A DNA stretch of 64,000 nucleotides. Source: Bradyrhizobium barranii subsp. barranii. GTDB lineage: Bacteria > Pseudomonadota > Alphaproteobacteria > Rhizobiales > Xanthobacteraceae. The position numbers were made by a program, and so were the translations under genes. The notes beneath the pieces were generated by a model that saw only the letters and a list, made by a program, of their open reading frames with translations, searched no databases and was not told the DNA's origin. Each line of letters opens with the position of its first letter. Positions within the stretch are counted from its first letter, which is position 1. Below, in pieces: positions 1-64,000 of this stretch. The DNA lies in assembly GCF_017565645.3 (NCBI RefSeq), contig NZ_CP086136.1, forward strand, positions 2,432,001-2,496,000. Reading direction: 5' to 3'.

Positions 1-71
1 ATCAGCGGGACGAGATACTCGTCGTAGATTTTCGGAATCGAGCCGGCGAAAACCTTGTCAGTGTTGGACAT
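1..71 (-). CDS. N-terminus of SAM-dependent methyltransferase-like protein (partial)
   Basis: Only the first 23 codons lie in the window; the gene runs off the left edge. The peptide begins MSNTDKVFAGSIPKIYDEYL, which resembles the start of class I SAM-dependent methyltransferases of the UbiE/Methyltransf_11 type, where a 'GSIP..YD.YLVP' segment precedes the SAM-binding fold. No SAM motif is visible because the rest is missing, so the family is inferred from the N-terminus alone. It lies downstream of, and in the same direction as, the VOC gene at 172-711. Confidence 0.5.
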   Translation of the reverse strand, partial: MSNTDKVFAGSIPKIYDEYLVPL

Positions 72-171
72 GCTTGCCTCGCTGAAGGTTCGGACACGAG
101 GTTCATGCTACCATGGATCGCGGTCGTACCGCAGCAGTCGCCTCTTCCGGGCGCAAGCCGGCGATCGGATG

Positions 172-711
172 CTAAGATTTCGCTCCGCCGACCTCGCGGA
201 TCGGCCGCGTCCCGTCCCAGGTCATCGCCGCCTGCCGGACCTTCTCGAAGAACGGCCCCTTGGTGCCGCTGATGTCGGAGATTTCGATGATGGTTCCTGG
301 ATGGGCCTGCGTGTCGAAATAGGCAAAGCGTCCCTTGTCTCCGCCGATCTGGCCTTCATGGCCTATCCTGTAGCCGAGCCCGAGTGCCTTGTCGTAGAGC
401 GCCTGATAGTCACGGCTCCAGTAGGACATGTGCTGCAGGCCTTCGTGGCCGGCGTCCAAAAATTCCTTGTACAGCGAGGGCGCGTCGTTGCGCTGCTGGA
501 TCAGCTCGATCTGGAGATCGCCGGAATTGGCCAGCGCAATGCTCATCTCGACCGCGGAGTCCTGGCCGCGGTGGCGGAACCAGTCCGTCTTGACGCGGTC
601 CATGTAGTACCAGGGACCGACGCCCATCACCTCGATCCAGTGCTTCATGGCGGCATGAATGTCCCGCACGACGTATCCGTTCTGGCGCACCGCGCCGAAA
701 ATGCGGCTCAT
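172..711 (-). CDS. VOC (glyoxalase/bleomycin-resistance fold) family protein
   Basis: The 179-residue product has the layout of a single-chain vicinal-oxygen-chelate protein. An N-terminal half (GYVVRDIHAAMKHW, then GVGPWY) is followed by a second beta-alpha module with HEGLQHMSYW and ending GTIIEIS. In the family these two modules form a metal site using His and Glu; candidates here are the His of LQHMSYW and the Glu of IIEIS. The substrate is unknown; relatives act on small catabolic intermediates. It lies 31 bp downstream of the Bug receptor gene on the same strand and is probably the last or next-to-last gene of the unit starting at 3832. Confidence 0.8.
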   Translation of the reverse strand: MSRIFGAVRQNGYVVRDIHAAMKHWIEVMGVGPWYYMDRVKTDWFRHRGQDSAVEMSIALANSGDLQIELIQQRNDAPSLYKEFLDAGHEGLQHMSYWSRDYQALYDKALGLGYRIGHEGQIGGDKGRFAYFDTQAHPGTIIEISDISGTKGPFFEKVRQAAMTWDGTRPIREVGGAKS

Positions 712-742
712 GCCCGCGCTCCCTTCTGATCGCTCGCGATCG

Positions 743-1711
743 TCACTTGACCTCTATCCCTGCATCCTTGGCAACCTGCTTCCAGGCCGCGATGTCGCGG
801 GCGTTGATGTCGCGCTGCTCGTCGCCCGGCACGTATTGCGGCGTGATGCCGAGCCCCAAAAGCTTCTCCTTCACCTCGGCATCGCCCAGCGCGTCCTTCA
901 ACGCCGCCGACAATTTCTGTGCGATCGGGGGAGCGAGGCCGGCGGGACCATACATCGCCCAGGACAGGCTGCGGTCGAACGGCACGCCCTGTTCCTTGTA
1001 GGTTGCGACGTCAGGCAGGCTCGGCGAGCGCTCGCCGCAGGCGGCCAGCGCCTTGATAGAGCCGTCCTTCACCAGCGGCGTTGCGGTTGCCATGTCCAGC
1101 GTTGCAAGCGAGATGTGGCCGCCAAGCAGGTCGCCCGCGAGTTTGGCGATGCCGTTGAACGGCACGTGATCCATCTTGATGCCGGTCTGCTGCATCAGGA
1201 TTTCCGCACAGAATTGCCCGGTCGAGCCGACGCCCCAGCTTCCGTACTGGATCGGCTCGCCCTTCTTGGAAAGCGCGATCAGGCTCTTGATGTCATTGGC
1301 AGCAAAGTCTTTGGTTGCCACCAGCATGATCGAGGACGTCCCGATGCGTCCGATCGTCGTAAAATCCTTGATCGAATCGTAGGGCAGTTTCGGATAGATC
1401 GCCGGCGCGAGCACATGCGTGGTCATGCCGCCGACGGTGATGGTGTAGCCGTCGTTCGGCGACGCCGCTACCATCTGCGTGCCGAGTGTGCCGGCAGCAC
1501 CCGTGTGGTTCTCGATATAGACGCCCTGTCCTAGCGTCTTGCCCATCTTGTCGGCGAGCAAGCGGCCGATCACGTCGCCGCCGCCGCCGGCCGCATAGGG
1601 CAGAAGCATTTTGATCTTGTGCGTGGGGTAGGCGGCAGGATCCTCGGCGTGTGCCGGCAGCGCCGCCGACAGCAATGCGAGCAATGACAGCGTGACGGTG
1701 CGCAGCTTCAT
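743..1711 (-). CDS. Bug/TctC-family tripartite tricarboxylate transporter substrate-binding protein
   Basis: A 322-residue periplasmic receptor. The N-terminus MKLRTVTLSLLALLSAALPA is a Sec signal peptide cleaved after AHA. The mature part starts YPTHKIKMLLPYAAGGGGDV, the hallmark beta1-loop of Bug proteins, followed by IENHTGAAGTLG and PNDGYT. Bug proteins bind carboxylated or aromatic small molecules and are often found without cognate TctA/TctB membrane genes; none is seen here. The start was set at the ATG at 1711 because the signal peptide begins there; the longer open frame upstream is antisense to or overlaps the neighbouring hydrolase gene. It lies 11 bp after the metallo-hydrolase gene. 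Confidence 0.9.
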   Translation of the reverse strand: MKLRTVTLSLLALLSAALPAHAEDPAAYPTHKIKMLLPYAAGGGGDVIGRLLADKMGKTLGQGVYIENHTGAAGTLGTQMVAASPNDGYTITVGGMTTHVLAPAIYPKLPYDSIKDFTTIGRIGTSSIMLVATKDFAANDIKSLIALSKKGEPIQYGSWGVGSTGQFCAEILMQQTGIKMDHVPFNGIAKLAGDLLGGHISLATLDMATATPLVKDGSIKALAACGERSPSLPDVATYKEQGVPFDRSLSWAMYGPAGLAPPIAQKLSAALKDALGDAEVKEKLLGLGITPQYVPGDEQRDINARDIAAWKQVAKDAGIEVK

Positions 1712-1722
1712 GATGGCTTCCC

Positions 1723-2616
1723 CTAATCCTCGAAACGAAATCTGTAGGCGTCGCCGTGCCGGATCACGCGCCCGGCGGTCGGCGCCGGAAAATGGCCGGT
1801 GAGAAGATAGCTCGACGTGTCCGCGAGCTCTTCCAGCAGCACCATCCGCGTCGCGACCGCCGCGGCCGGATCGACGTCGGCGGCATTCGACAACCACGGC
1901 GCGGCGCACTGGATGGGATGGTGGATGACGTCGCCGGACATCACCGCGTGATCGTGGCCGCCATTGAGGTGGATCTGCATGTTGCCGGCGGTATGGCCCG
2001 GTGCCGGCGCGAAGCGCAAGCCTGCGTCGCGATCGGCGAACAGGCGATGATCGGTCTCGACGAACTCGGCGAGGCCCGCCGCGACCACCGGCAGCACGGA
2101 ATCCTCGAACGAGCCGTGGTTCACGGGGTTCTTCGGTGCCGCATTGTGCGTGGCTTCGAAGTGTCGATATTCGGCGCGCCCCATCAGATAGCGCGCATTG
2201 GGGAAGGTCGGCACCCAGCGGCCGTCCACGAGGCGCGTGTTCCAGCCGACGTGGTCGACATGCAGATGCGTGCACATCACGAAGTCGACCTCTTCAGGCG
2301 CAACGCCCAGCGCCTGCATGTTGTCGAGATAAGGCCGGTTGAGGTTGTCCCACACCGGCACGCGCGGCCGCGGCTTGTGATTGCCGCAGCAGGTGTCGAC
2401 GATGGCGGTCCAGCGCGGCGTGCGCACGAGATAGGAGTGGTGGCTGAGGATGAAGCGTCCGGTCTCCGGTTCGATATAGCGGTGATCGAGCCAGCTCCGG
2501 TTCTCCGCGATCACCGCGTCGGTGACGTTGGCGAACAGCCAGGTCTTCTCGAAGGCAAGCGAAGGGATCTCGCTGACGAGATCGATCCGCATGCTGCCGA
2601 TCCTGACCTGCCGCAT
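1723..2616 (-). CDS. MBL-fold metallo-hydrolase
   Basis: A 297-residue cytoplasmic hydrolase with the metallo-beta-lactamase fold. The zinc motif HxHxDH is present as THLHVDHVGW (about residues 116-125), followed by APGHTAGNM (third metal ligand) and MSGDVIHHP (bridging Asp). The arrangement is that of the quorum-quenching lactonase/aryl-hydrolase-like branch, which opens lactones or esters; the true substrate cannot be read from sequence. The gene starts 4 bp after the stop of the ABC receptor gene and is followed by the Bug receptor gene, so the two receptors and this hydrolase are probably cotranscribed for uptake and opening of one organic compound. Confidence 0.88.
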   Translation of the reverse strand: MRQVRIGSMRIDLVSEIPSLAFEKTWLFANVTDAVIAENRSWLDHRYIEPETGRFILSHHSYLVRTPRWTAIVDTCCGNHKPRPRVPVWDNLNRPYLDNMQALGVAPEEVDFVMCTHLHVDHVGWNTRLVDGRWVPTFPNARYLMGRAEYRHFEATHNAAPKNPVNHGSFEDSVLPVVAAGLAEFVETDHRLFADRDAGLRFAPAPGHTAGNMQIHLNGGHDHAVMSGDVIHHPIQCAAPWLSNAADVDPAAAVATRMVLLEELADTSSYLLTGHFPAPTAGRVIRHGDAYRFRFED

Positions 2617-2620
2617 GGGC

Positions 2621-3832
2621 TCAGTTCTTCAGGAGATCGCCGAACGGCACCCAGCGCGTGCCGTCGAAGCGGATGAGCTGGAGGCTCGTCATCGGCGTGT
2701 AGTGCTCGGGCGAATTGTTCACCGCGGTGCCGTTGATCAGCATCGGGAGCTTTACGTCCTTGAGCGTCGTGGCCTGCTTCATCACATTGGCACGGGTGAG
2801 GTCGTTTCCGGACGCCTTCAGCACCGTCACCAGCGTCTGCGCGATGGTGTAGCCGTAGACATTGAGCCAGTCGCTCTTGTTGGCGTCGGGCAGGTACTTG
2901 TCCATGAACGCCAGCCATTCCTTATAGCCCGCGTCGTCCTTCGAGGTCGGGTCGGTCGCATCCTTCAGGTACTGGCTGGAGATCACGCCGGTGGAATTGT
3001 CCTTGCCGGCCGGCTCCAGCACGCCGCTGATCGAGGCCGAGACGTTGGAGATGATGGTGACAGGCTTCCAGCCGATCTCGCCGATCTTGCGGATCGCCTG
3101 CGCCGCGAATTTTGGCGTTGCCGCCACCAGCACGATTTCTGCGCCTGCGGTCTTGAGCTGCAGGATTTGCATATCGACCGTCGGCGCCGAGGTCTCGTAA
3201 GCCGCGCGCGCAACGATCGTCTCGCCGCTGCCGAGCCCTTCCTCCAGCGCCTTCAGATAGTCCTTGCCGAGGTCGTCGTTCTGGTAGAGCACGCCGATCT
3301 TCGCATTGGCGTGGCTCGCCTTAATATATTTGGCGTAGGCGATCGCCTCGTCGCGATAGGTCGGCTGCCAGCCAACGGTCCACGGAAAGTTCTTGGGATC
3401 GTCCCACTTCGCGGCGCCAGAGCCCAGGAAGAGCTGCGGCACCTTGCGGTCGTTGAGATATTTGTGCACGGCGCTGTTGGTCGGCGTGCCGACGCCGCCG
3501 AAGATCAGCAGCACCTCCTCGCTCTCGACCAGCCGCCGGGTCTGCTCCACCGTCTTCGGCGGGCTGTAGGCATCATCGGCGATGATCATCTGGATGCGCC
3601 GGCCGTTGACGCCGCCGTCGTCGTTCACCTTGCGGAAATAGGCCTCCGCCGATTTGGCGATCTGCGCGAAGGCGGACACCGGCCCGCTCAGCGGCGCGGT
3701 GGTGCCGATCTTGATGGTCTTGTCGTCGGCGCCGGGATCGTATTTCGCGCTTTGGGCCTGAACGGCACTGGCTGCGAGCAGCGGCAACAGGATGCAGGCC
3801 GCACGAAGGCGAAGGCGGGCAAAGCGCGCCAT
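2621..3832 (-). CDS. Branched-chain-amino-acid-type ABC transporter substrate-binding protein
   Basis: A 403-residue periplasmic binding protein of the LivJ/LivK (type I, Peripla_BP_6) family. The start at 3832 gives a clean signal peptide MARFARLRLRAACILLPLLA ending in VQAQ; the open frame extends 12 codons further but without a signal. Family landmarks are KIGTTAPLSGPVSAF near the mature N-terminus, DDAYSPPKTVEQTRRLVE, and the hinge region with GVLYQNDDLGKDYLKALE. No permease or ATPase genes are adjacent, so it must use a distant Liv-type system. Its promoter region is shared with the divergent TetR gene and contains two palindromes, so repression by that TetR is likely. Confidence 0.9.
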   Translation of the reverse strand: MARFARLRLRAACILLPLLAASAVQAQSAKYDPGADDKTIKIGTTAPLSGPVSAFAQIAKSAEAYFRKVNDDGGVNGRRIQMIIADDAYSPPKTVEQTRRLVESEEVLLIFGGVGTPTNSAVHKYLNDRKVPQLFLGSGAAKWDDPKNFPWTVGWQPTYRDEAIAYAKYIKASHANAKIGVLYQNDDLGKDYLKALEEGLGSGETIVARAAYETSAPTVDMQILQLKTAGAEIVLVAATPKFAAQAIRKIGEIGWKPVTIISNVSASISGVLEPAGKDNSTGVISSQYLKDATDPTSKDDAGYKEWLAFMDKYLPDANKSDWLNVYGYTIAQTLVTVLKASGNDLTRANVMKQATTLKDVKLPMLINGTAVNNSPEHYTPMTSLQLIRFDGTRWVPFGDLLKN

Positions 3833-3944
3833 GAGGTCGTCTCCCCAAAATTGCTCTCCGCCTCTCATTGGAGCGGAGTTGAAACGCGAGAACAGCGCCC
3901 GAAGCGGACTTGCGGGCCGCGACCGTCGCCGCCAAATTGGCGAA

Positions 3945-3960
3945 ACGAACGATCGTTCGT
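3945..3960. promoter_or_regulatory. Perfect 16-bp palindromic operator (ACGAACGATCGTTCGT)
   Basis: A perfect inverted repeat in the divergent intergenic region between the ABC receptor gene (start 3832) and the TetR gene (start 4000). TetR-family repressors typically bind palindromes of this size next to their own gene. The half-site CGAACG recurs in the second palindrome 7 bp away. Confidence 0.6.
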
Positions 3961-3966
3961 GCTATT

Positions 3967-3992
3967 GACTAGCGAACGTTCGTTCGTTAGTC
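3967..3992. promoter_or_regulatory. 26-bp imperfect palindromic operator next to the TetR start
   Basis: The layout is GACTA-N-CGAACG-NN-CGTTCG-N-TAGTC, with all paired positions matching except the spacer bases. It ends 8 bp before the TetR ATG, so bound repressor would block initiation of its own gene. It shares the CGAACG/CGTTCG half-sites with the palindrome at 3945-3960. Confidence 0.6.
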
Positions 3993-3999
3993 AAGCCAC

Positions 4000-4698
4000 A
4001 TGGCTGTCCACACCTCCAGCGCGGCGGAAGCGGCTGCGCCCACGACCCGCGAGCGCATCCTCAGCGAAGCGCTCAATCTGTTCGCGCAGAGCGGCTATGG
4101 CGGCGCCTCGATGCGCGAGCTTGCGCGCCGCGTCGGCATCCGCGAGAGCAGCCTCTACAACCATTTCTCCGGCAAGGCCGCGATCCTCGAAGCGATCGTG
4201 GCCGAGCACGGCCCCGCCAGTTCGGCGAGCCGGTTGAAAGAGCCGCGCTACAGGCAGCTGGCGCGCCAGCCCGCCGCGTTCTGCCGGCAGTTCGCGCTTG
4301 ATCTCGTCGAGCAATGGTCCGACCCGCGCGAGCACCAATTCCAGAAAGTCATCACCGCCGAACGTAACCGCGTGCCCGGCATCCGCGCCAAATTCGCCGA
4401 CCATTTTTACGCGCGCGAGCAGAGTATGATGACGGATTACTTTCGCGGTTTTGCGCTCGCCGGCCTGGTCACGACACCCGATCCGCGCGAGACCGCGCGG
4501 CTGTTCGCGGCCGGCCTGATCTACATCCGCCTCGAGCATTACGTGATGGGCGCAGCACCTTCGCCGCGGCCGAAGGTGATCGAGGCGATCGACCGCTATC
4601 TCGCCTTTTTCCTGTCGCTGATCGCGGCGGGCAATGGCGAAGACAACAAGAAACGAAAACCCAAGGGAGAAACGCGTGGCAAGGCTGCCCCTGATTGA
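4000..4698 (+). CDS. TetR/AcrR family transcriptional regulator
   Basis: A 232-residue regulator. The N-terminal TetR helix-turn-helix spans about residues 15-65: TRERILSEALNLFAQSGYGG, then MRELARRVGIRESSLYNHFS. The C-terminal ligand domain is unclassified. It heads a plus-strand operon with the CMD-family and SDR genes: the CMD gene overlaps its 3' end and the SDR gene follows after 1 bp. Divergent from the receptor/hydrolase cluster, it probably represses both directions until a pathway compound binds. The two palindromes at 3945-3992 are the likely binding sites. Confidence 0.9.
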   Translation: MAVHTSSAAEAAAPTTRERILSEALNLFAQSGYGGASMRELARRVGIRESSLYNHFSGKAAILEAIVAEHGPASSASRLKEPRYRQLARQPAAFCRQFALDLVEQWSDPREHQFQKVITAERNRVPGIRAKFADHFYAREQSMMTDYFRGFALAGLVTTPDPRETARLFAAGLIYIRLEHYVMGAAPSPRPKVIEAIDRYLAFFLSLIAAGNGEDNKKRKPKGETRGKAAPD

Positions 4699-5236
4699 TC
4701 CGGAGACGACGAGCGGCGATATCCGCGCCTCGTTCGACCGCATGCCGGTCAAGCTCAACATCTTCCGCATGATGGCCCATGCCGAGGCCAACATGATCCC
4801 GGCGATGCGGCTCGGCAATTCGATCCTGCACAAGCAGAAGCTCTCAGCCGTCAACCGCGAGCTTTTGATCTTGCAGGCCGCCCAGCTCGAGGGCGGCGCC
4901 TATGAATGGCGCCAGCACGTGCCGATCGCGATCGGGGTCGGCTGCACGCAAGGACAGATCGATGCGGTGGAGCGGGCTGACTACGATGCCGCCGGCTTAA
5001 GCGATGCTGAGCGCGCGTTGCTGAAGTTCGGCCGCGAGGTGGTCGAGAATGTTCGCGTGCCCGAGGCGACCTTCGCTGCCGCGCGAAAACACTTCAGCGA
5101 TCAGGAGATCGTCGAAGCCATCGTCGCGCTCGGCTTCTATATGATGATGGCGCGCCTGACCGAGGCAACCGAAACCGATCTCGATCCCGCGGCCGGCATG
5201 AAGGTCTATGACGGCGGCAAGAAGTCGGGCGGCTGA
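4676..5236 (+). CDS. Carboxymuconolactone decarboxylase (AhpD-like) family protein
   Basis: With the GTG start at 4676 the product has 186 residues. This start is preferred over the ATG at 4634 because AAGGGAG lies about 7 nt upstream and because homologues begin near the RLPLIDPE segment. It is an all-helical AhpD-fold protein (KLNIFRMMAHAE, then LSAVNRELLILQAA, then EWRQHVPIAIGVG). The CxxC redox motif of true AhpD is absent: EWRQH occupies that position, so peroxidase-reductase activity is not supported. Members of this subgroup accompany short-chain dehydrogenases in catabolic operons. It overlaps the TetR gene by 23 bp, suggesting translational coupling. Confidence 0.85.
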   Translation: MARLPLIDPETTSGDIRASFDRMPVKLNIFRMMAHAEANMIPAMRLGNSILHKQKLSAVNRELLILQAAQLEGGAYEWRQHVPIAIGVGCTQGQIDAVERADYDAAGLSDAERALLKFGREVVENVRVPEATFAAARKHFSDQEIVEAIVALGFYMMMARLTEATETDLDPAAGMKVYDGGKKSGG

Positions 5237-5237
5237 G

Positions 5238-6083
5238 ATGGCGGAAACCGATAGCAAGCCGGAGCGTTACGTCCGTCCACCAAGCGCGGAGTCATTGGGC
5301 GAAGCGCCGGGCAGGGGACGCCTGAAGGGACGCCGTATCCTGATCGTCGGCGGCGGCCAGCGCGTGTTCGACGCCGCCACCGATCCAATCGGCAATGGCC
5401 GCGCCATGAGCATTTTGTGCGCACGTGAGGGCGCGAAGGTGGCGGTGGCAGATCTCAACCGGACGTCCGCACAACAGACCGTCAAGCACATCACCGACGA
5501 AGGCGGCGAGGGCTTTGCCATCACTGCCGACGTCACGTCGGAGCCTGACGTCCAGCGCATGATCGAGGAGGCGCATCGCGCGATGGGCGGCCTTGACGGC
5601 ATGGTGCTGAACATCGGCACTTTCGGCAAGACGGGGCTCGATGCCGTCAGCCCCGAGGAGTGGAACAGGATCTACGACGTCAACGTTCGCGGTCCCATGC
5701 TCTGTTGCCGCGCAGCGATGCCGAAATTCGACAATGGCGGCGCCATCGTCTTCATCTCCTCGATCGCCGCGCTGAAAGCGGGATCGCAGATGGCGGCGTA
5801 TGATTCTTCAAAAGCCGCGCTCGGCGGCCTGATGCGCAACATCGCCCATCTCGGATCGCGCCGCGGCATCCGCGCCAATCTCGTCTATCCCGGCCTCGTC
5901 GACACCCCCAACGGCCGCGAAGCCGGCGCCGGCCGCCCCAGCCGCGGCAAGGGCCACGTCCCCTTCGGCCGGCAGGCCACCGCATGGGAAATTGCCTACG
6001 CCGTGTTGTTCTTCCTGTCGGACGAAAGCGTCTATGTCACCGCACAGACGCTCGCGGTCGATAGCGGCCTGAGCGGGATGTAA
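5238..6083 (+). CDS. SDR family oxidoreductase
   Basis: A 281-residue short-chain dehydrogenase. The start ATG at 5238 lies 1 bp after the stop of the CMD gene. The catalytic Ser-Tyr-Lys triad is present in VFISSIAAL and AAYDSSKAAL. The nucleotide-binding loop is unusual: GGGQRVFDAATDPIGNG replaces the usual TGxxxGIG, with a 9-residue insertion, as in a divergent SDR subgroup. AVADLN at the end of beta2 carries an acidic Asp, favouring NAD over NADP. It ends DSGLSGM. Its substrate is probably an alcohol or ketone intermediate of the pathway encoded by the flanking clusters. Confidence 0.9.
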   Translation: MAETDSKPERYVRPPSAESLGEAPGRGRLKGRRILIVGGGQRVFDAATDPIGNGRAMSILCAREGAKVAVADLNRTSAQQTVKHITDEGGEGFAITADVTSEPDVQRMIEEAHRAMGGLDGMVLNIGTFGKTGLDAVSPEEWNRIYDVNVRGPMLCCRAAMPKFDNGGAIVFISSIAALKAGSQMAAYDSSKAALGGLMRNIAHLGSRRGIRANLVYPGLVDTPNGREAGAGRPSRGKGHVPFGRQATAWEIAYAVLFFLSDESVYVTAQTLAVDSGLSGM

Positions 6084-6142
6084 AGCGCCAGCACAATCCG
6101 GCGGCGCGGAATTCGATGCCCCGACGAAGCCGAGGTCTCTCT

Positions 6143-6442
6143 TTATTGCGGCGTCACCGCAGTCGTCGGAGTTTGCGATTCGCTCATCTGCTCAAGTGCC
6201 TCCAGGAGCGCCTCGCAGGCCTTCTCGGCCTCGGCGAAGGTACTGAAGGGGGAGCCGCCAAGCTTGATTGCGGACTTGTTTTCTTCAACGGGGCGCCATG
6301 AGGCAACCAGGCCCGGCTTTCCGTGAAGGCCAGGACCGGTGCGGCTTTCGTTACTGATCACAAACGAAAATCCGCTGCTGCACGCCATCCAGATTTCAAG
6401 TTCATGCACCGGAGTCTCGACGCGCGTAAAGTGCAGGGTCAT
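6143..6442 (-). CDS. Conserved hypothetical protein
   Basis: A 99-residue soluble protein starting at the ATG at 6442, preceded by GGAGAGAG; the open frame extends 12 codons further without a better ribosome site. The first half is beta-rich (TLHFTRVETPVHELEIWMAC, then FSFVISNE) and the second is a helix with many Glu and Ala residues (AEAEKACEALLEALEQ). I do not recognise a named domain. It stands alone between the SDR operon and a small membrane protein gene. Confidence 0.6.
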   Translation of the reverse strand: MTLHFTRVETPVHELEIWMACSSGFSFVISNESRTGPGLHGKPGLVASWRPVEENKSAIKLGGSPFSTFAEAEKACEALLEALEQMSESQTPTTAVTPQ

Positions 6443-6497
6443 GTCTCTCTCCAGAGTTTGCTCCGCAGAATGGGCCACGGGCCCAAGCCGTCAGTGC

Positions 6498-6695
6498 CTA
6501 CCTGTGCGAATCCCGGATAGCCGCAAGGTCCGAGGTCTCTGATCCCTCGTCTCTCCATGCCGTCAAATCGCCCGGGAGCAGAATGGGATCGCTCTCAACC
6601 CGCCTGTTGCGGCTGACCCCTAAGCCAATGAGCCCGCCCAATACCAACGCGGAGCCTGCAATGATCAACCAGTACGGCAAGTCCAACACGGGCAT
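6498..6695 (-). CDS. Small single-pass membrane protein, unknown function
   Basis: A 65-residue product from the ATG at 6695 (GTGAGA lies about 8 nt upstream); an ATG at 6728 gives 76 residues. One membrane helix is clear, YWLIIAGSALVLGGLIGLGV, followed by a basic stop-transfer segment SRNRR and an acidic tail. No family recognised. Confidence 0.5.
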   Translation of the reverse strand: MPVLDLPYWLIIAGSALVLGGLIGLGVSRNRRVESDPILLPGDLTAWRDEGSETSDLAAIRDSHR

Positions 6696-6728
6696 TGCAA
6701 TTCTCACTGAGAGGAGCGCGTTACGCAA

Positions 6729-7246
6729 TTGCCTGGCCGAAGCGCGAGCGGGTTACCTTTGGATAAGTGTCTGTATTATGCGGCGCTTCAAGCTTCGTGC
6801 AAGGTACCCAAAAGGGGTAGATTTCTGACCTAAATTGCCGCCGGCGGGGGCAAGGGGAAGCGATCCGTCCCCCCAAATCTCGTCAAATCCGTCACCGAGA
6901 AGATAGGCAAGTTCGACAGCAAGGCTTTTGGTGCGGCCATGAAGGCTGACGGCCGACAATGCCCTGACAAAGAGTGAGGCGCGCGAAGCCCGATGGAGCG
7001 AAGCGTCATCCGGGAGCACAGCCTCATCGCGCGAGCTGCCCCGGCATTGCGTTGCGCTTCATCCGGGCTACGAACTGAGGCGCGAGCGCCGCACAATCGC
7101 GCGACGGGATGAAACTGCCGGGCAATTTTTGCAGCGTCGTGCGAATTCCACGCGCTACGGCAAGGAAGGCCGACGGAAATCAACTGCGCCTTCGCTGGCA
7201 CAAAAATTGCTGAATGTTTCCGCGCAATGATCACAGGAATGAAGCC
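6729..7246. other. Intergenic stretch with a Bradyrhizobium-type degenerate repeat
   Basis: No convincing gene. Between about 6985 and 7080 lie two opposed, related segments, GCCCGATGGAGCGAAGCGTC and GCGCTTCATCCGGGCTACG. This is the form of the short intergenic repeats scattered through Bradyrhizobium genomes. The short open frames crossing this segment read through the repeat and are not supported. Confidence 0.4.
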
Positions 7247-7768
7247 GTGACCAACGTCAGCTACACCGTCCCGCCGAACTGGACCGCAGGCTCCGACAAG
7301 ACAAGCGCGAGCAAGAACAAGAATCCGAACGATCCGAACATGCTGACGACGGGCGCCTATGGCAACGCGTTCGAGCTGTTGCTCGACAATCGAACCAACG
7401 GCGACGGCACCACCACGGAGACGCTGACCTACAAGAGCTACAGCGGCAAGACCAACGGCACGTTCTCGGCGACGGCCGAGACGGGGACGGGAGCCGATCT
7501 CGGCAGTGCCTACCAGGCCTTGCTCGCCTCGCTTCAGGCCAATGGCGAGATGGACGACAAGACCGCCGCGCAGCTCGACGACGCCATGGGCAAGCTCGAT
7601 ACCCAATCCGAGAGCGGTGCCAAGGATGCCGAAGTGTCCGGCGGCGGCCTGCTGGTGCAGTCCGGCGGCCCGGTCTATTTCAACGGCATCTCGGCCTATC
7701 AGAACCAGTTCGTGGATTCGCTCGTCAACGAGCTGAGCACCAGGCTGAACCTCGACGCCAAGGCGTGA
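7247..7768 (+). CDS. Hypothetical protein, Thr/Gly/Asn-rich
   Basis: A 173-residue product from the GTG at 7247, chosen because AGGAA lies 7 nt upstream; an in-frame ATG at 7214 lacks a ribosome site. The N-terminal half is rich in Thr, Asn, Lys and Gly (SDKTSASKNKNPNDPNM), with low-complexity character. The C-terminal half contains a helical segment rich in Ala, Asp and Lys and ends in a VDSLVNELSTRLNLD helix. There is no signal peptide. The composition suggests a surface or exported protein, but this is inference; no family recognised. Confidence 0.55.
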   Translation: MTNVSYTVPPNWTAGSDKTSASKNKNPNDPNMLTTGAYGNAFELLLDNRTNGDGTTTETLTYKSYSGKTNGTFSATAETGTGADLGSAYQALLASLQANGEMDDKTAAQLDDAMGKLDTQSESGAKDAEVSGGGLLVQSGGPVYFNGISAYQNQFVDSLVNELSTRLNLDAKA

Positions 7769-7869
7769 CGGCAATTCATCGCTGGTGAAACCGGTTGGCA
7801 AAGCCGGCCCAACCCGCGCATGATGCGCGGGCGATCTCGGCCACATGCCTTCCCGGATAAATTCAAGAC

Positions 7870-8454
7870 ATGAAAACCACGCTGCTGAAGTCCGAAGACT
7901 ACACCCGCTCGCCCTGGAAGAACGGTGGCGGCATCTTCACCGATATCGCGGATGCCCATCGCGCCGACGCGCCGGCGAAGGATTGGGACAGCCTGCTCTG
8001 GCGCTTTGCCTCGACGCCGATCGTGGCGCCCGGTCCCTTCTCCTACATGCCCGGCATCGACCGCCTGCAGATGGTCGTCGGCGGGCGCGGGCTGGTGCTG
8101 AAGTCGCCCACGCAGGATTTTGACGAGCGTGAACCTTTTACGACGGTGCGCTTCACTGGCGAGATGGAGATCGTGACCGAGCTCGAGGCGGGTCCCGTCG
8201 AGGTCGTCAACCTGATGGCCCGGCGCGGCGCGGCGGAGATCGAGCTGCTGGCACTCAGGGAACCCGGCGAGCGGCCATTGTCCGCCGGCACGCACCTGGT
8301 TTACGCGGTTTCCGGCGATTGCAGCATTCGTCTCAATGGCGAGGATATTGTCATCCCCGACGGCAGCACGCTGAAGGTCGAGCAGACCCAGGCGTCCAGA
8401 TTGGGACTCGTCTCAGGGCTGGCGGTACTGGGCTCGATTCAGCTCGTCGGCTAG
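7870..8454 (+). CDS. hutD: HutD family protein (cupin)
   Basis: A 194-residue double-cupin protein. The opening MKTTLLKSEDYTRSPWKNGG carries the HutD signature W-K-N-G-G (residues 16-20), followed by WRFASTPIVAPGPFSYMPGI and ERPLSAGTH. HutD accompanies histidine utilisation genes in several proteobacteria, where it is thought to control flux rather than catalyse a step. No other hut genes are nearby, so its role here is uncertain. Confidence 0.88.
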   Translation: MKTTLLKSEDYTRSPWKNGGGIFTDIADAHRADAPAKDWDSLLWRFASTPIVAPGPFSYMPGIDRLQMVVGGRGLVLKSPTQDFDEREPFTTVRFTGEMEIVTELEAGPVEVVNLMARRGAAEIELLALREPGERPLSAGTHLVYAVSGDCSIRLNGEDIVIPDGSTLKVEQTQASRLGLVSGLAVLGSIQLVG

Positions 8455-8580
8455 ATGGCAATCGCCCGGCGGATGCGCACAATCCATGCACATGGCTAGG
8501 TTGACGCCGCGGCGCCGGAACACGATATCTGCCCTGATCATGCGGACCGCCGCGCAAGCCACGATACGAACGGGCAGGAT

Positions 8581-9775
8581 ATGACCGCGCCAGACCAAAA
8601 TCGCCCCACCACGCTATCCGACGGCGTCGTCGACTGGCTGACCAACGGCACGAGCGGCGAGCGCTTCGTCGACAACATCTTTGCCGAGATGTGCATCCGC
8701 CTCCAGCAGGCGGGCATTCCGCTCAAGCGGTCGACGATGCACGTCCGGATCCAGCATCCGCAATGGCTCGGCGCCGCCTTTATGTGGTTGGATGGCATGC
8801 GCGAGGCGAAGATCTCGCGGGTCGACTTCGATGTGCTCGAGCGATCCGAGTTCATCGGCAGCCCTGTCAGCGAAATGCTGGACGGTGCGAGCGAACTCCG
8901 CGAGAACCTCGAAGGCGATCCGTCGCTCGGCCGCAGGCACGCGGTCTATGACGAGATGCGCGCGAAAGGTCTGACCGACTACGTCGCCTGGCCGCTCCAC
9001 CACACACTCGGCAAGCGCCATCTCGTCACCTTCGCGACCGATCGCCCCGGCGGCTTCGACGGCGCGCATCTAGTTGCGCTCAAGAACGTGCTGCCGGTGC
9101 TGGCGCTGGTCAGCGAGATCCGCGTCAAGAACCGCCTGGCGCGAACGCTGCTCGAGACCTATGTCGGCTCCCATGCCGGCGAGCTCATCCTGGCCGGGGC
9201 CACGCGGCGCGGCACCGGCACGACGGTGCGTGCCGCGATCATGATCTGCGACCTCCGTGACTTCACGAAGATCTCGGACAACTGGCCGCGCGACGACGTC
9301 ATCGATCTCCTCAACGACTACTTTGACGCGATGTCAGAGCCGATCGCGCGGCACGGCGGCGAAATCCTGAAATTCATCGGCGACGGCCTGCTCGCCATTT
9401 TCCCGCTCAGCGGGCCCGGCGCCTGCGCAAACCTGCTGCGCGCCGTGACTGAAGCCCGGCAGGCTATGGCCGCGCTGAACGAACGGAACAACTGGGACCG
9501 GCCGCGCGCCGCTGAACTACGGCATCGGCGTCCATGTCGGCGACGTCATGTACGGCAATATCGGATCGTCCAGCCGGCTCGACTTCACCGTCATCGGTCC
9601 CGCCGTCAACATGGCCTCCCGTCTCGAAGCCCTGACCAAGCAGCTGGGACGACCGGTGCTGCTCTCGCGCGCCTTCGCCGAGCTGGTCGAGCGGGAGTTC
9701 GAGCTCGAGCATGTCGGCAAATACGAGGTGCGCGGCTTCAGCGATCCGATCGAGCTGTTTGCGTTTCACGGCTGA
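8581..9775 (+). pseudogene. Adenylate/guanylate cyclase (class III), frameshifted
   Basis: Residues 1 to about 215 form an N-terminal sensor-like region. A class III cyclase domain follows: ICDLRDFTKIS (metal Asp), NDYFDAM, then GGEILKFIGDGLLAIFP. The reading frame then breaks near 9486-9520. The rest of the domain (GVHVGDVMYGNIG, then DFTVIGPAVNMASRLEAL, ending FAFHG) continues in the +1 frame to the stop at 9775. The span is 3n+1 long, consistent with one extra base, most simply an A in GGAACAACT. If corrected the protein would be about 397 residues. It is either a recent pseudogene or an assembly error, since everything downstream of the shift is well conserved. Confidence 0.8.
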
Positions 9776-9843
9776 GGCGGGCTGCTCGCCGCGGCCGTCC
9801 GGTTGAAATCTCGCTGACGTAGGATTGCCGATGACCCGCGCGC

Positions 9844-10138
9844 CACCGATTGCGCGGCACGGCGGAGAAATCCTGATCCTCATCGGCCACGGCCAGCTTG
9901 CCATCGTCCCGCACACCCCGGCATCTCCGAACGACGGTCGCCATCGCCGCCCGTCATGGCCTCGATGATGCCGTGACTAACGGTGCATGCGTGCGTCGCT
10001 GTGACGTCGATCCAGTTCCGGAATCGGGCGATCGCGCAAACGCGCAATTGTCGGGGTACGTCCCCTGCGCGCGACGGAAGTCGTGCTTATGGGCAATATC
10101 GGACGCGTTGTTGAAAGATATGTTCGCGCAGGACGCCT
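9844..10138 (+). pseudogene. Degenerate remnant of a second cyclase gene
   Basis: The segment at 9846-9905 reads PIARHGGEILILIGHGQLAI, a decayed copy of the PIARHGGEILKFIGDGLLAI motif of the gene just upstream. The metal-binding GDG has become GHG. Further on, at about 10079-10110, EVVLMGNIGR matches the DVMYGNIG motif of the same domain. The intervening sequence has lost its reading frame. This looks like the relic of a tandem duplicate or internal rearrangement of the cyclase at 8581. Confidence 0.55.
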
Positions 10139-10265
10139 AGGTTGGCTTCACTGGCGGCGTTGCGATTGGTGCCGCAAGATTTGGTCGAGGACAGTCGATG
10201 CGGCTGCCTCGATGCAACAGAAAAGGTGATCGACACATCGGACGCGACCACAAGAGGAGACGTCA

Positions 10266-10484
10266 ATGCCAAACTGTTCCCAAGTTTCTGGAAGTCGAAC
10301 CGCTCGCTGTGCCGCGTGCGACGGCAAGTTTGGCCTGGTCCGCTACTACTCTTGGCGAAAGCCCCTTTGCTCGAAAAAGTGCGTCGAACGTTTGGCGACG
10401 CGCCGGCAGGGTGAGCGCGACTGGTTCGGTCGATTTCCGTCGGTTGTCGACATGTTTTCAGAAAACCGCGCGAGGCGCCTATGA
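10266..10484 (+). CDS. Small zinc-ribbon-like protein
   Basis: A 72-residue protein with a CxxC...C...C arrangement: CAACDGKFGLVRYYSWRK, then LCSKKCVERL, spaced as in a treble-clef or FYVE-like knuckle. Proteins of this type recur as short orphan genes in Bradyrhizobium relatives; no function is established. Its stop overlaps the start of the next gene (ATGA at 10481), so the two are probably translationally coupled. Confidence 0.65.
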   Translation: MPNCSQVSGSRTARCAACDGKFGLVRYYSWRKPLCSKKCVERLATRRQGERDWFGRFPSVVDMFSENRARRL

Positions 10485-10693
10485 CCATGCAGATGTCACG
10501 ACGAGGAAAGGAATATCTCGAGACGGCGCAGAGCCTGCTGCGCGCGGCCCGGACCATGACGGACATCGTGGTCGCGACCCGTCTCGAGATGCTGGCCAAT
10601 GACTATCAGCGGCGCGCCGAAAAGGCATCAAGCGTCGATGCGGCGAGGTCATCGGCGCGTTCGGCCGGCGCGCGATACGAATCGTACCCGTGA
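10481..10693 (+). CDS. Small conserved hypothetical protein (SRRxKEYLE type)
   Basis: A 70-residue, largely helical, basic protein: SRRGKEYLETAQSLLRAART, then LEMLANDYQRRAEKAS. Similar short proteins are frequent in Bradyrhizobium and Rhodopseudomonas. The ATG at 10481 overlaps the TGA of the zinc-ribbon gene; an in-frame ATG at 10493 is an alternative start. Confidence 0.6.
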   Translation: MTMQMSRRGKEYLETAQSLLRAARTMTDIVVATRLEMLANDYQRRAEKASSVDAARSSARSAGARYESYP

Positions 10694-10772
10694 TTGCGGG
10701 TTGCGCGGTGAGCCGGTCGCCCAATCAGGGCCGTCTGGTCAGTTTCCTCTCTTGCCACCCCGTGGAGCCGAT

Positions 10773-10958
10773 ATGGGCGAAGTTGTTCGACTGGTCACAA
10801 GAGCCGAGCGCGAGCGTGCGCGGCTGATCCGCGAAGCGCGCGCTAACTATGACGCCGTGTTTCCGCCGGCCGATCCCGACGGTGAACGGCCCGTCGAGCC
10901 GCGGTCGACCACTCGGGCGGCGACGCAGAGCCCGAGTACGTCGAAGGAGCTCTCGTGA
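10773..10958 (+). CDS. Small hypothetical protein
   Basis: A 61-residue protein, MGEVVRLVTRAERERARLIR and onward, with an Arg/Glu-rich amphipathic helix and a Pro/Thr/Ser-rich tail. The ATG at 10773 is preceded by GGAG. It is separated by 1 bp from the next small gene (10960). No family recognised. Confidence 0.5.
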   Translation: MGEVVRLVTRAERERARLIREARANYDAVFPPADPDGERPVEPRSTTRAATQSPSTSKELS

Positions 10959-10959
10959 C

Positions 10960-11172
10960 ATGATCAAGATCATTGCCGTGCTCTGCAGCCTCTCGTCGCC
11001 GACAGATTGCCACGAGCAGATCGTCACGACCTCGGATTTCGCTGACGTGACGATGCAGTCCTGTCTGATGGGAGCGCCGCAGCTCGCCGAATGGATGGCG
11101 CAGCATCCAGCCGAACGTCTCGCGGCGTGGCGCTGCTCGATCGGCAAGCAGGAGGCTCGCAGGGGAGCGTAG
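10960..11172 (+). CDS. Small Cys-containing hypothetical protein
   Basis: A 70-residue protein, MIKIIAVLCSLSSPTDCHEQ and onward, with Cys residues at positions 9, 17, 35 and 59. GAAGGAG lies about 13 nt upstream. The start is hydrophobic but too short for a confident signal peptide. It belongs to the same run of small genes as 10266-10958. Function unknown. Confidence 0.5.
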   Translation: MIKIIAVLCSLSSPTDCHEQIVTTSDFADVTMQSCLMGAPQLAEWMAQHPAERLAAWRCSIGKQEARRGA

Positions 11173-11261
11173 GGTGCGAGGAGCCCTGTTGCCAATGCAG
11201 GCATGTGCGAATACGTTGGTCGCAGATCCGCCCAAACGTTCCTTCGACTGGCCGCGCGTTC

Positions 11262-12059
11262 ATGCCAAAATTCCTTCGCATCGGAGTCCATCAGTCGAAC
11301 GTATCGGGATACACGTCGAAGGCGTGGTGTGTCAGGCGCGTCGGCTCGGCGGTTTTCCTGAAGTGGGGCGGCGTGGAGGTCCAAGGCACCGGTGCCGGGC
11401 GCAAGGTCTACTGGACGCGCTCGCCGCAGGAGAAGACAGTTCGATGCGGCACGGCGCAGCGTGCCCAGGATTACGCAAAGGCTGCGATCGCGCGGCGTCG
11501 CAGCCATCGCTATGAGCCGCTGGTCGGAGCTATCGCGCTCCGGCGTCGCCCCGCCGAGCGCGGCACCGATCTCAAGCGGGCGCTCGCCACCATCCTGATC
11601 GTCGATATCGTCGGCTCCACCGCCAAGGCCGCGAAGCTCGGCGATGCGCGCTGGACCAAGGTGATGGGCCACTATTACGCAGCCGTCCGCAAGGAGCTGA
11701 AGAGCTCGCGCGGAAAGGAAGTCGTGACGACGGGCGACGGCGTGCTGGCGACGTTCAAGGCGCCGGCTGCCGGGATCAGCTGCGCGACCGCGATCCAGAA
11801 GGCCGTGCGCACGCTGGGGCTAGAGATCAGGGTCGGCCTGCATGCGGGCGAGTACACGATCAGCGGCGGCGAAATGGTCGGTCTCGCCTTCCACATCGGC
11901 ACCCGCGTCGCCGCGAAAGCGCGGGCCGGCGAAGTCTTGGTCTCGAGCGCGGTCAAGGATTTGCTGAAGGCACAATCGACCATCAGCTTCAGGGATCACG
12001 GCATGCACCAGCTCAAGGGTGTGCCGGAGCGGTGGAGGCTGTATCGGGTGGAGGCGTGA
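11262..12059 (+). CDS. Class III nucleotidyl cyclase with WGR-like N-terminal domain
   Basis: A 265-residue protein from the ATG at 11262. Residues about 15-80 (SKAWCVRRVGSAVFLKWGGV, then RKVYWTRSPQEKTVRCGT, then AQDYAKAAIARR) resemble a WGR-type nucleic-acid-binding module. From about residue 105 a short class III cyclase homology domain follows: ATILIVDIVGSTAKAAKLGD, GKEVVTTGDGVLATF, then EIRVGLHAGEY. The first metal Asp and the GDG motif are kept. This subgroup often replaces the canonical Lys/Asp purine-recognition residues, so cyclase activity is uncertain; it may act as a nucleotide sensor. The WGR assignment is tentative. Confidence 0.7.
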   Translation: MPKFLRIGVHQSNVSGYTSKAWCVRRVGSAVFLKWGGVEVQGTGAGRKVYWTRSPQEKTVRCGTAQRAQDYAKAAIARRRSHRYEPLVGAIALRRRPAERGTDLKRALATILIVDIVGSTAKAAKLGDARWTKVMGHYYAAVRKELKSSRGKEVVTTGDGVLATFKAPAAGISCATAIQKAVRTLGLEIRVGLHAGEYTISGGEMVGLAFHIGTRVAAKARAGEVLVSSAVKDLLKAQSTISFRDHGMHQLKGVPERWRLYRVEA

Positions 12060-12112
12060 GGGGGTTCGCAAGGGTGGACACCGGACCGCCTTCGCGCTGC
12101 GCCGGCACGGCT

Positions 12113-12886
12113 TCAATGATGCGGCAGAATCTCGCCGAGGAATTTTTTGGTGCGCTCGTGCTGCGGGGCCCTGAAGAAGATTTCCGGCTCCGCCTCCTCG
12201 ACGATCCGTCCCTCCGCCATGAAGATCACGCGGTCGGCGACCTGCCGGGCGAAGCCCATTTCATGGGTGACGCAGATCATGGTCATGCCGTCGGTCGCAA
12301 GTCCGATCATGGTGTCGAGCACCTCCTTGACCATTTCCGGGTCGAGCGCCGAGGTCGGCTCGTCGAACAGCATCACCTTCGGTTCCATGCAGAGCGCCCG
12401 CGCGATCGCCGCGCGCTGCTGCTGACCGCCGGACAATTGCGCCGGGTATTTGGCCGCCTGGTTGAGGATTTTCACACGGTCGAGCAGCCGCCGCGCGGTC
12501 TCCTCGGCCGCCGGGCGCGGAATGCCGCGAGAGCGGATCGGCGCCAGCGTGCAGTTCTCCAGCACCGTCATGTGCGGGAACAGGTTGAATTGCTGGAACA
12601 CCATGCCGACCTCGCGGCGCACCGCATCGACGGCCCTGCCTTGGCTGCCGAGATGGACGCCGTCGACGACGATCTCGCCCTTCTGGTAGCTCTCGAGCGC
12701 ATTGATGCAGCGGATCAGGGTGGATTTGCCCGATCCGGACGGCCCGCACAGAACGATCTTTTCGCTCGCACGGACCGCCAGGTTGATGTCGGTGAGCACC
12801 TGGTAGGTGCCGTACCATTTGTTGACACCGCGCATCGCGATCATCGTGTCCGCCGTGGCTGCGACCGGCATGGCTGTGACCGACAT
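12113..12886 (-). CDS. Amino-acid ABC transporter ATP-binding protein (GlnQ/HisP type)
   Basis: A 257-residue ATPase. Walker [11 protein letters not shown]-loop FQQFNLFPH, signature LSGGQQQR, Walker [13 protein letters not shown] and the H-switch CVTHEMGFA are all present. It is the last gene of the minus-strand operon that begins with the isomerase gene at 17101 and lies 11 bp after the receptor gene. The start at 12886 (GGGAGAG upstream) is used rather than upstream in-frame ATGs that overlap the receptor gene. Confidence 0.93.
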
Positions 12887-12897
12887 GGCACTCTCCC

Positions 12898-13737
12898 TCA
12901 GCTGACGGTGAAGGGGATGCCGGGAATGCTGTCGGGGAAAGCCGGCAGCGGGTTGTTCATCCATTTCGGATAGATCCTGGCCCACTCGCCGCTGGCGATG
13001 ATCTTGTCGATGAAGCCGTTGACGAAAGCGTTGATCTCCTTCTCGCCGAGCCGCGTGCAGGCGCCGTTATACAGCTTGGTGAATTCGAGCTTGTTCTCGT
13101 AAGCGCCGGGTTTGGATTCGTTGAGGCGCGGAACGTAGAAGATGTTGCCGCCGACCGCCTGCACCTGCCCGGACAGCAGCGCCTGCATGGTCGGCGCATC
13201 GCCGTCGAAGCGGCGGATGGTGGTGCCGGGCGGCGCCGCCTTGGTCACGTCGGTGTCCTGCACGCTGCCGCGCGCGACGCCGATGACGTATTTGCCCATG
13301 TCGGCCGGCGATTTGATCTCCATCTCCTTCGGCGCGATGAAGGTGATGATGTTGGCGCCATAGGGCTTTGAGAATTGCACCGCCTTGGCGCGCTCCGGCA
13401 GCATCGCCATGGTCGCAAACAGGATGTCGACGCGCCCCGACGTCAGCGCCGGGATGCGATTGGCGACGGCCAGCGGCGTGAATTCGGCGGATACGCCGAG
13501 CTCCTTCGCAAACAGCTCGGAGAGGTCGGCATCGAGGCCCTCCTGCTTGCCCGTGGAATTGACGAACCCCCAGGGCGGATTGTCGCCCTGGATGCCGATC
13601 AGCACCTTGCCGCGCGCCTTGATCTCCGAAGGCGTCACCGCGTAGGCGGCGCGCGACAGCACGAACGGCGAGGCGATCGCGGCGGCGCCGAGCGCCAGCA
13701 TGTGGCGGCGATTGAACTGGATTGTCTTTTTGGTCAT
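12898..13737 (-). CDS. Polar-amino-acid-type ABC transporter substrate-binding protein
   Basis: A 279-residue periplasmic receptor of the HisJ/GlnH (SBP_bac_3) family. The N-terminus [20 protein letters not shown] contains a twin-Arg motif (NRRHML), so Tat export is likely. The mature protein begins [20 protein letters not shown] and contains DVDILFA-like [20 protein letters not shown]. Of two tandem ATGs (13740, 13737), the second has better spacing to AGGAGG. It lies between the permease genes and the ATPase gene. The ligand is probably an amino acid, opine or amino-sugar derivative given the linked Gfo/Idh/MocA enzyme. Confidence 0.9.
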
Positions 13738-13762
13738 CATTCCCTCCTCTGTGTTGAATTCA

Positions 13763-14392
13763 TCATCGTGCCGCGGTGACGAGCCGCCGCTCCAGCCAGG
13801 CGCCATAGAGCGAAAGCGGCCAGCACAGCGCAAAATAGAGCGCGCAGACCAGGCCGAGCACGAGCAGCGGCTTGAAGTTCTGGTTGGAGACGATGGTCCC
13901 GGCGCGCATCAGCTCGGTGAAGCCGATGATGGCGGCAAGCGAGGTGCCTTTGATCAGCTGCACCAGGAACCCGATCGTCGCGGGCAGCGAAATACGGATC
14001 GCCTGCGGCAGCACGACGTCCTTCATCCGGTCGATATAATTGAGGCTGAGCGCCTTGGCGGCCTCGACCTGGCCGCGCGGCACGGCTTCGATCGAGCCGC
14101 GCCAGATCTCGCCGAGGAAGGCGCCGGCATGCAGGGTGAAGCCGATCGAGACGGAGACCCAGGGATCGAGCTTCAGCCCTGCGAGCGCGAGCCCGTAATA
14201 GACGACGAACAGCTGCATCAGCAGCGGCGTGCCCTGGAACAGCGCGATGTAGGCGGCCGCGCCGCGTTCGAGCCAGCGCCGGCCCGACGTGCGCGCCAGC
14301 GCGACGCCGAGGCCAGCGACCGAGCCGAGCGCGGACAGCGCCAGCGTCCATTTCAGGCCGCCGAGCAGGAACAGGAACTGGTTCTTGTCCAT
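13763..14392 (-). CDS. Amino-acid ABC transporter permease
   Basis: A 209-residue inner-membrane permease of the HisM family with about five membrane helices. The ATPase-coupling EAA loop is visible as GQVEAAKALSLNYIDRMKDV. The conserved start of this type, FQGTPLLMQLFVVYYGL, is present. It lies 25 bp upstream of the receptor gene and 9 bp after the other permease gene; the two probably form a heterodimer. Confidence 0.92.
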   Translation of the reverse strand: MDKNQFLFLLGGLKWTLALSALGSVAGLGVALARTSGRRWLERGAAAYIALFQGTPLLMQLFVVYYGLALAGLKLDPWVSVSIGFTLHAGAFLGEIWRGSIEAVPRGQVEAAKALSLNYIDRMKDVVLPQAIRISLPATIGFLVQLIKGTSLAAIIGFTELMRAGTIVSNQNFKPLLVLGLVCALYFALCWPLSLYGAWLERRLVTAAR

Positions 14393-14401
14393 GCGCCGCC
14401 C

Positions 14402-15070
14402 TCACTTCACGGGATAGAGCAGGAAGCGCGCGTTGATCCGCGCGAACATCTGCATCAGCATCCACGACATCGCGAGATAGAGCAGCGTGACGACGCCATA
14501 GGCCTCGAAGCTGCGGAACGTGTTGGTCTCGATCGCCTGTCCGACCGAGGTCAGCTCATAGGCCGAGATCGCCGATGCGATGCTCGTCGTCAGTGTCAGC
14601 ATGATGAACTGGCTGGTCAGCGACGGAAAAATCGCGCGCAGCGCCGGCTTCAGGACGATCAGGCGGAAGATCAGGGTCCGGCTCAGGCCGAGCGCCAGTC
14701 CCGCCTCGACCTGCCCCTTGTTGATCGACTGCACGCCGCCGCGGATAATCTCGATCGCATAGGCGCCGCCGTTGACGCCGAGCGCGATGATCGCGGTCAG
14801 CGTGGGATCGAGGCGGATGCCGACAATCGGCAGCGCGAAGAAGACGAAGTAGATCTGGCCGAGGAATGGCGTGTTGCGGATTGCCTCGACGAACGCGATG
14901 ACGAGCCAGCGCAGCGGCGCGAGCCGGGAATCGCGCAGCAGCACGCCGCCGATCCCGATGATCAGCGCCAGCACCATGCCCGACAGCGCCAGGCCGAGCG
15001 TGCCGGCACAGCCCCAGAGCAGCTCCGGCAGGCCCTCGATCACGGGTCCGAAATCGAACTTGTAGTTCAC
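14402..15070 (-). CDS. Amino-acid ABC transporter permease
   Basis: A 222-residue permease paired with 13763-14392. Helical segments and the EAA-type loop GQVEAGLALGLSRTLIFRLI are present, as is RNTPFLGQIYFVFFALPI, the equivalent of the conserved R.TP segment. The ATG at 15070 follows GGAGCGAGG. About 99 bp of noncoding sequence with a 22-bp-period tandem repeat separates it from the dehydrogenase gene upstream. Confidence 0.92.
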   Translation of the reverse strand: MNYKFDFGPVIEGLPELLWGCAGTLGLALSGMVLALIIGIGGVLLRDSRLAPLRWLVIAFVEAIRNTPFLGQIYFVFFALPIVGIRLDPTLTAIIALGVNGGAYAIEIIRGGVQSINKGQVEAGLALGLSRTLIFRLIVLKPALRAIFPSLTSQFIMLTLTTSIASAISAYELTSVGQAIETNTFRSFEAYGVVTLLYLAMSWMLMQMFARINARFLLYPVK

Positions 15071-15085
15071 CTCGCTCCTCCCTCC

Positions 15086-15127
15086 GGCCGCCCTCTTGGC
15101 GTGGCCGGGCCGCCCTCTTGGCGTGGC
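15086..15127. repeat. Two-unit direct repeat (20-bp core, 22-bp period)
   Basis: The core GGCCGCCCTCTTGGCGTGGC occurs at 15086-15105 and 15108-15127, in the gap between the permease and dehydrogenase genes. It is noncoding and may be a replication-slippage duplication. Confidence 0.7.
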
Positions 15128-15169
15128 TTGGCCCGTTCGCGTCTGTCCGACGGCGGTGAAAGCCGTGCT

Positions 15170-16258
15170 CTAGGTCGTCGCCTGCCCGCCTTGACCGAGC
15201 GCCGCGTAGCGCTCGCGCAGGTCGATGCGCCGTCGCGCCATCGCGGCCTCTGCAATCGCGAGCGTCACTAGCAGGCTTCGCGCGCCGTCCTCGACCGGTT
15301 GCAGCGACGGCGTCACGCCCCGGACCACATCGCGGAAATGATCGAGCTGGGCGACGTAAGGATCGATCGACGCCGCGTGATTGGCCTGCGCCTGGATCGG
15401 CCTGTTCCAGTCCTGCGCGCCGCCCGCCTGCGTCCATTGATCGAGACTTGGGAATTCGATCGCGCCGCGGCGGCCCATCAGACGGTAGCTGCTCTGTCCG
15501 CTGAACGGAAACTCCGGCGCCTCGCCGAGACCCTGCTCCATCGTCCAGGGCGTCACCGCGCAGTCGCTGAGGAAGAACGTGCCGAGCGCGCCGTTCTCGA
15601 ACTCGAGCAGTGCGGCGGCGGTATCCTCGACCGCGAAGCCGCGCTGCCGGTTCGCGGCGATGGCCTCCACGGCGATGATCTCGCCGACCGCAAAGCGCAG
15701 GAAGTCGATCTCGTGGATCAGATTGATCAGGATCGGCCCGCCACCGGCCTGCGACCGCCAGGGCGCCGTCTTGAAATAATCCGCCGGCTTGTGCGTGGCC
15801 CAGATCGCCGAGACGCCGACGACATCGTCGATACGGCCCTCGCCAAGCAGCGCCTTGAGCGCCTTCACCTGCCTATGATGGCGGCGGTGATGCCCGACCA
15901 GCGACCGGATGCCGGCCTTGCGGACCTCCGCGATCAGGCCGGCGGCGGTCTCGAGCGTATCGGTGACCGGCTTTTCGATCAGGATATGGATGCCGGCCCG
16001 CGCGCATGCGATGCCGTTCTCGGCGTGGAGCTGATTGGGCGACGCGATGATCACGGCCTCGGGCCGCGCCTCGTCGAGCAGCTTCCGGTAATCCGCGAAG
16101 ACGCGTGCGCCGGGCTGCTCGGCTGCGACCTGCTTGGCGTTGACGTCGGCGATGCCGGCGAGCTCGTAGTCGCCATGCTCGGCCAGCTTGCGCAGATGCT
16201 TGCGCCCGATCAATCCCGCGCCGATCACGCCAATCCTGATTTTCGTCATCTCGTGCAT
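15170..16258 (-). CDS. Gfo/Idh/MocA family oxidoreductase
   Basis: A 362-residue NAD(P)-dependent dehydrogenase. The Rossmann motif is IGVIGAGLIGRKH (residues 9-21), the second nucleotide contact is EKPV (95-98), and the catalytic segment is GGPILINLIHEIDFLRF. Family members oxidise sugars, inositols and amino-sugar compounds. An in-frame ATG at 16249 is an equally possible start. It lies 9 bp after the isomerase gene. The combination with a HisJ-type ABC transporter suggests catabolism of an opine- or inositol-amine-like compound; this is inference. Confidence 0.92.
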   Translation of the reverse strand: MHEMTKIRIGVIGAGLIGRKHLRKLAEHGDYELAGIADVNAKQVAAEQPGARVFADYRKLLDEARPEAVIIASPNQLHAENGIACARAGIHILIEKPVTDTLETAAGLIAEVRKAGIRSLVGHHRRHHRQVKALKALLGEGRIDDVVGVSAIWATHKPADYFKTAPWRSQAGGGPILINLIHEIDFLRFAVGEIIAVEAIAANRQRGFAVEDTAAALLEFENGALGTFFLSDCAVTPWTMEQGLGEAPEFPFSGQSSYRLMGRRGAIEFPSLDQWTQAGGAQDWNRPIQAQANHAASIDPYVAQLDHFRDVVRGVTPSLQPVEDGARSLLVTLAIAEAAMARRRIDLRERYAALGQGGQATT

Positions 16259-16267
16259 TCCGTTGGT

Positions 16268-17101
16268 TTAGGCCCGGCCGTGACAGTCGCGGCGTCTGGC
16301 GCCGCGGGCTTGGCCTTCGAGCAAGTTCCTGGTTGCGTTGAACGCCGTGGCGATCCGCTCTCTCGCGTCGAGCGCCGGCAACGGCATCTCGACGCTGAGG
16401 GCGGTGTCGGCGGGCAGCGCCTCCAGCAGTGCGCCGAGGGGCAGAGCACCGTCGCCGGGCGGCAGCCGTCCCGCGCGCGCCTCGGCGATGATGGCCGTGT
16501 CCGTTGCCGGCGTTTCGGCGGCGGCATCGCAGAGTTGCGCGGCGCGAAGCCAATGGTCGGGAAGCGGGATCAGGTCGGCGGCACGGCCGCCGGAGCGCGC
16601 CAGGTGCAACGCGTCGACCAGGATGGAGCCGTTGGTCTGGCCTGCGTCGCGGATGACCGCCGCGGCCTGCGCCAGGGTGCCGATCGCGCGCCAGCGCATG
16701 AATTCGAGGTCGACGCGCAGTCCGAACGACGCGGCGAGCTGGCAGAGCTCAGCGAAACGCGCGGTGAGCTGGGACCGATCCGGATCGTCGCCCGAAGCGA
16801 TGATCGCTGTGGCGCCGAGATCGGCGCCGGCTTCGAGACAGCCTGCGAGCGAGGAGATGTCGATGGTGGGTTTGAGCTGGACCAGCTCGACGTCGCTGAC
16901 CCGCACGCCCTCGCCGTCAAGCACGCGCTTCAGCGCTCGGTGGGCCTCGGTGCCGACCTGCGTCGGATAGGCCGGCCCGTCGCTGGTCGCCGGGATGAAG
17001 CGTAGCGCGACGGTGGCAAACCCGGCCCGCGCCGCCTCGGCAACCAGCGCCGTGGGTGCAAGCTCCAACGCGGTGAGATGGGCGAGGCCGAGCGCGGTCA
17101 T
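16268..17101 (-). CDS. Sugar phosphate isomerase/epimerase (TIM barrel, IolE/MocC-like)
   Basis: A 277-residue xylose-isomerase-like TIM-barrel protein. Supporting segments are LKPTIDISSLAGCLEAGADL with IIASG, LRVDLEFMRW (metal-ligand Glu), GSILVDALHLARSGG (Asp/His ligands) and LSVEMPLPAL (final Glu). The start ATG at 17101 overlaps the TGA of a 26-codon upstream reading frame as ATGA. The following dehydrogenase gene is 9 bp away. Inositol and rhizopine pathways pair this fold with a Gfo/Idh/MocA enzyme. A divergent TetR gene at 17315 is the likely regulator. Confidence 0.85.
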   Translation of the reverse strand: MTALGLAHLTALELAPTALVAEAARAGFATVALRFIPATSDGPAYPTQVGTEAHRALKRVLDGEGVRVSDVELVQLKPTIDISSLAGCLEAGADLGATAIIASGDDPDRSQLTARFAELCQLAASFGLRVDLEFMRWRAIGTLAQAAAVIRDAGQTNGSILVDALHLARSGGRAADLIPLPDHWLRAAQLCDAAAETPATDTAIIAEARAGRLPPGDGALPLGALLEALPADTALSVEMPLPALDARERIATAFNATRNLLEGQARGARRRDCHGRA

Positions 17102-17178
17102 GGCCTGCTCCCCCGCGCGGACAATCGCGGCAGTCGCTGTGGTCGGGAGCTGCCGCGGCGGTCGCCGATCAGGCGCAT
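17098..17178 (-). CDS. 26-codon upstream ORF overlapping the isomerase start
   Basis: The ATG at 17178 has a strong ribosome site, AAGGAGA. The frame reads MRLIGDRRGSSRPQRLPRLS and six more residues, and stops at a TGA overlapping the isomerase ATG (ATGA). It is Arg-rich and not similar to anything I recognise. It may be a translational-coupling leader, or the ribosome site may indicate a start lost by frameshift. Confidence 0.4.
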   Translation of the reverse strand: MRLIGDRRGSSRPQRLPRLSARGSRP

Positions 17179-17194
17179 GTGTCTCCTTCCTTCT

Positions 17195-17237
17195 AATTAA
17201 TCCACAGGTTAATTGATAATTACCCAATGGGATAATT
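17195..17237. promoter_or_regulatory. AT-rich inverted repeats in the divergent promoter region
   Basis: This is an A+T-rich island in a GC-rich genome, between the isomerase leader and the TetR gene. AATTAA (17195) and TTAATT (17209) form one inverted repeat. GATAATTACCC and GGGATAATTGA (17215-17239) form a second, slightly offset one. These are candidate promoter and operator elements for the divergent operon and TetR. Confidence 0.45.
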
Positions 17238-17314
17238 GATGTCAAGGGCCCGCGATTGCGCTATGGAGGGAGGGCGATGCCGCGACCGGCCGCCGTGAAG
17301 GACCGAAGGGCCAG

Positions 17315-17983
17315 ATGCCAGGTGTGAAGAAGCAGCCCGTGCGGGCGGCGAAGCCGGTGCCGATCAAGCGGCGCGACCGCGAGCGGACGCGGCAGGAGAT
17401 CCTCGACATCGCCTTCGAGGAGTTCGCCGAGAACGGCTTGTCCGGCGGCAACACCGACGCGATCGCCGCCCGCGCCAACATCACCAAGCGGCTGATCTTC
17501 TACTACTTCAACTCGAAGGAAGAGCTGTTCACAGCGGTGCTGGAGATGGCCTATGCCGAGATGCGCGCCGCCGAGGAGGATCTGCATCTCGAGGCGCTGG
17601 AGCCGGAGGCCGCGATCCGCCGGCTTGCCGAATTCACCTTCGATTTCCACCAGGCCCATCCGCAATTCGTTCGCCTCGTCAGCATCGAGAACATCCATCG
17701 CGGACGGCACATGGCCATCAGCCGCAGGCTGAAGGAGATGACGCAGCCGAGCATCAGCCAGATTGCCAAGGTGCTGGAGCGCGGCGCGGCCCGCGGCGCG
17801 ATCCGGCCCGGCATCGATCCGGTCGAGCTGCACATGACGCTGAATGCGCTGAGCTTCTTCGCGGTCGCTAACCGTCACACGTTCGAGGTGCAATTCGCCT
17901 TCGACATGTCCTCGCCAAAGGCGAGGGCGCAGCGCCGCGCCGAGATCGCCGATCTGCTGTGGCGTTGTGTGCGGGGGGATTGA
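17315..17983 (+). CDS. TetR/AcrR family transcriptional regulator
   Basis: A 222-residue regulator with the TetR helix-turn-helix at about residues 25-72: RERTRQEILDIAFEEFAENG, then DAIAARANITKRLIFYYFNS. The C-terminal part (FDFHQAHPQFVRLVSIENIH) matches the TetR_C group found in regulators of catabolic operons. It is transcribed away from the isomerase/dehydrogenase/ABC operon and probably represses it, with a metabolite as inducer. Confidence 0.9.
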   Translation: MPGVKKQPVRAAKPVPIKRRDRERTRQEILDIAFEEFAENGLSGGNTDAIAARANITKRLIFYYFNSKEELFTAVLEMAYAEMRAAEEDLHLEALEPEAAIRRLAEFTFDFHQAHPQFVRLVSIENIHRGRHMAISRRLKEMTQPSISQIAKVLERGAARGAIRPGIDPVELHMTLNALSFFAVANRHTFEVQFAFDMSSPKARAQRRAEIADLLWRCVRGD

Positions 17984-18041
17984 ACGGCGGCGGCGTGAAG
18001 ATCTCGCGCGGCCGGAGCGGGCAGGGCCGTTTGGCGCGCCT

Positions 18042-18545
18042 TCAAAGCTCCCGTCCGATCAAGCGGTCCGCCGAGAATTGCCCGCCGCCCCGAAACGACA
18101 TGTGCAGGGCGACGAGGCCCATCAGGAACGGGTACTCCATGCCGCGATCGATCCAGGCCCATTTGGGATAATGGATCAGGCAGATCATCGCCATCTGCAC
18201 GGCGACCATCGGCGCGACGAGGCGGGTGAACAGCCCTGCGGCGAGCATGATGGCCCCGATGGTTTCCAGCAGCATCACGAAATAGCCGAACGCCACCGGG
18301 GCCGGAAAATGCAATGAATTGGTGATGAAATTGATGGAGCTCGCGAACGGATTGGCCATGGCGCCGTGGGACTCGCCGAGCAATTTCGGCAAGCCGTGCG
18401 TGAACAGGATCAATCCGAAGGCAACGCGCAGAAACGCATAGGAAACGGGATTGGCGATCTCGTAGAAATTTCGCAAGCCAGGCAACAGCAGGGACGCGGG
18501 GCTGCGCCGTGGGGACCCGCCCGTGATCGCATCGCTCATGGTCAT
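18042..18545 (-). CDS. DoxX family membrane protein
   Basis: A 167-residue protein with four membrane helices. The DoxX pattern is RVAFGLILFTHGLPKLLGES in helix 1, then FGYFVMLLETIGAIMLAAGL and LVAPMVAVQMAMICLIHYPK. DoxX proteins are poorly characterised membrane proteins linked to redox or thiol balance. It lies 20 bp downstream of an SDR gene and is probably cotranscribed with it. Confidence 0.88.
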   Translation of the reverse strand: MTMSDAITGGSPRRSPASLLLPGLRNFYEIANPVSYAFLRVAFGLILFTHGLPKLLGESHGAMANPFASSINFITNSLHFPAPVAFGYFVMLLETIGAIMLAAGLFTRLVAPMVAVQMAMICLIHYPKWAWIDRGMEYPFLMGLVALHMSFRGGGQFSADRLIGREL

Positions 18546-18565
18546 GATCTCCAGACGATGCGGCT

Positions 18566-19303
18566 TCAGATGATGCCGCCATTGGCGCGCAGGATCTGGC
18601 CGTTGATCCAGCCACCGTCGGGCCCGACCAGGAACGAGATCGCGCGCGCGATGTCGTCGGGTTCGCCGAGACGATGCAGAGGCGTGCGGTCGATGATCGG
18701 CGAGATGTCGTGCTGGTTGGCGTTGTGGAACAGCTCGGTGTTGACAGGGCCCGGCGCGATCGCGTTGACCGTGATCCGCCTCACGCCCAGCTCCTTCGCG
18801 AGGATGTGGGTGATCGCCTCGATGCCGGCCTTGGTCGCGGCGTAAGCCGCATAGGTCGGCTGATAGAGCCCGACCACGCTCGTCGAGAAATTGACGATCC
18901 GGCCGCCCTCGCGCAGCCGCTTCGCCGCTTCACGCAGCGCATAGAAGGTGCCGGTGAGGTTGATCGCGATGGTCTGGTCCCACACCTCGTCGGTGGTCTG
19001 GGCCAATGGGGCGACCTTCATGATCCCGGCATTGTTGACGAGCACGTCGACGCCGCCGAACGCCGTCTCGGCCGCGTCGAACAGCGCGCGGACGTCGGCC
19101 AACTTGCTGATGTCGGCCTTGACCGCAATCGCCGCTCCGCCGGCGGCCTTTATCTTCGCCACCAGCGCCTCGGCCGGCGCAGCGCCGCTCGCATAGTTGA
19201 CGACGACGGCGAGGCCGTCCCGCGCCAGCCGCTCGGCGACCGCCGCGCCGATGCCCTTCGAGCTGCCGGTGACGATGGCTGTGCGTGGGTGCTGGGTGGT
19301 CAT
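18566..19303 (-). CDS. SDR family oxidoreductase (FabG-like)
   Basis: A 245-residue classical short-chain dehydrogenase: TGSSKGIGAAVAERLA cofactor loop, NNAGIMK, catalytic Ser in NFSTSVVGL, Tyr-Lys in YAAYAATKAG, and PGPVNTELF. The residues after beta2 (VVNYASGAAP) suit NADP. It pairs with the DoxX gene downstream. The substrate is unknown. Confidence 0.93.
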   Translation of the reverse strand: MTTQHPRTAIVTGSSKGIGAAVAERLARDGLAVVVNYASGAAPAEALVAKIKAAGGAAIAVKADISKLADVRALFDAAETAFGGVDVLVNNAGIMKVAPLAQTTDEVWDQTIAINLTGTFYALREAAKRLREGGRIVNFSTSVVGLYQPTYAAYAATKAGIEAITHILAKELGVRRITVNAIAPGPVNTELFHNANQHDISPIIDRTPLHRLGEPDDIARAISFLVGPDGGWINGQILRANGGII

Positions 19304-19500
19304 GGTGGGGGCTCCCTGTTTGATGGGGAGATAATAGGCAGGGAGGTTGGCTGGATAATCCCGCTGGAATTGGCTTCACTGTTCGGGTGGGACGAACAGT
19401 GAATGGTACGGTATCCGCCGCTGACGGCTTGGCGGCCCTTACCTTGGCATGAGGGAGGTCACCACCTCAACGTCACTGCAGCCCCGTGCCTGTGTCAGCG

Positions 19501-20820
19501 TCACGCATCCTGTGGCGCGGCTGCACTGGCGGTCCGTCGCCGTGCCGGCAGGAAAAGCCCCGCAATCGCGCCGACCAACGACAGCATTGCGGCGAGGCGC
19601 ATCGCCGCGGCAAATCCGCTCTCGAAATGCGCGGCCGAGTAGGCCCCGCCGTTGGCCGAGAAGTTCGCCACCAGCGCTGCGATGCCGAACATGCCGCCGA
19701 GGAAGCGGCCCATGTTGAAGATGCCGGACACCTTGCCCATTTCGGCCACCGCGACCGAGCTCAGGACTGCGTTCTGCGCTGCCGGCATCGCCATCGAGAC
19801 GCCGACGCCGGCCAGCACCAGCGGTGCGACCATAGCGGAGTAGGCAACCGTGGGGCTCACGATCTCCGCGATCCAGCCAAGGCCGATCGCCTGCATCAGC
19901 AATCCCGTCACCACCAGCGGCCGCTCGCCGAACCTGTTGACGACCGCGCCGGCGATCGGGGCGGTGACGAACAGCGTTGCGGTCCAGGGCAGCAGGCGAA
20001 GTCCGGCGCCGAAGGCGTCGAAGCCCAGCGTGGTCTGCAGGAACTGCGGCAGCAGGAACAAGACGCCATACATCGCGGCGTAGAACAGGACGCTTGCGGA
20101 CATGCCGGAGGCGAGGGCGCGCGATGCGAACAGCCGCATCGGCACCATCGGCGCGGCCGCGCGCAATTCCCAGAGCACGAAGCCGGCTGTGAATACCAGG
20201 CCTGACATCAGCGTGCCCATGACCTCGGCGCTCGCCCACCCCACGGCGTTGCCGCGCAACAGGCTCCAGACCAGCGCCAGCGCCGCGAGGGCGACGAGAG
20301 CCAGTCCGGCGATGTCCAATGCGGCAGCCGGTCCGAAGCTTTCGCGCAAGCGTGCCAGCACCAGGGCGATCGCGATCAGGCCGATCGGCAGGTTGATCCA
20401 GAAGACCCAGCGCCAGCCGAAATGTTCGGTGATGAAGCCGCCGATGGCGGGGCCGATGATCAGCGCGCAGCCGGTGATGCTGGCGAAAATGCCGAGCGCG
20501 CGGGCGGCGATCAGCGCGGTCGCATTGCCGGCGAGCGCACATGCCGCCGACGCAACGACGAACAGGGCGATCCCGGTCGCGAACATGCGGCGGCGACCGA
20601 AGCGGTCGCCGAGCGCGGCACCGGTCAGGAGCAGCACGGCGAAGGTCAGGTTGAAGGCGTTGACGGTCCATTGCAGCGTCTCGACCGGGCTGCCGAATTC
20701 GGCGCGGATGGTCGCGAATGCCGTCGTAATGATCATGGCGTCCAGCGCCATCATGAAGGATGCCAGCGCGGTGACGCCAAGCACCCAGTTCTTCTCGGCG
20801 CGATTGGTCGGGGTCTGCAT
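19501..20820 (-). CDS. MFS transporter (DHA2-like drug/metabolite exporter)
   Basis: A 439-residue transporter. Motif A is GDRFGRRRMFATG after helix 2, and the family start WVLGVTALASFMMALDAMII is typical of the EmrB/QacA group. About 12-14 membrane helices are expected. The start at 20820 follows GAGAGAGGG; the open frame upstream (to 21000) is not supported. It is divergent from the small gene and sigma-factor gene at 21054-22273. Confidence 0.9.
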   Translation of the reverse strand: MQTPTNRAEKNWVLGVTALASFMMALDAMIITTAFATIRAEFGSPVETLQWTVNAFNLTFAVLLLTGAALGDRFGRRRMFATGIALFVVASAACALAGNATALIAARALGIFASITGCALIIGPAIGGFITEHFGWRWVFWINLPIGLIAIALVLARLRESFGPAAALDIAGLALVALAALALVWSLLRGNAVGWASAEVMGTLMSGLVFTAGFVLWELRAAAPMVPMRLFASRALASGMSASVLFYAAMYGVLFLLPQFLQTTLGFDAFGAGLRLLPWTATLFVTAPIAGAVVNRFGERPLVVTGLLMQAIGLGWIAEIVSPTVAYSAMVAPLVLAGVGVSMAMPAAQNAVLSSVAVAEMGKVSGIFNMGRFLGGMFGIAALVANFSANGGAYSAAHFESGFAAAMRLAAMLSLVGAIAGLFLPARRRTASAAAPQDA

Positions 20821-21053
20821 CGCCCTCTCTCCGTGTGTTGCGCCACCCTGTCGCGGGGCGTTCTGCCGGCTAGACGAGGCCGGAGGGGCAAAGGATGCGG
20901 CCGGAATAATTTTTTCCGGGCCGCATCCTTCGCCGGTCGCCAAACGTCCTTGGGGGTGACGCGGCCATTGACGCGAGCTTGATCCGGAAAAGCGGGGCAC
21001 CGGTTGTCTGGGAAAGCCATGCGGGAGGTCGCGACATGAGCAAGGAGCGCGCG

Positions 21054-21362
21054 ATGAAAAGGACGTTGATCAGGTACAAGGCCAAGCCGGAGCTGGCCGA
21101 CAGGAACGCCGAGCTGGTTTCGGCCGTATTTGCGGAATTGAAGGCGGCCGGGCCGGACGGCGTGCGCTATCTGACGCTGCGGCTGGAGGACGATACCTTC
21201 ATCCATCTGGTCGAGGCCGCGGCCGAGGACGGCTCGAGCCCGATCCCGAAACTGAGGGCGTTTCAGGCGTTCCAGGACGGCATCCGCGACCGCTGCGCCG
21301 AGCCGCCGCTGGTTCGTGATGTGAGGATCGTCGGCAACTACCGTATGCTGGACGAGTCCTGA
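21054..21362 (+). CDS. Conserved hypothetical protein linked to an ECF sigma gene
   Basis: A 102-residue protein, MKRTLIRYKAKPELADRNAE and onward, with FVAELKAAGP-like and FIHLVEAAAED segments typical of small dimeric alpha-beta (ferredoxin-like, ABM-like) proteins. The start at 21054 has AAGGAG 6 nt upstream; 21036 is an alternative with GGGAGG. It ends 20 bp before the sigma-factor gene and is probably cotranscribed with it. Confidence 0.6.
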   Translation: MKRTLIRYKAKPELADRNAELVSAVFAELKAAGPDGVRYLTLRLEDDTFIHLVEAAAEDGSSPIPKLRAFQAFQDGIRDRCAEPPLVRDVRIVGNYRMLDES

Positions 21363-21382
21363 CCAGGCGAGGCGGAGGAACA

Positions 21383-22273
21383 ATGGCGCCGGAGCCACTG
21401 GCCACCATCGATATCGAGGCGCTGCTGGCGCGGTTGCGGCCGAAGCTGCATCGCTACTGCGCGCGCATGGTCGGCTCGGTCATCGACGGTGAGGACGTGC
21501 TGCAGGATGCGCTGATCAAGGCGATGGGAGCGCTGCAATCGGTCACGCCCGTCGTCAATACGGAGGGCTGGCTGTTCCGCATCGCGCACAACACCGCGCT
21601 CGATTTTCTGCGTCGCCGCAACCGGCAAGAGGCGCTGCATTCGGCTGAGGAGGTGGAAATGATCGCCGACCAGCTCGATGATGTGGAAAGCCGCCAGATC
21701 GCTGCGACCAGCCTGCGCACCTTCATGCGGCTGCCGGTGGCGCAGCGGTCCAGCGTGATCCTGATGGACGTGCTCGGCTGCTCGCTTGCCGAGGTCTGCG
21801 ACATCATGGATTTCAGCCTGCCGGCGGTGAAGGCCGCGCTGCATCGTGGGCGCACGCAGCTGCGTGAGTTCGCCGAGGAGCCTGACGATGTGCCGCAGCC
21901 GGGCCTGTCGGAAGCCGATCGCACGCGGCTCAACGCCTATGTCGGCCATTTCAATGCCCGCGACTTCGACGCGATCCGCGCCATGATCGCCGATGACGTC
22001 AGGCTCGAACTCGTCAACCGCACCAGGCTGAACGGCAAGGCCGAGGTGTCGCGCTATTTCGGCAATTATTCGAAGATCAGCGACTGGCACCTGGTGACGG
22101 GGCAGGTCGACGGACGTCCCGCGATCCTGGTGTTCGATCCGAACGAGCCGAGCGGGCGGCCGAAATATTTCATGCTGTTGAACTGGTCCGCCGACAAGCT
22201 CGCCACCATCAGGGATTTTCGTCACGCAGCCTACGTTATCGATGGTGCGGAGTGCGTGGTGGATGGAGGGTGA
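21383..22273 (+). CDS. ECF RNA polymerase sigma factor with SnoaL-like C-terminal domain
   Basis: A 296-residue protein. Sigma region 2 covers about residues 10-85 (DGEDVLQDALIKAMGAL, then EGWLFRIAHNTALDFLRRRN). Region 4 covers about 105-165 (LPVAQRSSVILMDVLGCSLA, then LPAVKAALHRGRTQLRE). A SnoaL/NTF2-like extension follows (LNAYVGHFNARDFDAIRAMI, then GKAEVSRYFGNY), as in SigJ/ECF41-like factors, where it modulates activity. No anti-sigma gene is visible. The last 80 bp of its coding region are nearly repeated at 23133-23212. Confidence 0.9.
   Translation: MAPEPLATIDIEALLARLRPKLHRYCARMVGSVIDGEDVLQDALIKAMGALQSVTPVVNTEGWLFRIAHNTALDFLRRRNRQEALHSAEEVEMIADQLDDVESRQIAATSLRTFMRLPVAQRSSVILMDVLGCSLAEVCDIMDFSLPAVKAALHRGRTQLREFAEEPDDVPQPGLSEADRTRLNAYVGHFNARDFDAIRAMIADDVRLELVNRTRLNGKAEVSRYFGNYSKISDWHLVTGQVDGRPAILVFDPNEPSGRPKYFMLLNWSADKLATIRDFRHAAYVIDGAECVVDGG
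22184..22263 (+). repeat. Copy 1 of an 80-bp direct repeat (3' end of the sigma gene)
   Basis: This segment encodes the last residues of the sigma factor (ADKLATIRDFRHAAYVIDGA and onward). Positions 23133-23212 repeat it with about 7 mismatches in 80. Confidence 0.85.
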
Positions 22274-22582
22274 GTGTACGTAGCGACCCATCCGCCGCAC
22301 CCGAACGGGAACAAGGTTGAGCGCCATTCACCTTCGCCGGCTATTGTGGGTGGACTTTAATCCACAAGCCTTCGAGCCCATGAAAGCGGCCAGAGGCATG
22401 GAGTGCACTGTCACTGTAATCCGCTTGGCACCTATTCGCGTGGCCGGCAGCGTGGTCTGCGCTTCAGTGAGCGGGAAGGGGGCACCGACCTGCCCGGTGG
22501 CCTCGCCGCTTGTTGGAGAGCCCCGCGGGTGCTATGGGTCTCCACCACCTCTTCGCTTCCATTCAGTCCGGGCGGAACATCT

Positions 22583-23092
22583 ATGGCGCGCGTTGCTCGA
22601 GTGGATTTGCCGCAACGTTCGGTGCTCAAGCCGCTCTACGCCAAAGCGGGCTTCGCTGACGCATTCGCGATCGATCTGCCGAGCCATGCGACGGGCGACG
22701 CCGAGCGTCTCGCCACCCATATGCTTATGGGTCAGGCGCGGTGGGTCGGCTGGCTAGTGGCTCTAAGGGACACTTTGGTCGCGGGGTTTGGTCTTAAGAC
22801 ATCGTCTGAATTGCGCGGTGACGTTGCGACCGACAGGATCGATTTGTTTCGGGTCTACGATCGGCGTCGTCATGAGATTATTCTTGGCGAGGACGATCGC
22901 CATCTCGACTTCCGTTTGTCCGTTTTGGTTGAAGAGTCCGCTCTGTGCCGCCGACTTGTCGCCACAACGGTCGTGACCTTCAATCATTTGGGAGGGCGAG
23001 CCTATATCGCGGGAATCGCACCCTTCCATCGCCTGATCGTAAAGTCGTCTTTGCGTCGAGCCGAGCGATCGGGCTGGCCAGCTGAACTGTAA
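22583..23092 (+). CDS. DUF2867 domain-containing protein
   Basis: A 169-residue protein beginning MARVARVDLPQRSVLKPLYA; the longer open frame upstream of 22583 is not supported. It matches the DUF2867 layout: an N-terminal FADAFAIDLP segment, LFRVYDRRRHEIILGEDDRH in the middle and RLVATTVVTFNHLGGRAYIA near the end. The function of the family is not established. The gene sits between two copies of the sigma-factor 3' end, so it appears to have entered, or been kept by, a duplication event. Confidence 0.75.
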   Translation: MARVARVDLPQRSVLKPLYAKAGFADAFAIDLPSHATGDAERLATHMLMGQARWVGWLVALRDTLVAGFGLKTSSELRGDVATDRIDLFRVYDRRRHEIILGEDDRHLDFRLSVLVEESALCRRLVATTVVTFNHLGGRAYIAGIAPFHRLIVKSSLRRAERSGWPAEL

Positions 23093-23132
23093 GGTCGCGC
23101 GGCCAGCCGGCTGGACCAAATTCGGTACGTGC

Positions 23133-23212
23133 TGGGTCGGCGACAAGCCCGCCACCATCAGGGATTTTCGTCACGCACCCTGCGTTGTCGATGGTGCGGA
23201 GTGCGTGGTGGA
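23133..23212 (+). repeat. Copy 2 of the 80-bp direct repeat (orphan sigma-gene tail)
   Basis: It reads GDKPATIRDFRHAPCVVDGA in frame, a diverged copy of the sigma-factor C-terminus with no sigma gene in front of it. It is a remnant of a paralogous sigma gene or of an unequal crossover around the DUF2867 gene. Confidence 0.8.
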
Positions 23213-23344
23213 GCGGAGCACGGGCGTGCCGCCCCTGTGGCACATAACAGCGATTTAATCTCTCCGCCTGCAAAGTATTCGAGATCTGAAACGTTAGCTC
23301 ACGAGAGTTCTCGCATCCAGCGAGCGCTACACAGGAGTTCCCTC

Positions 23345-23611
23345 ATGCATCGTCATCTTGCCATCGCCGTCCTTGCGGCGGTTTCCACCCTGACCGTCGC
23401 GGCATCCTCTACCGCCGCGTCCGCAACCGAGGTGCAGGACAATTATTGCCTGCAGGGCCGCCAATCGGGCTACCCCGGCAATTGCGAGTTTTCCACCTAT
23501 GAGCAGTGCCGTGCCACCGCGAGCGGCACCAACGAGAGCTGCGGTATCAACCCGATGCGGGCCTACGCGCCGCAGCAGCAACGGCACGTGCTGCATCGCA
23601 GCCGGGATTGA
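23345..23611 (+). CDS. DUF3551-type small secreted protein
   Basis: An 88-residue protein with signal peptide MHRHLAIAVLAAVSTLTVAA and cleavage near ASA-TEV. The mature part has the DUF3551 pattern: YCLQGRQSGYPGNCEFSTYE, then QCRATASGTNESCGINP, with four Cys residues that probably form two disulfides. Such proteins are abundant in Bradyrhizobium; function unknown. A strong hairpin follows 14 bp after the stop. Confidence 0.85.
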   Translation: MHRHLAIAVLAAVSTLTVAASSTAASATEVQDNYCLQGRQSGYPGNCEFSTYEQCRATASGTNESCGINPMRAYAPQQQRHVLHRSRD

Positions 23612-23624
23612 GCGGCAAGCGATG

Positions 23625-23648
23625 AAGGGCGCCGGCGACGGCGCCCTT
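23625..23648 (+). terminator. GC-rich hairpin terminator after the DUF3551 gene
   Basis: A perfect 10-bp stem, AAGGGCGCCG / CGGCGCCCTT, with a GCGA loop, followed by GTTCG. The stem is strong but the U-tract is poor, so termination efficiency is uncertain. Confidence 0.6.
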
Positions 23649-23867
23649 GTTCGATGTGGCTGCTCCACAGAAGCAGCCGCAATGCGTCGGGACGCACGGC
23701 CGGCCCGTCGATGGCATGCAATCCAGCATTGTCGTCGTCATCTCCCGAAATCGCGAAAGCCCTGATGCGGCCCTCGATCAGAGCTGGCCCCGCAAATTCG
23801 GACAGTAGCTTGAGTGGATTTTCTGCCTGACAGCGGCGAGGATTCTTGCTGCGAATCAGGAGCGAAG

Positions 23868-24173
23868 ATGACGAAGAAGAGCCGCCGGACGCATTCTCCG
23901 GCATTCAAGGCGAAGGTTGCTTTGGCTGCGGTCAAAGGCGACAAGACACTGGCGGAGCTGGCGCAGCTGTTTGATGTTCATCCGAACCAGATCACGATCT
24001 GGAAAAACCAGCTCCTGGAAGGCGCCGCCGGCGTGTTTGGGCATGACAAGACATCGGCCGAGACGCCGGTCGATTTGAAGGCGTTACATGCCAAGATCGG
24101 CGAGCTGGCGTTGGAAAACGATTTTTTGTCCGGCGCGCTCACCAAGGCGGGCCTGCTGAGCGCAAAGCGATGA
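23868..24173 (+). CDS. IS3-family transposase OrfA
   Basis: A 101-residue helix-turn-helix protein: TKKSRRTHSPAFKAKVALAA, then LAELAQLFDVHPNQITIWKN, with a leucine-zipper-like C-terminus (KALHAKIGELALENDFLSGA). It binds the element ends. The ATG at 23868 has AGGAG upstream. Its TGA overlaps the orfB ATG (ATGA at 24170); in IS3 elements the two are often joined by -1 frameshifting into OrfAB. Confidence 0.93.
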   Translation: MTKKSRRTHSPAFKAKVALAAVKGDKTLAELAQLFDVHPNQITIWKNQLLEGAAGVFGHDKTSAETPVDLKALHAKIGELALENDFLSGALTKAGLLSAKR

Positions 24174-24997
24174 TCGACCGCGATCATGATCTTTCTATCG
24201 TGCGCCAGGCGAAGGTCCTGAAGCTGGCTCGCAGCACGGTCTACTATGAACCTCGGCCAGTTTCGGCCGAGGACCTTGCCTTGATGCGTCGGCTCGATGA
24301 GCTGCATCTCGATTATCCCTTCGCGGGAGCGCGTATGCTGCGATCGTTGCTGCGGCGGGAGGGCGTATACGCCGGTCGCCGCCACATCGCGACGCTGATG
24401 AAGCGCATGGGGATCGAGGCGGTCTATCGTCGCCCGAACACGAGCAAGCCGGCTCCGGGTCACAAGATCTACCCGTACCTGTTGCGCGGATTGAAGATCG
24501 AGCGGCCCGACCATGCGTGGGCAATGGACATCACCTACATTCCGATGCGGCGTGGCTTCGTCTATCTCGCGGCGGTCGTCGATGTGTTCAGCCGACGGGT
24601 CCTGGCCCATCGCGTCTCGATCACAATGGAGGCGGCCTTCTGCGTCGAAGCGGTCCAGGAGGCGTTGGCGAAGCACGGCAGGCCCGAGATTTTCAACACG
24701 GATCAGGGCAGCCAGTTCACCAGCCTCGAGTTCACCGATGTGCTGCTGGACGCGAAGATCGCCATCAGCATGGACGGCAAGGGCGCCTGGCGCGACAACG
24801 TGTTTGTCGAGCGGCTCTGGCGCACGGTCAAATACGAAGAAGTTTATCTCCGCGCCTACGACAGCGTGTCCGAGGCGCGAGCGTCAATTGCCAAGTATCT
24901 GGCCTTCTACAATCAGGGACGCCCTCACTCGAGCCTTGACGGGCGCACGCCCGACGAGGCTTACTTCGGCACGCAAGCTATGGTGATGGCCGCATGA
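24170..24997 (+). CDS. IS3-family transposase OrfB (DDE integrase core)
   Basis: A 275-residue protein with an HTH_21 segment (DYPFAGARMLRSLLRREGVY) and an rve integrase core. The catalytic triad is D in AWAMDITYIP, D in FNTDQGSQFTS and E in DNVFVERLWRTVKYEEVY. It is intact, so this copy could be autonomous. Confidence 0.95.
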   Translation: MIDRDHDLSIVRQAKVLKLARSTVYYEPRPVSAEDLALMRRLDELHLDYPFAGARMLRSLLRREGVYAGRRHIATLMKRMGIEAVYRRPNTSKPAPGHKIYPYLLRGLKIERPDHAWAMDITYIPMRRGFVYLAAVVDVFSRRVLAHRVSITMEAAFCVEAVQEALAKHGRPEIFNTDQGSQFTSLEFTDVLLDAKIAISMDGKGAWRDNVFVERLWRTVKYEEVYLRAYDSVSEARASIAKYLAFYNQGRPHSSLDGRTPDEAYFGTQAMVMAA

Positions 24998-25006
24998 CCG
25001 TCGCCG

Positions 25007-25063
25007 ACGGTTTTGTCGTCGCTCTGGTCGGGCTACGCCCTCCCGACGCAACGACAAAACCGT
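25007..25063 (+). terminator. Long hairpin at the 3' end of IS3 copy 1
   Basis: ACGGTTTTGTCGT (25007-25019) pairs perfectly with ACGACAAAACCGT (25051-25063). The loop contains a further CGGG/CCCG stem. It lies just after orfB inside the element and may stop transcription leaving the IS; the same structure occurs in copy 2. Confidence 0.55.
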
Positions 25064-25222
25064 AAAGCCCCGCGTTCAGCATAACCCGGCAGGAATCCAC
25101 TTAAATCCAGCGGGGCGCTGTCCAAACAACCGGGGCCAGCTCTATCGCAGACATCGGGACGGCCGCAATCGCGCTGACCGGAGTATTCGAGTAACCTCGC
25201 GATCGGAGTGGCGAGCGCGATC

Positions 25223-25495
25223 ATGTCCAGGTTCCTGCAATGGTTCTTTCGGAATCGCGAAACCGGTGACATCACGATCGCCCAGGTCCCCAACCTCGTT
25301 CTCCGGGTCGTCATCGTGGCCGGTGCTCTGCGCTGGGTCTGGCAGCCGCCGGGCACTGCCGCTATTGCCCTGGACATCGTGTTCAAAGGCGGCCTCATCA
25401 TTTGGGCCCTCGACGAGATTTTCCGCGGGGTGAACCCATGGCGGCGCTGTCTTGGCGGAGCCGTGCTGGCTTATGAGCTCACGACCTTTCTGTGA
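25223..25495 (+). CDS. Small membrane protein, unknown function
   Basis: A 90-residue protein from the ATG at 25223. Two hydrophobic segments are visible, VPNLVLRVVIVAGALRWVW and IVFKGGLIIWALDEIFRGVN, then LGGAVLAYELTTFL. No family recognised. It lies just downstream of IS3 copy 1. Confidence 0.5.
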   Translation: MSRFLQWFFRNRETGDITIAQVPNLVLRVVIVAGALRWVWQPPGTAAIALDIVFKGGLIIWALDEIFRGVNPWRRCLGGAVLAYELTTFL

Positions 25496-25665
25496 TGATC
25501 GCCCGGAATGCGTGCACGAAGCTTGATGTTGCCGGCCGGAACACCAGTGGCTTCATGGTGCGGGCTATTGCGGTGACAGTGCTTGACTGCACCCCGTAAG
25601 ATATTTGACCTTGTGAAAGATAAAGCTGGTCAGGATAGCCGACCGAGAACGAGAGCCATCCAACG

Positions 25666-26232
25666 ATGACGACCTACGTGGCCCTGCTTTACAGTGTGGT
25701 TCTCCCGCTCGGCCGGCGATTGGCGATGGCCGAGCTGCGTGCCATGGCGCAAGGCCTCGGCCTCCACGACCCCAGAACCATCGGCGCGACGGGAAATCTG
25801 ACGTTTGACAGCGACAAGGCGTCGATTTCCGAGTTGGAAGAAAATCTCGAAGCCGCCTTCAACGTGCGGTTCGGCAAGCATGTCGCAATCATCGTCCGCA
25901 ACGCTGACGCGTGGCGACGCCTGCTACGCGCAAACCCGTTTCGTGCCGAAGCGACCGCCGATCCGCAAAGGGTCGCTGTTCGCGTGATGCGCAGTCCAAT
26001 CCCGAAAGGCGGCGAAAACGCCCTGGCACGCTATATCAGCGATGAACGAATAGCCGTCGCCGGCGGCGATCTCTGGATCCATTTTACGGGCGATCCAGCG
26101 CGATCGCGTTTGCTTTCGGCGTTAGGCGCGGGGCGCCTGAAGGGCGTCGGCACGTTGCGCAACACGAATACGCTAAGGCGAATCGGTGACGCCGTGACTT
26201 CGGCCCGATCCAGCCAGGCTGATCAAAAATAA
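25666..26232 (+). CDS. DUF1697 domain-containing protein
   Basis: A 188-residue protein: MTTYVALLYSVVLPLGRRLA, then ELRAMAQGLGLHDPRTIGAT and GNLTFDS, then FGKHVAIIVRNADAWRRLLR. This is the DUF1697 pattern, in which the N-terminus normally reads 'YVALLRGINVGG'; here the middle of that loop is changed. The end matches 'GTLRNTNTLRRI' (typically TxRNwxTv). Biochemical function unknown. Confidence 0.85.
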   Translation: MTTYVALLYSVVLPLGRRLAMAELRAMAQGLGLHDPRTIGATGNLTFDSDKASISELEENLEAAFNVRFGKHVAIIVRNADAWRRLLRANPFRAEATADPQRVAVRVMRSPIPKGGENALARYISDERIAVAGGDLWIHFTGDPARSRLLSALGAGRLKGVGTLRNTNTLRRIGDAVTSARSSQADQK

Positions 26233-26298
26233 AATCGATTGCTGGGAAGTGCCCTGTCATCGCAATCCCCCGGGAATAGAGCGGTCATCAACTCAACA

Positions 26299-26427
26299 TC
26301 ACCGCACCCCCGTGCCCTTGCAGCGCTGGCACTTCACCACCTTCTCGCCCTTCTTGAGCAAGCCTTTGCCCTCGCAATTTTTGCATTTCTGCTTCTTTTT
26401 GATGTTCGGGCCTTTTTCACTGACCAT
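26299..26427 (-). CDS. Small DnaJ-type zinc-finger protein
   Basis: A 42-residue protein from the ATG at 26427, preceded by AGGAG. It contains two CxxCxGxG knuckles, CKNCEGKG and CQRCKGTG, exactly the repeat used in the DnaJ cysteine-rich domain, so it should bind one zinc ion. There is no J-domain. It is followed by the universal stress protein gene on the same strand's upstream side. It may act as a small chaperone or nucleic-acid-associated factor; this is inference. Confidence 0.7.
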   Translation of the reverse strand: MVSEKGPNIKKKQKCKNCEGKGLLKKGEKVVKCQRCKGTGVR

Positions 26428-26522
26428 AAAATTCTCCTGCCGCGTGAGAGCGGTCGATTGGCGCCTTGTTTCGGTTGGGCTCGCCCAGCAGAACAGCCAA
26501 GTGGCGTGGGGTAAGCCCTGCA

Positions 26523-26984
26523 CTATGCCGGTTTTGGCACGACCAGCACCGGCACGCTTCCGTACACCAGGACCTCGGATGTCTGGCTGCCCAGAAACAG
26601 CTTCCTGAGGCCGCGACGCCCGTGAGAGGCCATGACGATCAAGTCGCAGCCTCTCGACTCTGCTGTTGCAATGATCGCAGTCGCCGGGTGCGCATTCGGA
26701 ACGTGCAGGAGTTCCGCAGGCGTGCCGATCTGCTCCGACATGGCGCGCGCGTCGTCGAGCACTTTGCCTGCACGGGCTTTGCAGGCTGCGTCATAGCTGT
26801 CAACCTCCTCCTGCGTCGGAATCCATCCCGAGGCGTGTCCGCTCCCATAGTCGACCGGCAGCGCTTCCGTCACCGTGATGATCGTCAGCCTGGCGTTCAA
26901 CGCCTTCGCCAGGGCAATGCCATGCTCAACGCCTTTTCGCGCGACGTCCGATCCGTCCGTGCTCAAGAGAATGTTGGCGTACAT
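26523..26984 (-). CDS. Universal stress protein (UspA family)
   Basis: A 153-residue UspA-fold protein: MYANILLSTDGSDVARKGVE, then LTIITVTEALPV, LIVMASHGRRGLRKLFLGSQ and TSEVLVYGSVPVLVV. The ATP-binding pattern G-2x-G-9x-G-S/T is partly kept (GRRGLRKLFLGSQTSEV), so nucleotide binding is plausible. The start at 26984 is preferred over 27011. USPs of this type are commonly induced by low oxygen or stationary phase in rhizobia. Confidence 0.92.
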   Translation of the reverse strand: MYANILLSTDGSDVARKGVEHGIALAKALNARLTIITVTEALPVDYGSGHASGWIPTQEEVDSYDAACKARAGKVLDDARAMSEQIGTPAELLHVPNAHPATAIIATAESRGCDLIVMASHGRRGLRKLFLGSQTSEVLVYGSVPVLVVPKPA

Positions 26985-27325
26985 TCGACCAATCCTTTGC
27001 TCTTCGAACAAAGTGATGCCTGGGTAATATGGTCTTATACGCGCCGTGGGTCCATGCGCGTTTTCGGTCTCGCCGTCACAGCCTCAACAAGGCTCGCCTC
27101 GCACCGCGTGGACGCGTCCGGTTCTCGGCTAACTAAACTTTTATTCACGTTCGGTGCAGGCAACCGAATCCGGCGTAGAGCTCTGTCTCGTGTCCGAGAA
27201 GATTGTACGCGCCTCGGAAACTACTTTGTGACTTGGGAATAAGCGCGCGACAACGCACGTCTAAGGGTGGTGGGATCGGATCTCTTGCCTCGCGGGGGAT
27301 CCCCCAAACGAAAGGAACCACCACG

Positions 27326-27589
27326 ATGACACCATTCAAAAATCCCATCGCGTCAGTCCTGTCCAAGGCCCTGTTGACCGGACTGGTCGTCACCGCAATC
27401 TTCAGCACGCCGCTCCAGGCGCGTGAGCACCGCACCGGCGATCGGCGCACCGAGCAGGGCGTGGGGGCGAGCTCTCGCTTCGAGGGCGAGCGATCGATCG
27501 CTACGCCGGCCTACCACGCATTTGCGCCAGTACCCTCGGATCAACCGGGTGGAGTTTGCGACCACGGGGATAACCCGATGATATGCTGA
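27326..27589 (+). CDS. Small secreted protein, unknown
   Basis: An 87-residue protein from the ATG at 27326, with AAAGGAACC upstream. It has a signal peptide (KALLTGLVVTAIFSTPLQAR) and a polar mature part with two Cys residues near the end (GVCDHGDNPMIC), possibly one disulfide. It was probably exported. No family recognised. Confidence 0.6.
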   Translation: MTPFKNPIASVLSKALLTGLVVTAIFSTPLQAREHRTGDRRTEQGVGASSRFEGERSIATPAYHAFAPVPSDQPGGVCDHGDNPMIC

Positions 27590-27749
27590 GCATCCGACCT
27601 TGCCGGCGTTCGCAAGGATTGGCGCGCGGTGCGAAGCTCAAAGTAGCTTGGTCATTTTCATCGCAACTTGCCGCACAGTTTAACGCCATTTCGGCCGACT
27701 GAGCGGCAGATTGCAGACCTGGCCGCCATGTGTGTCGAGGCGGATCAGG

Positions 27750-30700
27750 TCAATGGCGTGCACTGTCGGGCCGCGAAGGCAGAGAGGTCATTGCTTCCAG
27801 TTGCGCTGTTCGCGTCGCCAACATGGCGAGCAAGCTCTTGTGCAGCCGATCCCCGGGTTCGAAATTTTGCGCGAGCCTTCGGACGGTCTCGACAAATCGC
27901 ATGCGATACGTCGCCGCCCTGTCGACGTCTCCGTACTTCGCGAAGATCTCGGCGGCCGTGCGGTACACCCGCCAGGAAGCAATCGGGAAGTCGGCACTGT
28001 CGACGATCTCCAGCGCGCGGGACAGCTGCAACCGGGCCTCCGCTGAATTGCCCAGGGCAAGCGCAGTACGGGCGAGCAGTCCGTGGGCCTGGGCCAGGTG
28101 ATTGAGATCCGAGCCGTGGCCACATAGTCGTGGAGCTGGCGCGCACAGCTCTCAGCCTGCGCAAAGTCGTCAACCTGCAAGTAATATTCGCCGAGACAAT
28201 GATACACCTGTGTCGCGGCGGTAAATTCGATGTCGATGCCTTCTTCATGCCTGCGGCGCTCGATGTCATCAAATTGCCTGCGAGCTCCCGACGGGTCGTT
28301 CAGCCCGACATAGGCCTTGGCAAGGACGGCCCGCTTGTGGAAGTAGGTCGACTGATCTCCGACCAGCAGACTATCGTCGACGCTTTCGCAGAGCTCACGG
28401 GCTCCATCAAAGTCCATCGCTTCGACGTGCAACCACGCAAGCGTCAGCCGGCACAATGCGCTGCTGGGGCCGTTCGCGTTCCTGACGGCCAGTTCGAGGC
28501 CGGCCGTGATTTCACGTCGCAATTCGCGCCATTCGCCCAGATGAATAAGCGCGATTGATTCAAGAACGTTGAACAGAACAAAAGTGTAGACGTCGCCGGC
28601 CAGACGCGCCAGCCGCTTGCCTTCCGTGCCGGCGCGGCGGCACTCCTGGTACCGCGACCTCCAGCAATCGACGATACCGGATATTCCATTGCGTCTGATC
28701 AGGATGCCATAATTCGTGGCAGTCGCGCTCAGCTCGATCGCCCTGTCGCAGAGCGTGGCATCCTGTTTGCGCCAGCCGTTGAGGAACAGGTTGACGCTCG
28801 CGCTGCTGCCCTGGACCAGAGCCTTGAATGTGTCGTCCGCCAGCGCCTGGCTTCGCGACAGCACATCTTCAGCGGCCTCAAGGCAGGCGTGGCGATCCAC
28901 GCGCAAGCAGAGGCTGCTCACGGCCGTGAGGCCGTTGAGCTGTTGCTTGATCTCGCCCGCTTGTTCGGCGCAGGCAATCATGTCTCGCAGATCACGGATG
29001 GAGCCGGCGAGGTCGCCGCACGAGCGAAGAGCCCAGCTTCGCTCCCGCAAAAGGGCGACGCGGGTTGAGAATTTGTCGGCAGCATCGAAACGATCGAGTA
29101 TGCCAAGCGCGCGGGTAAGATAGCTTGCGGCCTCCGCATGGCCGAGGCGTTTCGTCGAGTTCTTTGCCGCTTCCCGGAGGTAACGCAACGCGCTCGGAAA
29201 GTCGCGACCCTGCTCGAAGTGAAGTGCGAGCGCGGGCGCAATTTCCGGGGTGCGGCCGGCATAGGCCTCCTCCAGCCTCTTGCCCAGGCGCTTGTGCGTT
29301 TGTGCGCGGCGCCCGGGCGGCAGATTCTGGTAAATGATGTTCTGATAGAGAATGTGCCGGAAAGCGTAGCAGCCCGAATAGGTGCCATCGGGCCACTCGG
29401 AGACCCCCGAACGAACGAGGATCTGATCCTTCCGGATCGACGCTTCGATGTCCCTTTCAACGTCGATCGCATCGTCGGACAGGCCGGCCGCAACGAGGGC
29501 CGCCGAAAATTCTTCGCCGGCAACGCTGGCGACATCGAGCAGACGCCGCTCGTTGTCGGTGAGGCGATCGAGCTCGTGGCCGATCATGTTCACGAGGCTG
29601 TCCGGAATGCGGTCCTGCGCAAATGCCGCCTGTGAGGACAGGCGCCATCCGTCGTCCATTTCGATGATCGACTCCTGGTCGATCAAGTGCTTGAGCAGCG
29701 TGGCAACAAACAGGGGATGTCCCAGCGTTCGCTCGAATACCGGCTTTGACAGGCTGGAGGCAAGTTGCTCGTCGTCGAAGCGCAATGCCAGGTAACGCTC
29801 GACCTCCGGACGCGACAACCGATCGAGGCGCAATTCGCTGCAGTATCCGTGAATCTCGAGGTCCCGGTGCAGGCGAGGGATGGGATGCCCGCCGACGGAA
29901 CTGTCGGCCGGACGATAGGAGCAGAGGACCAGCACGCGCGCGTTGCCGTTCCCGCGCGCGAAGCGAGACAGTACGTCGAGTGTCGCGAAGTCGCTCCAGT
30001 GCAGATCTTCGAGAACAAGAACCCAGGGGCGGTCGATGCTCAGCGCTTCCAGAAGATCGCAGAATTCGCGCAGCATCCGCTCGCGCGTCGCGCCGAACAC
30101 TTCGTCCTGGAAAGCCGCGCGTTCCGATGCGTCGATGACGCCTGGCAATTGCAGGATCCAGGTGGGTGCGTGGGCGCGAATGGCCGAAATCAATTCCGGA
30201 CCGTTTGCGCGATAACGGCTCACCAGCGCATCGATGAGTGGAAGAAAGACTTCGTCGGTTCCGAACCGTTCGGTGCAGCGCCCATAGAGCTGATCGAAGC
30301 CCTGTTCCGTCAGCTGCTCGAGCGCCTTGGCGATGAAGGCCGTTTTGCCGATCCCGGCTTCTCCGGTGACAAAAGTCATCTGCCGTTTGCCGGAAAGGAC
30401 GTGCCGCGTCATCTGGTCGATCGTCGCGAAGGAGGGGTCCGGCCGACCACCAGGGTGGAGATTTCGGTTTTCAGAGGTACGACCGCGTTCTCGACCTCCC
30501 TGGCCGCTTCCCGCACCGTGCCGATAAAGCGGACGCCTTTGCGCGGCAAAGTCTTGATCAGCCGCTGCGCCTCGCCGGAAGCGCCTATTCCGGTACGGGC
30601 TGCGTTGATGCGGGTGGTGAGCGCCGACTCCGAGACGATGCGCCCGCCCCAAATTGCACCGATCAGATCGTCCTTGGTCACCACCCGGGTGCGGTGGCGG

Positions 30701-30894
30701 ATCAGATATTCGAGGATGTCAAAAACCTGGGGCTGCAACGGGATCGTACGTCCGTCACGGCGCAATTCCCGCCGGTCGGTGTCGAGGACAAACTCGTCAA
30801 ATAGGTACAGCAAAACAATGCCTTCGGAGGTGTGCGCAAGGCGGATATTCAACCGGTACGCGGGCCCGAAAGCAAGCACACCCTTCAGAATCAA
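27750..30894 (-). pseudogene. Winged-helix / AAA ATPase / TPR regulator, two frameshifts
   Basis: It encodes an OmpR-type winged helix (FDEFVLDTDRRELRRDGRTI, then LPRKGVRFIGTVRE), then an AAA domain (Walker A TGEAGIGKT; Walker B VLVLEDLHWSD), then TPR-like repeats to LAMLATRTAQLEAM. The frame breaks near 30438-30444 (expected VVGRDPSF; one G of a GGG run missing) and near 28108-28112 (expected TARDLNHLAQ; again one G missing). With both restored the span is 1049 codons, the usual length of such MalT/AfsR-like regulators. It is transcribed away from 30995. It is either a young pseudogene or an assembly artefact. The true start may be a TTG about 28 codons in, after GAAGG. Confidence 0.8.
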
Positions 30895-30994
30895 GGAAAC
30901 GATAAGAACAAATTAAGCTCGCCTTAAAGCGTGGCCCCGCGTCCCGCTCGATACTTCCGGCCGTATCCGGTCACTCACACAAGGTGTTCGTGTC

Positions 30995-31330
30995 ATGCGC
31001 TTGGAAGATAAGGCACGGCGTCTCACCCGCGTGTTCTATGGGTTGTTGCTTCACAAGATGTTTCAGTCGCTCGTGGCATCCTCCGTACCATTGTTTAACG
31101 GCAGAGCTTCAGCCAGAGGCGATGCGTCAATTTCAGCGAGTTCGTTTGTCGCCTCCACGGGGTCTTCCCGAAAGGAAGGCTGGTTTGGGCGCCTCCTTCA
31201 AGCGCTCCACCATGCGCGACGGCTGCAGGCAGAGCGCACCCTTCGACAGAACCACCACCTGATCGACAATGCGTGGCCCCAGTTTGCCTCTCGGTCAGAT
31301 GTTGGAGGGCGAGACAATGCCGGTCAGTGA
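30995..31330 (+). CDS. Hypothetical protein
   Basis: A 111-residue protein ending in GWFGRLLQALHHARRLQAER and TLRQNHHLIDNAWPQF, a basic amphipathic C-terminal segment of a type seen in short Bradyrhizobium proteins. The N-terminal half is poorly defined. It overlaps the next gene by 14 bp. Function unknown. Confidence 0.45.
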   Translation: MRLEDKARRLTRVFYGLLLHKMFQSLVASSVPLFNGRASARGDASISASSFVASTGSSRKEGWFGRLLQALHHARRLQAERTLRQNHHLIDNAWPQFASRSDVGGRDNAGQ

Positions 31331-31505
31331 AAAGTCGCCCGAACGCAAGCTTCGGATTTCGGCGCCGGGCGAGACTACGCTGCTCGCAACGATCGCCATC
31401 TGCGTTGTCATTTTTCACATCCTTGCAGCCACGATGTTGACGTCGACCCGCCAGAGCGATGCCGGGGCACCGCCCGAGCCGCCCGGACTGTCGTCCGGGG
31501 ACTGA
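31317..31505 (+). CDS. Small single-pass membrane protein
   Basis: A 62-residue protein from the ATG at 31317 (GGAGGG upstream). One membrane helix, TLLATIAICVVIFHILAA, is followed by a Pro/Gly-rich tail. It precedes the TSUP permease gene by 47 bp and is probably in the same transcript. Function unknown. Confidence 0.5.
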   Translation: MPVSEKSPERKLRISAPGETTLLATIAICVVIFHILAATMLTSTRQSDAGAPPEPPGLSSGD

Positions 31506-31552
31506 TCGCCAGGTCGCTATTCCAGGATTTGACAGACAAGAAGGGTTAGCTC

Positions 31553-32281
31553 ATGGGCGACATGGCGTCGTTTTGCCTGCTCAGCATCGCGGTGTTTTGC
31601 GGCGCTTTCGTCTCGGGCCTCGCGGGCTTTGCCTTTTCGGCGGTGGCCGGCGCGATTCTCCTTCACGTTCTCCCACCACGGGAGGCGGTCCCGCTGATGA
31701 TGGCCTGCAGCATCACCGTGCAAGCCGCGGGTCTTTGGGCGCTGAGAAAAAGCATCTGCTGGAAGCAGAGCTCGGGACTGGTCATCGGCGGATTGCTCGG
31801 CGTTCCGATCGCCGTGTGGTTGCTGCAAGCTGCAGACGCCCGGATCTTCAGGGAGAGCTTTGGTCTCGCCGTCGCCTGCTACGCGGCCTACACGTTATTC
31901 CGGCCGGTGCTCTCTCATCGCTCGCAGATGAATGCGGGACGTAATGCATTGATCGGCTTCGGTGGAGGCTTTGTCGGCGGGTTGACGGCAATGCCGGGTG
32001 CAATACCGACCATATGGTGTGACATCCACGGCGTGCCGAAAACCGAACAGCGCGGAATGGTTCAACCCTTCATCGCCGCGATGCAGATATTCGCACTTGG
32101 TCTCATGCTGATCCGAGGAGATCTGTCGACAAAGGTCCTGGCTGACTTCGCCGTCGGCATCCCGGCGCTCGTTGCAGGAACGGCGCTCGGGATTTACGTC
32201 TTTCGCTGCGTCAATGACGCGCTGTTCCGGCGAATTATCCTCAGCATCTTGCTGGTTTCGGGACTGCTGCTGGTATTGTAG
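31553..32281 (+). CDS. TSUP family permease (TauE/SafE-like)
   Basis: A 242-residue membrane protein with about eight helices: FCLLSIAVFCGAFVSGLAGF is the conserved TSUP start, and the second half repeats it as IGFGGGFVGGLTAMPGAIPT. TSUP proteins export sulfite or other organosulfur or carboxylate anions. The substrate cannot be assigned from the sequence. It ends with ILSILLVSGLLLVL. Confidence 0.88.
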   Translation: MGDMASFCLLSIAVFCGAFVSGLAGFAFSAVAGAILLHVLPPREAVPLMMACSITVQAAGLWALRKSICWKQSSGLVIGGLLGVPIAVWLLQAADARIFRESFGLAVACYAAYTLFRPVLSHRSQMNAGRNALIGFGGGFVGGLTAMPGAIPTIWCDIHGVPKTEQRGMVQPFIAAMQIFALGLMLIRGDLSTKVLADFAVGIPALVAGTALGIYVFRCVNDALFRRIILSILLVSGLLLVL

Positions 32282-32671
32282 TTACGCCGGTCGCGCCTCC
32301 AGTTACAATGGCAGCCATCCGAGTACGGCGCGCAGTACCACTGTCGCCGTAATCCCTTAAGCGTGAGCCGAACCATTCGGTGGGCTGTGCTGCTGGCCCT
32401 GCTGAGGTCATCTTTCGCTTGCCGGAGGCTGCTGCTGGTCAAAACGCGCGACCTCGCGGGTGCAGCTCCGTTGGGTGGGTTGTCGACGGCGTCCGCCTCC
32501 TCCAAGTTAGGCAATACCTAAAATTCGATCGATCCGATTAGGCGGACCTTATGCCCGATCCAAGGCGGCGGGAATGATTTTACCGCGTGTTCAGGTCTGG
32601 GTGGTGTCATCGCCCATTGCTTTGAAATCCCGCTTTTGTCGTTCGATCATTTTCAAACTGCGAGCGCATCA
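32282..32671. other. Intergenic stretch, no supported gene
   Basis: Open frames here are short and overlap on both strands without ribosome sites or recognisable protein features. The region separates the TSUP permease gene from the DUF2336 gene. Confidence 0.4.
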
Positions 32672-33787
32672 ATGGCTGCTATCACGTCATTCCTGGCCGA
32701 GTTGGACGAAGCAGTTGCGAGAGGAAATCCCGAGAGTTGTCTGCGGGCGCTCTGGCATGCGGCGGACATCCTGATCGCCGGCACGTATTCCGAGGAGCAG
32801 ATCTGGACGTTCGGTGAGGTCATCGGTCGTCTCGCGCAGGAGATTGAAACGAGCGCGCGGGCGAAGCTCGCAGGAAAGCTCGCATGCAGCTCAAATGCGC
32901 CCTATGCGTTGACCCGGCAGATGGCAAGCGACGACTGCATCGATGTCGCATGGCCGGTTCTCAGTCAGTCGGAGCGCCTCGACACCGAGACATTGATTGC
33001 GTGTGCCAAGAACAAGAGCCAGCAACATTTGCTTGCAATCTCCAAGCGGCAAACGGTCCCGGAAACGGTCACCGATGTCCTGGTGGTGCGCGGATCTCCC
33101 GAGGTCGTAACCTCGGTCGCATCGAATGCCGGTGCTAGTCTCTCCAAATCCGGATTTCTGCACCTGGTGCGGCGGTCGGAAGGGGATTCGATCCTCGCTG
33201 AGTCGGTGGGACTTCGTAAGGATATTCCTCGACATCTCTTCCACCAGTTGATCGCCAAAGCCTCTGAAGAGGTGCGGCAAAAGCTGAAGAGGGAGCGTCC
33301 GGATATCGAACATCAGGTCCATCGCGTCGTCGTCGATGTCACCGGGGCCATTCACGCCAGGTTTGGCCCGGCGTCGAAGGATTACTTCACGGCGAAACGC
33401 ACGGTTGCAAAACTGCACGAGAGAGGCGAATTGACGGAAGACAAGGTCTTCGAGCTTGCTCACTCTCTCAAGTTCAACGAGACCACCGTTGCCCTGTCGT
33501 TGCTCTGTGGGCTTCCAATAGACGTCGCGGAACGGGCATTGATCGAGAAGGATCGCGAGCCGGTGTTGATCCTGGCCAAGTCTCTCGATTTCTCATGGCC
33601 CACCACGATGGCGCTGCTGTTCCTGGGCGCGGCCAACTACCGGATAACCGTTGGCGAGCTGGATCAATTGAAGATCGATTTCCACCGGTTGAATGTCAAA
33701 GCGTGCCGGGAGGTCGTCACCATCTACCGAACGCGAAAGGAGGAGGTTTTCGGCGGCTCGTTTCAACAGCCTCGGCGCATGATCTAG
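32672..33787 (+). CDS. DUF2336 domain-containing protein
   Basis: A 371-residue, almost fully helical protein of HEAT-like repeats: DVAWPVLSQSERLDTETLIA, then SKRQTVPETVTDVLVVRGSP, EVVTSVASNAGASLSKSGFL and PRHLFHQLIAKASEEVRQKL. This is the DUF2336 pattern of alphaproteobacterial proteins sometimes linked to two-component signalling. An ATG at 32636 is an alternative start; neither has a strong ribosome site. Confidence 0.88.
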   Translation: MAAITSFLAELDEAVARGNPESCLRALWHAADILIAGTYSEEQIWTFGEVIGRLAQEIETSARAKLAGKLACSSNAPYALTRQMASDDCIDVAWPVLSQSERLDTETLIACAKNKSQQHLLAISKRQTVPETVTDVLVVRGSPEVVTSVASNAGASLSKSGFLHLVRRSEGDSILAESVGLRKDIPRHLFHQLIAKASEEVRQKLKRERPDIEHQVHRVVVDVTGAIHARFGPASKDYFTAKRTVAKLHERGELTEDKVFELAHSLKFNETTVALSLLCGLPIDVAERALIEKDREPVLILAKSLDFSWPTTMALLFLGAANYRITVGELDQLKIDFHRLNVKACREVVTIYRTRKEEVFGGSFQQPRRMI

Positions 33788-34109
33788 GATCGCAATTGCG
33801 GCGCGCAATTACGGTGCCAGTGCACCCAATTCGTGAGCCTTCGAACCCGCGAAACGGCCGGAGTCATTGAATGCACCGTCACCGCAATCCCGACGTCAGA
33901 CATGCGTGGATGCGGGTGCGGCTCACGCAACGGTGAGCGTGCTGATGTGCCGTTCGCGCAGCTGTGATTTTCCACGGCGTGTCTTTTCCCAACCGCATAC
34001 CTAACTAATCCTTGTCAAAAAAATTCGCAGGAAACGCTTTCAACAGAGCAGCCGATTCTAGCCAACGCGAACGCTCCGCACGAAGACAACAACCGTTCGG
34101 AGTACGATT
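33788..34109. other. Intergenic stretch with a dispersed short repeat
   Basis: No gene is supported. Positions 33835-33890 resemble 22367-22422 (AGCCTTCGA...CCC, then TGCACCGTCACCGCAATCC), and the 17-bp core recurs inverted at 25567-25582. See the findings. Confidence 0.45.
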
Positions 34110-34388
34110 ATGATTGGATTCAGGACTTCCATTATTGCAGCGATGATGTCGATTGGCGCGATAAGCTCTGCAAGTGCCCAGTGCCCGACGTGGGCGACTC
34201 AAAATCCAGCTTCGTTTCAGGCGCAATATCCCAATAGGGATATATTGAACGACTGCGAGTTAACGCCAGCGGGCAGAATGGGCCTCGAACTCCCTGGCGG
34301 CGCGGCTCCCTGGTATGGGGCCAACAGGGCTTATGGGGCAATACCTGGCGTTGCTCAACACCACAGCTTTCAGCACCGATCGCGGTGA
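34110..34388 (+). CDS. Small secreted protein, unknown
   Basis: A 92-residue protein with signal peptide MIGFRTSIIAAMMSIGAISS and a cleavage site at ASA-QCP. The mature part has two Cys residues (QCPTWATQNPASF and NDCELTPAG) and is rich in Gly, Ala and Tyr near the end. No family recognised. Confidence 0.6.
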   Translation: MIGFRTSIIAAMMSIGAISSASAQCPTWATQNPASFQAQYPNRDILNDCELTPAGRMGLELPGGAAPWYGANRAYGAIPGVAQHHSFQHRSR

Positions 34389-34448
34389 GTAGTGGCCGTT
34401 CTTTCCGGGACGGTTGCGTTGCAGGCCCAAAAATCGGGAGACAAGTCG

Positions 34449-35275
34449 ATGACATCACAAACCGACGAGGCCGCGCAGTCCAGGCTTATGGCGGACATCC
34501 CGTACGATCAGCAGACGAAGATCACGATCGAGCGCAGAGGCCAAATTGTACTGATTGGCATCAATCGGCCTTACATCGACAACCGGCTGGATCCGGATGC
34601 GACAGAAAGCGTGGCGAGAGCATACTACGAGTATGATCGAGACCCCTCGCTCCGTGCGGCGGTTCTGTTCGGCTATGGCGACCGCTTCTCCAGAGGTGTC
34701 GATGTCGATGCCTACAAGGAAAAAAGATGATGGATGGGCCCGGCTTCATCGACCCTCTAGGGCGGACCAGGCCAGCGCTCACGAAGCCTCTGGTTGTCGC
34801 GGTGCATGGCGACACCTGGAATATGGCGCACGAGCTTTTCCTTGTAGCGGACATACGCGTAGCGTCGGAAGACACGGAGTTCGGTCAGGATGAGAACACG
34901 CACGGCCGTTTTCCCGGAGGCGGTGCAACGGTTCGTTTCCCCAGAGAAGCCGGATGGGGAAATGCCATGCGGTTCATTCTAACAGGCGATCATTGGGGTG
35001 CGAAGGAAGGCCTCCGGATGGGAACGGTTCAGGAAGTGGCCCCAAACCGAGATGCGGCTCTCGCGAAGGCTGTCGAGATCGCCAACAAGATCGCCGCATG
35101 CGGCCCTCTCGGGATTAAGACGTCCCTGGCCTCCTCCCGTATGGCGCTCGAAGACTCTCAGGCGGCGCTCGCTAAGCTCGGCGACCAATATCGTGCGCTG
35201 CTCACGACCAGGGATTTCCAGGAAGGCCGTGATGCCGAGGCACAAAAGCGTCCACCCGTTTACGAGGGACGGTGA
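34449..35275 (+). CDS. Enoyl-CoA hydratase/isomerase (crotonase), split in two frames
   Basis: The first part (34449-34730) carries the crotonase N-terminus: ITIERRGQIVLIGINRPYID, then AAVLFGYGDRFSRGVDVDAY. It stops at TGA. The rest (from ATG at 34727 overlapping that TGA) holds KPLVVAVHGDTWNMAHELFL, RVASEDTEFGQDENTHGRFP and GGGATVRFPREAGWGNAMRF, ending PPVYEGR. The oxyanion-hole segment (GYGDRFSRG) is in part one and the second half of the active site in part two. An A6 run at 34720-34725 lies at the break; slipping -1 there fuses them into one protein of about 276 residues. It could be a slippage-decoded gene, a reinitiation pair or a pseudogene. Confidence 0.75.
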
Positions 35276-35439
35276 CAACAAGCTCGCGAACGGTCGTGTT
35301 GCGTTCGCGTATCGCCAGCGTATTTGGTTCTACCAAGTCTCGCCGAAGGGCAGGCGCTCTTCGACTGTTGGGCGACGTGCCACGCCTCATTGGGATGGCG
35401 GCGGGCTGGATAAAGAAGTCGTTGGGTGCATCGGGACGG

Positions 35440-35528
35440 GGTTGGCAGTCAACCTCAAAACGGCAAAGGCTCTCGACGTGGCTGTACCGCCAGGGCTCCT
35501 CGCCCGCACCGACGAAGTGATCGAGTGA
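35440..35528 (+). pseudogene. C-terminal remnant of an ABC_sub_bind-type receptor
   Basis: It reads LAVNLKTAKALDVAVPPGLL and ends ARTDEVIE, closely matching the C-terminus of the complete receptor downstream (LVINLKTARALGLKVPESFL...RADEVVE). The upstream part is lost. It suggests that a tandem array of these receptors once existed here. Confidence 0.65.
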
Positions 35529-35761
35529 GGACGGCTTACTTCTACCGATGGCTCCAATGCGAAGTGCAAGCGAACTGCGAAGTGGTCCGCTTATCGGGGC
35601 GGACCGGAAGTGACCGGCCGACCTCCCAAGCGCCGTTTTTGACCCGTTGCGGACATTGCGTCGCACGGTTAGGGCGGGCTGCCAGCCCTTTTCTCGCTCG
35701 GCTCCCGGTTGAAAGATGCCAGGCTGTATGCCTCAGTCGGGCGCTTCAAACGAGTAACTCA

Positions 35762-36709
35762 ATGAGGCGGCGCGAGTTCATCACGCTCGTCGGCGTTGCC
35801 GCGGTTATGGGCCCGAGCCCGGCGCGGGCGGAGCAGACGAGAAAGCTACCCATCATCGGATTCTTGGGCCCGGCCTGGTCGGCCCAGGATTTCGAGGATC
35901 GGTTGCGCGAACTCGGTTGGATCGCGGGGCGGACCGTTGCGATCGAGTATCGCTCTGCGGAGGGACATACCGAACGCTCCAACGAAATTGCGACCGAGTT
36001 CGTCCGGCTCAAGGTGAATGTCATCGTCACGGTGGGGGGATCTCCGACCCTCGCGGTAAAACGTGCGACATCGCTGATCCCAATTGTCGCCATTTCTGGC
36101 GACCCTGTTGGCAGCGACCTCGTCGCAAGTTTGGCCCGACCGGACGGCAATGCGACCGGCCTGGCGCTCAACCCCATCAGTCTTGCCGGCAAGCGCCTCG
36201 AGCTGTTGCGCGAGGTTGTCCCAGGTTTCCGCCGCTTGTCCGTTATGGTCAATGCCAATAGCCCCGGTTTCAAAAACAGGATGGATGAGGTGCAGGCGGC
36301 GGCCTCCGCGCTCGGCCTCGAGGCGACGATATTGGAAATCCGGCGCGCAGAGGACGTTGCATCGGCTTTCGAGGCCCTCAGGGACCGTGCAGACGCACTC
36401 TATGCCGTCGGCGTCCCCCTCACCTTCGCCATTGCGCCCCGAGCGCTGACCGCGCGAATTCCAACGATGTTTGAATACCGAGAGTTCGTCGATGCGGGCG
36501 GGCTGATGTCCTACGGCGTGGACGCAACCCACCTATGGCGGCTTGCCGCGAACTTTGTCGACAGGATTTTGCGCGGGGCGAAGCCCGCCGACTTGCCAGT
36601 CCAACAGCCGACCAAGTTCGACCTCGTCATCAATCTGAAGACCGCCAGGGCACTCGGTCTGAAAGTACCGGAGTCATTCCTGTTACGCGCCGACGAGGTG
36701 GTTGAATGA
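35762..36709 (+). CDS. ABC transporter substrate-binding protein (ABC_sub_bind family)
   Basis: A 315-residue exported receptor of the PF04392 type. The start MRRREFITLVGVAAVMGPSP is a Tat-like signal (RRREFI), typical of this family in Bradyrhizobium. Segments ADDIAIEFVRLKVNVIVTVG-like EFVRLKVNVIVTVGGSPTLA, PIVAISGDPVGSDLVASLAR and GNATGL are hallmark. The ligand is unknown. The membrane components are not adjacent. The upstream 230 bp hold a receptor relic and repeat-like sequence. Confidence 0.88.
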   Translation: MRRREFITLVGVAAVMGPSPARAEQTRKLPIIGFLGPAWSAQDFEDRLRELGWIAGRTVAIEYRSAEGHTERSNEIATEFVRLKVNVIVTVGGSPTLAVKRATSLIPIVAISGDPVGSDLVASLARPDGNATGLALNPISLAGKRLELLREVVPGFRRLSVMVNANSPGFKNRMDEVQAAASALGLEATILEIRRAEDVASAFEALRDRADALYAVGVPLTFAIAPRALTARIPTMFEYREFVDAGGLMSYGVDATHLWRLAANFVDRILRGAKPADLPVQQPTKFDLVINLKTARALGLKVPESFLLRADEVVE

Positions 36710-36864
36710 GCGCGGCTGCCGGGCAGCCACCAAGGGACCGCCGCCCAGGAACTGGCTGGAACGTATGTCGGCCCGAGCTGCATGGTGTGAGACGAGAGCA
36801 AATATCGCTGCATTGGACAACACGCCGAGATTTCGCGAGAGCCGGCACGGCGGGCCTCCAGCTC

Positions 36865-38514
36865 CTATTTCGCGTTCGCGAAAGCATCCGCTGCGTAGAC
36901 GACCTTGCCACCCACGACCGTCAGCAGAGACGCCGTGGCGCCAATTTGCTCGACGGGGACGGACATGAAGTCCCGATCGAGAATCGCGAAGTCGGCGAGC
37001 TTGCCGCTTTCGAGCGTGCCGCGCCGCGTCTCGTCGAAGCAGAACCAGGCGCTTCCCACGGTGTAGAGGCGCAAGGCCTCTTCGCGGCTGGGTGTTTCGT
37101 CCGGGCCGCGCGTCGAGTGTCCGCCGACGGTCTTGCCGTCGAGCATCCATTGCAGCGCCACGAACGGATTGTAGGATGCGACCCGATGCGCATCCGTGCC
37201 GGCCCCGACATGGACGCCCGTGCGCAACGCCGTGACGATGGGCGGCATCTGGCGCGCAGCTTCGCCGGCCTGCGCCACGATACGGTCGCCTCCGAGGTAC
37301 ATGGCGTCCTGCATGGTCCAGCCCACACCAAGGGCCTTCATCCGCGCCAGCGTTTCGGGCGAGGTGTTGTCGAGATGGGCGATGGACCAGCGCAGCGGCG
37401 CGATCGGCGTCTCCTTGTTGACCTCTTCATAGAGGTCGAGGAGCTGATGGACGGATTTGTCTTCCTGCCAATGGATGGTGACCGTCAGCCCTTGTTTTGC
37501 CGCCCAGCGAATGATCTCAAGGAACTTGTCCTTCGCCGCCGCGTCGGGCGCGATGTTGTTGTACATGGCGCCGGTGATCCGCTCGCCGATTCCGTTGAAT
37601 CGCAGCATGTCGTCGCCGAATCCCATCGGCAGGAACGGCGTGAGGTTCTTGTACTCCTCGAATTCGGCGCCGACATTCTGGGCGAACAGGCTGTAGGCGA
37701 CACGCACCGAAAGTGATTTTTCACGCCAGAGCTTTTGCAAGGCGGCGTAGTGGCTGGGATAAATGCTGAAGCCGCCGGGATCCACGATCCCGGTAATTCC
37801 GAGACGATTGAGCTCCGTGAAGAACTGCCGGGTTCCGGCGACATTCTCTTCGAAATTGGGCCTCGGCAGGCGATCGAACAGCGCGGAGATACTGACGATG
37901 GAGCCGTTGAACCAGCCCGTGGTTTCGCCCGATGTGGCGCGCTCGGACGTGATACCGGCCGGCAACTGCTCCGCGGAGATCCCGAGGGCTTGCTGCGCCT
38001 TCGGCGTCATCAGCAGCGCCGAATAGAACAGCTGGATGTAGGCCGGATTGTCAGGCACGGCCGACATCACCTCGGCGAGCGTCGGCCGCCGCTTCTCCGC
38101 AAATTGCAACTCGCTCCAGCCACCGGCCACGATGATCCAGGACGCCGGGCGCGCTTTGGCCGCCTGGCGCAAGCGTTCCATGGCTTCGCCAATGGTCTTT
38201 GCGCCGATCCAGTTGACCTCGGTTGCGTAGGTGAGGCCGGCGCGCACGGCGTGAATATGGGAATCGATCAAGCCCGGAATGATCGTGCGTCCGCCGGCGT
38301 CGACGCGGCGCGTCGCGGGCCCGATCAGGCCTTCCATGGCATCGTTGCCGCCAACTGCAACGATCTTGCCGTCGCGGACGGCGAGCGCCTGCGCGATCGT
38401 CGATGCGGGATCCAGCGTCACGATCTTTGCGTTCGTGACAATGAGGTCGGCCTTTTGTGCGTAAGCCGAACTGGCCCAGCACGAGATCACCAAAATCGCC
38501 AGAAGCTTGCGCAT
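36865..38514 (-). CDS. Amidohydrolase family protein (YtcJ-like), exported
   Basis: A 549-residue metal-dependent hydrolase with signal peptide MRKLLAILVISCWASSAYAQ. The amidohydrolase metal motif is GLIDSHIHAV; QGLTVTIHWQEDKSVHQLLD and RWSIAHLDN supply further ligands, and HVGAGTDAHRVASYNP holds the catalytic Asp. This amidohydrolase_3 group removes amide or formyl groups from diverse substrates. The start at 38514 gives the signal peptide, but an ATG at 38649 has a better ribosome site (GGAG) and would add a leader containing three 5-residue repeats. Confidence 0.88.
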   Translation of the reverse strand: MRKLLAILVISCWASSAYAQKADLIVTNAKIVTLDPASTIAQALAVRDGKIVAVGGNDAMEGLIGPATRRVDAGGRTIIPGLIDSHIHAVRAGLTYATEVNWIGAKTIGEAMERLRQAAKARPASWIIVAGGWSELQFAEKRRPTLAEVMSAVPDNPAYIQLFYSALLMTPKAQQALGISAEQLPAGITSERATSGETTGWFNGSIVSISALFDRLPRPNFEENVAGTRQFFTELNRLGITGIVDPGGFSIYPSHYAALQKLWREKSLSVRVAYSLFAQNVGAEFEEYKNLTPFLPMGFGDDMLRFNGIGERITGAMYNNIAPDAAAKDKFLEIIRWAAKQGLTVTIHWQEDKSVHQLLDLYEEVNKETPIAPLRWSIAHLDNTSPETLARMKALGVGWTMQDAMYLGGDRIVAQAGEAARQMPPIVTALRTGVHVGAGTDAHRVASYNPFVALQWMLDGKTVGGHSTRGPDETPSREEALRLYTVGSAWFCFDETRRGTLESGKLADFAILDRDFMSVPVEQIGATASLLTVVGGKVVYAADAFANAK

Positions 38515-38524
38515 GTTCAGTCCC

Positions 38525-38569
38525 GGAATGAGAGAGGCAGGAATGAGAGAGGCAGGAACGAGAGAGGCA
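38525..38569. repeat. Three-unit 15-bp tandem repeat upstream of the amidohydrolase gene
   Basis: The unit GGAATGAGAGAGGCA is repeated three times (the last with one change). On the minus strand it would encode a five-residue repeat if the longer reading frame is used. Variable copy number would keep the frame because the unit is a multiple of three. Confidence 0.75.
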
Positions 38570-38679
38570 GGAACGGCGCCACACATCCGCCGCTGGATGC
38601 GCTCGCGGGCATCGCGTGTCGCAACGGGGAGTGTCGCGATCTTGATCATGTCTGGCTCCAACAAAATCAGCCGGTCCAC

Positions 38680-39088
38680 CGGAAAATTCGGTCAAGGCCC
38701 AAATCATTGATTTCGCAGCCCGCCTTCGCCCGTCGGGCTTCGGCGCGGCAGCCTTCGCCCGCTTCGCTTGCCATTTGTGGCACCGGCTTGCCTAGCCGAA
38801 GCTCGCGAAGCGTGTCGGGACCAATCAAAAGCGCGTCGCTTAACCCATTGATTTATCTTGGCCTGCCAAAAATTCGCGAGTCGAAAGACCAAACAATCAT
38901 GAGTCGATTTTCACCAAAAGCCAAAACCCGAGAGTCGATAGGGAAAGCGCGCTCGATATTGAGTTCCGAGTTCGCGTTGCCCGCTAAATATCGTAGGTCG
39001 AAGTCTCGTCAAAAGCAGCCTAGCGTGCCGCGACTCGTGAACTAAATTTAGGCCGCGAATTCTGACAAAAGCTCGAGCCAACAACCTA
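38680..39088. other. Intergenic stretch of lower GC, no supported gene
   Basis: A 48-residue basic open frame (38899-39045, plus strand; MSRFSPKAKTRESIGKARSI and onward) has no ribosome site and no recognised relative. The region contains opposed GCCTTCGCCC/GGGCTTCGGC repeats near 38720-38760. It ends at the TA target of IS630 copy A. Confidence 0.35.
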
Positions 39089-40205
39089 GTACCCGGAATC
39101 AGAGCTGAGTGATACGGCGGCCTTTGAAACGGCGTTGACGGACCTTTTTCTTGGTCCAGACGAAGGGCTCGGCTCTGTCGTTGTATGCGTTGACGTAGGC
39201 ATCGATGTGTTCCTGAAGCTGCTTGAGGCTCGTGAAGGAGGTGCCGCTGAGCGACTGCCCCTGCAAGATGGAAAACCATACTTCGACCTGATTGAGCCAT
39301 GACGCACTTGTCGGCGTGAAATGAAATTGCACGTTGGGGTGGGCCTTAGCCAGTCCTCGTTCTTTTTATGGGTGTTGAGGTTGTCGAGGATGACGTGAAG
39401 CTTGCGGTTCGGAAAAGTCGCGGTGACGCTGTTCATGAAATCGAGAAACTCGACGCGGCGCCGGCGTTTTGAATGGGTCGCGATGATCTTTCCGGTGGCG
39501 ACTTCGAGCGCCGCAAACAATGTTGTGGTGCCATGCCGCTTGTAATCGTGGCTTTGGCCGGTTAAGGCGCGGCCATTGGGCAACTTCAGATAACCCTGCG
39601 CTCGCTCCAAAGCCTGGATCGAGGGCTTCTCGTCCACGCACAGCACAATGGCCTTCGCCGGCGGCGCGACATAGAGGCCGACAACATCGGCGGCTTTGGC
39701 CGTAAAGTTCGGGTCGTTGCTCTCGCACCAGGACTTGCGAGCCACCAGGTCAATCTTGTGGCTGCGCAGGAACCGCCAGACATATTGGACATCGACATCG
39801 CCCAGCGCCTCGGCCAGCAGGGGGCCGGTCCAGCGCGCAAACCCTTGCGGTGGCGGCTTATCCAGCAGCTTCAGAATCCGCTTGTCGGTCGTCTTCGTAT
39901 AGATCGGCTGCTTGCCAGGCCGCGGCTTGTCTTGCAGCCCTTCAAGGCCATGGTCGGCATAGCGATGCCGCCAAAGGCTGACAATCCGCGGCTGGACCCC
40001 AACTTCCTTGGCGATCGACCGGGTGCTGCGCCCATCCGCCGCCAACAGAACTATCCGCGCCCGCTTCAAATCGCGCTGCAACGTCACCGGTGAGCGACAG
40101 CACGCCTCAAGCACCTTGCGATCTTTCCTCGAAAGGTGGACTTCTCTTGCTTCGGGTATCATCCCGACCTTGAATCACGACTCACGTTCCAAGAAAAGTG
40201 GGTAC
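39089..40205 (-). mobile_element. IS630-family insertion sequence, copy A (1117 bp)
   Basis: It is flanked by TA on both sides (39087-39088 and 40206-40207), the IS630 target duplication. The ends read GTACCC...GGGTAC. It is 1 bp shorter than copy B at 53606-54723, the difference being a base lost in the transposase gene. Confidence 0.92.
39099..40162 (-). pseudogene. IS630-family transposase, frameshifted copy
   Basis: It is nearly identical to the intact 354-residue copy at 53649. The DNA-binding half and two catalytic Asp residues (VLCVDEKPSIQALE; ILDNLNTHKKNEDW) are in one frame. After EDW a single C is missing (GGCTAAGG here against GGCTCAAGG in copy B, near 39349), so the last third with the catalytic Glu (NQVEVWFSILQG) is in another frame. 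It is presumably inactive but could be mobilised in trans by copy B. Confidence 0.92.
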
Positions 40206-40299
40206 TAGTCCTTGATGGATGGGCGGAACTCCGCCTGAACCAAGGGCTCGGCCCTTGATCCTAGCCACAAACGCCGGCTGCGAACTCACTCTTGCTGCT

Positions 40300-40348
40300 C
40301 AGCCCTCTCAAGGCTGAAACAGGGGTTCGATTCCCCTAGGGAGCGCCA
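40300..40348 (+). other. 3' half of a tRNA-like sequence (probable att site)
   Basis: An anticodon-type arm CAGCC-CTCTCAA-GGCTG (40300-40316), a 4-nt variable loop, a T-arm AGGGG-TTCGATT-CCCCT (40321-40337) and a 3' acceptor strand AGGGAGC followed by GCCA fold as the 3' half of a tRNA. No matching 5' acceptor (GCTCCCT) or D-arm precedes it. It lies 21 bp from the integrase gene, as expected for an attachment site in a tRNA 3' end. Confidence 0.6.
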
Positions 40349-40369
40349 GTGATCTTCGCTTCATTTTGA

Positions 40370-41455
40370 TTATCCTTCGGTTTTTGACAGTTTCCCCAAA
40401 CCGACAGAAGAGGTTTGGGGAAATCTGTTCGCCTTGTGGTCTTCAAGCTTTAAGATTGCGCGGCGGCCACCGCGACGGCGGTCCGCCTCGCGCGTGTAAC
40501 GTTCAGCCTCGGCCAATGTCAGGTGGCCCAGCGCTGCCATGATGTCATGAGCGGTCGCGCCGGCATCCGCCAGAAGACGCCCGAAGGTCTTGCGCAAACC
40601 ATGCGGCCGACAATCGAGCGGAAGTCCGGCTTCGGTCATCGCGCCTCGCATCCACCCGCTAAAACCATCCACGGTGAACGGCTTGCCCCACTCAGTGGTC
40701 AAAATGCAGAAATGTCGGCGGGGTAGGGCGGCGAGGGCTTCTCGCAGCGACTTTGCTTTCTCGACAACTACGGGAACGCCCGTCTTGCGGCGTGTATACT
40801 CAAAATCATCGGCGTCGGCCTGCACCCACGTTATGAGGTGCGTGTCGATGCGTGCAGTACCCACATTGAGCATCAGCTCATAAGCGGCGCGCTGCTTCGT
40901 GCCGACGGTCCAACGCTCCTCAAGAGCCTTTATCTCGGCGTCCGTCCAGGCGCGAATTTCTTTCGATCGACCGCGCTTGATGCCATCGGACGGATCGACC
41001 GCAAGCCATTTAAGATCATCCTTCGCGTGACGAATTAAGATACGAAGCTTCTTAAGGGTGTCGATTTTTGCGCCCGGCCTGTTGTGAAGCGGCTTGAGAA
41101 TCTTCTCCTCAATGCGATCTTTCGTGAGGCCGGCAACTGCTCGGTGGCCGTGATCGCGCCTTATCTGATCCAGACGGCTACGATAGCCACTCTTGCTGCC
41201 ATCGCCGAGCGACGCGAAAGCATCACTGCTCAAATAGGATGTCACGAGCGCGCCGATTGAACGTGATGCATCCTTGGCGATCGCCGGCCTAGCCGCCGCC
41301 TGGCCTGCAACAGCGGCGGCGTAAGCGAGCCTAAATTCGTCCGAATCGGGATCACCGGGAAGCTTAGTTCGCGGTCCCTTGCCCATGCGATACGAAAGGT
41401 AAACGCGACCCTTGACGATGTTCTTATCGACGTTTGGTGGCAATTTGCGACGCAT
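40370..41455 (-). CDS. Tyrosine site-specific integrase
   Basis: A 361-residue phage/ICE-type integrase reading toward the tRNA-half sequence. The SAM-like core-binding region (about 65-160) contains LGDGSKSGYRSRLDQIRRDH. The catalytic half has the first Arg in TARIDTHLITW, HxxR as CRPHGLRKTFG, the GH of AALGHLTLAEA and the nucleophile Tyr in ERYTREAD. All key positions except the exact box I wording are clear. It is followed upstream by an excisionase-like gene (2 bp spacing). Confidence 0.92.
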   Translation of the reverse strand: MRRKLPPNVDKNIVKGRVYLSYRMGKGPRTKLPGDPDSDEFRLAYAAAVAGQAAARPAIAKDASRSIGALVTSYLSSDAFASLGDGSKSGYRSRLDQIRRDHGHRAVAGLTKDRIEEKILKPLHNRPGAKIDTLKKLRILIRHAKDDLKWLAVDPSDGIKRGRSKEIRAWTDAEIKALEERWTVGTKQRAAYELMLNVGTARIDTHLITWVQADADDFEYTRRKTGVPVVVEKAKSLREALAALPRRHFCILTTEWGKPFTVDGFSGWMRGAMTEAGLPLDCRPHGLRKTFGRLLADAGATAHDIMAALGHLTLAEAERYTREADRRRGGRRAILKLEDHKANRFPQTSSVGLGKLSKTEG

Positions 41456-41457
41456 TA

Positions 41458-41706
41458 CTAATCATCCCAGCCATCTTTTGAAACGCTGCTCTCATCGCCT
41501 TCCAAAGGCAGCCCATCGATCGCTTGATCGAGTAGTCTCACGTCCCACGCCTTTCGCCCGGCGGTGAGGAGCCGCGGTTTAGGCATCCGCCCCTCCCGCA
41601 CCATGATGTCGAATGTGTTCGGCGCGACTGACACATAAGCTGCAGCGGCCTCGCGCCCAATTAGGCGGGGGGCAAGCGTCGGAGGTAGTGCGAGTTGGCG
41701 CGCCAT
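41458..41706 (-). CDS. AlpA/excisionase-like DNA-binding protein
   Basis: An 82-residue protein with a winged helix of the HTH_17/AlpA type: PRLIGREAAAAYVSVAPNTF, then GRMPKPRLLTAGRKAWDV, then RLLDQAIDGLP. Such proteins direct excision or regulate the integrase. It lies 2 bp upstream of the integrase gene in the same direction, which fits a xis-int module. Confidence 0.85.
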   Translation of the reverse strand: MARQLALPPTLAPRLIGREAAAAYVSVAPNTFDIMVREGRMPKPRLLTAGRKAWDVRLLDQAIDGLPLEGDESSVSKDGWDD

Positions 41707-41710
41707 TGGC

Positions 41711-42337
41711 TCAATCCCCAGCCTTGAACCGTCGAGATGGACTTTGCGGCTGCCGTACTTCGCCCGAGCTTAGCTTTGCATGGCCTGGCCTAAACCTCTT
41801 CTTGCCGTCGATCTCCAATTCGGAATCGGCAATTGCCATTCCCGCAAGTGCAGCGCGCGATAAGTACAGTAAATTTACGCTGATGCTTATTGCGCGGTTC
41901 CGAAGCATGGTTTCCGCACTAGTCTGGGAAGTAAGAAGTTCAACCTTCACCTGGCCCGACGAGGTAGCAGGAGGTCTAATATTCAAGACGGGGTAATCAG
42001 TTCGCCCCGGCCAAATCTTTCGCTCAATTTTTGAGATCAATTCAGAAGGCCACAAGACTTCTCTTTTGGTCAGCGGGACATGAAAAAGCACCTCTAGGAG
42101 CGGAGCGGCTTTCATCGCAGCATCAACTGCGAATTGAGCGGACAAGCCCGAGCGCGTTAGGTCATTAACGAGGCTAACAACAAAGATGTCGATAATTGAA
42201 AACTTATTCCATTTACCGCCGCCCGAGGTTTCAGGAAAGAGGCCGTTTCGATTGCGCCAGGCGCGAAAAGTGTCCGACCCACAGCCTGCTCCAGCGATGA
42301 GCGTCGAGGTGAAATAGAGTTTGTCGGTGACAAGCAC
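41711..42337 (-). CDS. MerR-like HTH regulator of the integrated element
   Basis: A 208-residue protein. Its N-terminal part looks like a MerR-type winged helix (GSDTFRAWRNRNGLFPETSG, then KWNKFSIIDIFVVSLVNDLT). The remainder contains a conserved-looking QFAVDAAMKAAPLLEVLFHV segment and no recognised domain. The gene is clearly less GC-rich than its surroundings, a sign of transfer. It sits 4 bp upstream of the excisionase-like gene and is probably part of the same mobile module. Confidence 0.6.
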   Translation of the reverse strand: MLVTDKLYFTSTLIAGAGCGSDTFRAWRNRNGLFPETSGGGKWNKFSIIDIFVVSLVNDLTRSGLSAQFAVDAAMKAAPLLEVLFHVPLTKREVLWPSELISKIERKIWPGRTDYPVLNIRPPATSSGQVKVELLTSQTSAETMLRNRAISISVNLLYLSRAALAGMAIADSELEIDGKKRFRPGHAKLSSGEVRQPQSPSRRFKAGD

Positions 42338-42587
42338 GACAGCAAAGCAACCTTCTTCAGAAGCGTTGCAATTGTAACGTTTCTCTTAAATCGTGACAAG
42401 TGTCTCACTTTGAAAAGCGGTTTATCGAGCCGGCCGGCGACCTTGAGAGTGGAATTCCGTAGGTTAGCGAATGGCTTAGCTTGGCCTATGCTCGACTGGC
42501 AGAGTGGTCTCAGTCCTCCAGTGCACCAGCTTTGTCGCTTCTTCGTCGTGCCGCTTCCTGTCAATGGCCCCAGCAACGTAGTCCGGG

Positions 42588-43020
42588 GAGACTGAGCAAG
42601 AATTACTCGTTAGCGGAGGCAGGCCGGTGCGAGCCGGCCGATTGCGAGCGGAGGCTGTATATTGGTCCAGAAGGCCGCTAGAGCAACCTGGATGCACTGC
42701 AGGAGGGCTGCGAGGGTGCCGTCGGCAAGGAGCAAGCGTCTTTGCGAGCGCGGCCAGAAACGCGTCGAAACCCAGGATGTTGAGCACGCGGGTGAAGTTG
42801 TAGCAGAGCGCCATCAGGCTCCACTCGCCGCGGACCTTGTCGAAGCCGCGGACCAGGAAATGACGATAGCCGGCACGGCATTTGAGCGTGCCGAACGGAT
42901 GCTCGACGATGCCAAAACGACGGCGCATCAGCTCGCCTGCGCCCTGCATCCGCGTGCGATGACGTTCAAGAACGCTTTCATGCTCCCAGCGACCGATCGT
43001 CCGGTAGTCCGCGTTCGACG
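42588..43020 (-). pseudogene. 3' fragment of an IS1182-family transposase gene
   Basis: On the minus strand it reads NADYRTIGRWEHESVLERHR, then RRRFGIVEHPFGTLKCRAGY, then RHFLVRGFDKVRGEWSLMAL and YNFTRVLNILGF, the C-terminal part of IS1182 transposases. It starts at the IS66 end (43021), and the joined 8 bp are GTTCGACG. The sequence GAGACTGAGCAAGAA at 42588-42602 also occurs at 63409-63423 ahead of the matching 5' fragment, so it is probably the IS1182 terminal repeat. Confidence 0.85.
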
Positions 43021-43052
43021 GTAAGCGGAGCTTTTCGTAAGCGGAGCTTTTC
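43021..43052 (+). repeat. Tandem duplication of the IS66 left terminal repeat
   Basis: GTAAGCGGAGCTTTTC occurs twice in a row (43021-43036 and 43037-43052) at the left end of the element. The duplicated end may reflect a slipped or one-ended transposition event. Confidence 0.8.
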
Positions 43053-43134
43053 TCCCATTTGATTGACTGGTTTCGCTTCGGCTTTCGCTCTGCGATCCTT
43101 GGCTTGTCAGAGAGCCGAGAGGAGACTGAAGGCG

Positions 43135-43533
43135 ATGGAACAATCGGGGGAGGAAGCTGAAGCTGATGGCTTTGTGGGGAAGCTTACGCGCCGGACGCGT
43201 TCTGGAGGCCGGTTATGGTCTGCGGAGATCAAGGGGCGCGCTGTTTTCGAGAGCATGAAGCCCGACGCCCGGGTATGTGATGTCGCACGGCGTTATGGTG
43301 TGAAGGCCCAGCAGTTGACGACGTGGCGCAGATTGGCGCGTGCTGGCCGGCTCGCATTGGTCACGGACGACGCGGCGGATTTCGTGTCGATCGAGCTGAG
43401 CGATCCAGTGGCGTCAGGCAAGAGCGAGGGGCCCGTCGAGATTACGATTGGCAAGGTTTCGGTCCGCCTGGATGCGGACGTGTCGGCGGTGCGGATCGCG
43501 GAGATCGTGACTGCGATCGAGCGCGGCGCATGA
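43135..43533 (+). CDS. tnpA: IS66-family accessory protein TnpA
   Basis: A 132-residue protein from the ATG at 43135 (GAAGGCG upstream). It has a helix-turn-helix (KPDARVCDVARRYGVKAQQL) and the C-terminal VEITIGKVSVRLDADVSAVR segment of IS66 TnpA. Its TGA overlaps the tnpB ATG (ATGA at 43530), the usual IS66 coupling. Confidence 0.9.
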   Translation: MEQSGEEAEADGFVGKLTRRTRSGGRLWSAEIKGRAVFESMKPDARVCDVARRYGVKAQQLTTWRRLARAGRLALVTDDAADFVSIELSDPVASGKSEGPVEITIGKVSVRLDADVSAVRIAEIVTAIERGA

Positions 43534-43825
43534 TCATTCCGGCGCAGGGACTGCGGATTGTGCTTGCTGTGCGTCCTGTTGACTTCCGGTGCGGGCACGA
43601 CGCGCTGGCCGGTCTTGTGCAAAACACGCTTGGGCTCGATCCGCATTCGGGCCTGATCGTGGTTTTTCGTTCGAAGCGCGCCGACCGGCTGAAGATTTTG
43701 CTATGGGACGGCACGGGCCTCGTTTTGGTCTACAAGCGCCTTGGCCGCGATGGTCGTTTCGAGTGGCCGCAGATCAGCGACGGCGTCATGCATCTGACGC
43801 GCGTGCAGTTCGAAGCGCTGTTCGA
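43530..43825 (+). pseudogene. tnpB: IS66 TnpB, 5' part, interrupted by insertion
   Basis: It starts MIIPAQGLRIVLAVRPVDFR, the classic TnpB N-terminus, and runs to RVQFEALFD, where the serine-recombinase element begins after codon position 2 of the next Glu. The frame then hits a stop inside the element. The remaining codons (EGLNWKRVGERIVATPAAAN, then stop) follow at 46307-46367. Removing 43826-46306 restores an uninterrupted gene of about 118 residues. Confidence 0.92.
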
Positions 43826-45913
43826 TCACCCATGTTGATGCCCCTCCTTGTTAGGCTGACAGATTCTTAGATCAAGTTGCGCGATGACGTGGTTTCGAAG
43901 GTCTCCGATGGCGTGAAGAACGGATGGTGTATTCGGGAAGAGATAGGCGCCGCTGGGCTGGCGATCAATTAGCAAACGCTTGGTTCGGATCTGAACATAG
44001 AGCCAGTTTACTGGAATCTCGAGCCTTCGGGCCAGTTCGGGCGGGCTGAGGTATGAGTCGTCATGCTCCCATCGGCTGCGCTGGGCAGTTACCTTGATGG
44101 CGGCGGCACGACGGAGCCGCCCAACGGTGATAGGCAGCACCTTATCGGCGCAACGGGGAGAGCGGTGACCTTCCCGAGTAAGGATTGTGGCGATCTTGTC
44201 GTCTGGGACGCCGTCGCGAGCGAGCGTCAGAAGGCGTTCCCGCATCTCTGTGCCTCGCGTCAATCTGGTGACGGAGTTGACGCTCATCTTCACTTCGAGC
44301 TCCGTCACGGCGCCTCCCCGCCAGACGATCCTAGCCAGGGCCAAGTCGCGCTCACCGCGGTCGAGAACGACCTTTTCGATGAGACATCGCAACAACGCCT
44401 TGCGATGCGCATCCGAGATAGTCTCGTCACCCCATATCTGCGGGAGGCGGCCGGTGAGGCTGATGACCTTGTCGTTGAGCTCCTTGCTTATGGCCACTTG
44501 TGTGATGGCTTTGGGCGGCGTCTGTCGGGCAAGCGCCTCTTCGGCGGCGCGCACGTCGTTTAGCGCCGCTTCCCATCGACGCTCGAGTTCCGAGGCGACC
44601 AACCGATTATCTGGATCAGCTCGGTTGAACTGCCGTTCGGCGAGCGCCGCCGTGTATCGCTTGCGCTCGAGCTCTCGTTCTGCACTGGAGCGTAGCGCAT
44701 TGTTCGTCTGCTGCTGCACCCGGCGGGAGCGCGACAAGGCATCGAGTTCGGCCGGCGCTAGTGCGGTTAGGAATGCGTCGCCAACGGCTGCATCGATATG
44801 GGCGGCGCGGATGTGTTGGCAGGTTGGCTGACCTTCCTGGGTACGCAGGTGATTGCATACATATTCGCCGCCGCCCTTGTAGCGGACGTACATCTTATGG
44901 CCACATCGTGCGCACCAGGCAATGCCGTGGAGCAGGAGCTCGCCATTGCGAGGCGCGCCGCGGGTTTTGATGCGCATGTATTCGGCTCGGTTATCTCTGA
45001 TGACGGATCGGATTTTTTCATAAATTGGCCAGTCGATATAGGCTGGATATCGATCTTTAACGACGATCCGCCACTCCTCCATCGGCCGCGGAGCCTTTTG
45101 TGGCAGGGCCCCCTCCCGCTTCGGCGGCCGGAAGCGGGTTCGTCCATAGACAAAGGCGCCCGCGTATGCGGGGTTCTTCAAGATCGCCGCGACGGCAGCC
45201 AGCGTCGCGCGCGTCCAGCACAAATCGCCATATCGATCACGACGCGGCAGTTCCAGGTCACGCTCGTTCAACGCTCGCATGACCTTGGCAACGCTGCGCA
45301 GCTGCAGGAATAACTGGAAGACGAGACCGAGCCGCCCTTGCACGGCCATGTCGGGATCCTTAACGACCACACCGCTCGGGTCCCGCATCAGCCCGATTGG
45401 CAGCATAACCGCAAGTTCGCCGCGTTCGGCTTTGGCCAGCAGGCCGGCGGTCAGCCGGCTGCGGATCGTATGTAGCTCAAGCTCGGAGATCGAACCCTTC
45501 AGCCCGAGAAGCAACCGTCCGTTGGGAGTGCCCGGATCATAGACACCATCGCGGTCGGCGATCAGGCAGCCACGTAGACCACAGATATCCAGGAGCGGAT
45601 ACCAGTCGGTACAATTACGCGCCAAGCGGGTCACGTCGATCGACAGGATGAGTCCCACTTCACTCAGGCCAACACGGCCAACGAGTTCCTTGAAGCCGTT
45701 ACGCTGTGCTATAGACGCGCCGCTCAACCCGAGATCGGCATCAATCACGTCGATGGCCGCCTCACGCCATCCGAGTTCGCGGGCGCGCTGGCGAAGCGCG
45801 TATTGAAGGCGCAGGCTCTCCTGATTGCTTACGACCTGATGGGGCGTCGACTGCCGGATGTAGACTACGGCTTTGCGCGCCAAGTGGCTTGGTGTGACCA
45901 GCTCGGACTTCAT
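43826..45913 (-). CDS. Large serine recombinase
   Basis: A 695-residue recombinase. The resolvase domain holds the nucleophile Ser22 in KAVVYIRQSTPHQ and supporting VTRLARNCTDW. A Recombinase domain (PAYAGAFVYGRTRFRPPKRE) and a zinc ribbon (CARCGHKMYVRYKGG, CNHLRTQEGQPTCQH) follow, then a coiled-coil region and a long C-terminal tail with WEHDDSYLSPPELARRLEIP. Its ATG overlaps the stop of the small gene upstream (ATGA at 45913). It catalyses insertion of the element; whether the partner gene directs excision is unknown. Confidence 0.93.
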   Translation of the reverse strand: MKSELVTPSHLARKAVVYIRQSTPHQVVSNQESLRLQYALRQRARELGWREAAIDVIDADLGLSGASIAQRNGFKELVGRVGLSEVGLILSIDVTRLARNCTDWYPLLDICGLRGCLIADRDGVYDPGTPNGRLLLGLKGSISELELHTIRSRLTAGLLAKAERGELAVMLPIGLMRDPSGVVVKDPDMAVQGRLGLVFQLFLQLRSVAKVMRALNERDLELPRRDRYGDLCWTRATLAAVAAILKNPAYAGAFVYGRTRFRPPKREGALPQKAPRPMEEWRIVVKDRYPAYIDWPIYEKIRSVIRDNRAEYMRIKTRGAPRNGELLLHGIAWCARCGHKMYVRYKGGGEYVCNHLRTQEGQPTCQHIRAAHIDAAVGDAFLTALAPAELDALSRSRRVQQQTNNALRSSAERELERKRYTAALAERQFNRADPDNRLVASELERRWEAALNDVRAAEEALARQTPPKAITQVAISKELNDKVISLTGRLPQIWGDETISDAHRKALLRCLIEKVVLDRGERDLALARIVWRGGAVTELEVKMSVNSVTRLTRGTEMRERLLTLARDGVPDDKIATILTREGHRSPRCADKVLPITVGRLRRAAAIKVTAQRSRWEHDDSYLSPPELARRLEIPVNWLYVQIRTKRLLIDRQPSGAYLFPNTPSVLHAIGDLRNHVIAQLDLRICQPNKEGHQHG

Positions 45914-46293
45914 GAGGGATCTCCGCCAAAATTGCGGCGACGTCTTCGACGATCTGGCGTCGGAGCGCGGGCGTCAGCGTCGACCAAAGATCGGCTGGAT
46001 CCATGCTCATGTGCGTCGGGACAATCCGCTGTCGATAAAAGCTCGAGTAGAGCCTCCATACTCAGCTTAATCTGATTTGCCTCTTGCTCATAATATTCGA
46101 TTGCGGTTGCTTGAATCAGAAGACTGCTTCCTGCGCGATACTCAACTTCATACGAAGCGGGAATGCCTCGGCCTCGCTGACCGATCTTCCTAATCACTCG
46201 ATATGAGCGCCCCCACAAAGGATGGTGGGGGTCCCCAACCTCGACCACCTCCGGAAATGATTCGTCAGACTCACTATCAGGGACATTCCTCAA
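45910..46293 (-). CDS. Small protein encoded with the serine recombinase
   Basis: A 127-residue protein starting at a TTG (46293) 13 bp inside the element border. It has a beta-rich core (GDPHHPLWGRSYRVIRKIGQ, then GIPASYEVEYRAGSSLLIQA) and a very basic, Arg-rich tail (DRRRRRRNFGG). It is translationally coupled to the recombinase gene. It has no recognised domain; a directionality-factor or target-binding role is possible but unproven. The start is uncertain because the ribosome site is weak. Confidence 0.55.
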   Translation of the reverse strand: MRNVPDSESDESFPEVVEVGDPHHPLWGRSYRVIRKIGQRGRGIPASYEVEYRAGSSLLIQATAIEYYEQEANQIKLSMEALLELLSTADCPDAHEHGSSRSLVDADARAPTPDRRRRRRNFGGDPS

Positions 46294-46306
46294 TCCCCTC
46301 GTTTGA

Positions 46307-46367
46307 AGGGCTGAACTGGAAGCGAGTGGGCGAACGGATTGTCGCGACGCCAGCTGCGGCGAACTGA
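46307..46367 (+). pseudogene. tnpB: IS66 TnpB, 3' part after the inserted element
   Basis: It reads in frame from the interrupted Glu codon: GLNWKRVGERIVATPAAAN and stop, the normal TnpB C-terminus. It joins 43825 without gain or loss of bases. Confidence 0.9.
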
Positions 46368-46420
46368 CTCAGACCCGACAACCTGTTTCGCGCGGGGCTT
46401 TGGGATGATAGCTTGCGGAT

Positions 46421-48046
46421 GTGCCGCCGTCCCCCATTGATCCCGCCCGTCTTGCAGCGCTGCCCGCCGATTTGCGCGCGCTCTTCCGCGCGCAGGAAGC
46501 GATGATTGAAGCCGAGCGTCGTCGCGCAGACGATGAATGCTCGGCGCGCCTTCATGTCGAGAGTGAACTGGCTGCGTCCAAAGAGAGCGTCGAACGCCTC
46601 GAACTGCTCGTGAAGGAGTACGAGCGCGCACGTTTCGGTAAACGCTCGGAGAAGTTCAATCCCGATCAGATGCAACTGGTTCTCGAGGACATCGAGATTG
46701 CCATCGCCGAAGTCCAGGAACGCCAGGACGATCGTGCGCGCCGCGCCGGCACGGCGCCGTCCAGCCGCCGGACCAGGCGCGCTGCCCGTGCCTTTCCCGC
46801 GCACCTGCCGCGCATCGAGCAGGTGATCGAACCCGAGAACCTCGAGTGTCCCTGCGGCTGCGGCCGGATGGTCCAGATCGGCGAGGATCGCTCCCGCCGT
46901 CTCGATGTCATGGCCGCCCAGTATCGTGTGATCGAGACGGTGCGACCGCGCTACGCCTGCGCAAAGGGCTGCACCGGTGTTGCTCAGGCGCCGGCGCCCG
47001 CCCATCTCGTGGAGGGTGGCATCCCCACCGAGGCGCTGCTGGCGCAGGTGGCGGTCGCCAAGTTCAGCGAGCACATGCCACTCTATCGTCAGTCGCAGGT
47101 TCTGGCTCGGCATGGCATCTTCATCGATCGCGCCGTTCTGGCAGACTGGATGGGAACGGTCGCCTTCCACCTCGCGCCGCTGGTCGAGCGCATGAGCGTC
47201 GTGATGAAGCAATCGGGCCGCTTGTTCATAGACGAGACCAGGGCGCCTGTGCTCGATCCGGGCCGGGGCCGAACGAAGACCGGCTATCTGTGGGCTGTCC
47301 TGCGCGACGATCGCGGCCACGGCGGCGCTGATCCACCAATCGTGGTCTACCACTACGCGCCAGGACGCGGTGGTGACCATGCTGAGCGCATCCTCGAGGG
47401 CTTCGACGGCATCCTTCAGGTCGACGGATACCAGGGCTATCATCGGCTCGCACGGCCCAAGCGCAAAGGCGGCGTGCCGCTGCGGCTGGCCGCATGTTGG
47501 TCCCACTCAAGGCGCAAGATCATCGCAGCGACTCCGAAAGCCGGCTCACCCATCGCCGAAGCCGTTCTCGCGCGCATCGCCGCACTCTATGCGATCGAGA
47601 AGGAGATCCGTGGCGCCGACGCCCCGGCTCGGCAAACGACCCGTAACGAGCGATCACGGCCGCTCGTCGCTGAACTCGAGAGGTTTCTGCGCGAGCAAGC
47701 CGCTCGCCTGTCGCCGGGCAGCGAGATGGGCAAGGCGATCGCCTATCTCCTGAACCATTGGGATGGCCTCACCTTGTTTCTCGACGATGGTTGCGTTGAG
47801 ATGGACACCAATCCCGTCGAAAATCAAATCAGGCCGCTGACTCTGACGCGTAAAAATAGTTTATTTGCTGGTCACGACGAAGGTGGTCGTTCATGGGCGC
47901 GCATAGCTTCGCTCATCGCCACCTGCAAAATCAACAGCGTGGAGCCCTACGTCTGGATGAACGCGACGCTCAAAGCGATCGCAACCGGTCACCCGCAGTC
48001 CCGGATCGACGAGCTCCTGCCCTGGTCGTTCGGCCGCACCTCGTAA
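46421..48046 (+). CDS. tnpC: IS66-family transposase TnpC
   Basis: A 541-residue transposase from a GTG start. The leucine-rich N-terminal region (ESVERLELLVKEYERARFGK) precedes the zinc-binding part (ECPCGCGRMVQIGED, then YACAKGCTGV). The DDE catalytic core has its first Asp in GRLFIDETRAPVLDPG, second in ILQVDGYQGYHRL, and the Glu in TNPVENQIRPL. It is intact, so transposition would be blocked only by the broken tnpB. Confidence 0.93.
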   Translation: MPPSPIDPARLAALPADLRALFRAQEAMIEAERRRADDECSARLHVESELAASKESVERLELLVKEYERARFGKRSEKFNPDQMQLVLEDIEIAIAEVQERQDDRARRAGTAPSSRRTRRAARAFPAHLPRIEQVIEPENLECPCGCGRMVQIGEDRSRRLDVMAAQYRVIETVRPRYACAKGCTGVAQAPAPAHLVEGGIPTEALLAQVAVAKFSEHMPLYRQSQVLARHGIFIDRAVLADWMGTVAFHLAPLVERMSVVMKQSGRLFIDETRAPVLDPGRGRTKTGYLWAVLRDDRGHGGADPPIVVYHYAPGRGGDHAERILEGFDGILQVDGYQGYHRLARPKRKGGVPLRLAACWSHSRRKIIAATPKAGSPIAEAVLARIAALYAIEKEIRGADAPARQTTRNERSRPLVAELERFLREQAARLSPGSEMGKAIAYLLNHWDGLTLFLDDGCVEMDTNPVENQIRPLTLTRKNSLFAGHDEGGRSWARIASLIATCKINSVEPYVWMNATLKAIATGHPQSRIDELLPWSFGRTS

Positions 48047-48243
48047 TTCTCCGTCGTTGCCGCCTCCATACCCCCCGCCAACGATTTGCAAACACGTTGA
48101 TCAACAGACTGCAATCCCCACGCCAAACCTTTGCGAGTGGGACGCGAACGTCGCTTACATTGTATCGACTTCCAAACAAGTGTGATGATCGTCTCATCGC
48201 CATCGGTCACGACCGGGACACTGATGCGCGCAAGGGGGACAGC

Positions 48244-48417
48244 GTGCCTACAGCGGAACAATGCCGCGCTTATGCCGCCGAGTACAAACTACGTACCGCT
48301 GATCCGAGGAATTCCGCCCGTCGAGCGACCGTGCTGACGAACATCTCACGGAGTTGGGCAGCGCTTGGGAGCCAGCTTGAGAACCTTGCAGAGGTCGAGA
48401 GGTCGGAAGGCGTGTGA
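48244..48417 (+). CDS. Small protein, CRxYAAEYK family
   Basis: A 57-residue protein from the GTG at 48244, with GGGGGA upstream: MPTAEQCRAYAAEYKLRTAD, then TNISRSWAALGSQLENLAEV. A paralogue is encoded on the minus strand at 60346-60495 (CRTYAAEYKALGKDPSISAR...SWTALAHQLESLADV). Both are helical with conserved Cys, Tyr and Trp; function unknown. Confidence 0.65.
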   Translation: MPTAEQCRAYAAEYKLRTADPRNSARRATVLTNISRSWAALGSQLENLAEVERSEGV

Positions 48418-48738
48418 GATCGCCTCGCGTCAGGATCGGCTGGCCGGAAACCGCGACTGAAATCTCCAGGGGCAGCGATCTCATCAATCTTCTGCTCCAA
48501 TAGCGCCCGAATCTAAAGTGCGCATCCTGCTGGGCGGCATCCCGCAGGATGCGGTGTTCAGAGCGGGCAATGGCAGCCATCAGCGGCAGACGTAGCTTCC
48601 GTTGGTAAGCACGCGGACACATGCGGTGCCGGCCTCGCCGACAGCCGCACCTCCGGCGACCGCGCCTGGTGGTGCGGCGTGCGACGCCGGCTACAGGCAC
48701 GTGCGTCAGGGGCCGTCCAACCCGTGCTTCTGCCCCGA
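48418..48738. other. Intergenic stretch with a possible decayed small gene
   Basis: Around 48600-48740 a plus-strand frame reads ACDAGYRHVRQGPSNPCFCP before a stop, like the tail of a small Cys-rich secreted protein, but no start or signal is found in frame. No other gene is seen. Confidence 0.35.
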
Positions 48739-48840
48739 CTAGCGATAGCGAAAGGCCTTCGTCAGCTGACTAGCCAAGCGAGACACTCCGAGGGCGACCA
48801 CGGCAACCGCGAGTAGTAGTTTTCCGAGCATGTCGCGCAT
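48739..48840 (-). CDS. 33-residue membrane peptide
   Basis: A 34-codon frame, MRDMLGKLLLAVAVVALGVS then RLASQLTKAFRYR, with one hydrophobic helix and a basic tail. GGAG lies 9 nt upstream. It may be a small membrane protein; no relative is recognised. Confidence 0.4.
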   Translation of the reverse strand: MRDMLGKLLLAVAVVALGVSRLASQLTKAFRYR

Positions 48841-49255
48841 CGTGATGGTCTCCGTCCTGTGAGAGTGAATTCGGATCGTCCATGGACTCGTGCTCGGACC
48901 ATCGATCAAGGTCAAGGAACCGCAGAAAATCGTGCAAGCGCGCGTGAAACGCGAGAAGGCATTCAGCCAAATCTGGATAGAGGACGTTTCCCCTGGCCAC
49001 CTCAGCCAGTTCGGCGCTTTTACTTCTGCATGCAGAGGGGTCGAAGCGTCTCGTTGGTGCTACGCGCCTTCGCGTATTCCATTAGTGCCACCCTGGCTGC
49101 TTCCGCTCTGCGCTCGAAAAGTCCGCGTTGACATAACGGCCCCGTTGGCAACGCCGAGCCAACTGACGACGACTAGAACACATGATATTCTCCGCGCACA
49201 GCCAGGGCCGCGTAGCTTAGAGCGATGAGCTGCTTAATAAACGCCGCCCAACGCC
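48841..49255. other. Intergenic stretch, no supported gene
   Basis: Several overlapping short open frames exist on both strands, but none has a clear start site, repeat or recognisable motif. Confidence 0.35.
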
Positions 49256-49259
49256 GTTC

Positions 49260-49403
49260 GCGGGCTCCATTGGCATATATACAAGATGCCGTCGCCGTTT
49301 TCACCAATGAGCCGCGGACGCGGCTGGTGCCGTTGCCGGCTGCGTAATCGGTCCAGCCGGTGTAGCCGTGGCCCCACGGCCCTCCGAAGTAATGAGCGCG
49401 CAT
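49260..49403 (-). pseudogene. Degenerate GYTGW-type small protein gene
   Basis: From the ATG at 49403 the frame reads MRAHYFGGPWGHGYTGWTDY, matching the N-terminus of short Bradyrhizobium proteins of pattern GYxGWxDYAARNG...G.DG.xYxCQ. The expected end (GENGDGILYICQ) is found in a different frame near 49300-49260. A single indel therefore disrupts it, and the normal stop after CQ is also lost. Confidence 0.55.
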
Positions 49404-49866
49404 GGCGTACCCGGGCAGACCTGTGCTGCGCGCCAACTCAACTCGAACTGACTCACATCGGCCTCCCGGCCAGATGCTCCATGTATGCGACGAGAGTTCT
49501 ACGACGTGCGCCACAGCCATCCGATTGCCCTCGTGGTCATTGTACCAAGGGACACGTCGCCGGGACTGACCAGGCTGCGCGCCGCGGCGCCGGGCAATGT
49601 TGCGAAAGTTCGATTCGTTGATCTGGCTCAAGCGAAGCCGGGCGGAAAGGCGATGAAGATCGGCTGCTAGACTATGCGTGCGCGTGGCAGATGGATCGTC
49701 TCGCAAGCCTCAGCAAGTGCTTCACAAGGAACGCGCCGCGGCAAATGCGACGGCGGGTTCGATTAAGGCAACCACGCCCATGCAGGTTGCATTGCTTCAC
49801 CCATTTTGCCGCCGTCGTCCATTGGTTGCGAGAGGACGAAACTCTGCGGCGGCGATGGCGCCGACA

Positions 49867-50301
49867 ATGCCGCTATCGCGATATCTGTTTTATGTCGGCG
49901 GTGCGTTGCTCGCGCTGCTCTTCGTTGCGGATGCCTGTCTTCCGGATCGGCCCGCTGGACACGGCGGACCCGGTCCCTCGACCGCCATCCGCATCCAATC
50001 CGATCGGAAATTGCCGGAGCGGGTCGTTCTTGACACCAGTCAGCCCACGATCGTCCCGACGGAGAGCGCCATGGCCGAGTTTGGTGCCCCGCCGGGCACC
50101 GAGTCCCCGAAAACGCGAGCGCCCGAGGCATTCGCTCAGCTTCATCTGCCTGGTGCCGAACGACAGCAATCGCGTCAGTCGACAAGGCCTGAAGCGAAGC
50201 CACAGCGGCAAAGCAAGATTGCAAGAAGGCACATCGAAAGGCGCATCCGGCTCGTCGCTCGGCCGCCGCAATATGGCTGGTTCGCCTACCAGGTGTGGTG
50301 A
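49867..50301 (+). CDS. Conserved hypothetical membrane-anchored protein
   Basis: A 144-residue protein from the ATG at 49867; 49855 is an alternative. An N-terminal membrane anchor, PLSRYLFYVGGALLALLFVA with a DACLPD lipobox-like end, is followed by a periplasmic part with SDRKLPERVVLDTSQPTIVP, found in Bradyrhizobium relatives. A near-consensus FNR-type box (TTGAT-N4-CTCAA, 49618-49631) lies about 240 bp upstream. Function unknown. Confidence 0.6.
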   Translation: MPLSRYLFYVGGALLALLFVADACLPDRPAGHGGPGPSTAIRIQSDRKLPERVVLDTSQPTIVPTESAMAEFGAPPGTESPKTRAPEAFAQLHLPGAERQQSRQSTRPEAKPQRQSKIARRHIERRIRLVARPPQYGWFAYQVW

Positions 50302-50428
50302 CCATGCCAAATCTCCAATCGTGCTCGTCTGCGCGATCATGGCAACAACGTTGACCGTTGACGCCGATCAACGAATGCAAGTGGAGGCATTGCCTACTGA
50401 AAGGTTCTCAAGTTCGGGAGTTGCTGAC

Positions 50429-50692
50429 ATGAGTGAAAGATCGAATTCCGAACGTCTCGATCGCCGCGAGGCTCTTTCGTTGCTGGGATGGGCCGCGGCT
50501 CTTGGAATAGCGACATCCGGCACATTCCTGTTTGGAACGGAGTCCCCGGCGCAGACCGTCGGCATGGAACGACGCCAGGAGAGGCGGGGAGCACGCCACG
50601 AGCGGCGCTATGAGCGGCGTGTGGGACGTACCGAGCGGCGCGAGGAAAGGCGTGAAGGACGCACCGAGCGACGCGAAGAGCGGCGCAACTAG
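50429..50692 (+). CDS. Small Tat-like secreted protein with Arg/Glu-rich repeats
   Basis: An 87-residue protein. Near the start RREALSLLGWAAALGIATSG looks like a Tat or Sec leader (LDRREALSLLGW). The mature part is almost entirely ER/RR blocks: ERRQERRGARHERRYERRVG, then RTERREERREGRTERREERR. Such low-complexity charged proteins occur in Bradyrhizobium; nucleic-acid or membrane binding is possible but unproven. Confidence 0.6.
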   Translation: MSERSNSERLDRREALSLLGWAAALGIATSGTFLFGTESPAQTVGMERRQERRGARHERRYERRVGRTERREERREGRTERREERRN

Positions 50693-50759
50693 GACGCCAA
50701 CATGATCTCAGCGGTTGGTCGACAGATATCCGCTTGATCGCAATTCGGAAGTTGGGCGG

Positions 50760-51035
50760 ATGTCGCAGACCTGGTACGTTACGTTTGAGGTACACAAGCG
50801 CGGGACCTTACCGAAGCGGCGAAATCCCCGGGAGACACGCACGTTCGAGAGCGAAGCCGACGCGAGGAATTTCGCGCGAGAGAAGTTCAATGAGGGATTG
50901 ATCGTCTTCGCAGGGACGCTCAATCCCTTTTTGCCGCGACGGTTGATTCCCTCGAGCGAGATCCCCTCCTGGATCGAGCAAGGCCAAGGCGAGGAGGTTG
51001 TCAGTCAGGAGGCCAAGCGCGATCTGGAAGAATAG
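50760..51035 (+). CDS. Conserved hypothetical protein
   Basis: A 91-residue protein from the ATG at 50760. Segments QTWYVTFEVHKRGTLPKRRN and FESEADARNFAREKFNEGLI suggest a small alpha-beta fold common as orphan genes in Bradyrhizobium. Function unknown. Confidence 0.6.
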   Translation: MSQTWYVTFEVHKRGTLPKRRNPRETRTFESEADARNFAREKFNEGLIVFAGTLNPFLPRRLIPSSEIPSWIEQGQGEEVVSQEAKRDLEE

Positions 51036-51254
51036 CCGACGCACCCCATCCAGTCCCTCCCGATGACGAGGACCAAACCCCAGCGGGCAATTGCCCGTAT
51101 CTGGCTCATGGGGTGCCTGGCTGGCTGCGGTCGCCTGATCTGTGTCATCTATGCGTATTGTTCGGCCAGCGCACATTGACTCATGCAGACGCGATCGCGG
51201 AGAGTCATGGCCTTGGTCTGTATATTGTCCACACTTCCGGAGCGGAGCAACCTG

Positions 51255-52088
51255 ATGATCACAGTTCCCGAACTGGTGTCGCAAGGACTGGGCGCGTTTC
51301 TGACTACAGAAACCAAGGACCGGTTCGGCGCCTCGCATGCCGGTCTGACCGAACTGCTTCCGTTCGCAGCCAAGTGCATCGGCAATAGCGATGCCCTATA
51401 TCACAATATCGAGCATACGTTGCTCGTGACCCTAGTCGGGCACGATATCCTGACCGGACGCGCGCTGCTGCGGCCCACCACGGCAAACGACTATGCGAAC
51501 TTCATTCTGGCATGCCTTGCTCATGACATCGGATATGTTCGCGGGGTCGTTCAAGGCGATGAGGACGAGCAGTTCATTGCGGACGTGAACGGCGGTACCG
51601 TTCGTCTACCGCGAGGATCGTCCGATGCGGCCCTCGCGCCATACCATGTCGATCGGTCCAAACTGTTCGTGCTGGAGCGGCTCGATTCTGTCGAGCAGGT
51701 GGATGCGGACCGGGTTGCACGGGCGATCGAATAAACCCGGTTCCCCTATACGATGTCTTCCAATGATAGCCTGATCGAAGAGGAGGGCTTGTTGCTGCGG
51801 GCCGCCGATCTGATCGGCCAGCTCGGCGATCCCAACTATCTGAGAAAGTCGAATGCGCTGTTCTACGAATTCGAGGAGATCGGGCTCAACAAGACGCTGG
51901 GCTATGCGACGCCGGCGGACATCGTCTACAAGTATCCGCAGTTCTATTGGAGCAATGTTGCTCCCCAGATTCAGGCGGCGATACGCTATCTCAACGTGAC
52001 GTCGCGTGGCCGCCAGTGGATCGCAAGTCTCTATGGCAACGTATTCCGGGCCGAGCGTGAGATGAACCTGTCGGGACCGCAGCCATAA
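51255..52088 (+). pseudogene. HD-domain phosphohydrolase with in-frame TAA
   Basis: The ATG at 51255 has GGAG 8 nt upstream. The HD superfamily motif is present: LYHNIEHTLLVTLVGHD, then ILACLAHDIGYVRG. The frame is interrupted by TAA at 51732-51734, and continues in the same frame as TRFPYTMSSNDSLIEEEGLL, then LRAADLIGQLGDPNYLRKSN. The position of the stop suits a Tyr codon (IEYTRFPY). Restored length is 277 residues. Domains of this kind hydrolyse nucleotides or cyclic dinucleotides. Confidence 0.8.
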
Positions 52089-52111
52089 CAGCTGCCAATC
52101 CCGCCACCCAC

Positions 52112-52125
52112 TTGATCTGGATCAA
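52112..52125. promoter_or_regulatory. Perfect FixK/FNR-type box (TTGAT-N4-ATCAA)
   Basis: TTGATctggATCAA lies 49 bp upstream of the ATG of the AI-2E-type transporter gene. In rhizobia this consensus is bound by FixK or related FNR-family activators under low oxygen. Confidence 0.75.
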
Positions 52126-52174
52126 GATCGCCGCGCGAGAGCGGGAACTAGGCTTGCCTGCAACATGCGTGGCC

Positions 52175-53281
52175 ATGGCTGAAGGCGCGTCCGTGAGAAC
52201 ACTTCGCCAGATCATCTCCGGAGACGAGATCATCCAGCTTGTGATCCGGCTGGGGTTGCTCGCGGTCCTGATCGTCTGGACCCTGCTCCTGGTCCGTCCA
52301 TTCGTGCCGATCTTGGCCTGGAGTGTCGTGCTCGCCGTCGCGCTCAATCCGGTGTTTCAGCGCCTCGCCAAGCTCCTCGGTGGCCGGCCAAAGCTTGCGG
52401 CGGGGATCCTGACCCTTATCAGTCTCGCCATCGTGATCGGACCCGCGACCTGGCTCGGCATGGGCGCAGTCGATGGGATCAGGGATCTTGCCGGGCAAAT
52501 TACAGCGGGTGAAGTGCTGGTTCCTTCGCCACCTCAGTCGCTCAAGCAATGGCCCCTCGTTGGGCCTCAGCTCTTCGATCTCTGGGATCAGGCCTCGACC
52601 AATCTTCGTTCGCTGCTGCGCGAAGTGGTGCCGTATCTCAAGCCCTTCGCGACGACGTTGCTTGGATTTGCGGGCAATGCCGGTGTGGGGACGGTCAAGT
52701 TCCTGCTGTCCGTTGTCGTGGCCGGTGTCCTGTTTCCGTACGGCCCGCAGCTCGTCGCCGCGAGCCGCGACTTTCTGTCACGGATCGTCCCTGAACAGAG
52801 CGAGCACTTTCTCGACCTCGCCGGTACCACCATCCGTGCGGTGGCCCAGGGGGTGATCGGCGTCGCGATCGTCCAATCGTTGCTGGCCGGTCTTGGGTTC
52901 AAGCTGGCCGGCATCCCTAGCGCGGGATTGCTGGCGTTCGTGGTGCTGTTGCTGTCGATCGTGCAGATCGGCGGAGCGATCGTCATTCTGCCGGTCATTA
53001 TCTGGATCTGGACCGACAAGGAATTTCCGATCGCTCTTCTGCTGACGGTATTTCTCGTGGTCGTGTCGGTGCTCGACAACATCCTGAAACCGCTCATCAT
53101 GGGACGTGGCCTGACCACGCCCGCACTCGTCATCCTGATCGGGGTGATCGGGGGAACCCTCGTCCACGGCATCATCGGCCTGTTCATCGGACCGATCATT
53201 CTGTCGGTAGCCTGGGAGCTGACGGTCGCCTGGATCCGCACTGAACGTGCTCCGCCGGCGCAGCTGGCGGTCGAGCGTTGA
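52175..53281 (+). CDS. AI-2E family transporter
   Basis: A 368-residue membrane protein with about eight helices: LVIRLGLLAVLIVWTLLLVR start, VPYLKPFATTLLGFAG middle, ending ILSVAWELTVAWI. The family (formerly UPF0118/PerM) includes putative autoinducer-2 and small-molecule exporters, but most members are uncharacterised. The FixK box upstream suggests expression at low oxygen. The phasin gene follows 24 bp downstream and is probably cotranscribed. Confidence 0.88.
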   Translation: MAEGASVRTLRQIISGDEIIQLVIRLGLLAVLIVWTLLLVRPFVPILAWSVVLAVALNPVFQRLAKLLGGRPKLAAGILTLISLAIVIGPATWLGMGAVDGIRDLAGQITAGEVLVPSPPQSLKQWPLVGPQLFDLWDQASTNLRSLLREVVPYLKPFATTLLGFAGNAGVGTVKFLLSVVVAGVLFPYGPQLVAASRDFLSRIVPEQSEHFLDLAGTTIRAVAQGVIGVAIVQSLLAGLGFKLAGIPSAGLLAFVVLLLSIVQIGGAIVILPVIIWIWTDKEFPIALLLTVFLVVVSVLDNILKPLIMGRGLTTPALVILIGVIGGTLVHGIIGLFIGPIILSVAWELTVAWIRTERAPPAQLAVER

Positions 53282-53605
53282 CCTATAACCAGGAAGAATG
53301 ACGCCATGGCCGACATAAATTCATCCACCGAGGGCATTCGTACGATACTAGCCGGGACGCTCGGCCGGCTGCGCAAAGCCAATGCGGAATATTTTGATCA
53401 GTTGGAGAAGGGCCTGAGCGCCTCGCCGGTGCCGATTGCCAACCAGGCCAAGGAGTTCTGCGGCTACATGCAGCGCAACGCCACCGCGACGTTCGACCTC
53501 GGCGAAAAGCTGGTTCAGGCCAGGGACATGCAGGATGCCCTCGTGATCCAGTCCGATTTCTTACTAGATGTGGTTGCTCGCCGATCCGACCAGGAGCATA
53601 GGCTA

Positions 53606-54723
53606 GTACCCACTTTTCTTGGAACGTGAGTCGTGATTCAAGGTCGGGATGATACCCGAAGCAAGAGAAGTCCACCTTTCGAGGAAAGATCGCAAGGTGC
53701 TTGAGGCGTGCTGTCGCTCACCGGTGACGTTGCAGCGCGATTTGAAGCGGGCGCGGATAGTTCTGTTGGCGGCGGATGGGCGCAGCACCCGGTCGATCGC
53801 CAAGGAAGTTGGGGTCCAGCCGCGGATTGTCAGCCTTTGGCGGCATCGCTATGCCGACCATGGCCTTGAAGGGCTGCAAGACAAGCCGCGGCCTGGCAAG
53901 CAGCCGATCTATACGAAGACGACCGACAAGCGGATTCTGAAGCTGCTGGATAAGCCGCCACCGCAAGGGTTTGCGCGCTGGACCGGCCCCCTGCTGGCCG
54001 AGGCGCTGGGCGATGTCGATGTCCAATATGTCTGGCGGTTCCTGCGCAGCCACAAGATTGACCTGGTGGCTCGCAAGTCCTGGTGCGAGAGCAACGACCC
54101 GAACTTTACGGCCAAAGCCGCCGATGTTGTCGGCCTCTATGTCGCGCCGCCGGCGAAGGCCATTGTGCTGTGCGTGGACGAGAAGCCCTCGATCCAGGCT
54201 TTGGAGCGAGCGCAGGGTTATCTGAAGTTGCCCAATGGCCGCGCCTTGACCGGCCAAAGCCACGATTACAAGCGGCATGGCACCACAACATTGTTTGCGG
54301 CGCTCGAAGTCGCCACCGGAAAGATCATCGCGACCCATTCAAAACGCCGGCGCCGCGTCGAGTTTCTCGATTTCATGAACAGCGTCACCGCGGCTTTTCC
54401 GAACCGCAAGCTTCACGTCATCCTCGACAACCTCAACACCCATAAAAAGAACGAGGACTGGCTCAAGGCCCACCCCAACGTGCAATTTCATTTCACGCCG
54501 ACAAGTGCGTCATGGCTCAATCAGGTCGAAGTATGGTTTTCCATCTTGCAGGGGCAGTCGCTCAGCGGCACCTCCTTCACGAGCCTCAAGCAGCTTCAGG
54601 AACACATCGATGCCTACGTCAACGCATACAACGACAGAGCCGAGCCCTTCGTCTGGACCAAGAAAAAGGTCCGTCAACGCCGTTTCAAAGGCCGCCGTAT
54701 CACTCAGCTCTGATTCCGGGTAC
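53606..54723 (+). mobile_element. IS630-family insertion sequence, copy B (1118 bp)
   Basis: It is flanked by TA on each side (53604-53605 and 54724-54725). The ends read GTACCC and GGGTAC. The transposase gene is intact. Copy A (39089-40205) is inverted relative to this copy and one base shorter. Confidence 0.93.
53649..54713 (+). CDS. IS630-family transposase (intact)
   Basis: A 354-residue DDE transposase. The N-terminal half holds two helix-turn-helix units (SRKDRKVLEACCRSPVTLQR, then STRSIAKEVGVQPRIVSLWR). The catalytic Asp residues are in VLCVDEKPSIQALERAQ and ILDNLNTHKKNEDW and the Glu in NQVEVWFSILQ. It differs from copy A by one residue (AAF against ATF) besides the frameshift. Confidence 0.93.
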   Translation: MIPEAREVHLSRKDRKVLEACCRSPVTLQRDLKRARIVLLAADGRSTRSIAKEVGVQPRIVSLWRHRYADHGLEGLQDKPRPGKQPIYTKTTDKRILKLLDKPPPQGFARWTGPLLAEALGDVDVQYVWRFLRSHKIDLVARKSWCESNDPNFTAKAADVVGLYVAPPAKAIVLCVDEKPSIQALERAQGYLKLPNGRALTGQSHDYKRHGTTTLFAALEVATGKIIATHSKRRRRVEFLDFMNSVTAAFPNRKLHVILDNLNTHKKNEDWLKAHPNVQFHFTPTSASWLNQVEVWFSILQGQSLSGTSFTSLKQLQEHIDAYVNAYNDRAEPFVWTKKKVRQRRFKGRRITQL

Positions 54724-54796
54724 TAGTCCGCGATGAAGGCGGCGACGGGGGCCATTAGGCCAAAGACTTGAGCTGTGCGGCTGCATCGAGTGGGAG

Positions 54797-55255
54797 ATGG
54801 CGGTTCAATTTCTTCTTGCCACCTTCATCAGCGTGATCAACATCATGATTCACGCGCTGGTGACCGTTGCGGCGATCGACATTGCCCGCACCGCGGGTTT
54901 GCGGCATACGTCGCGGCCTCGATGGCACCTGATGGCCGTGATGGTCGTAACGGCTGTCATTTTAATGGTCGCACACACAGTCGAGGTCCTGGTCTGGGCG
55001 TTGGCCTACGCCATAGTCGGCGTGGCACCTGAGGGAAGCGAATTGTTGTATTTCACCTTCGTGAACTACACCACGCTCGGCTATGGCGACGTCACGCCCG
55101 TCGAGGGGTGGCGGCTGACGGGGCCGATGACCGCGATGAACGGCATCCTGCTGTTCGGCTGGTCGACCGCCGTCCTGTTCGAGGTGCTGCGCAAGACAAT
55201 CGAACATCTCGCCGCCATCGCAGCGCCCGGGTTCAATTCTGGAGATCGAGGCTAG
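54797..55255 (+). CDS. Small potassium channel protein
   Basis: A 152-residue membrane protein. After two or three helices (FLLATFISVINIMIHALVTV; HLMAVMVVTAVILMVAHTVE) the pore loop FTFVNYTTLGYGDVTP contains the K+-selectivity filter TLGYGD, followed by a final helix (AMNGILLFGWSTAVLFEVLR). It lacks a regulatory domain. It lies just downstream of IS630 copy B. Confidence 0.88.
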   Translation: MAVQFLLATFISVINIMIHALVTVAAIDIARTAGLRHTSRPRWHLMAVMVVTAVILMVAHTVEVLVWALAYAIVGVAPEGSELLYFTFVNYTTLGYGDVTPVEGWRLTGPMTAMNGILLFGWSTAVLFEVLRKTIEHLAAIAAPGFNSGDRG

Positions 55256-55690
55256 CGAGCTGCTGCCGGTCCAGCAGTATGATTTGGCGTTTATTGTTGC
55301 CGATGAAGCCGAGAATGCCGAGCTCATGCAGCCGCGACAGTGCGCGGGACACCGTCTCCAACGTCAGTCTAAGATAGTTCGCGATATCGCGCCGCGACCT
55401 CGGCAATGCCATGATGCCTGCGGCCGTCAGCCGCTGGTCCATCTCGATCAGGAAGGCCGCGCCCCGCTCAACCGATGTCTTGCGCCCGAGCAACAGCATG
55501 TGTTCTCCATGTGCTGAAGGTTGCTGGAGGTCATGATGAGCAGGTTTCGGGCCACCATGGCATCGCGAACGGGAGCGGCAGCGCACAGACCTCCTCCTGG
55601 ATGCGGACATTGTCCTCGCGCGCGCCAGCGAGACGACGAGCGGTCGGATGATTGCGGCCAATTGCCCGCGCATCGTCGCCTCCGTCAGCC
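55233..55690 (-). pseudogene. FNR/FixK-family regulator remnant
   Basis: The C-terminal half is clear: VERGAAFLIEMDQRL, then the Crp-type helix-turn-helix SRRDIANYLRLTLETVSRAL and SRLHELGILGF. The N-terminal sensor domain is missing and the adjacent upstream segment (MVARNLLIMTSSNLQHMENT) is in another frame, so at least one indel separates them. It overlaps the K+ channel gene by 23 bp on the opposite strand. An intact homologue would have been a plausible activator for the two TTGAT-N4-ATCAA boxes. Confidence 0.65.
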
Positions 55691-57355
55691 GGGGTAAGTG
55701 AGGGCCACGATGATCGGGCCGAGCACGGTCAGGACGACGTTGCCAATAGCGTAGGGCACGGCGACGCCGAGCACCGGCGTCTGGCTCTCGGCGACGTCGC
55801 AGGCTCCGGTCACCGCAGCATCGACGGTCATGGCGCCGGCCAGCGCGCCACAAGTGATGACCGGATTCATGTGCAGCACGTAGCGCGCAAACAGCGTCGC
55901 GACGATCAACGGCACCAGCGTGACGACTAGGCCCATGCCGACCAGCAGGACCCCGTGTGCCTGGATCGCAGTCCAGGCGGCGGCTCCGTTGCCGAGACCG
56001 ATCGCCGCGATGAAGCCGCCGAGCCCGAGATCGCTCAGCGTCTGCTGCGCGGCGGGCGGCAACGCGCCTATGGTCGGCCGGCGCGACCGCAGCCAGCCGC
56101 AGACGAGGCCCGCGATCAGCGCGCCGCCGCCGCCGCCGAGGGTCAGCGGGATGCCGCCGACCCTGAAGCTGACGAGGCCAGCGAGCAGGCCCGCGGCGAT
56201 GCCGATTGCGAGAAAAGCAATGTCTGCGCGATCGCCGGAGCGCAGGATCTGCCCGACCGTCGCCGCGGCGCGCTCGATGTTGCGGGTGCTTCCGACGAGG
56301 GTCATGACGTCGCCCACATAGACGCGGGTATCCGGTCCGAGGGGCACCTCGCGGCTCATCCGGGTCAGCGTGCGGAGATAGACGCCGCGTGCGTCGTTGC
56401 CGACGCGTTCAGCGATCTCCATGATCGACCGGCCATGGAGATGGCGGCTGTCGACGAGGACGTTGATCACGTTGCCAGGAATCGCCTTGAGGATTTCGTC
56501 GGCATCGATTTCGTTACCGATGACCGGCTTTGCAGCGACGAGGGCAGCGGTTCGCCCAGCGATGACGATGTCGTCGCCTGGCTCGAGAATGGTGTCGAGA
56601 CGCGGCTCGACGTCGACCCCATCCCGCACGATTCGCTCGACGACGGTGCGGCTACCGATTTCCGCTTCGACGTCCTTGACGGTGCGGCCCGCGGCGGCGG
56701 AGACGCGGTAGGCGCGGGCCTGGAATTTGCGATAGTGGAGATTCTCGTTCTGTGGCGGATTGCCACCGGAAAGTTCGGCCTCCAGCTTCGCCGCTTCCGC
56801 CTTCAGATCGACCCCCATCAGCTTCGGTGCGACAAACGGCACGAACAGAAGTGTGAGGATATAGCCGAGAACGTAAGTGACGGCGTAGCCGGCGGCGATG
56901 TTCGCTTCCTGCTGCTTCAAGACGTCGCTGGACAGGCCGAGTTGCGCCAGCGCGCCAGAAGATTGCGTCAACCCGCCGGCGGCAAGTCCCGAGGCCGTGC
57001 CCGGATCGAGCTTGAACGTGAAGGCGAATATCAGAACGAGGATCAGCCCCGTGCCGCCGAGCACGAGCGCCATCACGACCTGCGCCAGGGTTCGGATGCT
57101 GAGGGACGCGAAGAATTCGGGGCCTGACCGGTAGCCGATCGTGAACACAAAGAGACTGAACAGGAGCACGCGCAGCAGCGAGGGGAAGGTAAAGGTCCCG
57201 AGCTGGCCGATGAGCACGGCGACGACCAGGATGCAGGCCGTCGTTCCGATCGAGAAGCCGCGAATCTTGACGCGGCCGAGTACCGTACCGATGGCAATGG
57301 CGAGCAGCAGGAAGATTTCCGGAGCGGTAGAGATGATCCACCTGACGGTGCCCAT
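55685..57355 (-). CDS. AspT-family (aspartate:alanine-exchanger-type) membrane transporter
   Basis: A 556-residue transporter. An N-terminal membrane half (APEIFLLLAIAIGTVLGRVK, then LFVFTIGYRSGPEFF and AAGGLTQSSGALAQLG), two central TrkA-C/RCK_C domains (SRTVVERIVRDGVDVEPRLD, then YVGDVMTLVGSTRNIERAAA) and a C-terminal membrane half (FRVGGIPLTLGGGGGALIAG) match the AspT/YidE/YbjL family. Substrates in the family are aspartate, alanine and dicarboxylates. A perfect FixK/FNR-type box lies 56 bp upstream of the ATG. It is expected in the inner membrane. Confidence 0.88.
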   Translation of the reverse strand: MGTVRWIISTAPEIFLLLAIAIGTVLGRVKIRGFSIGTTACILVVAVLIGQLGTFTFPSLLRVLLFSLFVFTIGYRSGPEFFASLSIRTLAQVVMALVLGGTGLILVLIFAFTFKLDPGTASGLAAGGLTQSSGALAQLGLSSDVLKQQEANIAAGYAVTYVLGYILTLLFVPFVAPKLMGVDLKAEAAKLEAELSGGNPPQNENLHYRKFQARAYRVSAAAGRTVKDVEAEIGSRTVVERIVRDGVDVEPRLDTILEPGDDIVIAGRTAALVAAKPVIGNEIDADEILKAIPGNVINVLVDSRHLHGRSIMEIAERVGNDARGVYLRTLTRMSREVPLGPDTRVYVGDVMTLVGSTRNIERAAATVGQILRSGDRADIAFLAIGIAAGLLAGLVSFRVGGIPLTLGGGGGALIAGLVCGWLRSRRPTIGALPPAAQQTLSDLGLGGFIAAIGLGNGAAAWTAIQAHGVLLVGMGLVVTLVPLIVATLFARYVLHMNPVITCGALAGAMTVDAAVTGACDVAESQTPVLGVAVPYAIGNVVLTVLGPIIVALTYPG

Positions 57356-57410
57356 GATGCGTGCCCTCCAGCAATTTTGCGTAAATCTGGTTCGTGAAAC
57401 CCGGCGACGC

Positions 57411-57424
57411 TTGATCCAGATCAA
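57411..57424. promoter_or_regulatory. Perfect FixK/FNR-type box (TTGAT-N4-ATCAA)
   Basis: TTGATccagATCAA lies 56-69 bp upstream of the AspT-type transporter start (57355), a spacing compatible with activation by a FixK/FNR-family protein at low oxygen. Confidence 0.75.
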
Positions 57425-57679
57425 TCCTCGCCAATGGCAACGCGCCGCCCATAAAGCCGTGCAGGATTGGCGGTCGGTCGCTATGTTCGGGAATGGAGTT
57501 TCCTCAGGATGATTCCGGGCGGTGTCTCCTCGAACTCGGCCGCTTGACACTTGTCGGTGGCGCGCTTCGACGCGATCGCGCAATAGGGTGCGCCAGTGTT
57601 GGACGCCGGTTGGCCAGGAAATCAGCAAAGGCTCGGCATCACTACCGAGCTTCTTGTTGTTGAATTCTGAAGGTCGCAC

Positions 57680-59346
<1,667 letters not shown>

Positions 59347-59393
59347 TTAGTCTCACCCTTAATCAGGCGCTCGACAGGCGCTTGAGCGATGGA

Positions 59394-59708
59394 TTAGGCG
59401 GCCTTCTTCTTGGAAGACACGTCGGTGAGAACGCCCATGATGTCACTCTCCTTCATGATCAACAGCTCCTGGGTGTCGATCTTGACCTCGGTGCCCGACC
59501 ACTTGCCGAACAATACGCGGTCACCGACCTGGACGTCGATCGGGATCAGTTTGCCGTTTTCGTCACAGCCGCCGGGGCCAACGGCGATGACTTCACCCTG
59601 GGAGGGTTTTTCCTTGGCCGCGTCGGGAATGATGATGCCACCGGCGCTCTTCTCTTCTGCGTCGATGCGCTTGACCACGACGCGGTCGTGAAGCGGACGG
59701 AATTTCAT
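59394..59708 (-). CDS. groES: GroES co-chaperonin
   Basis: A 104-residue co-chaperonin: [20 protein letters not shown], mobile loop [20 protein letters not shown], and dome region GRKI-like [20 protein letters not shown]. It would cap GroEL rings in the cytoplasm. The ATG at 59708 has AGGAGG upstream. A CIRCE-like element lies just upstream. The linked groEL is disrupted, so this GroES would have to serve another GroEL copy. Confidence 0.95.
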
Positions 59709-59734
59709 GCACTCCTCCTATCTTCTCGTCGTAG

Positions 59735-59761
59735 ATAGCAGTCGAAGCTAGCGAGGGCTAC
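59735..59761. promoter_or_regulatory. CIRCE-like inverted repeat upstream of groES
   Basis: The arms ATAGCAGTC and GAGGGCTAC are separated by exactly 9 nt. Compared with the CIRCE consensus TTAGCACTC-N9-GAGTGCTAA, each arm matches 7 of 9 positions. It lies 27 bp upstream of the groES ATG, where HrcA would bind to repress heat-shock expression. It is degenerate and may be weak. Confidence 0.55.
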
Positions 59762-59769
59762 TCGCCTAC

Positions 59770-59956
59770 TCAAAGGGTTGTGATTGCCGGTATCATGCCG
59801 ATCACGCGCATATCCTCGGTCCGGATCGTAACGGAGCGCCCGGTTTCCAAGGCGATCTTTCGGGCTACCTTCATAGCGGCAACCTCGTCTGTGTATTCAA
59901 GCACAATGATGCTGCCTTCCCCGAAAAAGCGGCGGGTCCGTGGCGGCCTTACTCAT
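59770..59956 (-). pseudogene. Small protein gene, frameshifted
   Basis: The start MSKAATDPP (59956) and the body GEGSIIVLEYTDEVAAMKVA, then IALETGRSVTIRTEDMRVIG and stop at 59770 are in different frames; one extra base near 59930 would explain it. Similar short proteins (GSIIVLEYxDE...VTIR) occur in Bradyrhizobium. It overlaps the next small gene's end. Confidence 0.45.
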
Positions 59957-60103
59957 GGTTGGGATGCAGCTCGCGCTTCAGGGCCTCGTACTGCCCAGTC
60001 AAGATGGCAATTCCGTCCAGGGTGAGTTGGTCGGTGATATGCTGCGAGAGTGCTTTGCAGTGCGCACTATCTTCTCATTCGGCTGAACGCATTTTTCGCA
60101 CAT
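59949..60103 (-). pseudogene. Small CxxC protein gene, frameshifted
   Basis: The start MCEKCVQPNEKI (60103) and the body CKALSQHITDQLTLDGIAIL, then TGQYEALKRELHPNHE and stop at 59949 are separated by a one-base frame change. The pattern (MCEKC...ITDQLTLDGI...LHP) is that of a small Bradyrhizobium protein. Restored length is 51 residues. Its end overlaps the start of the preceding small gene. Confidence 0.45.
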
Positions 60104-60345
60104 GAAACGCTCCCATTCCTTGAAAGGCGGGAGCACACACTCGTCTCTCTGCCAGCGGCGCACGGTGCAACTGTCGGTGATCTGCACCAACAGGAGAGGC
60201 TTGGACTCGTTCCTAAGTCGACGATCTCGGTTTTTCGCGCCTATGGTCGGATGTCTCATTTGGGTCACAAGTAAATAATCGGCGGAGAGGCGCAGCAGGT
60301 CAGCTGGGCGCATTCCCGTCACGAAGCTAGGCACCAGAGGCGGCC
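60104..60345. other. Intergenic stretch, no supported gene
   Basis: It contains short minus-strand open frames (TGMRPADLLRLSADYLLVTQ and onward) without recognisable motifs. It separates the broken small genes from the CRxYAAEYK paralogue. Confidence 0.35.
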
Positions 60346-60495
60346 TTACTCTCTTTCTTTCGTCACGTCCGCAAGGCTCTCTAGTTGGTGCGCTAAGGCT
60401 GTCCAACTATGTGCAATGTTCATAAGCACGGAGGACTTGCGGGCCGAAATACTCGGGTCTTTCCCGAGGGCTTTGTACTCTGCCGCGTATGTTCG
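60346..60495 (-). pseudogene. Truncated CRxYAAEYK-family small protein
   Basis: It reads ECRTYAAEYKALGKDPSISA, then SVLMNIAHSWTALAHQLESL and ADVTKERE, clearly related to the protein at 48244-48417. Upstream of about 60495 the minus-strand frame continues to an ATG at 60588, but that part is antisense to the helicase remnant, so the native 5' end seems to have been lost at the junction. Confidence 0.55.
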
Positions 60496-61460
60496 GCATT
60501 CCCGACGTGCGTTCTTGGCGATCCTATGCAGGCGATCTTTGACTTCCAGGAAAAGCTCGCTGATTGGGATGAGCACGTTTGCAAGCATTTCCCATTAGTA
60601 GGAGAACTGTCCACTCCGTGGCGTTGGAAAAATTTTGAAGAGGAGGAGTGTGGTCGCTGGCTTTTGGAGGTAAGAAAGAAGCTATTGGCGGTCGAATCCA
60701 TCGATCTCGCGTCGGCTCACGCCAACGCCTCCTGGATTCAGACTGGCGGAAAAGACGAGCATAAATGCCGGCTTGAGGCTTGTTCAACACGAGCCCCAAA
60801 TCCGAATGGCACTATTCTGATAATTGGCGACAGCAAGAATCCACAAGGGCAACGACAGTTTGCCAGTCAAACGCCCGGTGCAACAGCTGTGGAGAGCGTT
60901 GATCTTCGAGATCTGGTGAGTTTTGCGCGCTCACTCGATCTGAAATCGAAGAAAGCATTGCTCAGGTGGTCGAGTTTGCCGAAGAACTTATGACAAATGT
61001 TGGTGGCTCAGGTCTGCTCAAGCGGGTGGAGACACTCCGGGCTAACAGGAATCATAAGCCCGCCTCGGACCTGGAGAGCCTTGTGATGCGCTTCGCGGAC
61101 AACCCAACTTATTCGGGAGTCCGCTCAGTGCTCGGCGCCCTTGGTGAACAGGCAGGCGTCCGCAGCCATCGGCCGGGGATACTCCGAGGCTGTATTCGGG
61201 CGTTGCAAATGGCAGAGGGCCAGGATGGAACAACTTTTCACGCGGCTGCCGTGAGCGTTAGAGAGCAATCTCGTGCGCTCGGCCGTCCCCTTTCACGCGG
61301 GTCGGTTGGAAGCACCCTGTTGCTGAAAGGGCTAGAAGCCGACGTTTCCGTAATTTTGCACGCTGATGATCTTAGTCGCCGCAACCTTTATGTAGTGATG
61401 ACCAGAGGTTCACGACGCTTGGTGATCTGCTCCGACCAAGGCGTGCTGCGTCCTACCTAG
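60495..61460 (+). pseudogene. UvrD-like helicase, 5'-truncated and frameshifted
   Basis: The first part holds PTCVLGDPMQAIFDFQEKLA (superfamily 1 motif III, GDxxQ-I type), then GDSKNPQGQRQFASQTPGAT. After a frame change near 60966 the second part holds TTFHAAAVSVREQSRALGRP, LSRGSVGSTLLLKGLEAD (motif V) and SRRNLYVVMTRGSRRLVI (motif VI). The Walker A half is missing. The GC content is visibly lower than the surroundings. Related helicases occur in DNA repair and in anti-phage systems; the remnant cannot tell which. Confidence 0.7.
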
Positions 61461-62064
61461 AGTCCTCACAACGTTTGCGGGCTTCCTGCTTTGTGTATGT
61501 GCCTGCTTCGTTTTTTACCGTCACCTGCTTTGAGGGGGATTCTCTCAAGTCAGGAATCGCCCTTGCCAGCCTCAGCAACGCCGCCAGTTACCCTTCGCAT
61601 TTGGCGGCAAGAGCATCAAGACACCGGCCAAAAAGGTCGCCGAGGCGGCTCAAGCAGGGTAGGCTCGCTGTAGATGGACATAGACGAGTTGCGGAATGCT
61701 GGAATACACACTTTCGATTTGCGGACTCCAAAGCTGAGCCCGGCATTCAACTGTCTGACGTGATTGTTGGCGTGCTCGGTAAGATGCACACCTACTTCAC
61801 CGATACAGAGCGAGATGAGGTCACGGTAGATCGGACGGCTCTGGCTGGGCCGAGCTTGGAAAACGTGAACCTCCTTCGTGATCTGATTTCCGCTTCGCAT
61901 AGCGTCAACATTGCGCTCAGAGCTGGCCCCGGTTGTTTGGACAGCGCCCCGCTGGATTTAAGTGGATTCCTGCCGGGTTATGCTGAACGCGGGGCTTTAC
62001 GGTTTTGTCGTTGCGTCGGGAGGGCGTAGCCCGACCAGAGCGACGACAAAACCGTCGGCGACGG

Positions 62065-62892
62065 TCATGCGGCCATCACCATAGCTTGCGTGCCGAAGTA
62101 AGCCTCGTCGGGCGTGCGCCCGTCAAGGCTCGAGTGAGGGCGTCCCTGATTGTAGAAGGCCAGATACTTGGCAATTGACGCTCGCGCCTCGGACACGCTG
62201 TCGTAGGCGCGGAGATAAACTTCTTCGTATTTGACCGTGCGCCAGAGCCGCTCGACAAACACGTTGTCGCGCCAGGCGCCCTTGCCGTCCATGCTGATGG
62301 CGATCTTCGCGTCCAGCAGCACATCGGTGAACTCGAGGCTGGTGAACTGGCTGCCCTGATCCGTGTTGAAAATCTCGGGCCTGCCGTGCTTCGCCAACGC
62401 CTCCTGGACCGCTTCGACGCAGAAGGCCGCCTCCATTGTGATCGAGACGCGATGGGCCAGGACCCGTCGGCTGAACACATCGACGACCGCCGCGAGATAG
62501 ACGAAGCCACGCCGCATCGGAATGTAGGTGATGTCCATTGCCCACGCATGGTCGGGCCGCTCGATCTTCAATCCGCGCAACAGGTACGGGTAGATCTTGT
62601 GACCCGGAGCCGGCTTGCTCGTGTTCGGGCGACGATAGACCGCCTCGATCCCCATGCGCTTCATCAGCGTCGCGATGTGGCGGCGACCGGCGTATACGCC
62701 CTCCCGCCGCAGCAACGATCGCAGCATACGCGCTCCCGCGAAGGGATAATCGAGATGCAGCTCATCGAGCCGACGCATCAAGGCAAGGTCCTCGGCCGAA
62801 ACTGGCCGAGGTTCATAGTAGACCGTGCTGCGAGCCAGCTTCAGGACCTTCGCCTGGCGCACGATAGAAAGATCATGATCGCGGTCGATCAT
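62065..62892 (-). CDS. IS3-family transposase OrfB, copy 2
   Basis: A 275-residue protein identical to the copy 1 product. The D-D-E residues are in MDITYIP, NTDQGSQFT and VERLWRTVK. It overlaps orfA as ATGA at 62889-62892. Confidence 0.95.
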   Translation of the reverse strand: MIDRDHDLSIVRQAKVLKLARSTVYYEPRPVSAEDLALMRRLDELHLDYPFAGARMLRSLLRREGVYAGRRHIATLMKRMGIEAVYRRPNTSKPAPGHKIYPYLLRGLKIERPDHAWAMDITYIPMRRGFVYLAAVVDVFSRRVLAHRVSITMEAAFCVEAVQEALAKHGRPEIFNTDQGSQFTSLEFTDVLLDAKIAISMDGKGAWRDNVFVERLWRTVKYEEVYLRAYDSVSEARASIAKYLAFYNQGRPHSSLDGRTPDEAYFGTQAMVMAA

Positions 62893-63194
62893 CGCTTTGC
62901 GCTCAGCAGGCCCGCCTTGGTGAGCGCGCCGGACAAAAAATCGTTTTCCAACGCCAGCTCGCCGATCTTGGCATGTAACGCCTTCAAATCGACCGGCGTC
63001 TCGGCCGATGTCTTGTCATGCCCAAACACGCCGGCGGCGCCTTCCAGGAGCTGGTTTTTCCAGATCGTGATCTGGTTCGGATGAACATCAAACAGTTGCG
63101 CCAGCTCCGCCAGTGTCTTGTCGCCTTTGACCGCAGCCAAAGCAACCTTCGCCTTGAATGCCGGAGAATGCGTCCGGCGGCTCTTCTTCGTCAT
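62889..63194 (-). CDS. IS3-family transposase OrfA, copy 2
   Basis: A 101-residue protein identical to the copy 1 product, starting at the ATG at 63194. It has a helix-turn-helix (LAELAQLFDVHPNQITIWKN) and leucine-rich tail. Confidence 0.93.
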   Translation of the reverse strand: MTKKSRRTHSPAFKAKVALAAVKGDKTLAELAQLFDVHPNQITIWKNQLLEGAAGVFGHDKTSAETPVDLKALHAKIGELALENDFLSGALTKAGLLSAKR

Positions 63195-63408
63195 CTTCGC
63201 TCCTGATTCGCAGCAAGAATCCTCGCCGCTGTCAGGCAGAAAATCCACTCAAGCTACTGTCCGAATTTGCGGGGCCAGCTCTCTCCTCGATCACGTCGCC
63301 AGTATTCATGATCTGGAAAAGCTCGATCTGTTTCTTCAGTTTTCAGATGGGGCTCATGCAGTTTGAGGGCATTGCCGCCAAGTTCATCGGCTCAGCCACT
63401 TGCCCCCC

Positions 63409-63973
63409 GAGACTGAGCAAGAACGCGGCATTTTCGTAGGTCGGTGTACGCTTCTGTTCATGACGAATCGCACATTCAAGACCGGCGAGAGCCGCGACCA
63501 GGCCAGTCTGCTTCCTGCTCGGATTGAGGATTATGTCAGGCCGGACAACCCGGTCCGGGCAATCGAGAGCTTCGTTGGTGTTCTCGACCTTGCCAAACTC
63601 GGCTTTCGCCATGCGGATCGCAAGGCTGAAGGGGTCGGCCAGCCACCGTACGATCCGGCCGATCTGCTGAAGCTCTACCTTTACGGCTACATCAACCAAA
63701 TCAGGTCGTCGCGTCGGTTGTGAGGACGATGGCATCACGGCCTATGTGCCGGTGCCGGAGGGCAACGCCCGGCTCGAGAAGCAGGGCCGCTTTACCCTCA
63801 AGGACTTCAACTATGATGGCGCATCCGACACCTACCGTTGTCCCGCCGGCCAACTGCTACATCCGATGAAGAGCAGGCAGAAAAACACCAGTGGCCGCAT
63901 CGAGATCCGCTACGCGGCGCGCGGAGCGATCTGCAAGACCTGCCCGCTCAAGGTCCGTTGTCTCTCGTCGAAC
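63409..63973 (+). pseudogene. 5' fragment of an IS1182-family transposase gene, internally deleted
   Basis: After the probable terminal repeat GAGACTGAGCAAGAA (63409-63423), the gene starts at 63460: MTNRTFKTGESRDQASLLPA, then RIEDYVRPDNPVRAIESFVG and DPADLLKLYLYGYINQIRSS. It then jumps near 63718 to another frame: CEDDGITAYVPVPEGNARLE, then AARGAICKTCPLKVRCLSSN. The catalytic Asp region is missing, so an internal deletion of roughly 0.7 kb is likely. It breaks at 63973 against an IS66 end. The same break point bounds the 3' fragment at 43020. Confidence 0.85.
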
Positions 63974-64000
63974 GTAAGCGACGTTCGCGTCCCATTCGCA
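63974..64000 (-). mobile_element. End of an IS66-family element (partial)
   Basis: GTAAGCGACGTTCGCGTCCC matches, inverted, the right end of the IS66 element at 48139-48158. The 8 bp before it (63966-63973, CGTCGAAC) are the complement of the 8 bp flanking the left IS66 end at 43013-43020. The element continues beyond the window. Confidence 0.75.

What the first reader, a model, noticed from the sequence alone, without database searches (positions are those of the whole stretch)
43826..46306. Minimal serine-recombinase element inserted without scar into IS66 tnpB
Deleting exactly 2481 bp restores tnpB, with a 2-bp GA shared by both borders as expected for serine-recombinase exchange. The element carries only the recombinase and one coupled small gene, with the recombinase stop codon as its left border. 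Such a stripped-down element that targets a transposase gene may be a distinct class of 'recombinase-only' mobile DNA, and the small Arg-rich protein may be its directionality or targeting factor.
Basis: partly seen in the sequence, partly recalled or inferred. Interest (0 to 1): 0.75.

Follow-up and report, generated by a model that had tools for sequence, protein, structure and literature searches.

The report
Recombinase element homing into IS66 genes
A tiny 2.5-kb piece of mobile DNA, little more than one serine recombinase gene, inserts itself at one exact spot in a gene of another jumping element (IS66), and its relatives sit in genes of other jumping elements, so it looks like a parasite of parasites.

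Summary
A 2481-bp insert interrupts IS66 tnpB. Eleven fetched empty copies of the same IS66 (eight distinct) read straight across the site and show that the crossover dinucleotide is TT (element 43823-46303), not GA. The insert carries a 695-aa large serine recombinase and two small overlapping genes, not one.

Relatives (recombinase 62-99% identical) sit in about 25 tnpB types, at the same codon, in both orientations. The core varies (CT, TT, AT, TG) and differs between the two ends in 8 of 31 insertions.

In the window's genome 17 full-length copies occupy this IS66 and one a different IS66. Across 16 aligned copies the element is 13-16 times less diverse than the IS66 around it, so it spread after the IS66 copies had diverged.

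Related clades occupy genes of other mobile elements: IS21 istA and istB (two motifs), an IS3-type gene, group II intron reverse transcriptase, tyrosine recombinases, other serine recombinases. Of 40 sampled relatives at 34-41% identity, 38 lie in such genes (34 seen on both sides).

Verdict: a minimal, target-specific serine-recombinase element in a superfamily specialised on mobile-element genes. Catalysis, circle and accessory-gene roles are inferred.

The parts
43823..46303 (.). the element, 2481 bp including one copy of the TT core
   Evidence: alignment with natural empty copies
43821..43822 (.). left copy of the crossover dinucleotide (TT)
   Evidence: natural empty site GCGCTG-TT-TGAAGGG
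46302..46303 (.). right copy of the crossover dinucleotide (TT)
   Evidence: natural empty site
43826..45913 (-). large serine recombinase, 695 aa: Resolvase, Recombinase and zinc-ribbon domains, YIRQS motif
   Evidence: Pfam scan; 18 full-length copies in this genome
45762..46010 (-). ORF-B, small protein MSMDPADLW...; the conserved part is its first ~35 aa (about 45906-46010), the rest overlaps the recombinase start
   Evidence: frame comparison across relatives
45910..46293 (-).
   Evidence: no Pfam match for the window's own copy
43530..43822 (+). 5' part of IS66 tnpB (codons 1-97 and two bases of codon 98)
   Evidence: Pfam PF05717
46304..46367 (+). 3' part of IS66 tnpB
   Evidence: comparison with intact TnpB WP_011090953.1
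43530..43838 (+). truncated TnpB frame left by the insertion, 102 aa, ending DHPC
43135..43533 (+). IS66 tnpA
   Evidence: HTH_Tnp_1 match; coordinates by comparison with L115
46421..48046 (+). IS66 tnpC (DDE transposase)
   Evidence: Pfam
43037..48158 (+). whole IS66 copy carrying the element (ends GTAAGCGG ... GCTTAC)
   Evidence: ends shared by copies of the genome; 8-bp target duplications at 11 of 15 element-bearing copies

Best explanation
The 2481-bp insert is a self-contained serine-recombinase element whose target is a conserved coding motif of IS66 tnpB (codons for A-L-[L/F]-[E/D]-G-x-[D/N]-W). Shown by sequence: the exact borders; use of one site in many different tnpB genes in either orientation; near-constant size; natural empty sites; near-identical copies in two unrelated IS66 of one genome; an element much younger than the IS66 copies around it. 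Inferred: the recombinase pairs the joined ends of the excised element (..CCTCG-NN-CGATCA..) with the tnpB site, cuts both at the middle two bases and exchanges strands. It tolerates unequal middle bases, which leaves different dinucleotides at the two ends. Insertion leaves 98 of 118 TnpB residues plus a short tail, so the carrier IS66 may stay mobile and carry the element along. The element belongs to a superfamily whose clades mostly each occupy a conserved motif of a gene of other mobile elements.
For: Natural empty sites: 11 of 11 fetched, 8 distinct, and for a second IS66. Same codon: 34 of 41 N-terminal TnpB fragments end at profile position 98-101 of 118; the other seven are explained in the report. 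48 TnpB fragments fall into 25 types at 80% and 37 at 95% (a few belong to broken or neighbouring copies). Orientation: 23 forward, 8 reverse of 31 two-sided insertions. Same element, 99.6% identical, in an unrelated IS66 of the same genome (L064). Variable sites among 16 aligned copies: 3 of 2481 bp in the element against 31 of 2641 bp in the IS66, Fisher p 1e-6; pi 0.00015 against 0.0025 and 0.0020. Polymorphisms at 43176 and 48137 are shared between occupied and empty copies. One strain (S06B-BJ) holds an empty copy on p1S06B and an occupied one on p2S06B. Tree with target labels that I assigned from the flanks: 17 label changes against 50.6 shuffled, 0 of 200 as low. Both recombinase motifs sought are present in 84 of 95 rows; of the 11 misses, 8 begin after the first motif and 3 (L033, L156, L158) have the first but not my pattern for the second.
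Against: No excised circle or tandem junction was found: an attP-like pattern in 265 genomes of the genus gave one hit, the left border of L064 with 2 mismatches. One member of the group (L025) lies in a type I restriction gene (PF11867, E 1.1e-39), so targeting is not absolute. Unequal cores in 8 of 31 are unusual for characterised large serine recombinases (recalled). The group of tnpB-targeting rows has support of only 84. Recombination between IS66 copies could also lower diversity in the element.
Confidence: 0.88

Rival explanations
1. The recombinase is a resident accessory gene of one IS66 variant, and the whole composite is a single transposon.
For: IS66 copies with the element have IS66 ends and 8-bp target duplications: 11 of 15 looked at. 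The base G at 46472 is seen in 12 of 16 occupied copies and in 3 of 6 element-free deletion derivatives but in none of 11 empty ones, so the composite has probably also been copied as a unit.
Against: Natural empty copies; the same element in unrelated IS66 and in both orientations; element diversity 13-16 times lower than that of its IS66.
Confidence: 0.05
2. Within one genome the element spreads between IS66 copies mainly by repair copying: a cut at an empty tnpB site is repaired from an occupied copy through the long IS66 homology, as with homing elements.
For: Uniform element in diverse backbones. Backbone diversity is lower within 400 bp of the junction in occupied copies (4 of 800 against 27 of 1841 bp, p 0.047). 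In empty copies the raw contrast is 3 of 800 against 16 of 1841 (p 0.21), but 10 of those far sites come from one short inversion in one copy; without them it is 3 of 800 against 6 of 1841 (p 1.0), so the control shows no gradient. Deletion derivatives with right breakpoints 5-15 bp beyond the crossover and scattered left breakpoints look like failed repair of a break at the site. The genome has 6 Ku homologues.
Against: It cannot explain L064 or the other insertions into unrelated IS66, nor reverse orientation. The gradient is marginal, and several of the far variable sites are private to one copy (L062, L063). I raised this from 0.25 to 0.3 after mending the control.
Confidence: 0.3
3. Fixed GA core; the unequal cores seen here are later mutations.
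For: Deleting at GA also gives an open tnpB frame, and GA is shared by both borders.
Against: Natural empty sites of two IS66 types contradict it: TTT, not TTC, and CTG, not CTC, at the codon. For L026 an empty relative (84% identical) has AG, as at the left border, while the right border has TG.
Confidence: 0.05

Closest known systems
Large serine recombinases / serine integrases that target one conserved gene (surveyed in Durrant et al. 2022, PMC10083194; only passages returned by a term search were read)
   Same: Resolvase + Recombinase + zinc-ribbon architecture, 2-bp crossover, a conserved coding motif as target, diverse recombinases on one target gene
   Different: 2.5 kb in all, with no phage or conjugation gene seen among its frames. 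The targets are genes of other mobile elements; the passages read name competence genes, a magnesium chelatase and a prolyl isomerase. Unequal cores are common.
Serine transposases of the TndX/TnpX type (Tn5397, Tn4451); features recalled, apart from the DUF4368 link read in PMC10083194
   Same: Large serine recombinase as the only mobility enzyme, relaxed core rules
   Different: No DUF4368 match, core not GA, narrow target, no cargo
IS607-family serine transposases (recalled)
   Same: A compact element moved by a serine recombinase, with tolerance of different core bases
   Different: 695-aa recombinase with the catalytic domain first (Pfam residues 15-166) and a highly specific target
Group II introns that home into insertion sequences, such as RmInt1 (recalled)
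   Same: Parasite of an insertion sequence, site-specific, spreads to copies of its host element
   Different: No reverse transcriptase; recombinase-based. Some relatives here occupy group II intron genes instead.

Membership tests
Large serine recombinase family | Resolvase catalytic domain followed by Recombinase and zinc-ribbon domains, large protein | tested here: met
   PF00239, PF07508 and PF13408 above their cut-offs, 695 aa; YIRQS motif in the translation
Large serine recombinase family | 2-bp crossover without target duplication beyond it | tested here: met
   TT (GTT by chance) at both borders against 11 natural empty copies, 8 distinct
Large serine recombinase family | Requires identical core dinucleotides in both partners (recalled rule) | tested here: inconclusive
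   8 of 31 insertions have unequal left and right cores, which suggests tolerance; an empty relative for one of them has AG
TndX/TnpX serine transposases | GA core (recalled) | tested here: not met
   cores CT, TT, AT, TG, AG, AA
TndX/TnpX serine transposases | DUF4368 domain common in the clade | tested here: not met
   absent from the Pfam scan
TndX/TnpX serine transposases | Circular intermediate | not testable with these tools
   no joined ends found in assemblies of the genus, which cannot exclude a transient circle
IS66 family | The insert itself has IS66 ends, tnpABC and an 8-bp duplication | tested here: not met
   borders share 2-3 bp only; the frames scanned in the insert match none of tnpABC
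Group II intron | Reverse transcriptase/maturase in the insert | tested here: not met
   the recombinase and both small frames were scanned, and they fill most of the 2481 bp; other overlapping frames were not scanned

The most novel reading that the evidence does not exclude
There is a large superfamily of minimal serine-recombinase elements (one recombinase, one or more small genes, about 2.5-3.3 kb) that live on other mobile elements. Each clade has specialised on one conserved protein motif encoded by a rival mobile element (IS66 TnpB, IS21 IstA, two motifs of IS21 IstB, an IS3-type transposase, group II intron reverse transcriptase, tyrosine recombinases, even other serine recombinases). 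It reads that motif as DNA with relaxed core rules, and can saturate all copies of its target in a genome while leaving the target element partly functional.
Probability: 0.6. Interest if true: 0.85.

Novelty: new variant of a known kind. Interest (0 to 1): 0.75.

Why it matters
Most serine integrases in use come from phages and conjugative elements (recalled). Here is a lineage that evolved to enter other selfish elements at conserved coding motifs. It offers a natural series of related recombinases with eight different target motifs seen here, a test case for tolerance of core mismatches, and a possible brake on insertion-sequence activity in rhizobia: in the window's genome, of the 23 copies of this IS66 that keep the start of TnpB, none has an intact tnpB. 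It may also explain many 'recombinase family protein' genes annotated inside IS elements.

Tried and rejected
GA as core: rejected by natural empty sites of two IS66 types. Recombinase as a resident part of IS66: rejected as the whole story by empty sites, orientation and diversity. Diversity gradient around the site: weak in occupied copies; its control in empty copies was first read as similar, but that rested on one inversion, so it is kept as weak support for repair copying. An in-frame TAG reported in the 62-64% relatives lies, by the strings, a few codons before the usual end; it shortens the C-terminus and needs no recoding. Search for the circle junction: one irrelevant hit. Sampling the order and class gave few close relatives, own genome included: 2 of 397 genomes at E 1e-200 and 3 of 385 at 1e-150. 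ORF-A structure: modest confidence (mean pLDDT 75.9), no significant fold match, best E 0.03. One search stopped with an error after its main counts were printed; the unfinished codon-position count was not repeated.

Literature: ten searches of the open-licence library, and passages of five papers (PMC10083194, PMC9203015, PMC3925955, PMC11578231, PMC8989519); other papers were seen as listings only. Nothing seen there describes this element. Subscription papers were not searched.
Full report
WHAT IS THERE. The window (G000 C1:2432001-2496000) holds an IS66 copy at 43037-48158 whose tnpB is interrupted by an insert. The insert encodes a 695-aa protein with Resolvase, Recombinase and zinc-ribbon domains on the minus strand. 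Upstream of it lie two small reading frames that overlap each other and the start of the recombinase. ORF-A holds a DP.HPL.GR motif. Of four relatives scanned, one passes the DUF5372 cut-off (E 2.9e-6) and three match below it (E 0.001-0.04); the window's own copy has no Pfam match. ORF-B (MSMDPADLW..LRRQIV..) lies in another frame. In the last 99 bp before the recombinase, over up to 20 sequences (19 loci and the window), the ORF-B frame is the best conserved: aa identity 0.65 against 0.50 and 0.49.

BORDERS AND CORE. Intact copies of the same IS66 were found on Bradyrhizobium plasmids. All 11 fetched read GCGCTG-TT-TGAAGGG; by their left flanks they are 8 distinct copies. The window reads GCGCTG-TT-CGATCACCC on the left and CCCCTCG-TT-TGAAGGG on the right. 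The element is therefore 43823-46303 with core TT. A second IS66 (that of L034, Bradyrhizobium sp. DOA9) has 93-94% identical uninterrupted relatives; the one fetched reads CTG-CT-GGAAGG, again against a GA core. Of four joined-flank searches in plasmids, two gave uninterrupted full-length matches (L034: 12 records; L026: 4 records at 79-84%) and two (L014, L020) gave only partial ones.

SAME SITE ELSEWHERE. Relatives came from genome contigs (35 loci), the genus (67 of 265 genomes at E 1e-100 or better, with up to 4 candidates scored per genome), order and class and plasmids (569 records match, 59 of them at 60% identity or more; four at 75-76% were fetched). A TnpB profile built from 105 relatives plus the query was run on the flanks. 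Of 41 N-terminal TnpB fragments, 34 end at profile positions 98-101 of 118. The other seven are L161 at 97, L163 at 95, L013 at 92 (left end deleted), three frame-broken fragments (L023, L087, L101), and L091, where another TnpB scored best. The 48 TnpB fragments form 37 clusters at 95% identity and 25 at 80%; a few of them (such as L030, L091, L105) belong to broken elements or to a neighbouring tnpB. Element length, core counted once, is 2478-2500 bp in 13 of 13 measured. I tabulated by hand 31 distinct insertions readable at both ends, after dropping duplicates of the same insertion (L083, L084, L102, L036, L089, L081, L088, L162/L113, L095), one-sided loci, and irregular ones (L018, L023, L164). 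23 are in the window's orientation and 8 reversed; the core is CT 15 times and TT 3 times at both ends in forward insertions. In 8 of 31 the two ends differ: GT/TT, TT/CT twice, AG/AA twice, AG/TG twice, AT/AG. For one of these (L026) an empty relative (84%, Paracoccus yeei) has AG. I read this as exchange between partners with unequal middle bases; L064 could alternatively be read as a crossover 1-3 bp away.

WITHIN THE WINDOW'S GENOME. Eighteen full-length copies (100% protein identity as rounded by the tool) are present among 33 matches. Seventeen lie in this IS66; one (L064, C3:191295-193379) lies in an unrelated tnpB remnant at the same reading position, left CTGGTCGA|TCACCC and right CCTCGTT|CGATGGG. 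Eleven of 15 element-bearing IS66 copies show 8-bp target duplications by eye. The four others are the window copy (L048) and L067, whose flanks match each other's and those of L071 (rearranged), L056 (truncated left), and L058 (flank outside the stretch). I aligned 16 element-bearing copies of this IS66 (L051, L052, L064, L066 and L074 were left out as partial, interrupted or in another backbone): 3 variable sites in 2481 bp of element against 31 in 2641 bp of IS66 (Fisher p 1e-6); pi 0.00015 against 0.0025 left and 0.0020 right. Two backbone polymorphisms (43176, 48137) also segregate among empty copies. So the element entered, or was copied into, IS66 copies that had already diverged. Of 23 copies that keep the start of TnpB, none reaches residue 118. 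Strain S06B-BJ has an empty copy on p1S06B and an occupied one, with the recombinase annotated in pieces, on p2S06B.

SCARS. Six loci that I fetched lack the element and have deletions or rearrangements at the site: L068 and L069 share one junction; L070, L071, L072 and L073 differ, and L073 has other DNA to its left. In all six the right arm resumes 5-15 bp beyond the core, while the left breakpoint varies from 19 bp to outside the IS66. L068 and L069 have different flanks, each with its own 8-bp duplication, so an IS66 with a cut-down tnpB has moved, in cis or with help. The genome has six Ku homologues. Breaks at the site repaired by end joining are a plausible but untested cause.

SUPERFAMILY. 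From the listing I chose 40 stretches with 34-41% identical recombinases (several genomes with repeated copies, the rest from different genomes; two had been seen before as short loci with unresolved targets). Seeds were joined target genes (Pfam identities: IstB_IS21, RVT_1 with GIIM, Phage_integrase, rve, Resolvase; the IstA piece scanned matched rve weakly and HTH domains, and its name IstA is recalled). Abutting matches on the two sides of the element (with for L120): IS21 istB near its C-terminus 14; istB at the P-loop 7 (L155 right side only); IS21 istA 6 (L145 left only); tyrosine recombinase 7 (L147 left only, L149 right only); group II intron reverse transcriptase 4; not placed 2 (L156, L158). 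So 34 of 40 are seen on both sides, 4 on one and 2 not at all. In two of the 34 (L127, L129) the two halves resemble different istB types, so these copies are rearranged. In one genome (G091) four almost identical copies lie in clearly different istB genes. Nearer relatives: L112 lies in an integrase-core gene that I name IS3-type from recall (rve). L042, L103 and L104 lie in other serine recombinase genes: both halves match in L104, and one half by Pfam in L042 and L103, L103 being readable on one side only. L041 and L099 abut group II reverse transcriptase sequence on one side (RVT_1 with GIIM for L041; RVT_1 just below its cut-off for L099); their other side is too short or unresolved. In a tree of 95 rows (75 distinct) the target labels, assigned by me from the flanks, need 17 changes against a shuffled mean of 50.6, 0 of 200 as low. 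The tnpB label is confined to one group of 47 rows (41 tnpB, 6 unlabelled; support 84), and the reverse transcriptase label arises twice. Near-copies help such clustering. The six unlabelled rows are L016 and L088 (one element, left end lost, right flank reads tnpB), L024 (contig end), L025 (in a type I restriction gene, PF11867; one true exception), L027 and L030 (ends lost).

HOW IT WORKS (steps marked). Shown: site, borders, two orientations, recent spread, target class. Inferred: recombinase-catalysed exchange through an excised circle. The joined ends would read CCTCG-NN-CGATCACCC. Tolerance of unequal middle bases would explain the change of orientation, because a CT core pairs forward and an AG core in reverse. 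Also inferred: copy number rises by integration after replication or by repair copying, and by occasional transposition of the loaded IS66. The base G at 46472 is in 12 of 16 occupied copies and 3 of 6 deletion derivatives but in none of 11 empty ones. For repair copying there is weak support: backbone diversity drops near the junction in occupied copies (p 0.047), and the control in empty copies shows no drop once one inversion is set aside (3 of 800 against 6 of 1841 bp, p 1.0; with it, 3 against 16, p 0.21). ORF-A and ORF-B are candidates for control of direction or target choice, without a test; ORF-A is predicted as a small beta barrel with one helix at modest confidence.

COMPARISON. By domains it is a large serine recombinase. 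It is not an IS66, not a group II intron, and does not meet the GA-core and DUF4368 features of the TndX-like group. Only the catalytic domain has sequence relatives of solved structure (3g13, 3guv). In the literature that could be searched I found no description of recombinase elements dedicated to IS66 or to other mobile-element genes (searches named under Tried and rejected).

Noticed in passing
L068-L073 (window-equivalent right breakpoints 46308-46318): Six element-free derivatives of this IS66 all resume 5-15 bp right of the crossover, with scattered left breakpoints; one has an inverted 70-bp piece.
   Followed up: partly
L119-L158 (34-41% relatives): Sister clades occupy IS21 istA and istB, group II intron reverse transcriptase and tyrosine recombinase genes.
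   Followed up: yes
L042, L103, L104: Related elements inserted in the catalytic part of another serine recombinase gene: parasites of their own kind.
   Followed up: partly
L127, L129 (G196): The two flanks of these elements come from different istB types, as if copies had recombined within the element.
   Followed up: no
window 47496; L063, L073, L115, L166: Several copies of this IS66 are broken at or near the same tnpC position; in L115 and L166 a reverse transcriptase gene follows, so a group II intron may be a second site-specific parasite of this IS66.
   Followed up: no
window 43020-43037 and 48158; L067, L071: Target duplications of the window's IS66 and of two other copies are swapped among them, and a 16-bp IS66 end repeats at the left border, pointing to rearrangement between IS66 copies around the window.
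   Followed up: partly
L025:1-7503: A 73% relative sits outside tnpB, in a type I restriction gene (PF11867); a rare off-target.
   Followed up: yes
L136-L138, L150, L154: The istA-targeting clade has about 1.2 kb upstream of the recombinase, with a further long reading frame, so its elements are larger.
   Followed up: no
L171 (NZ_CP088278.1): A different recombinase family gene overlaps the end of IS66 tnpC in B. barranii; possibly yet another target within IS66.
   Followed up: no
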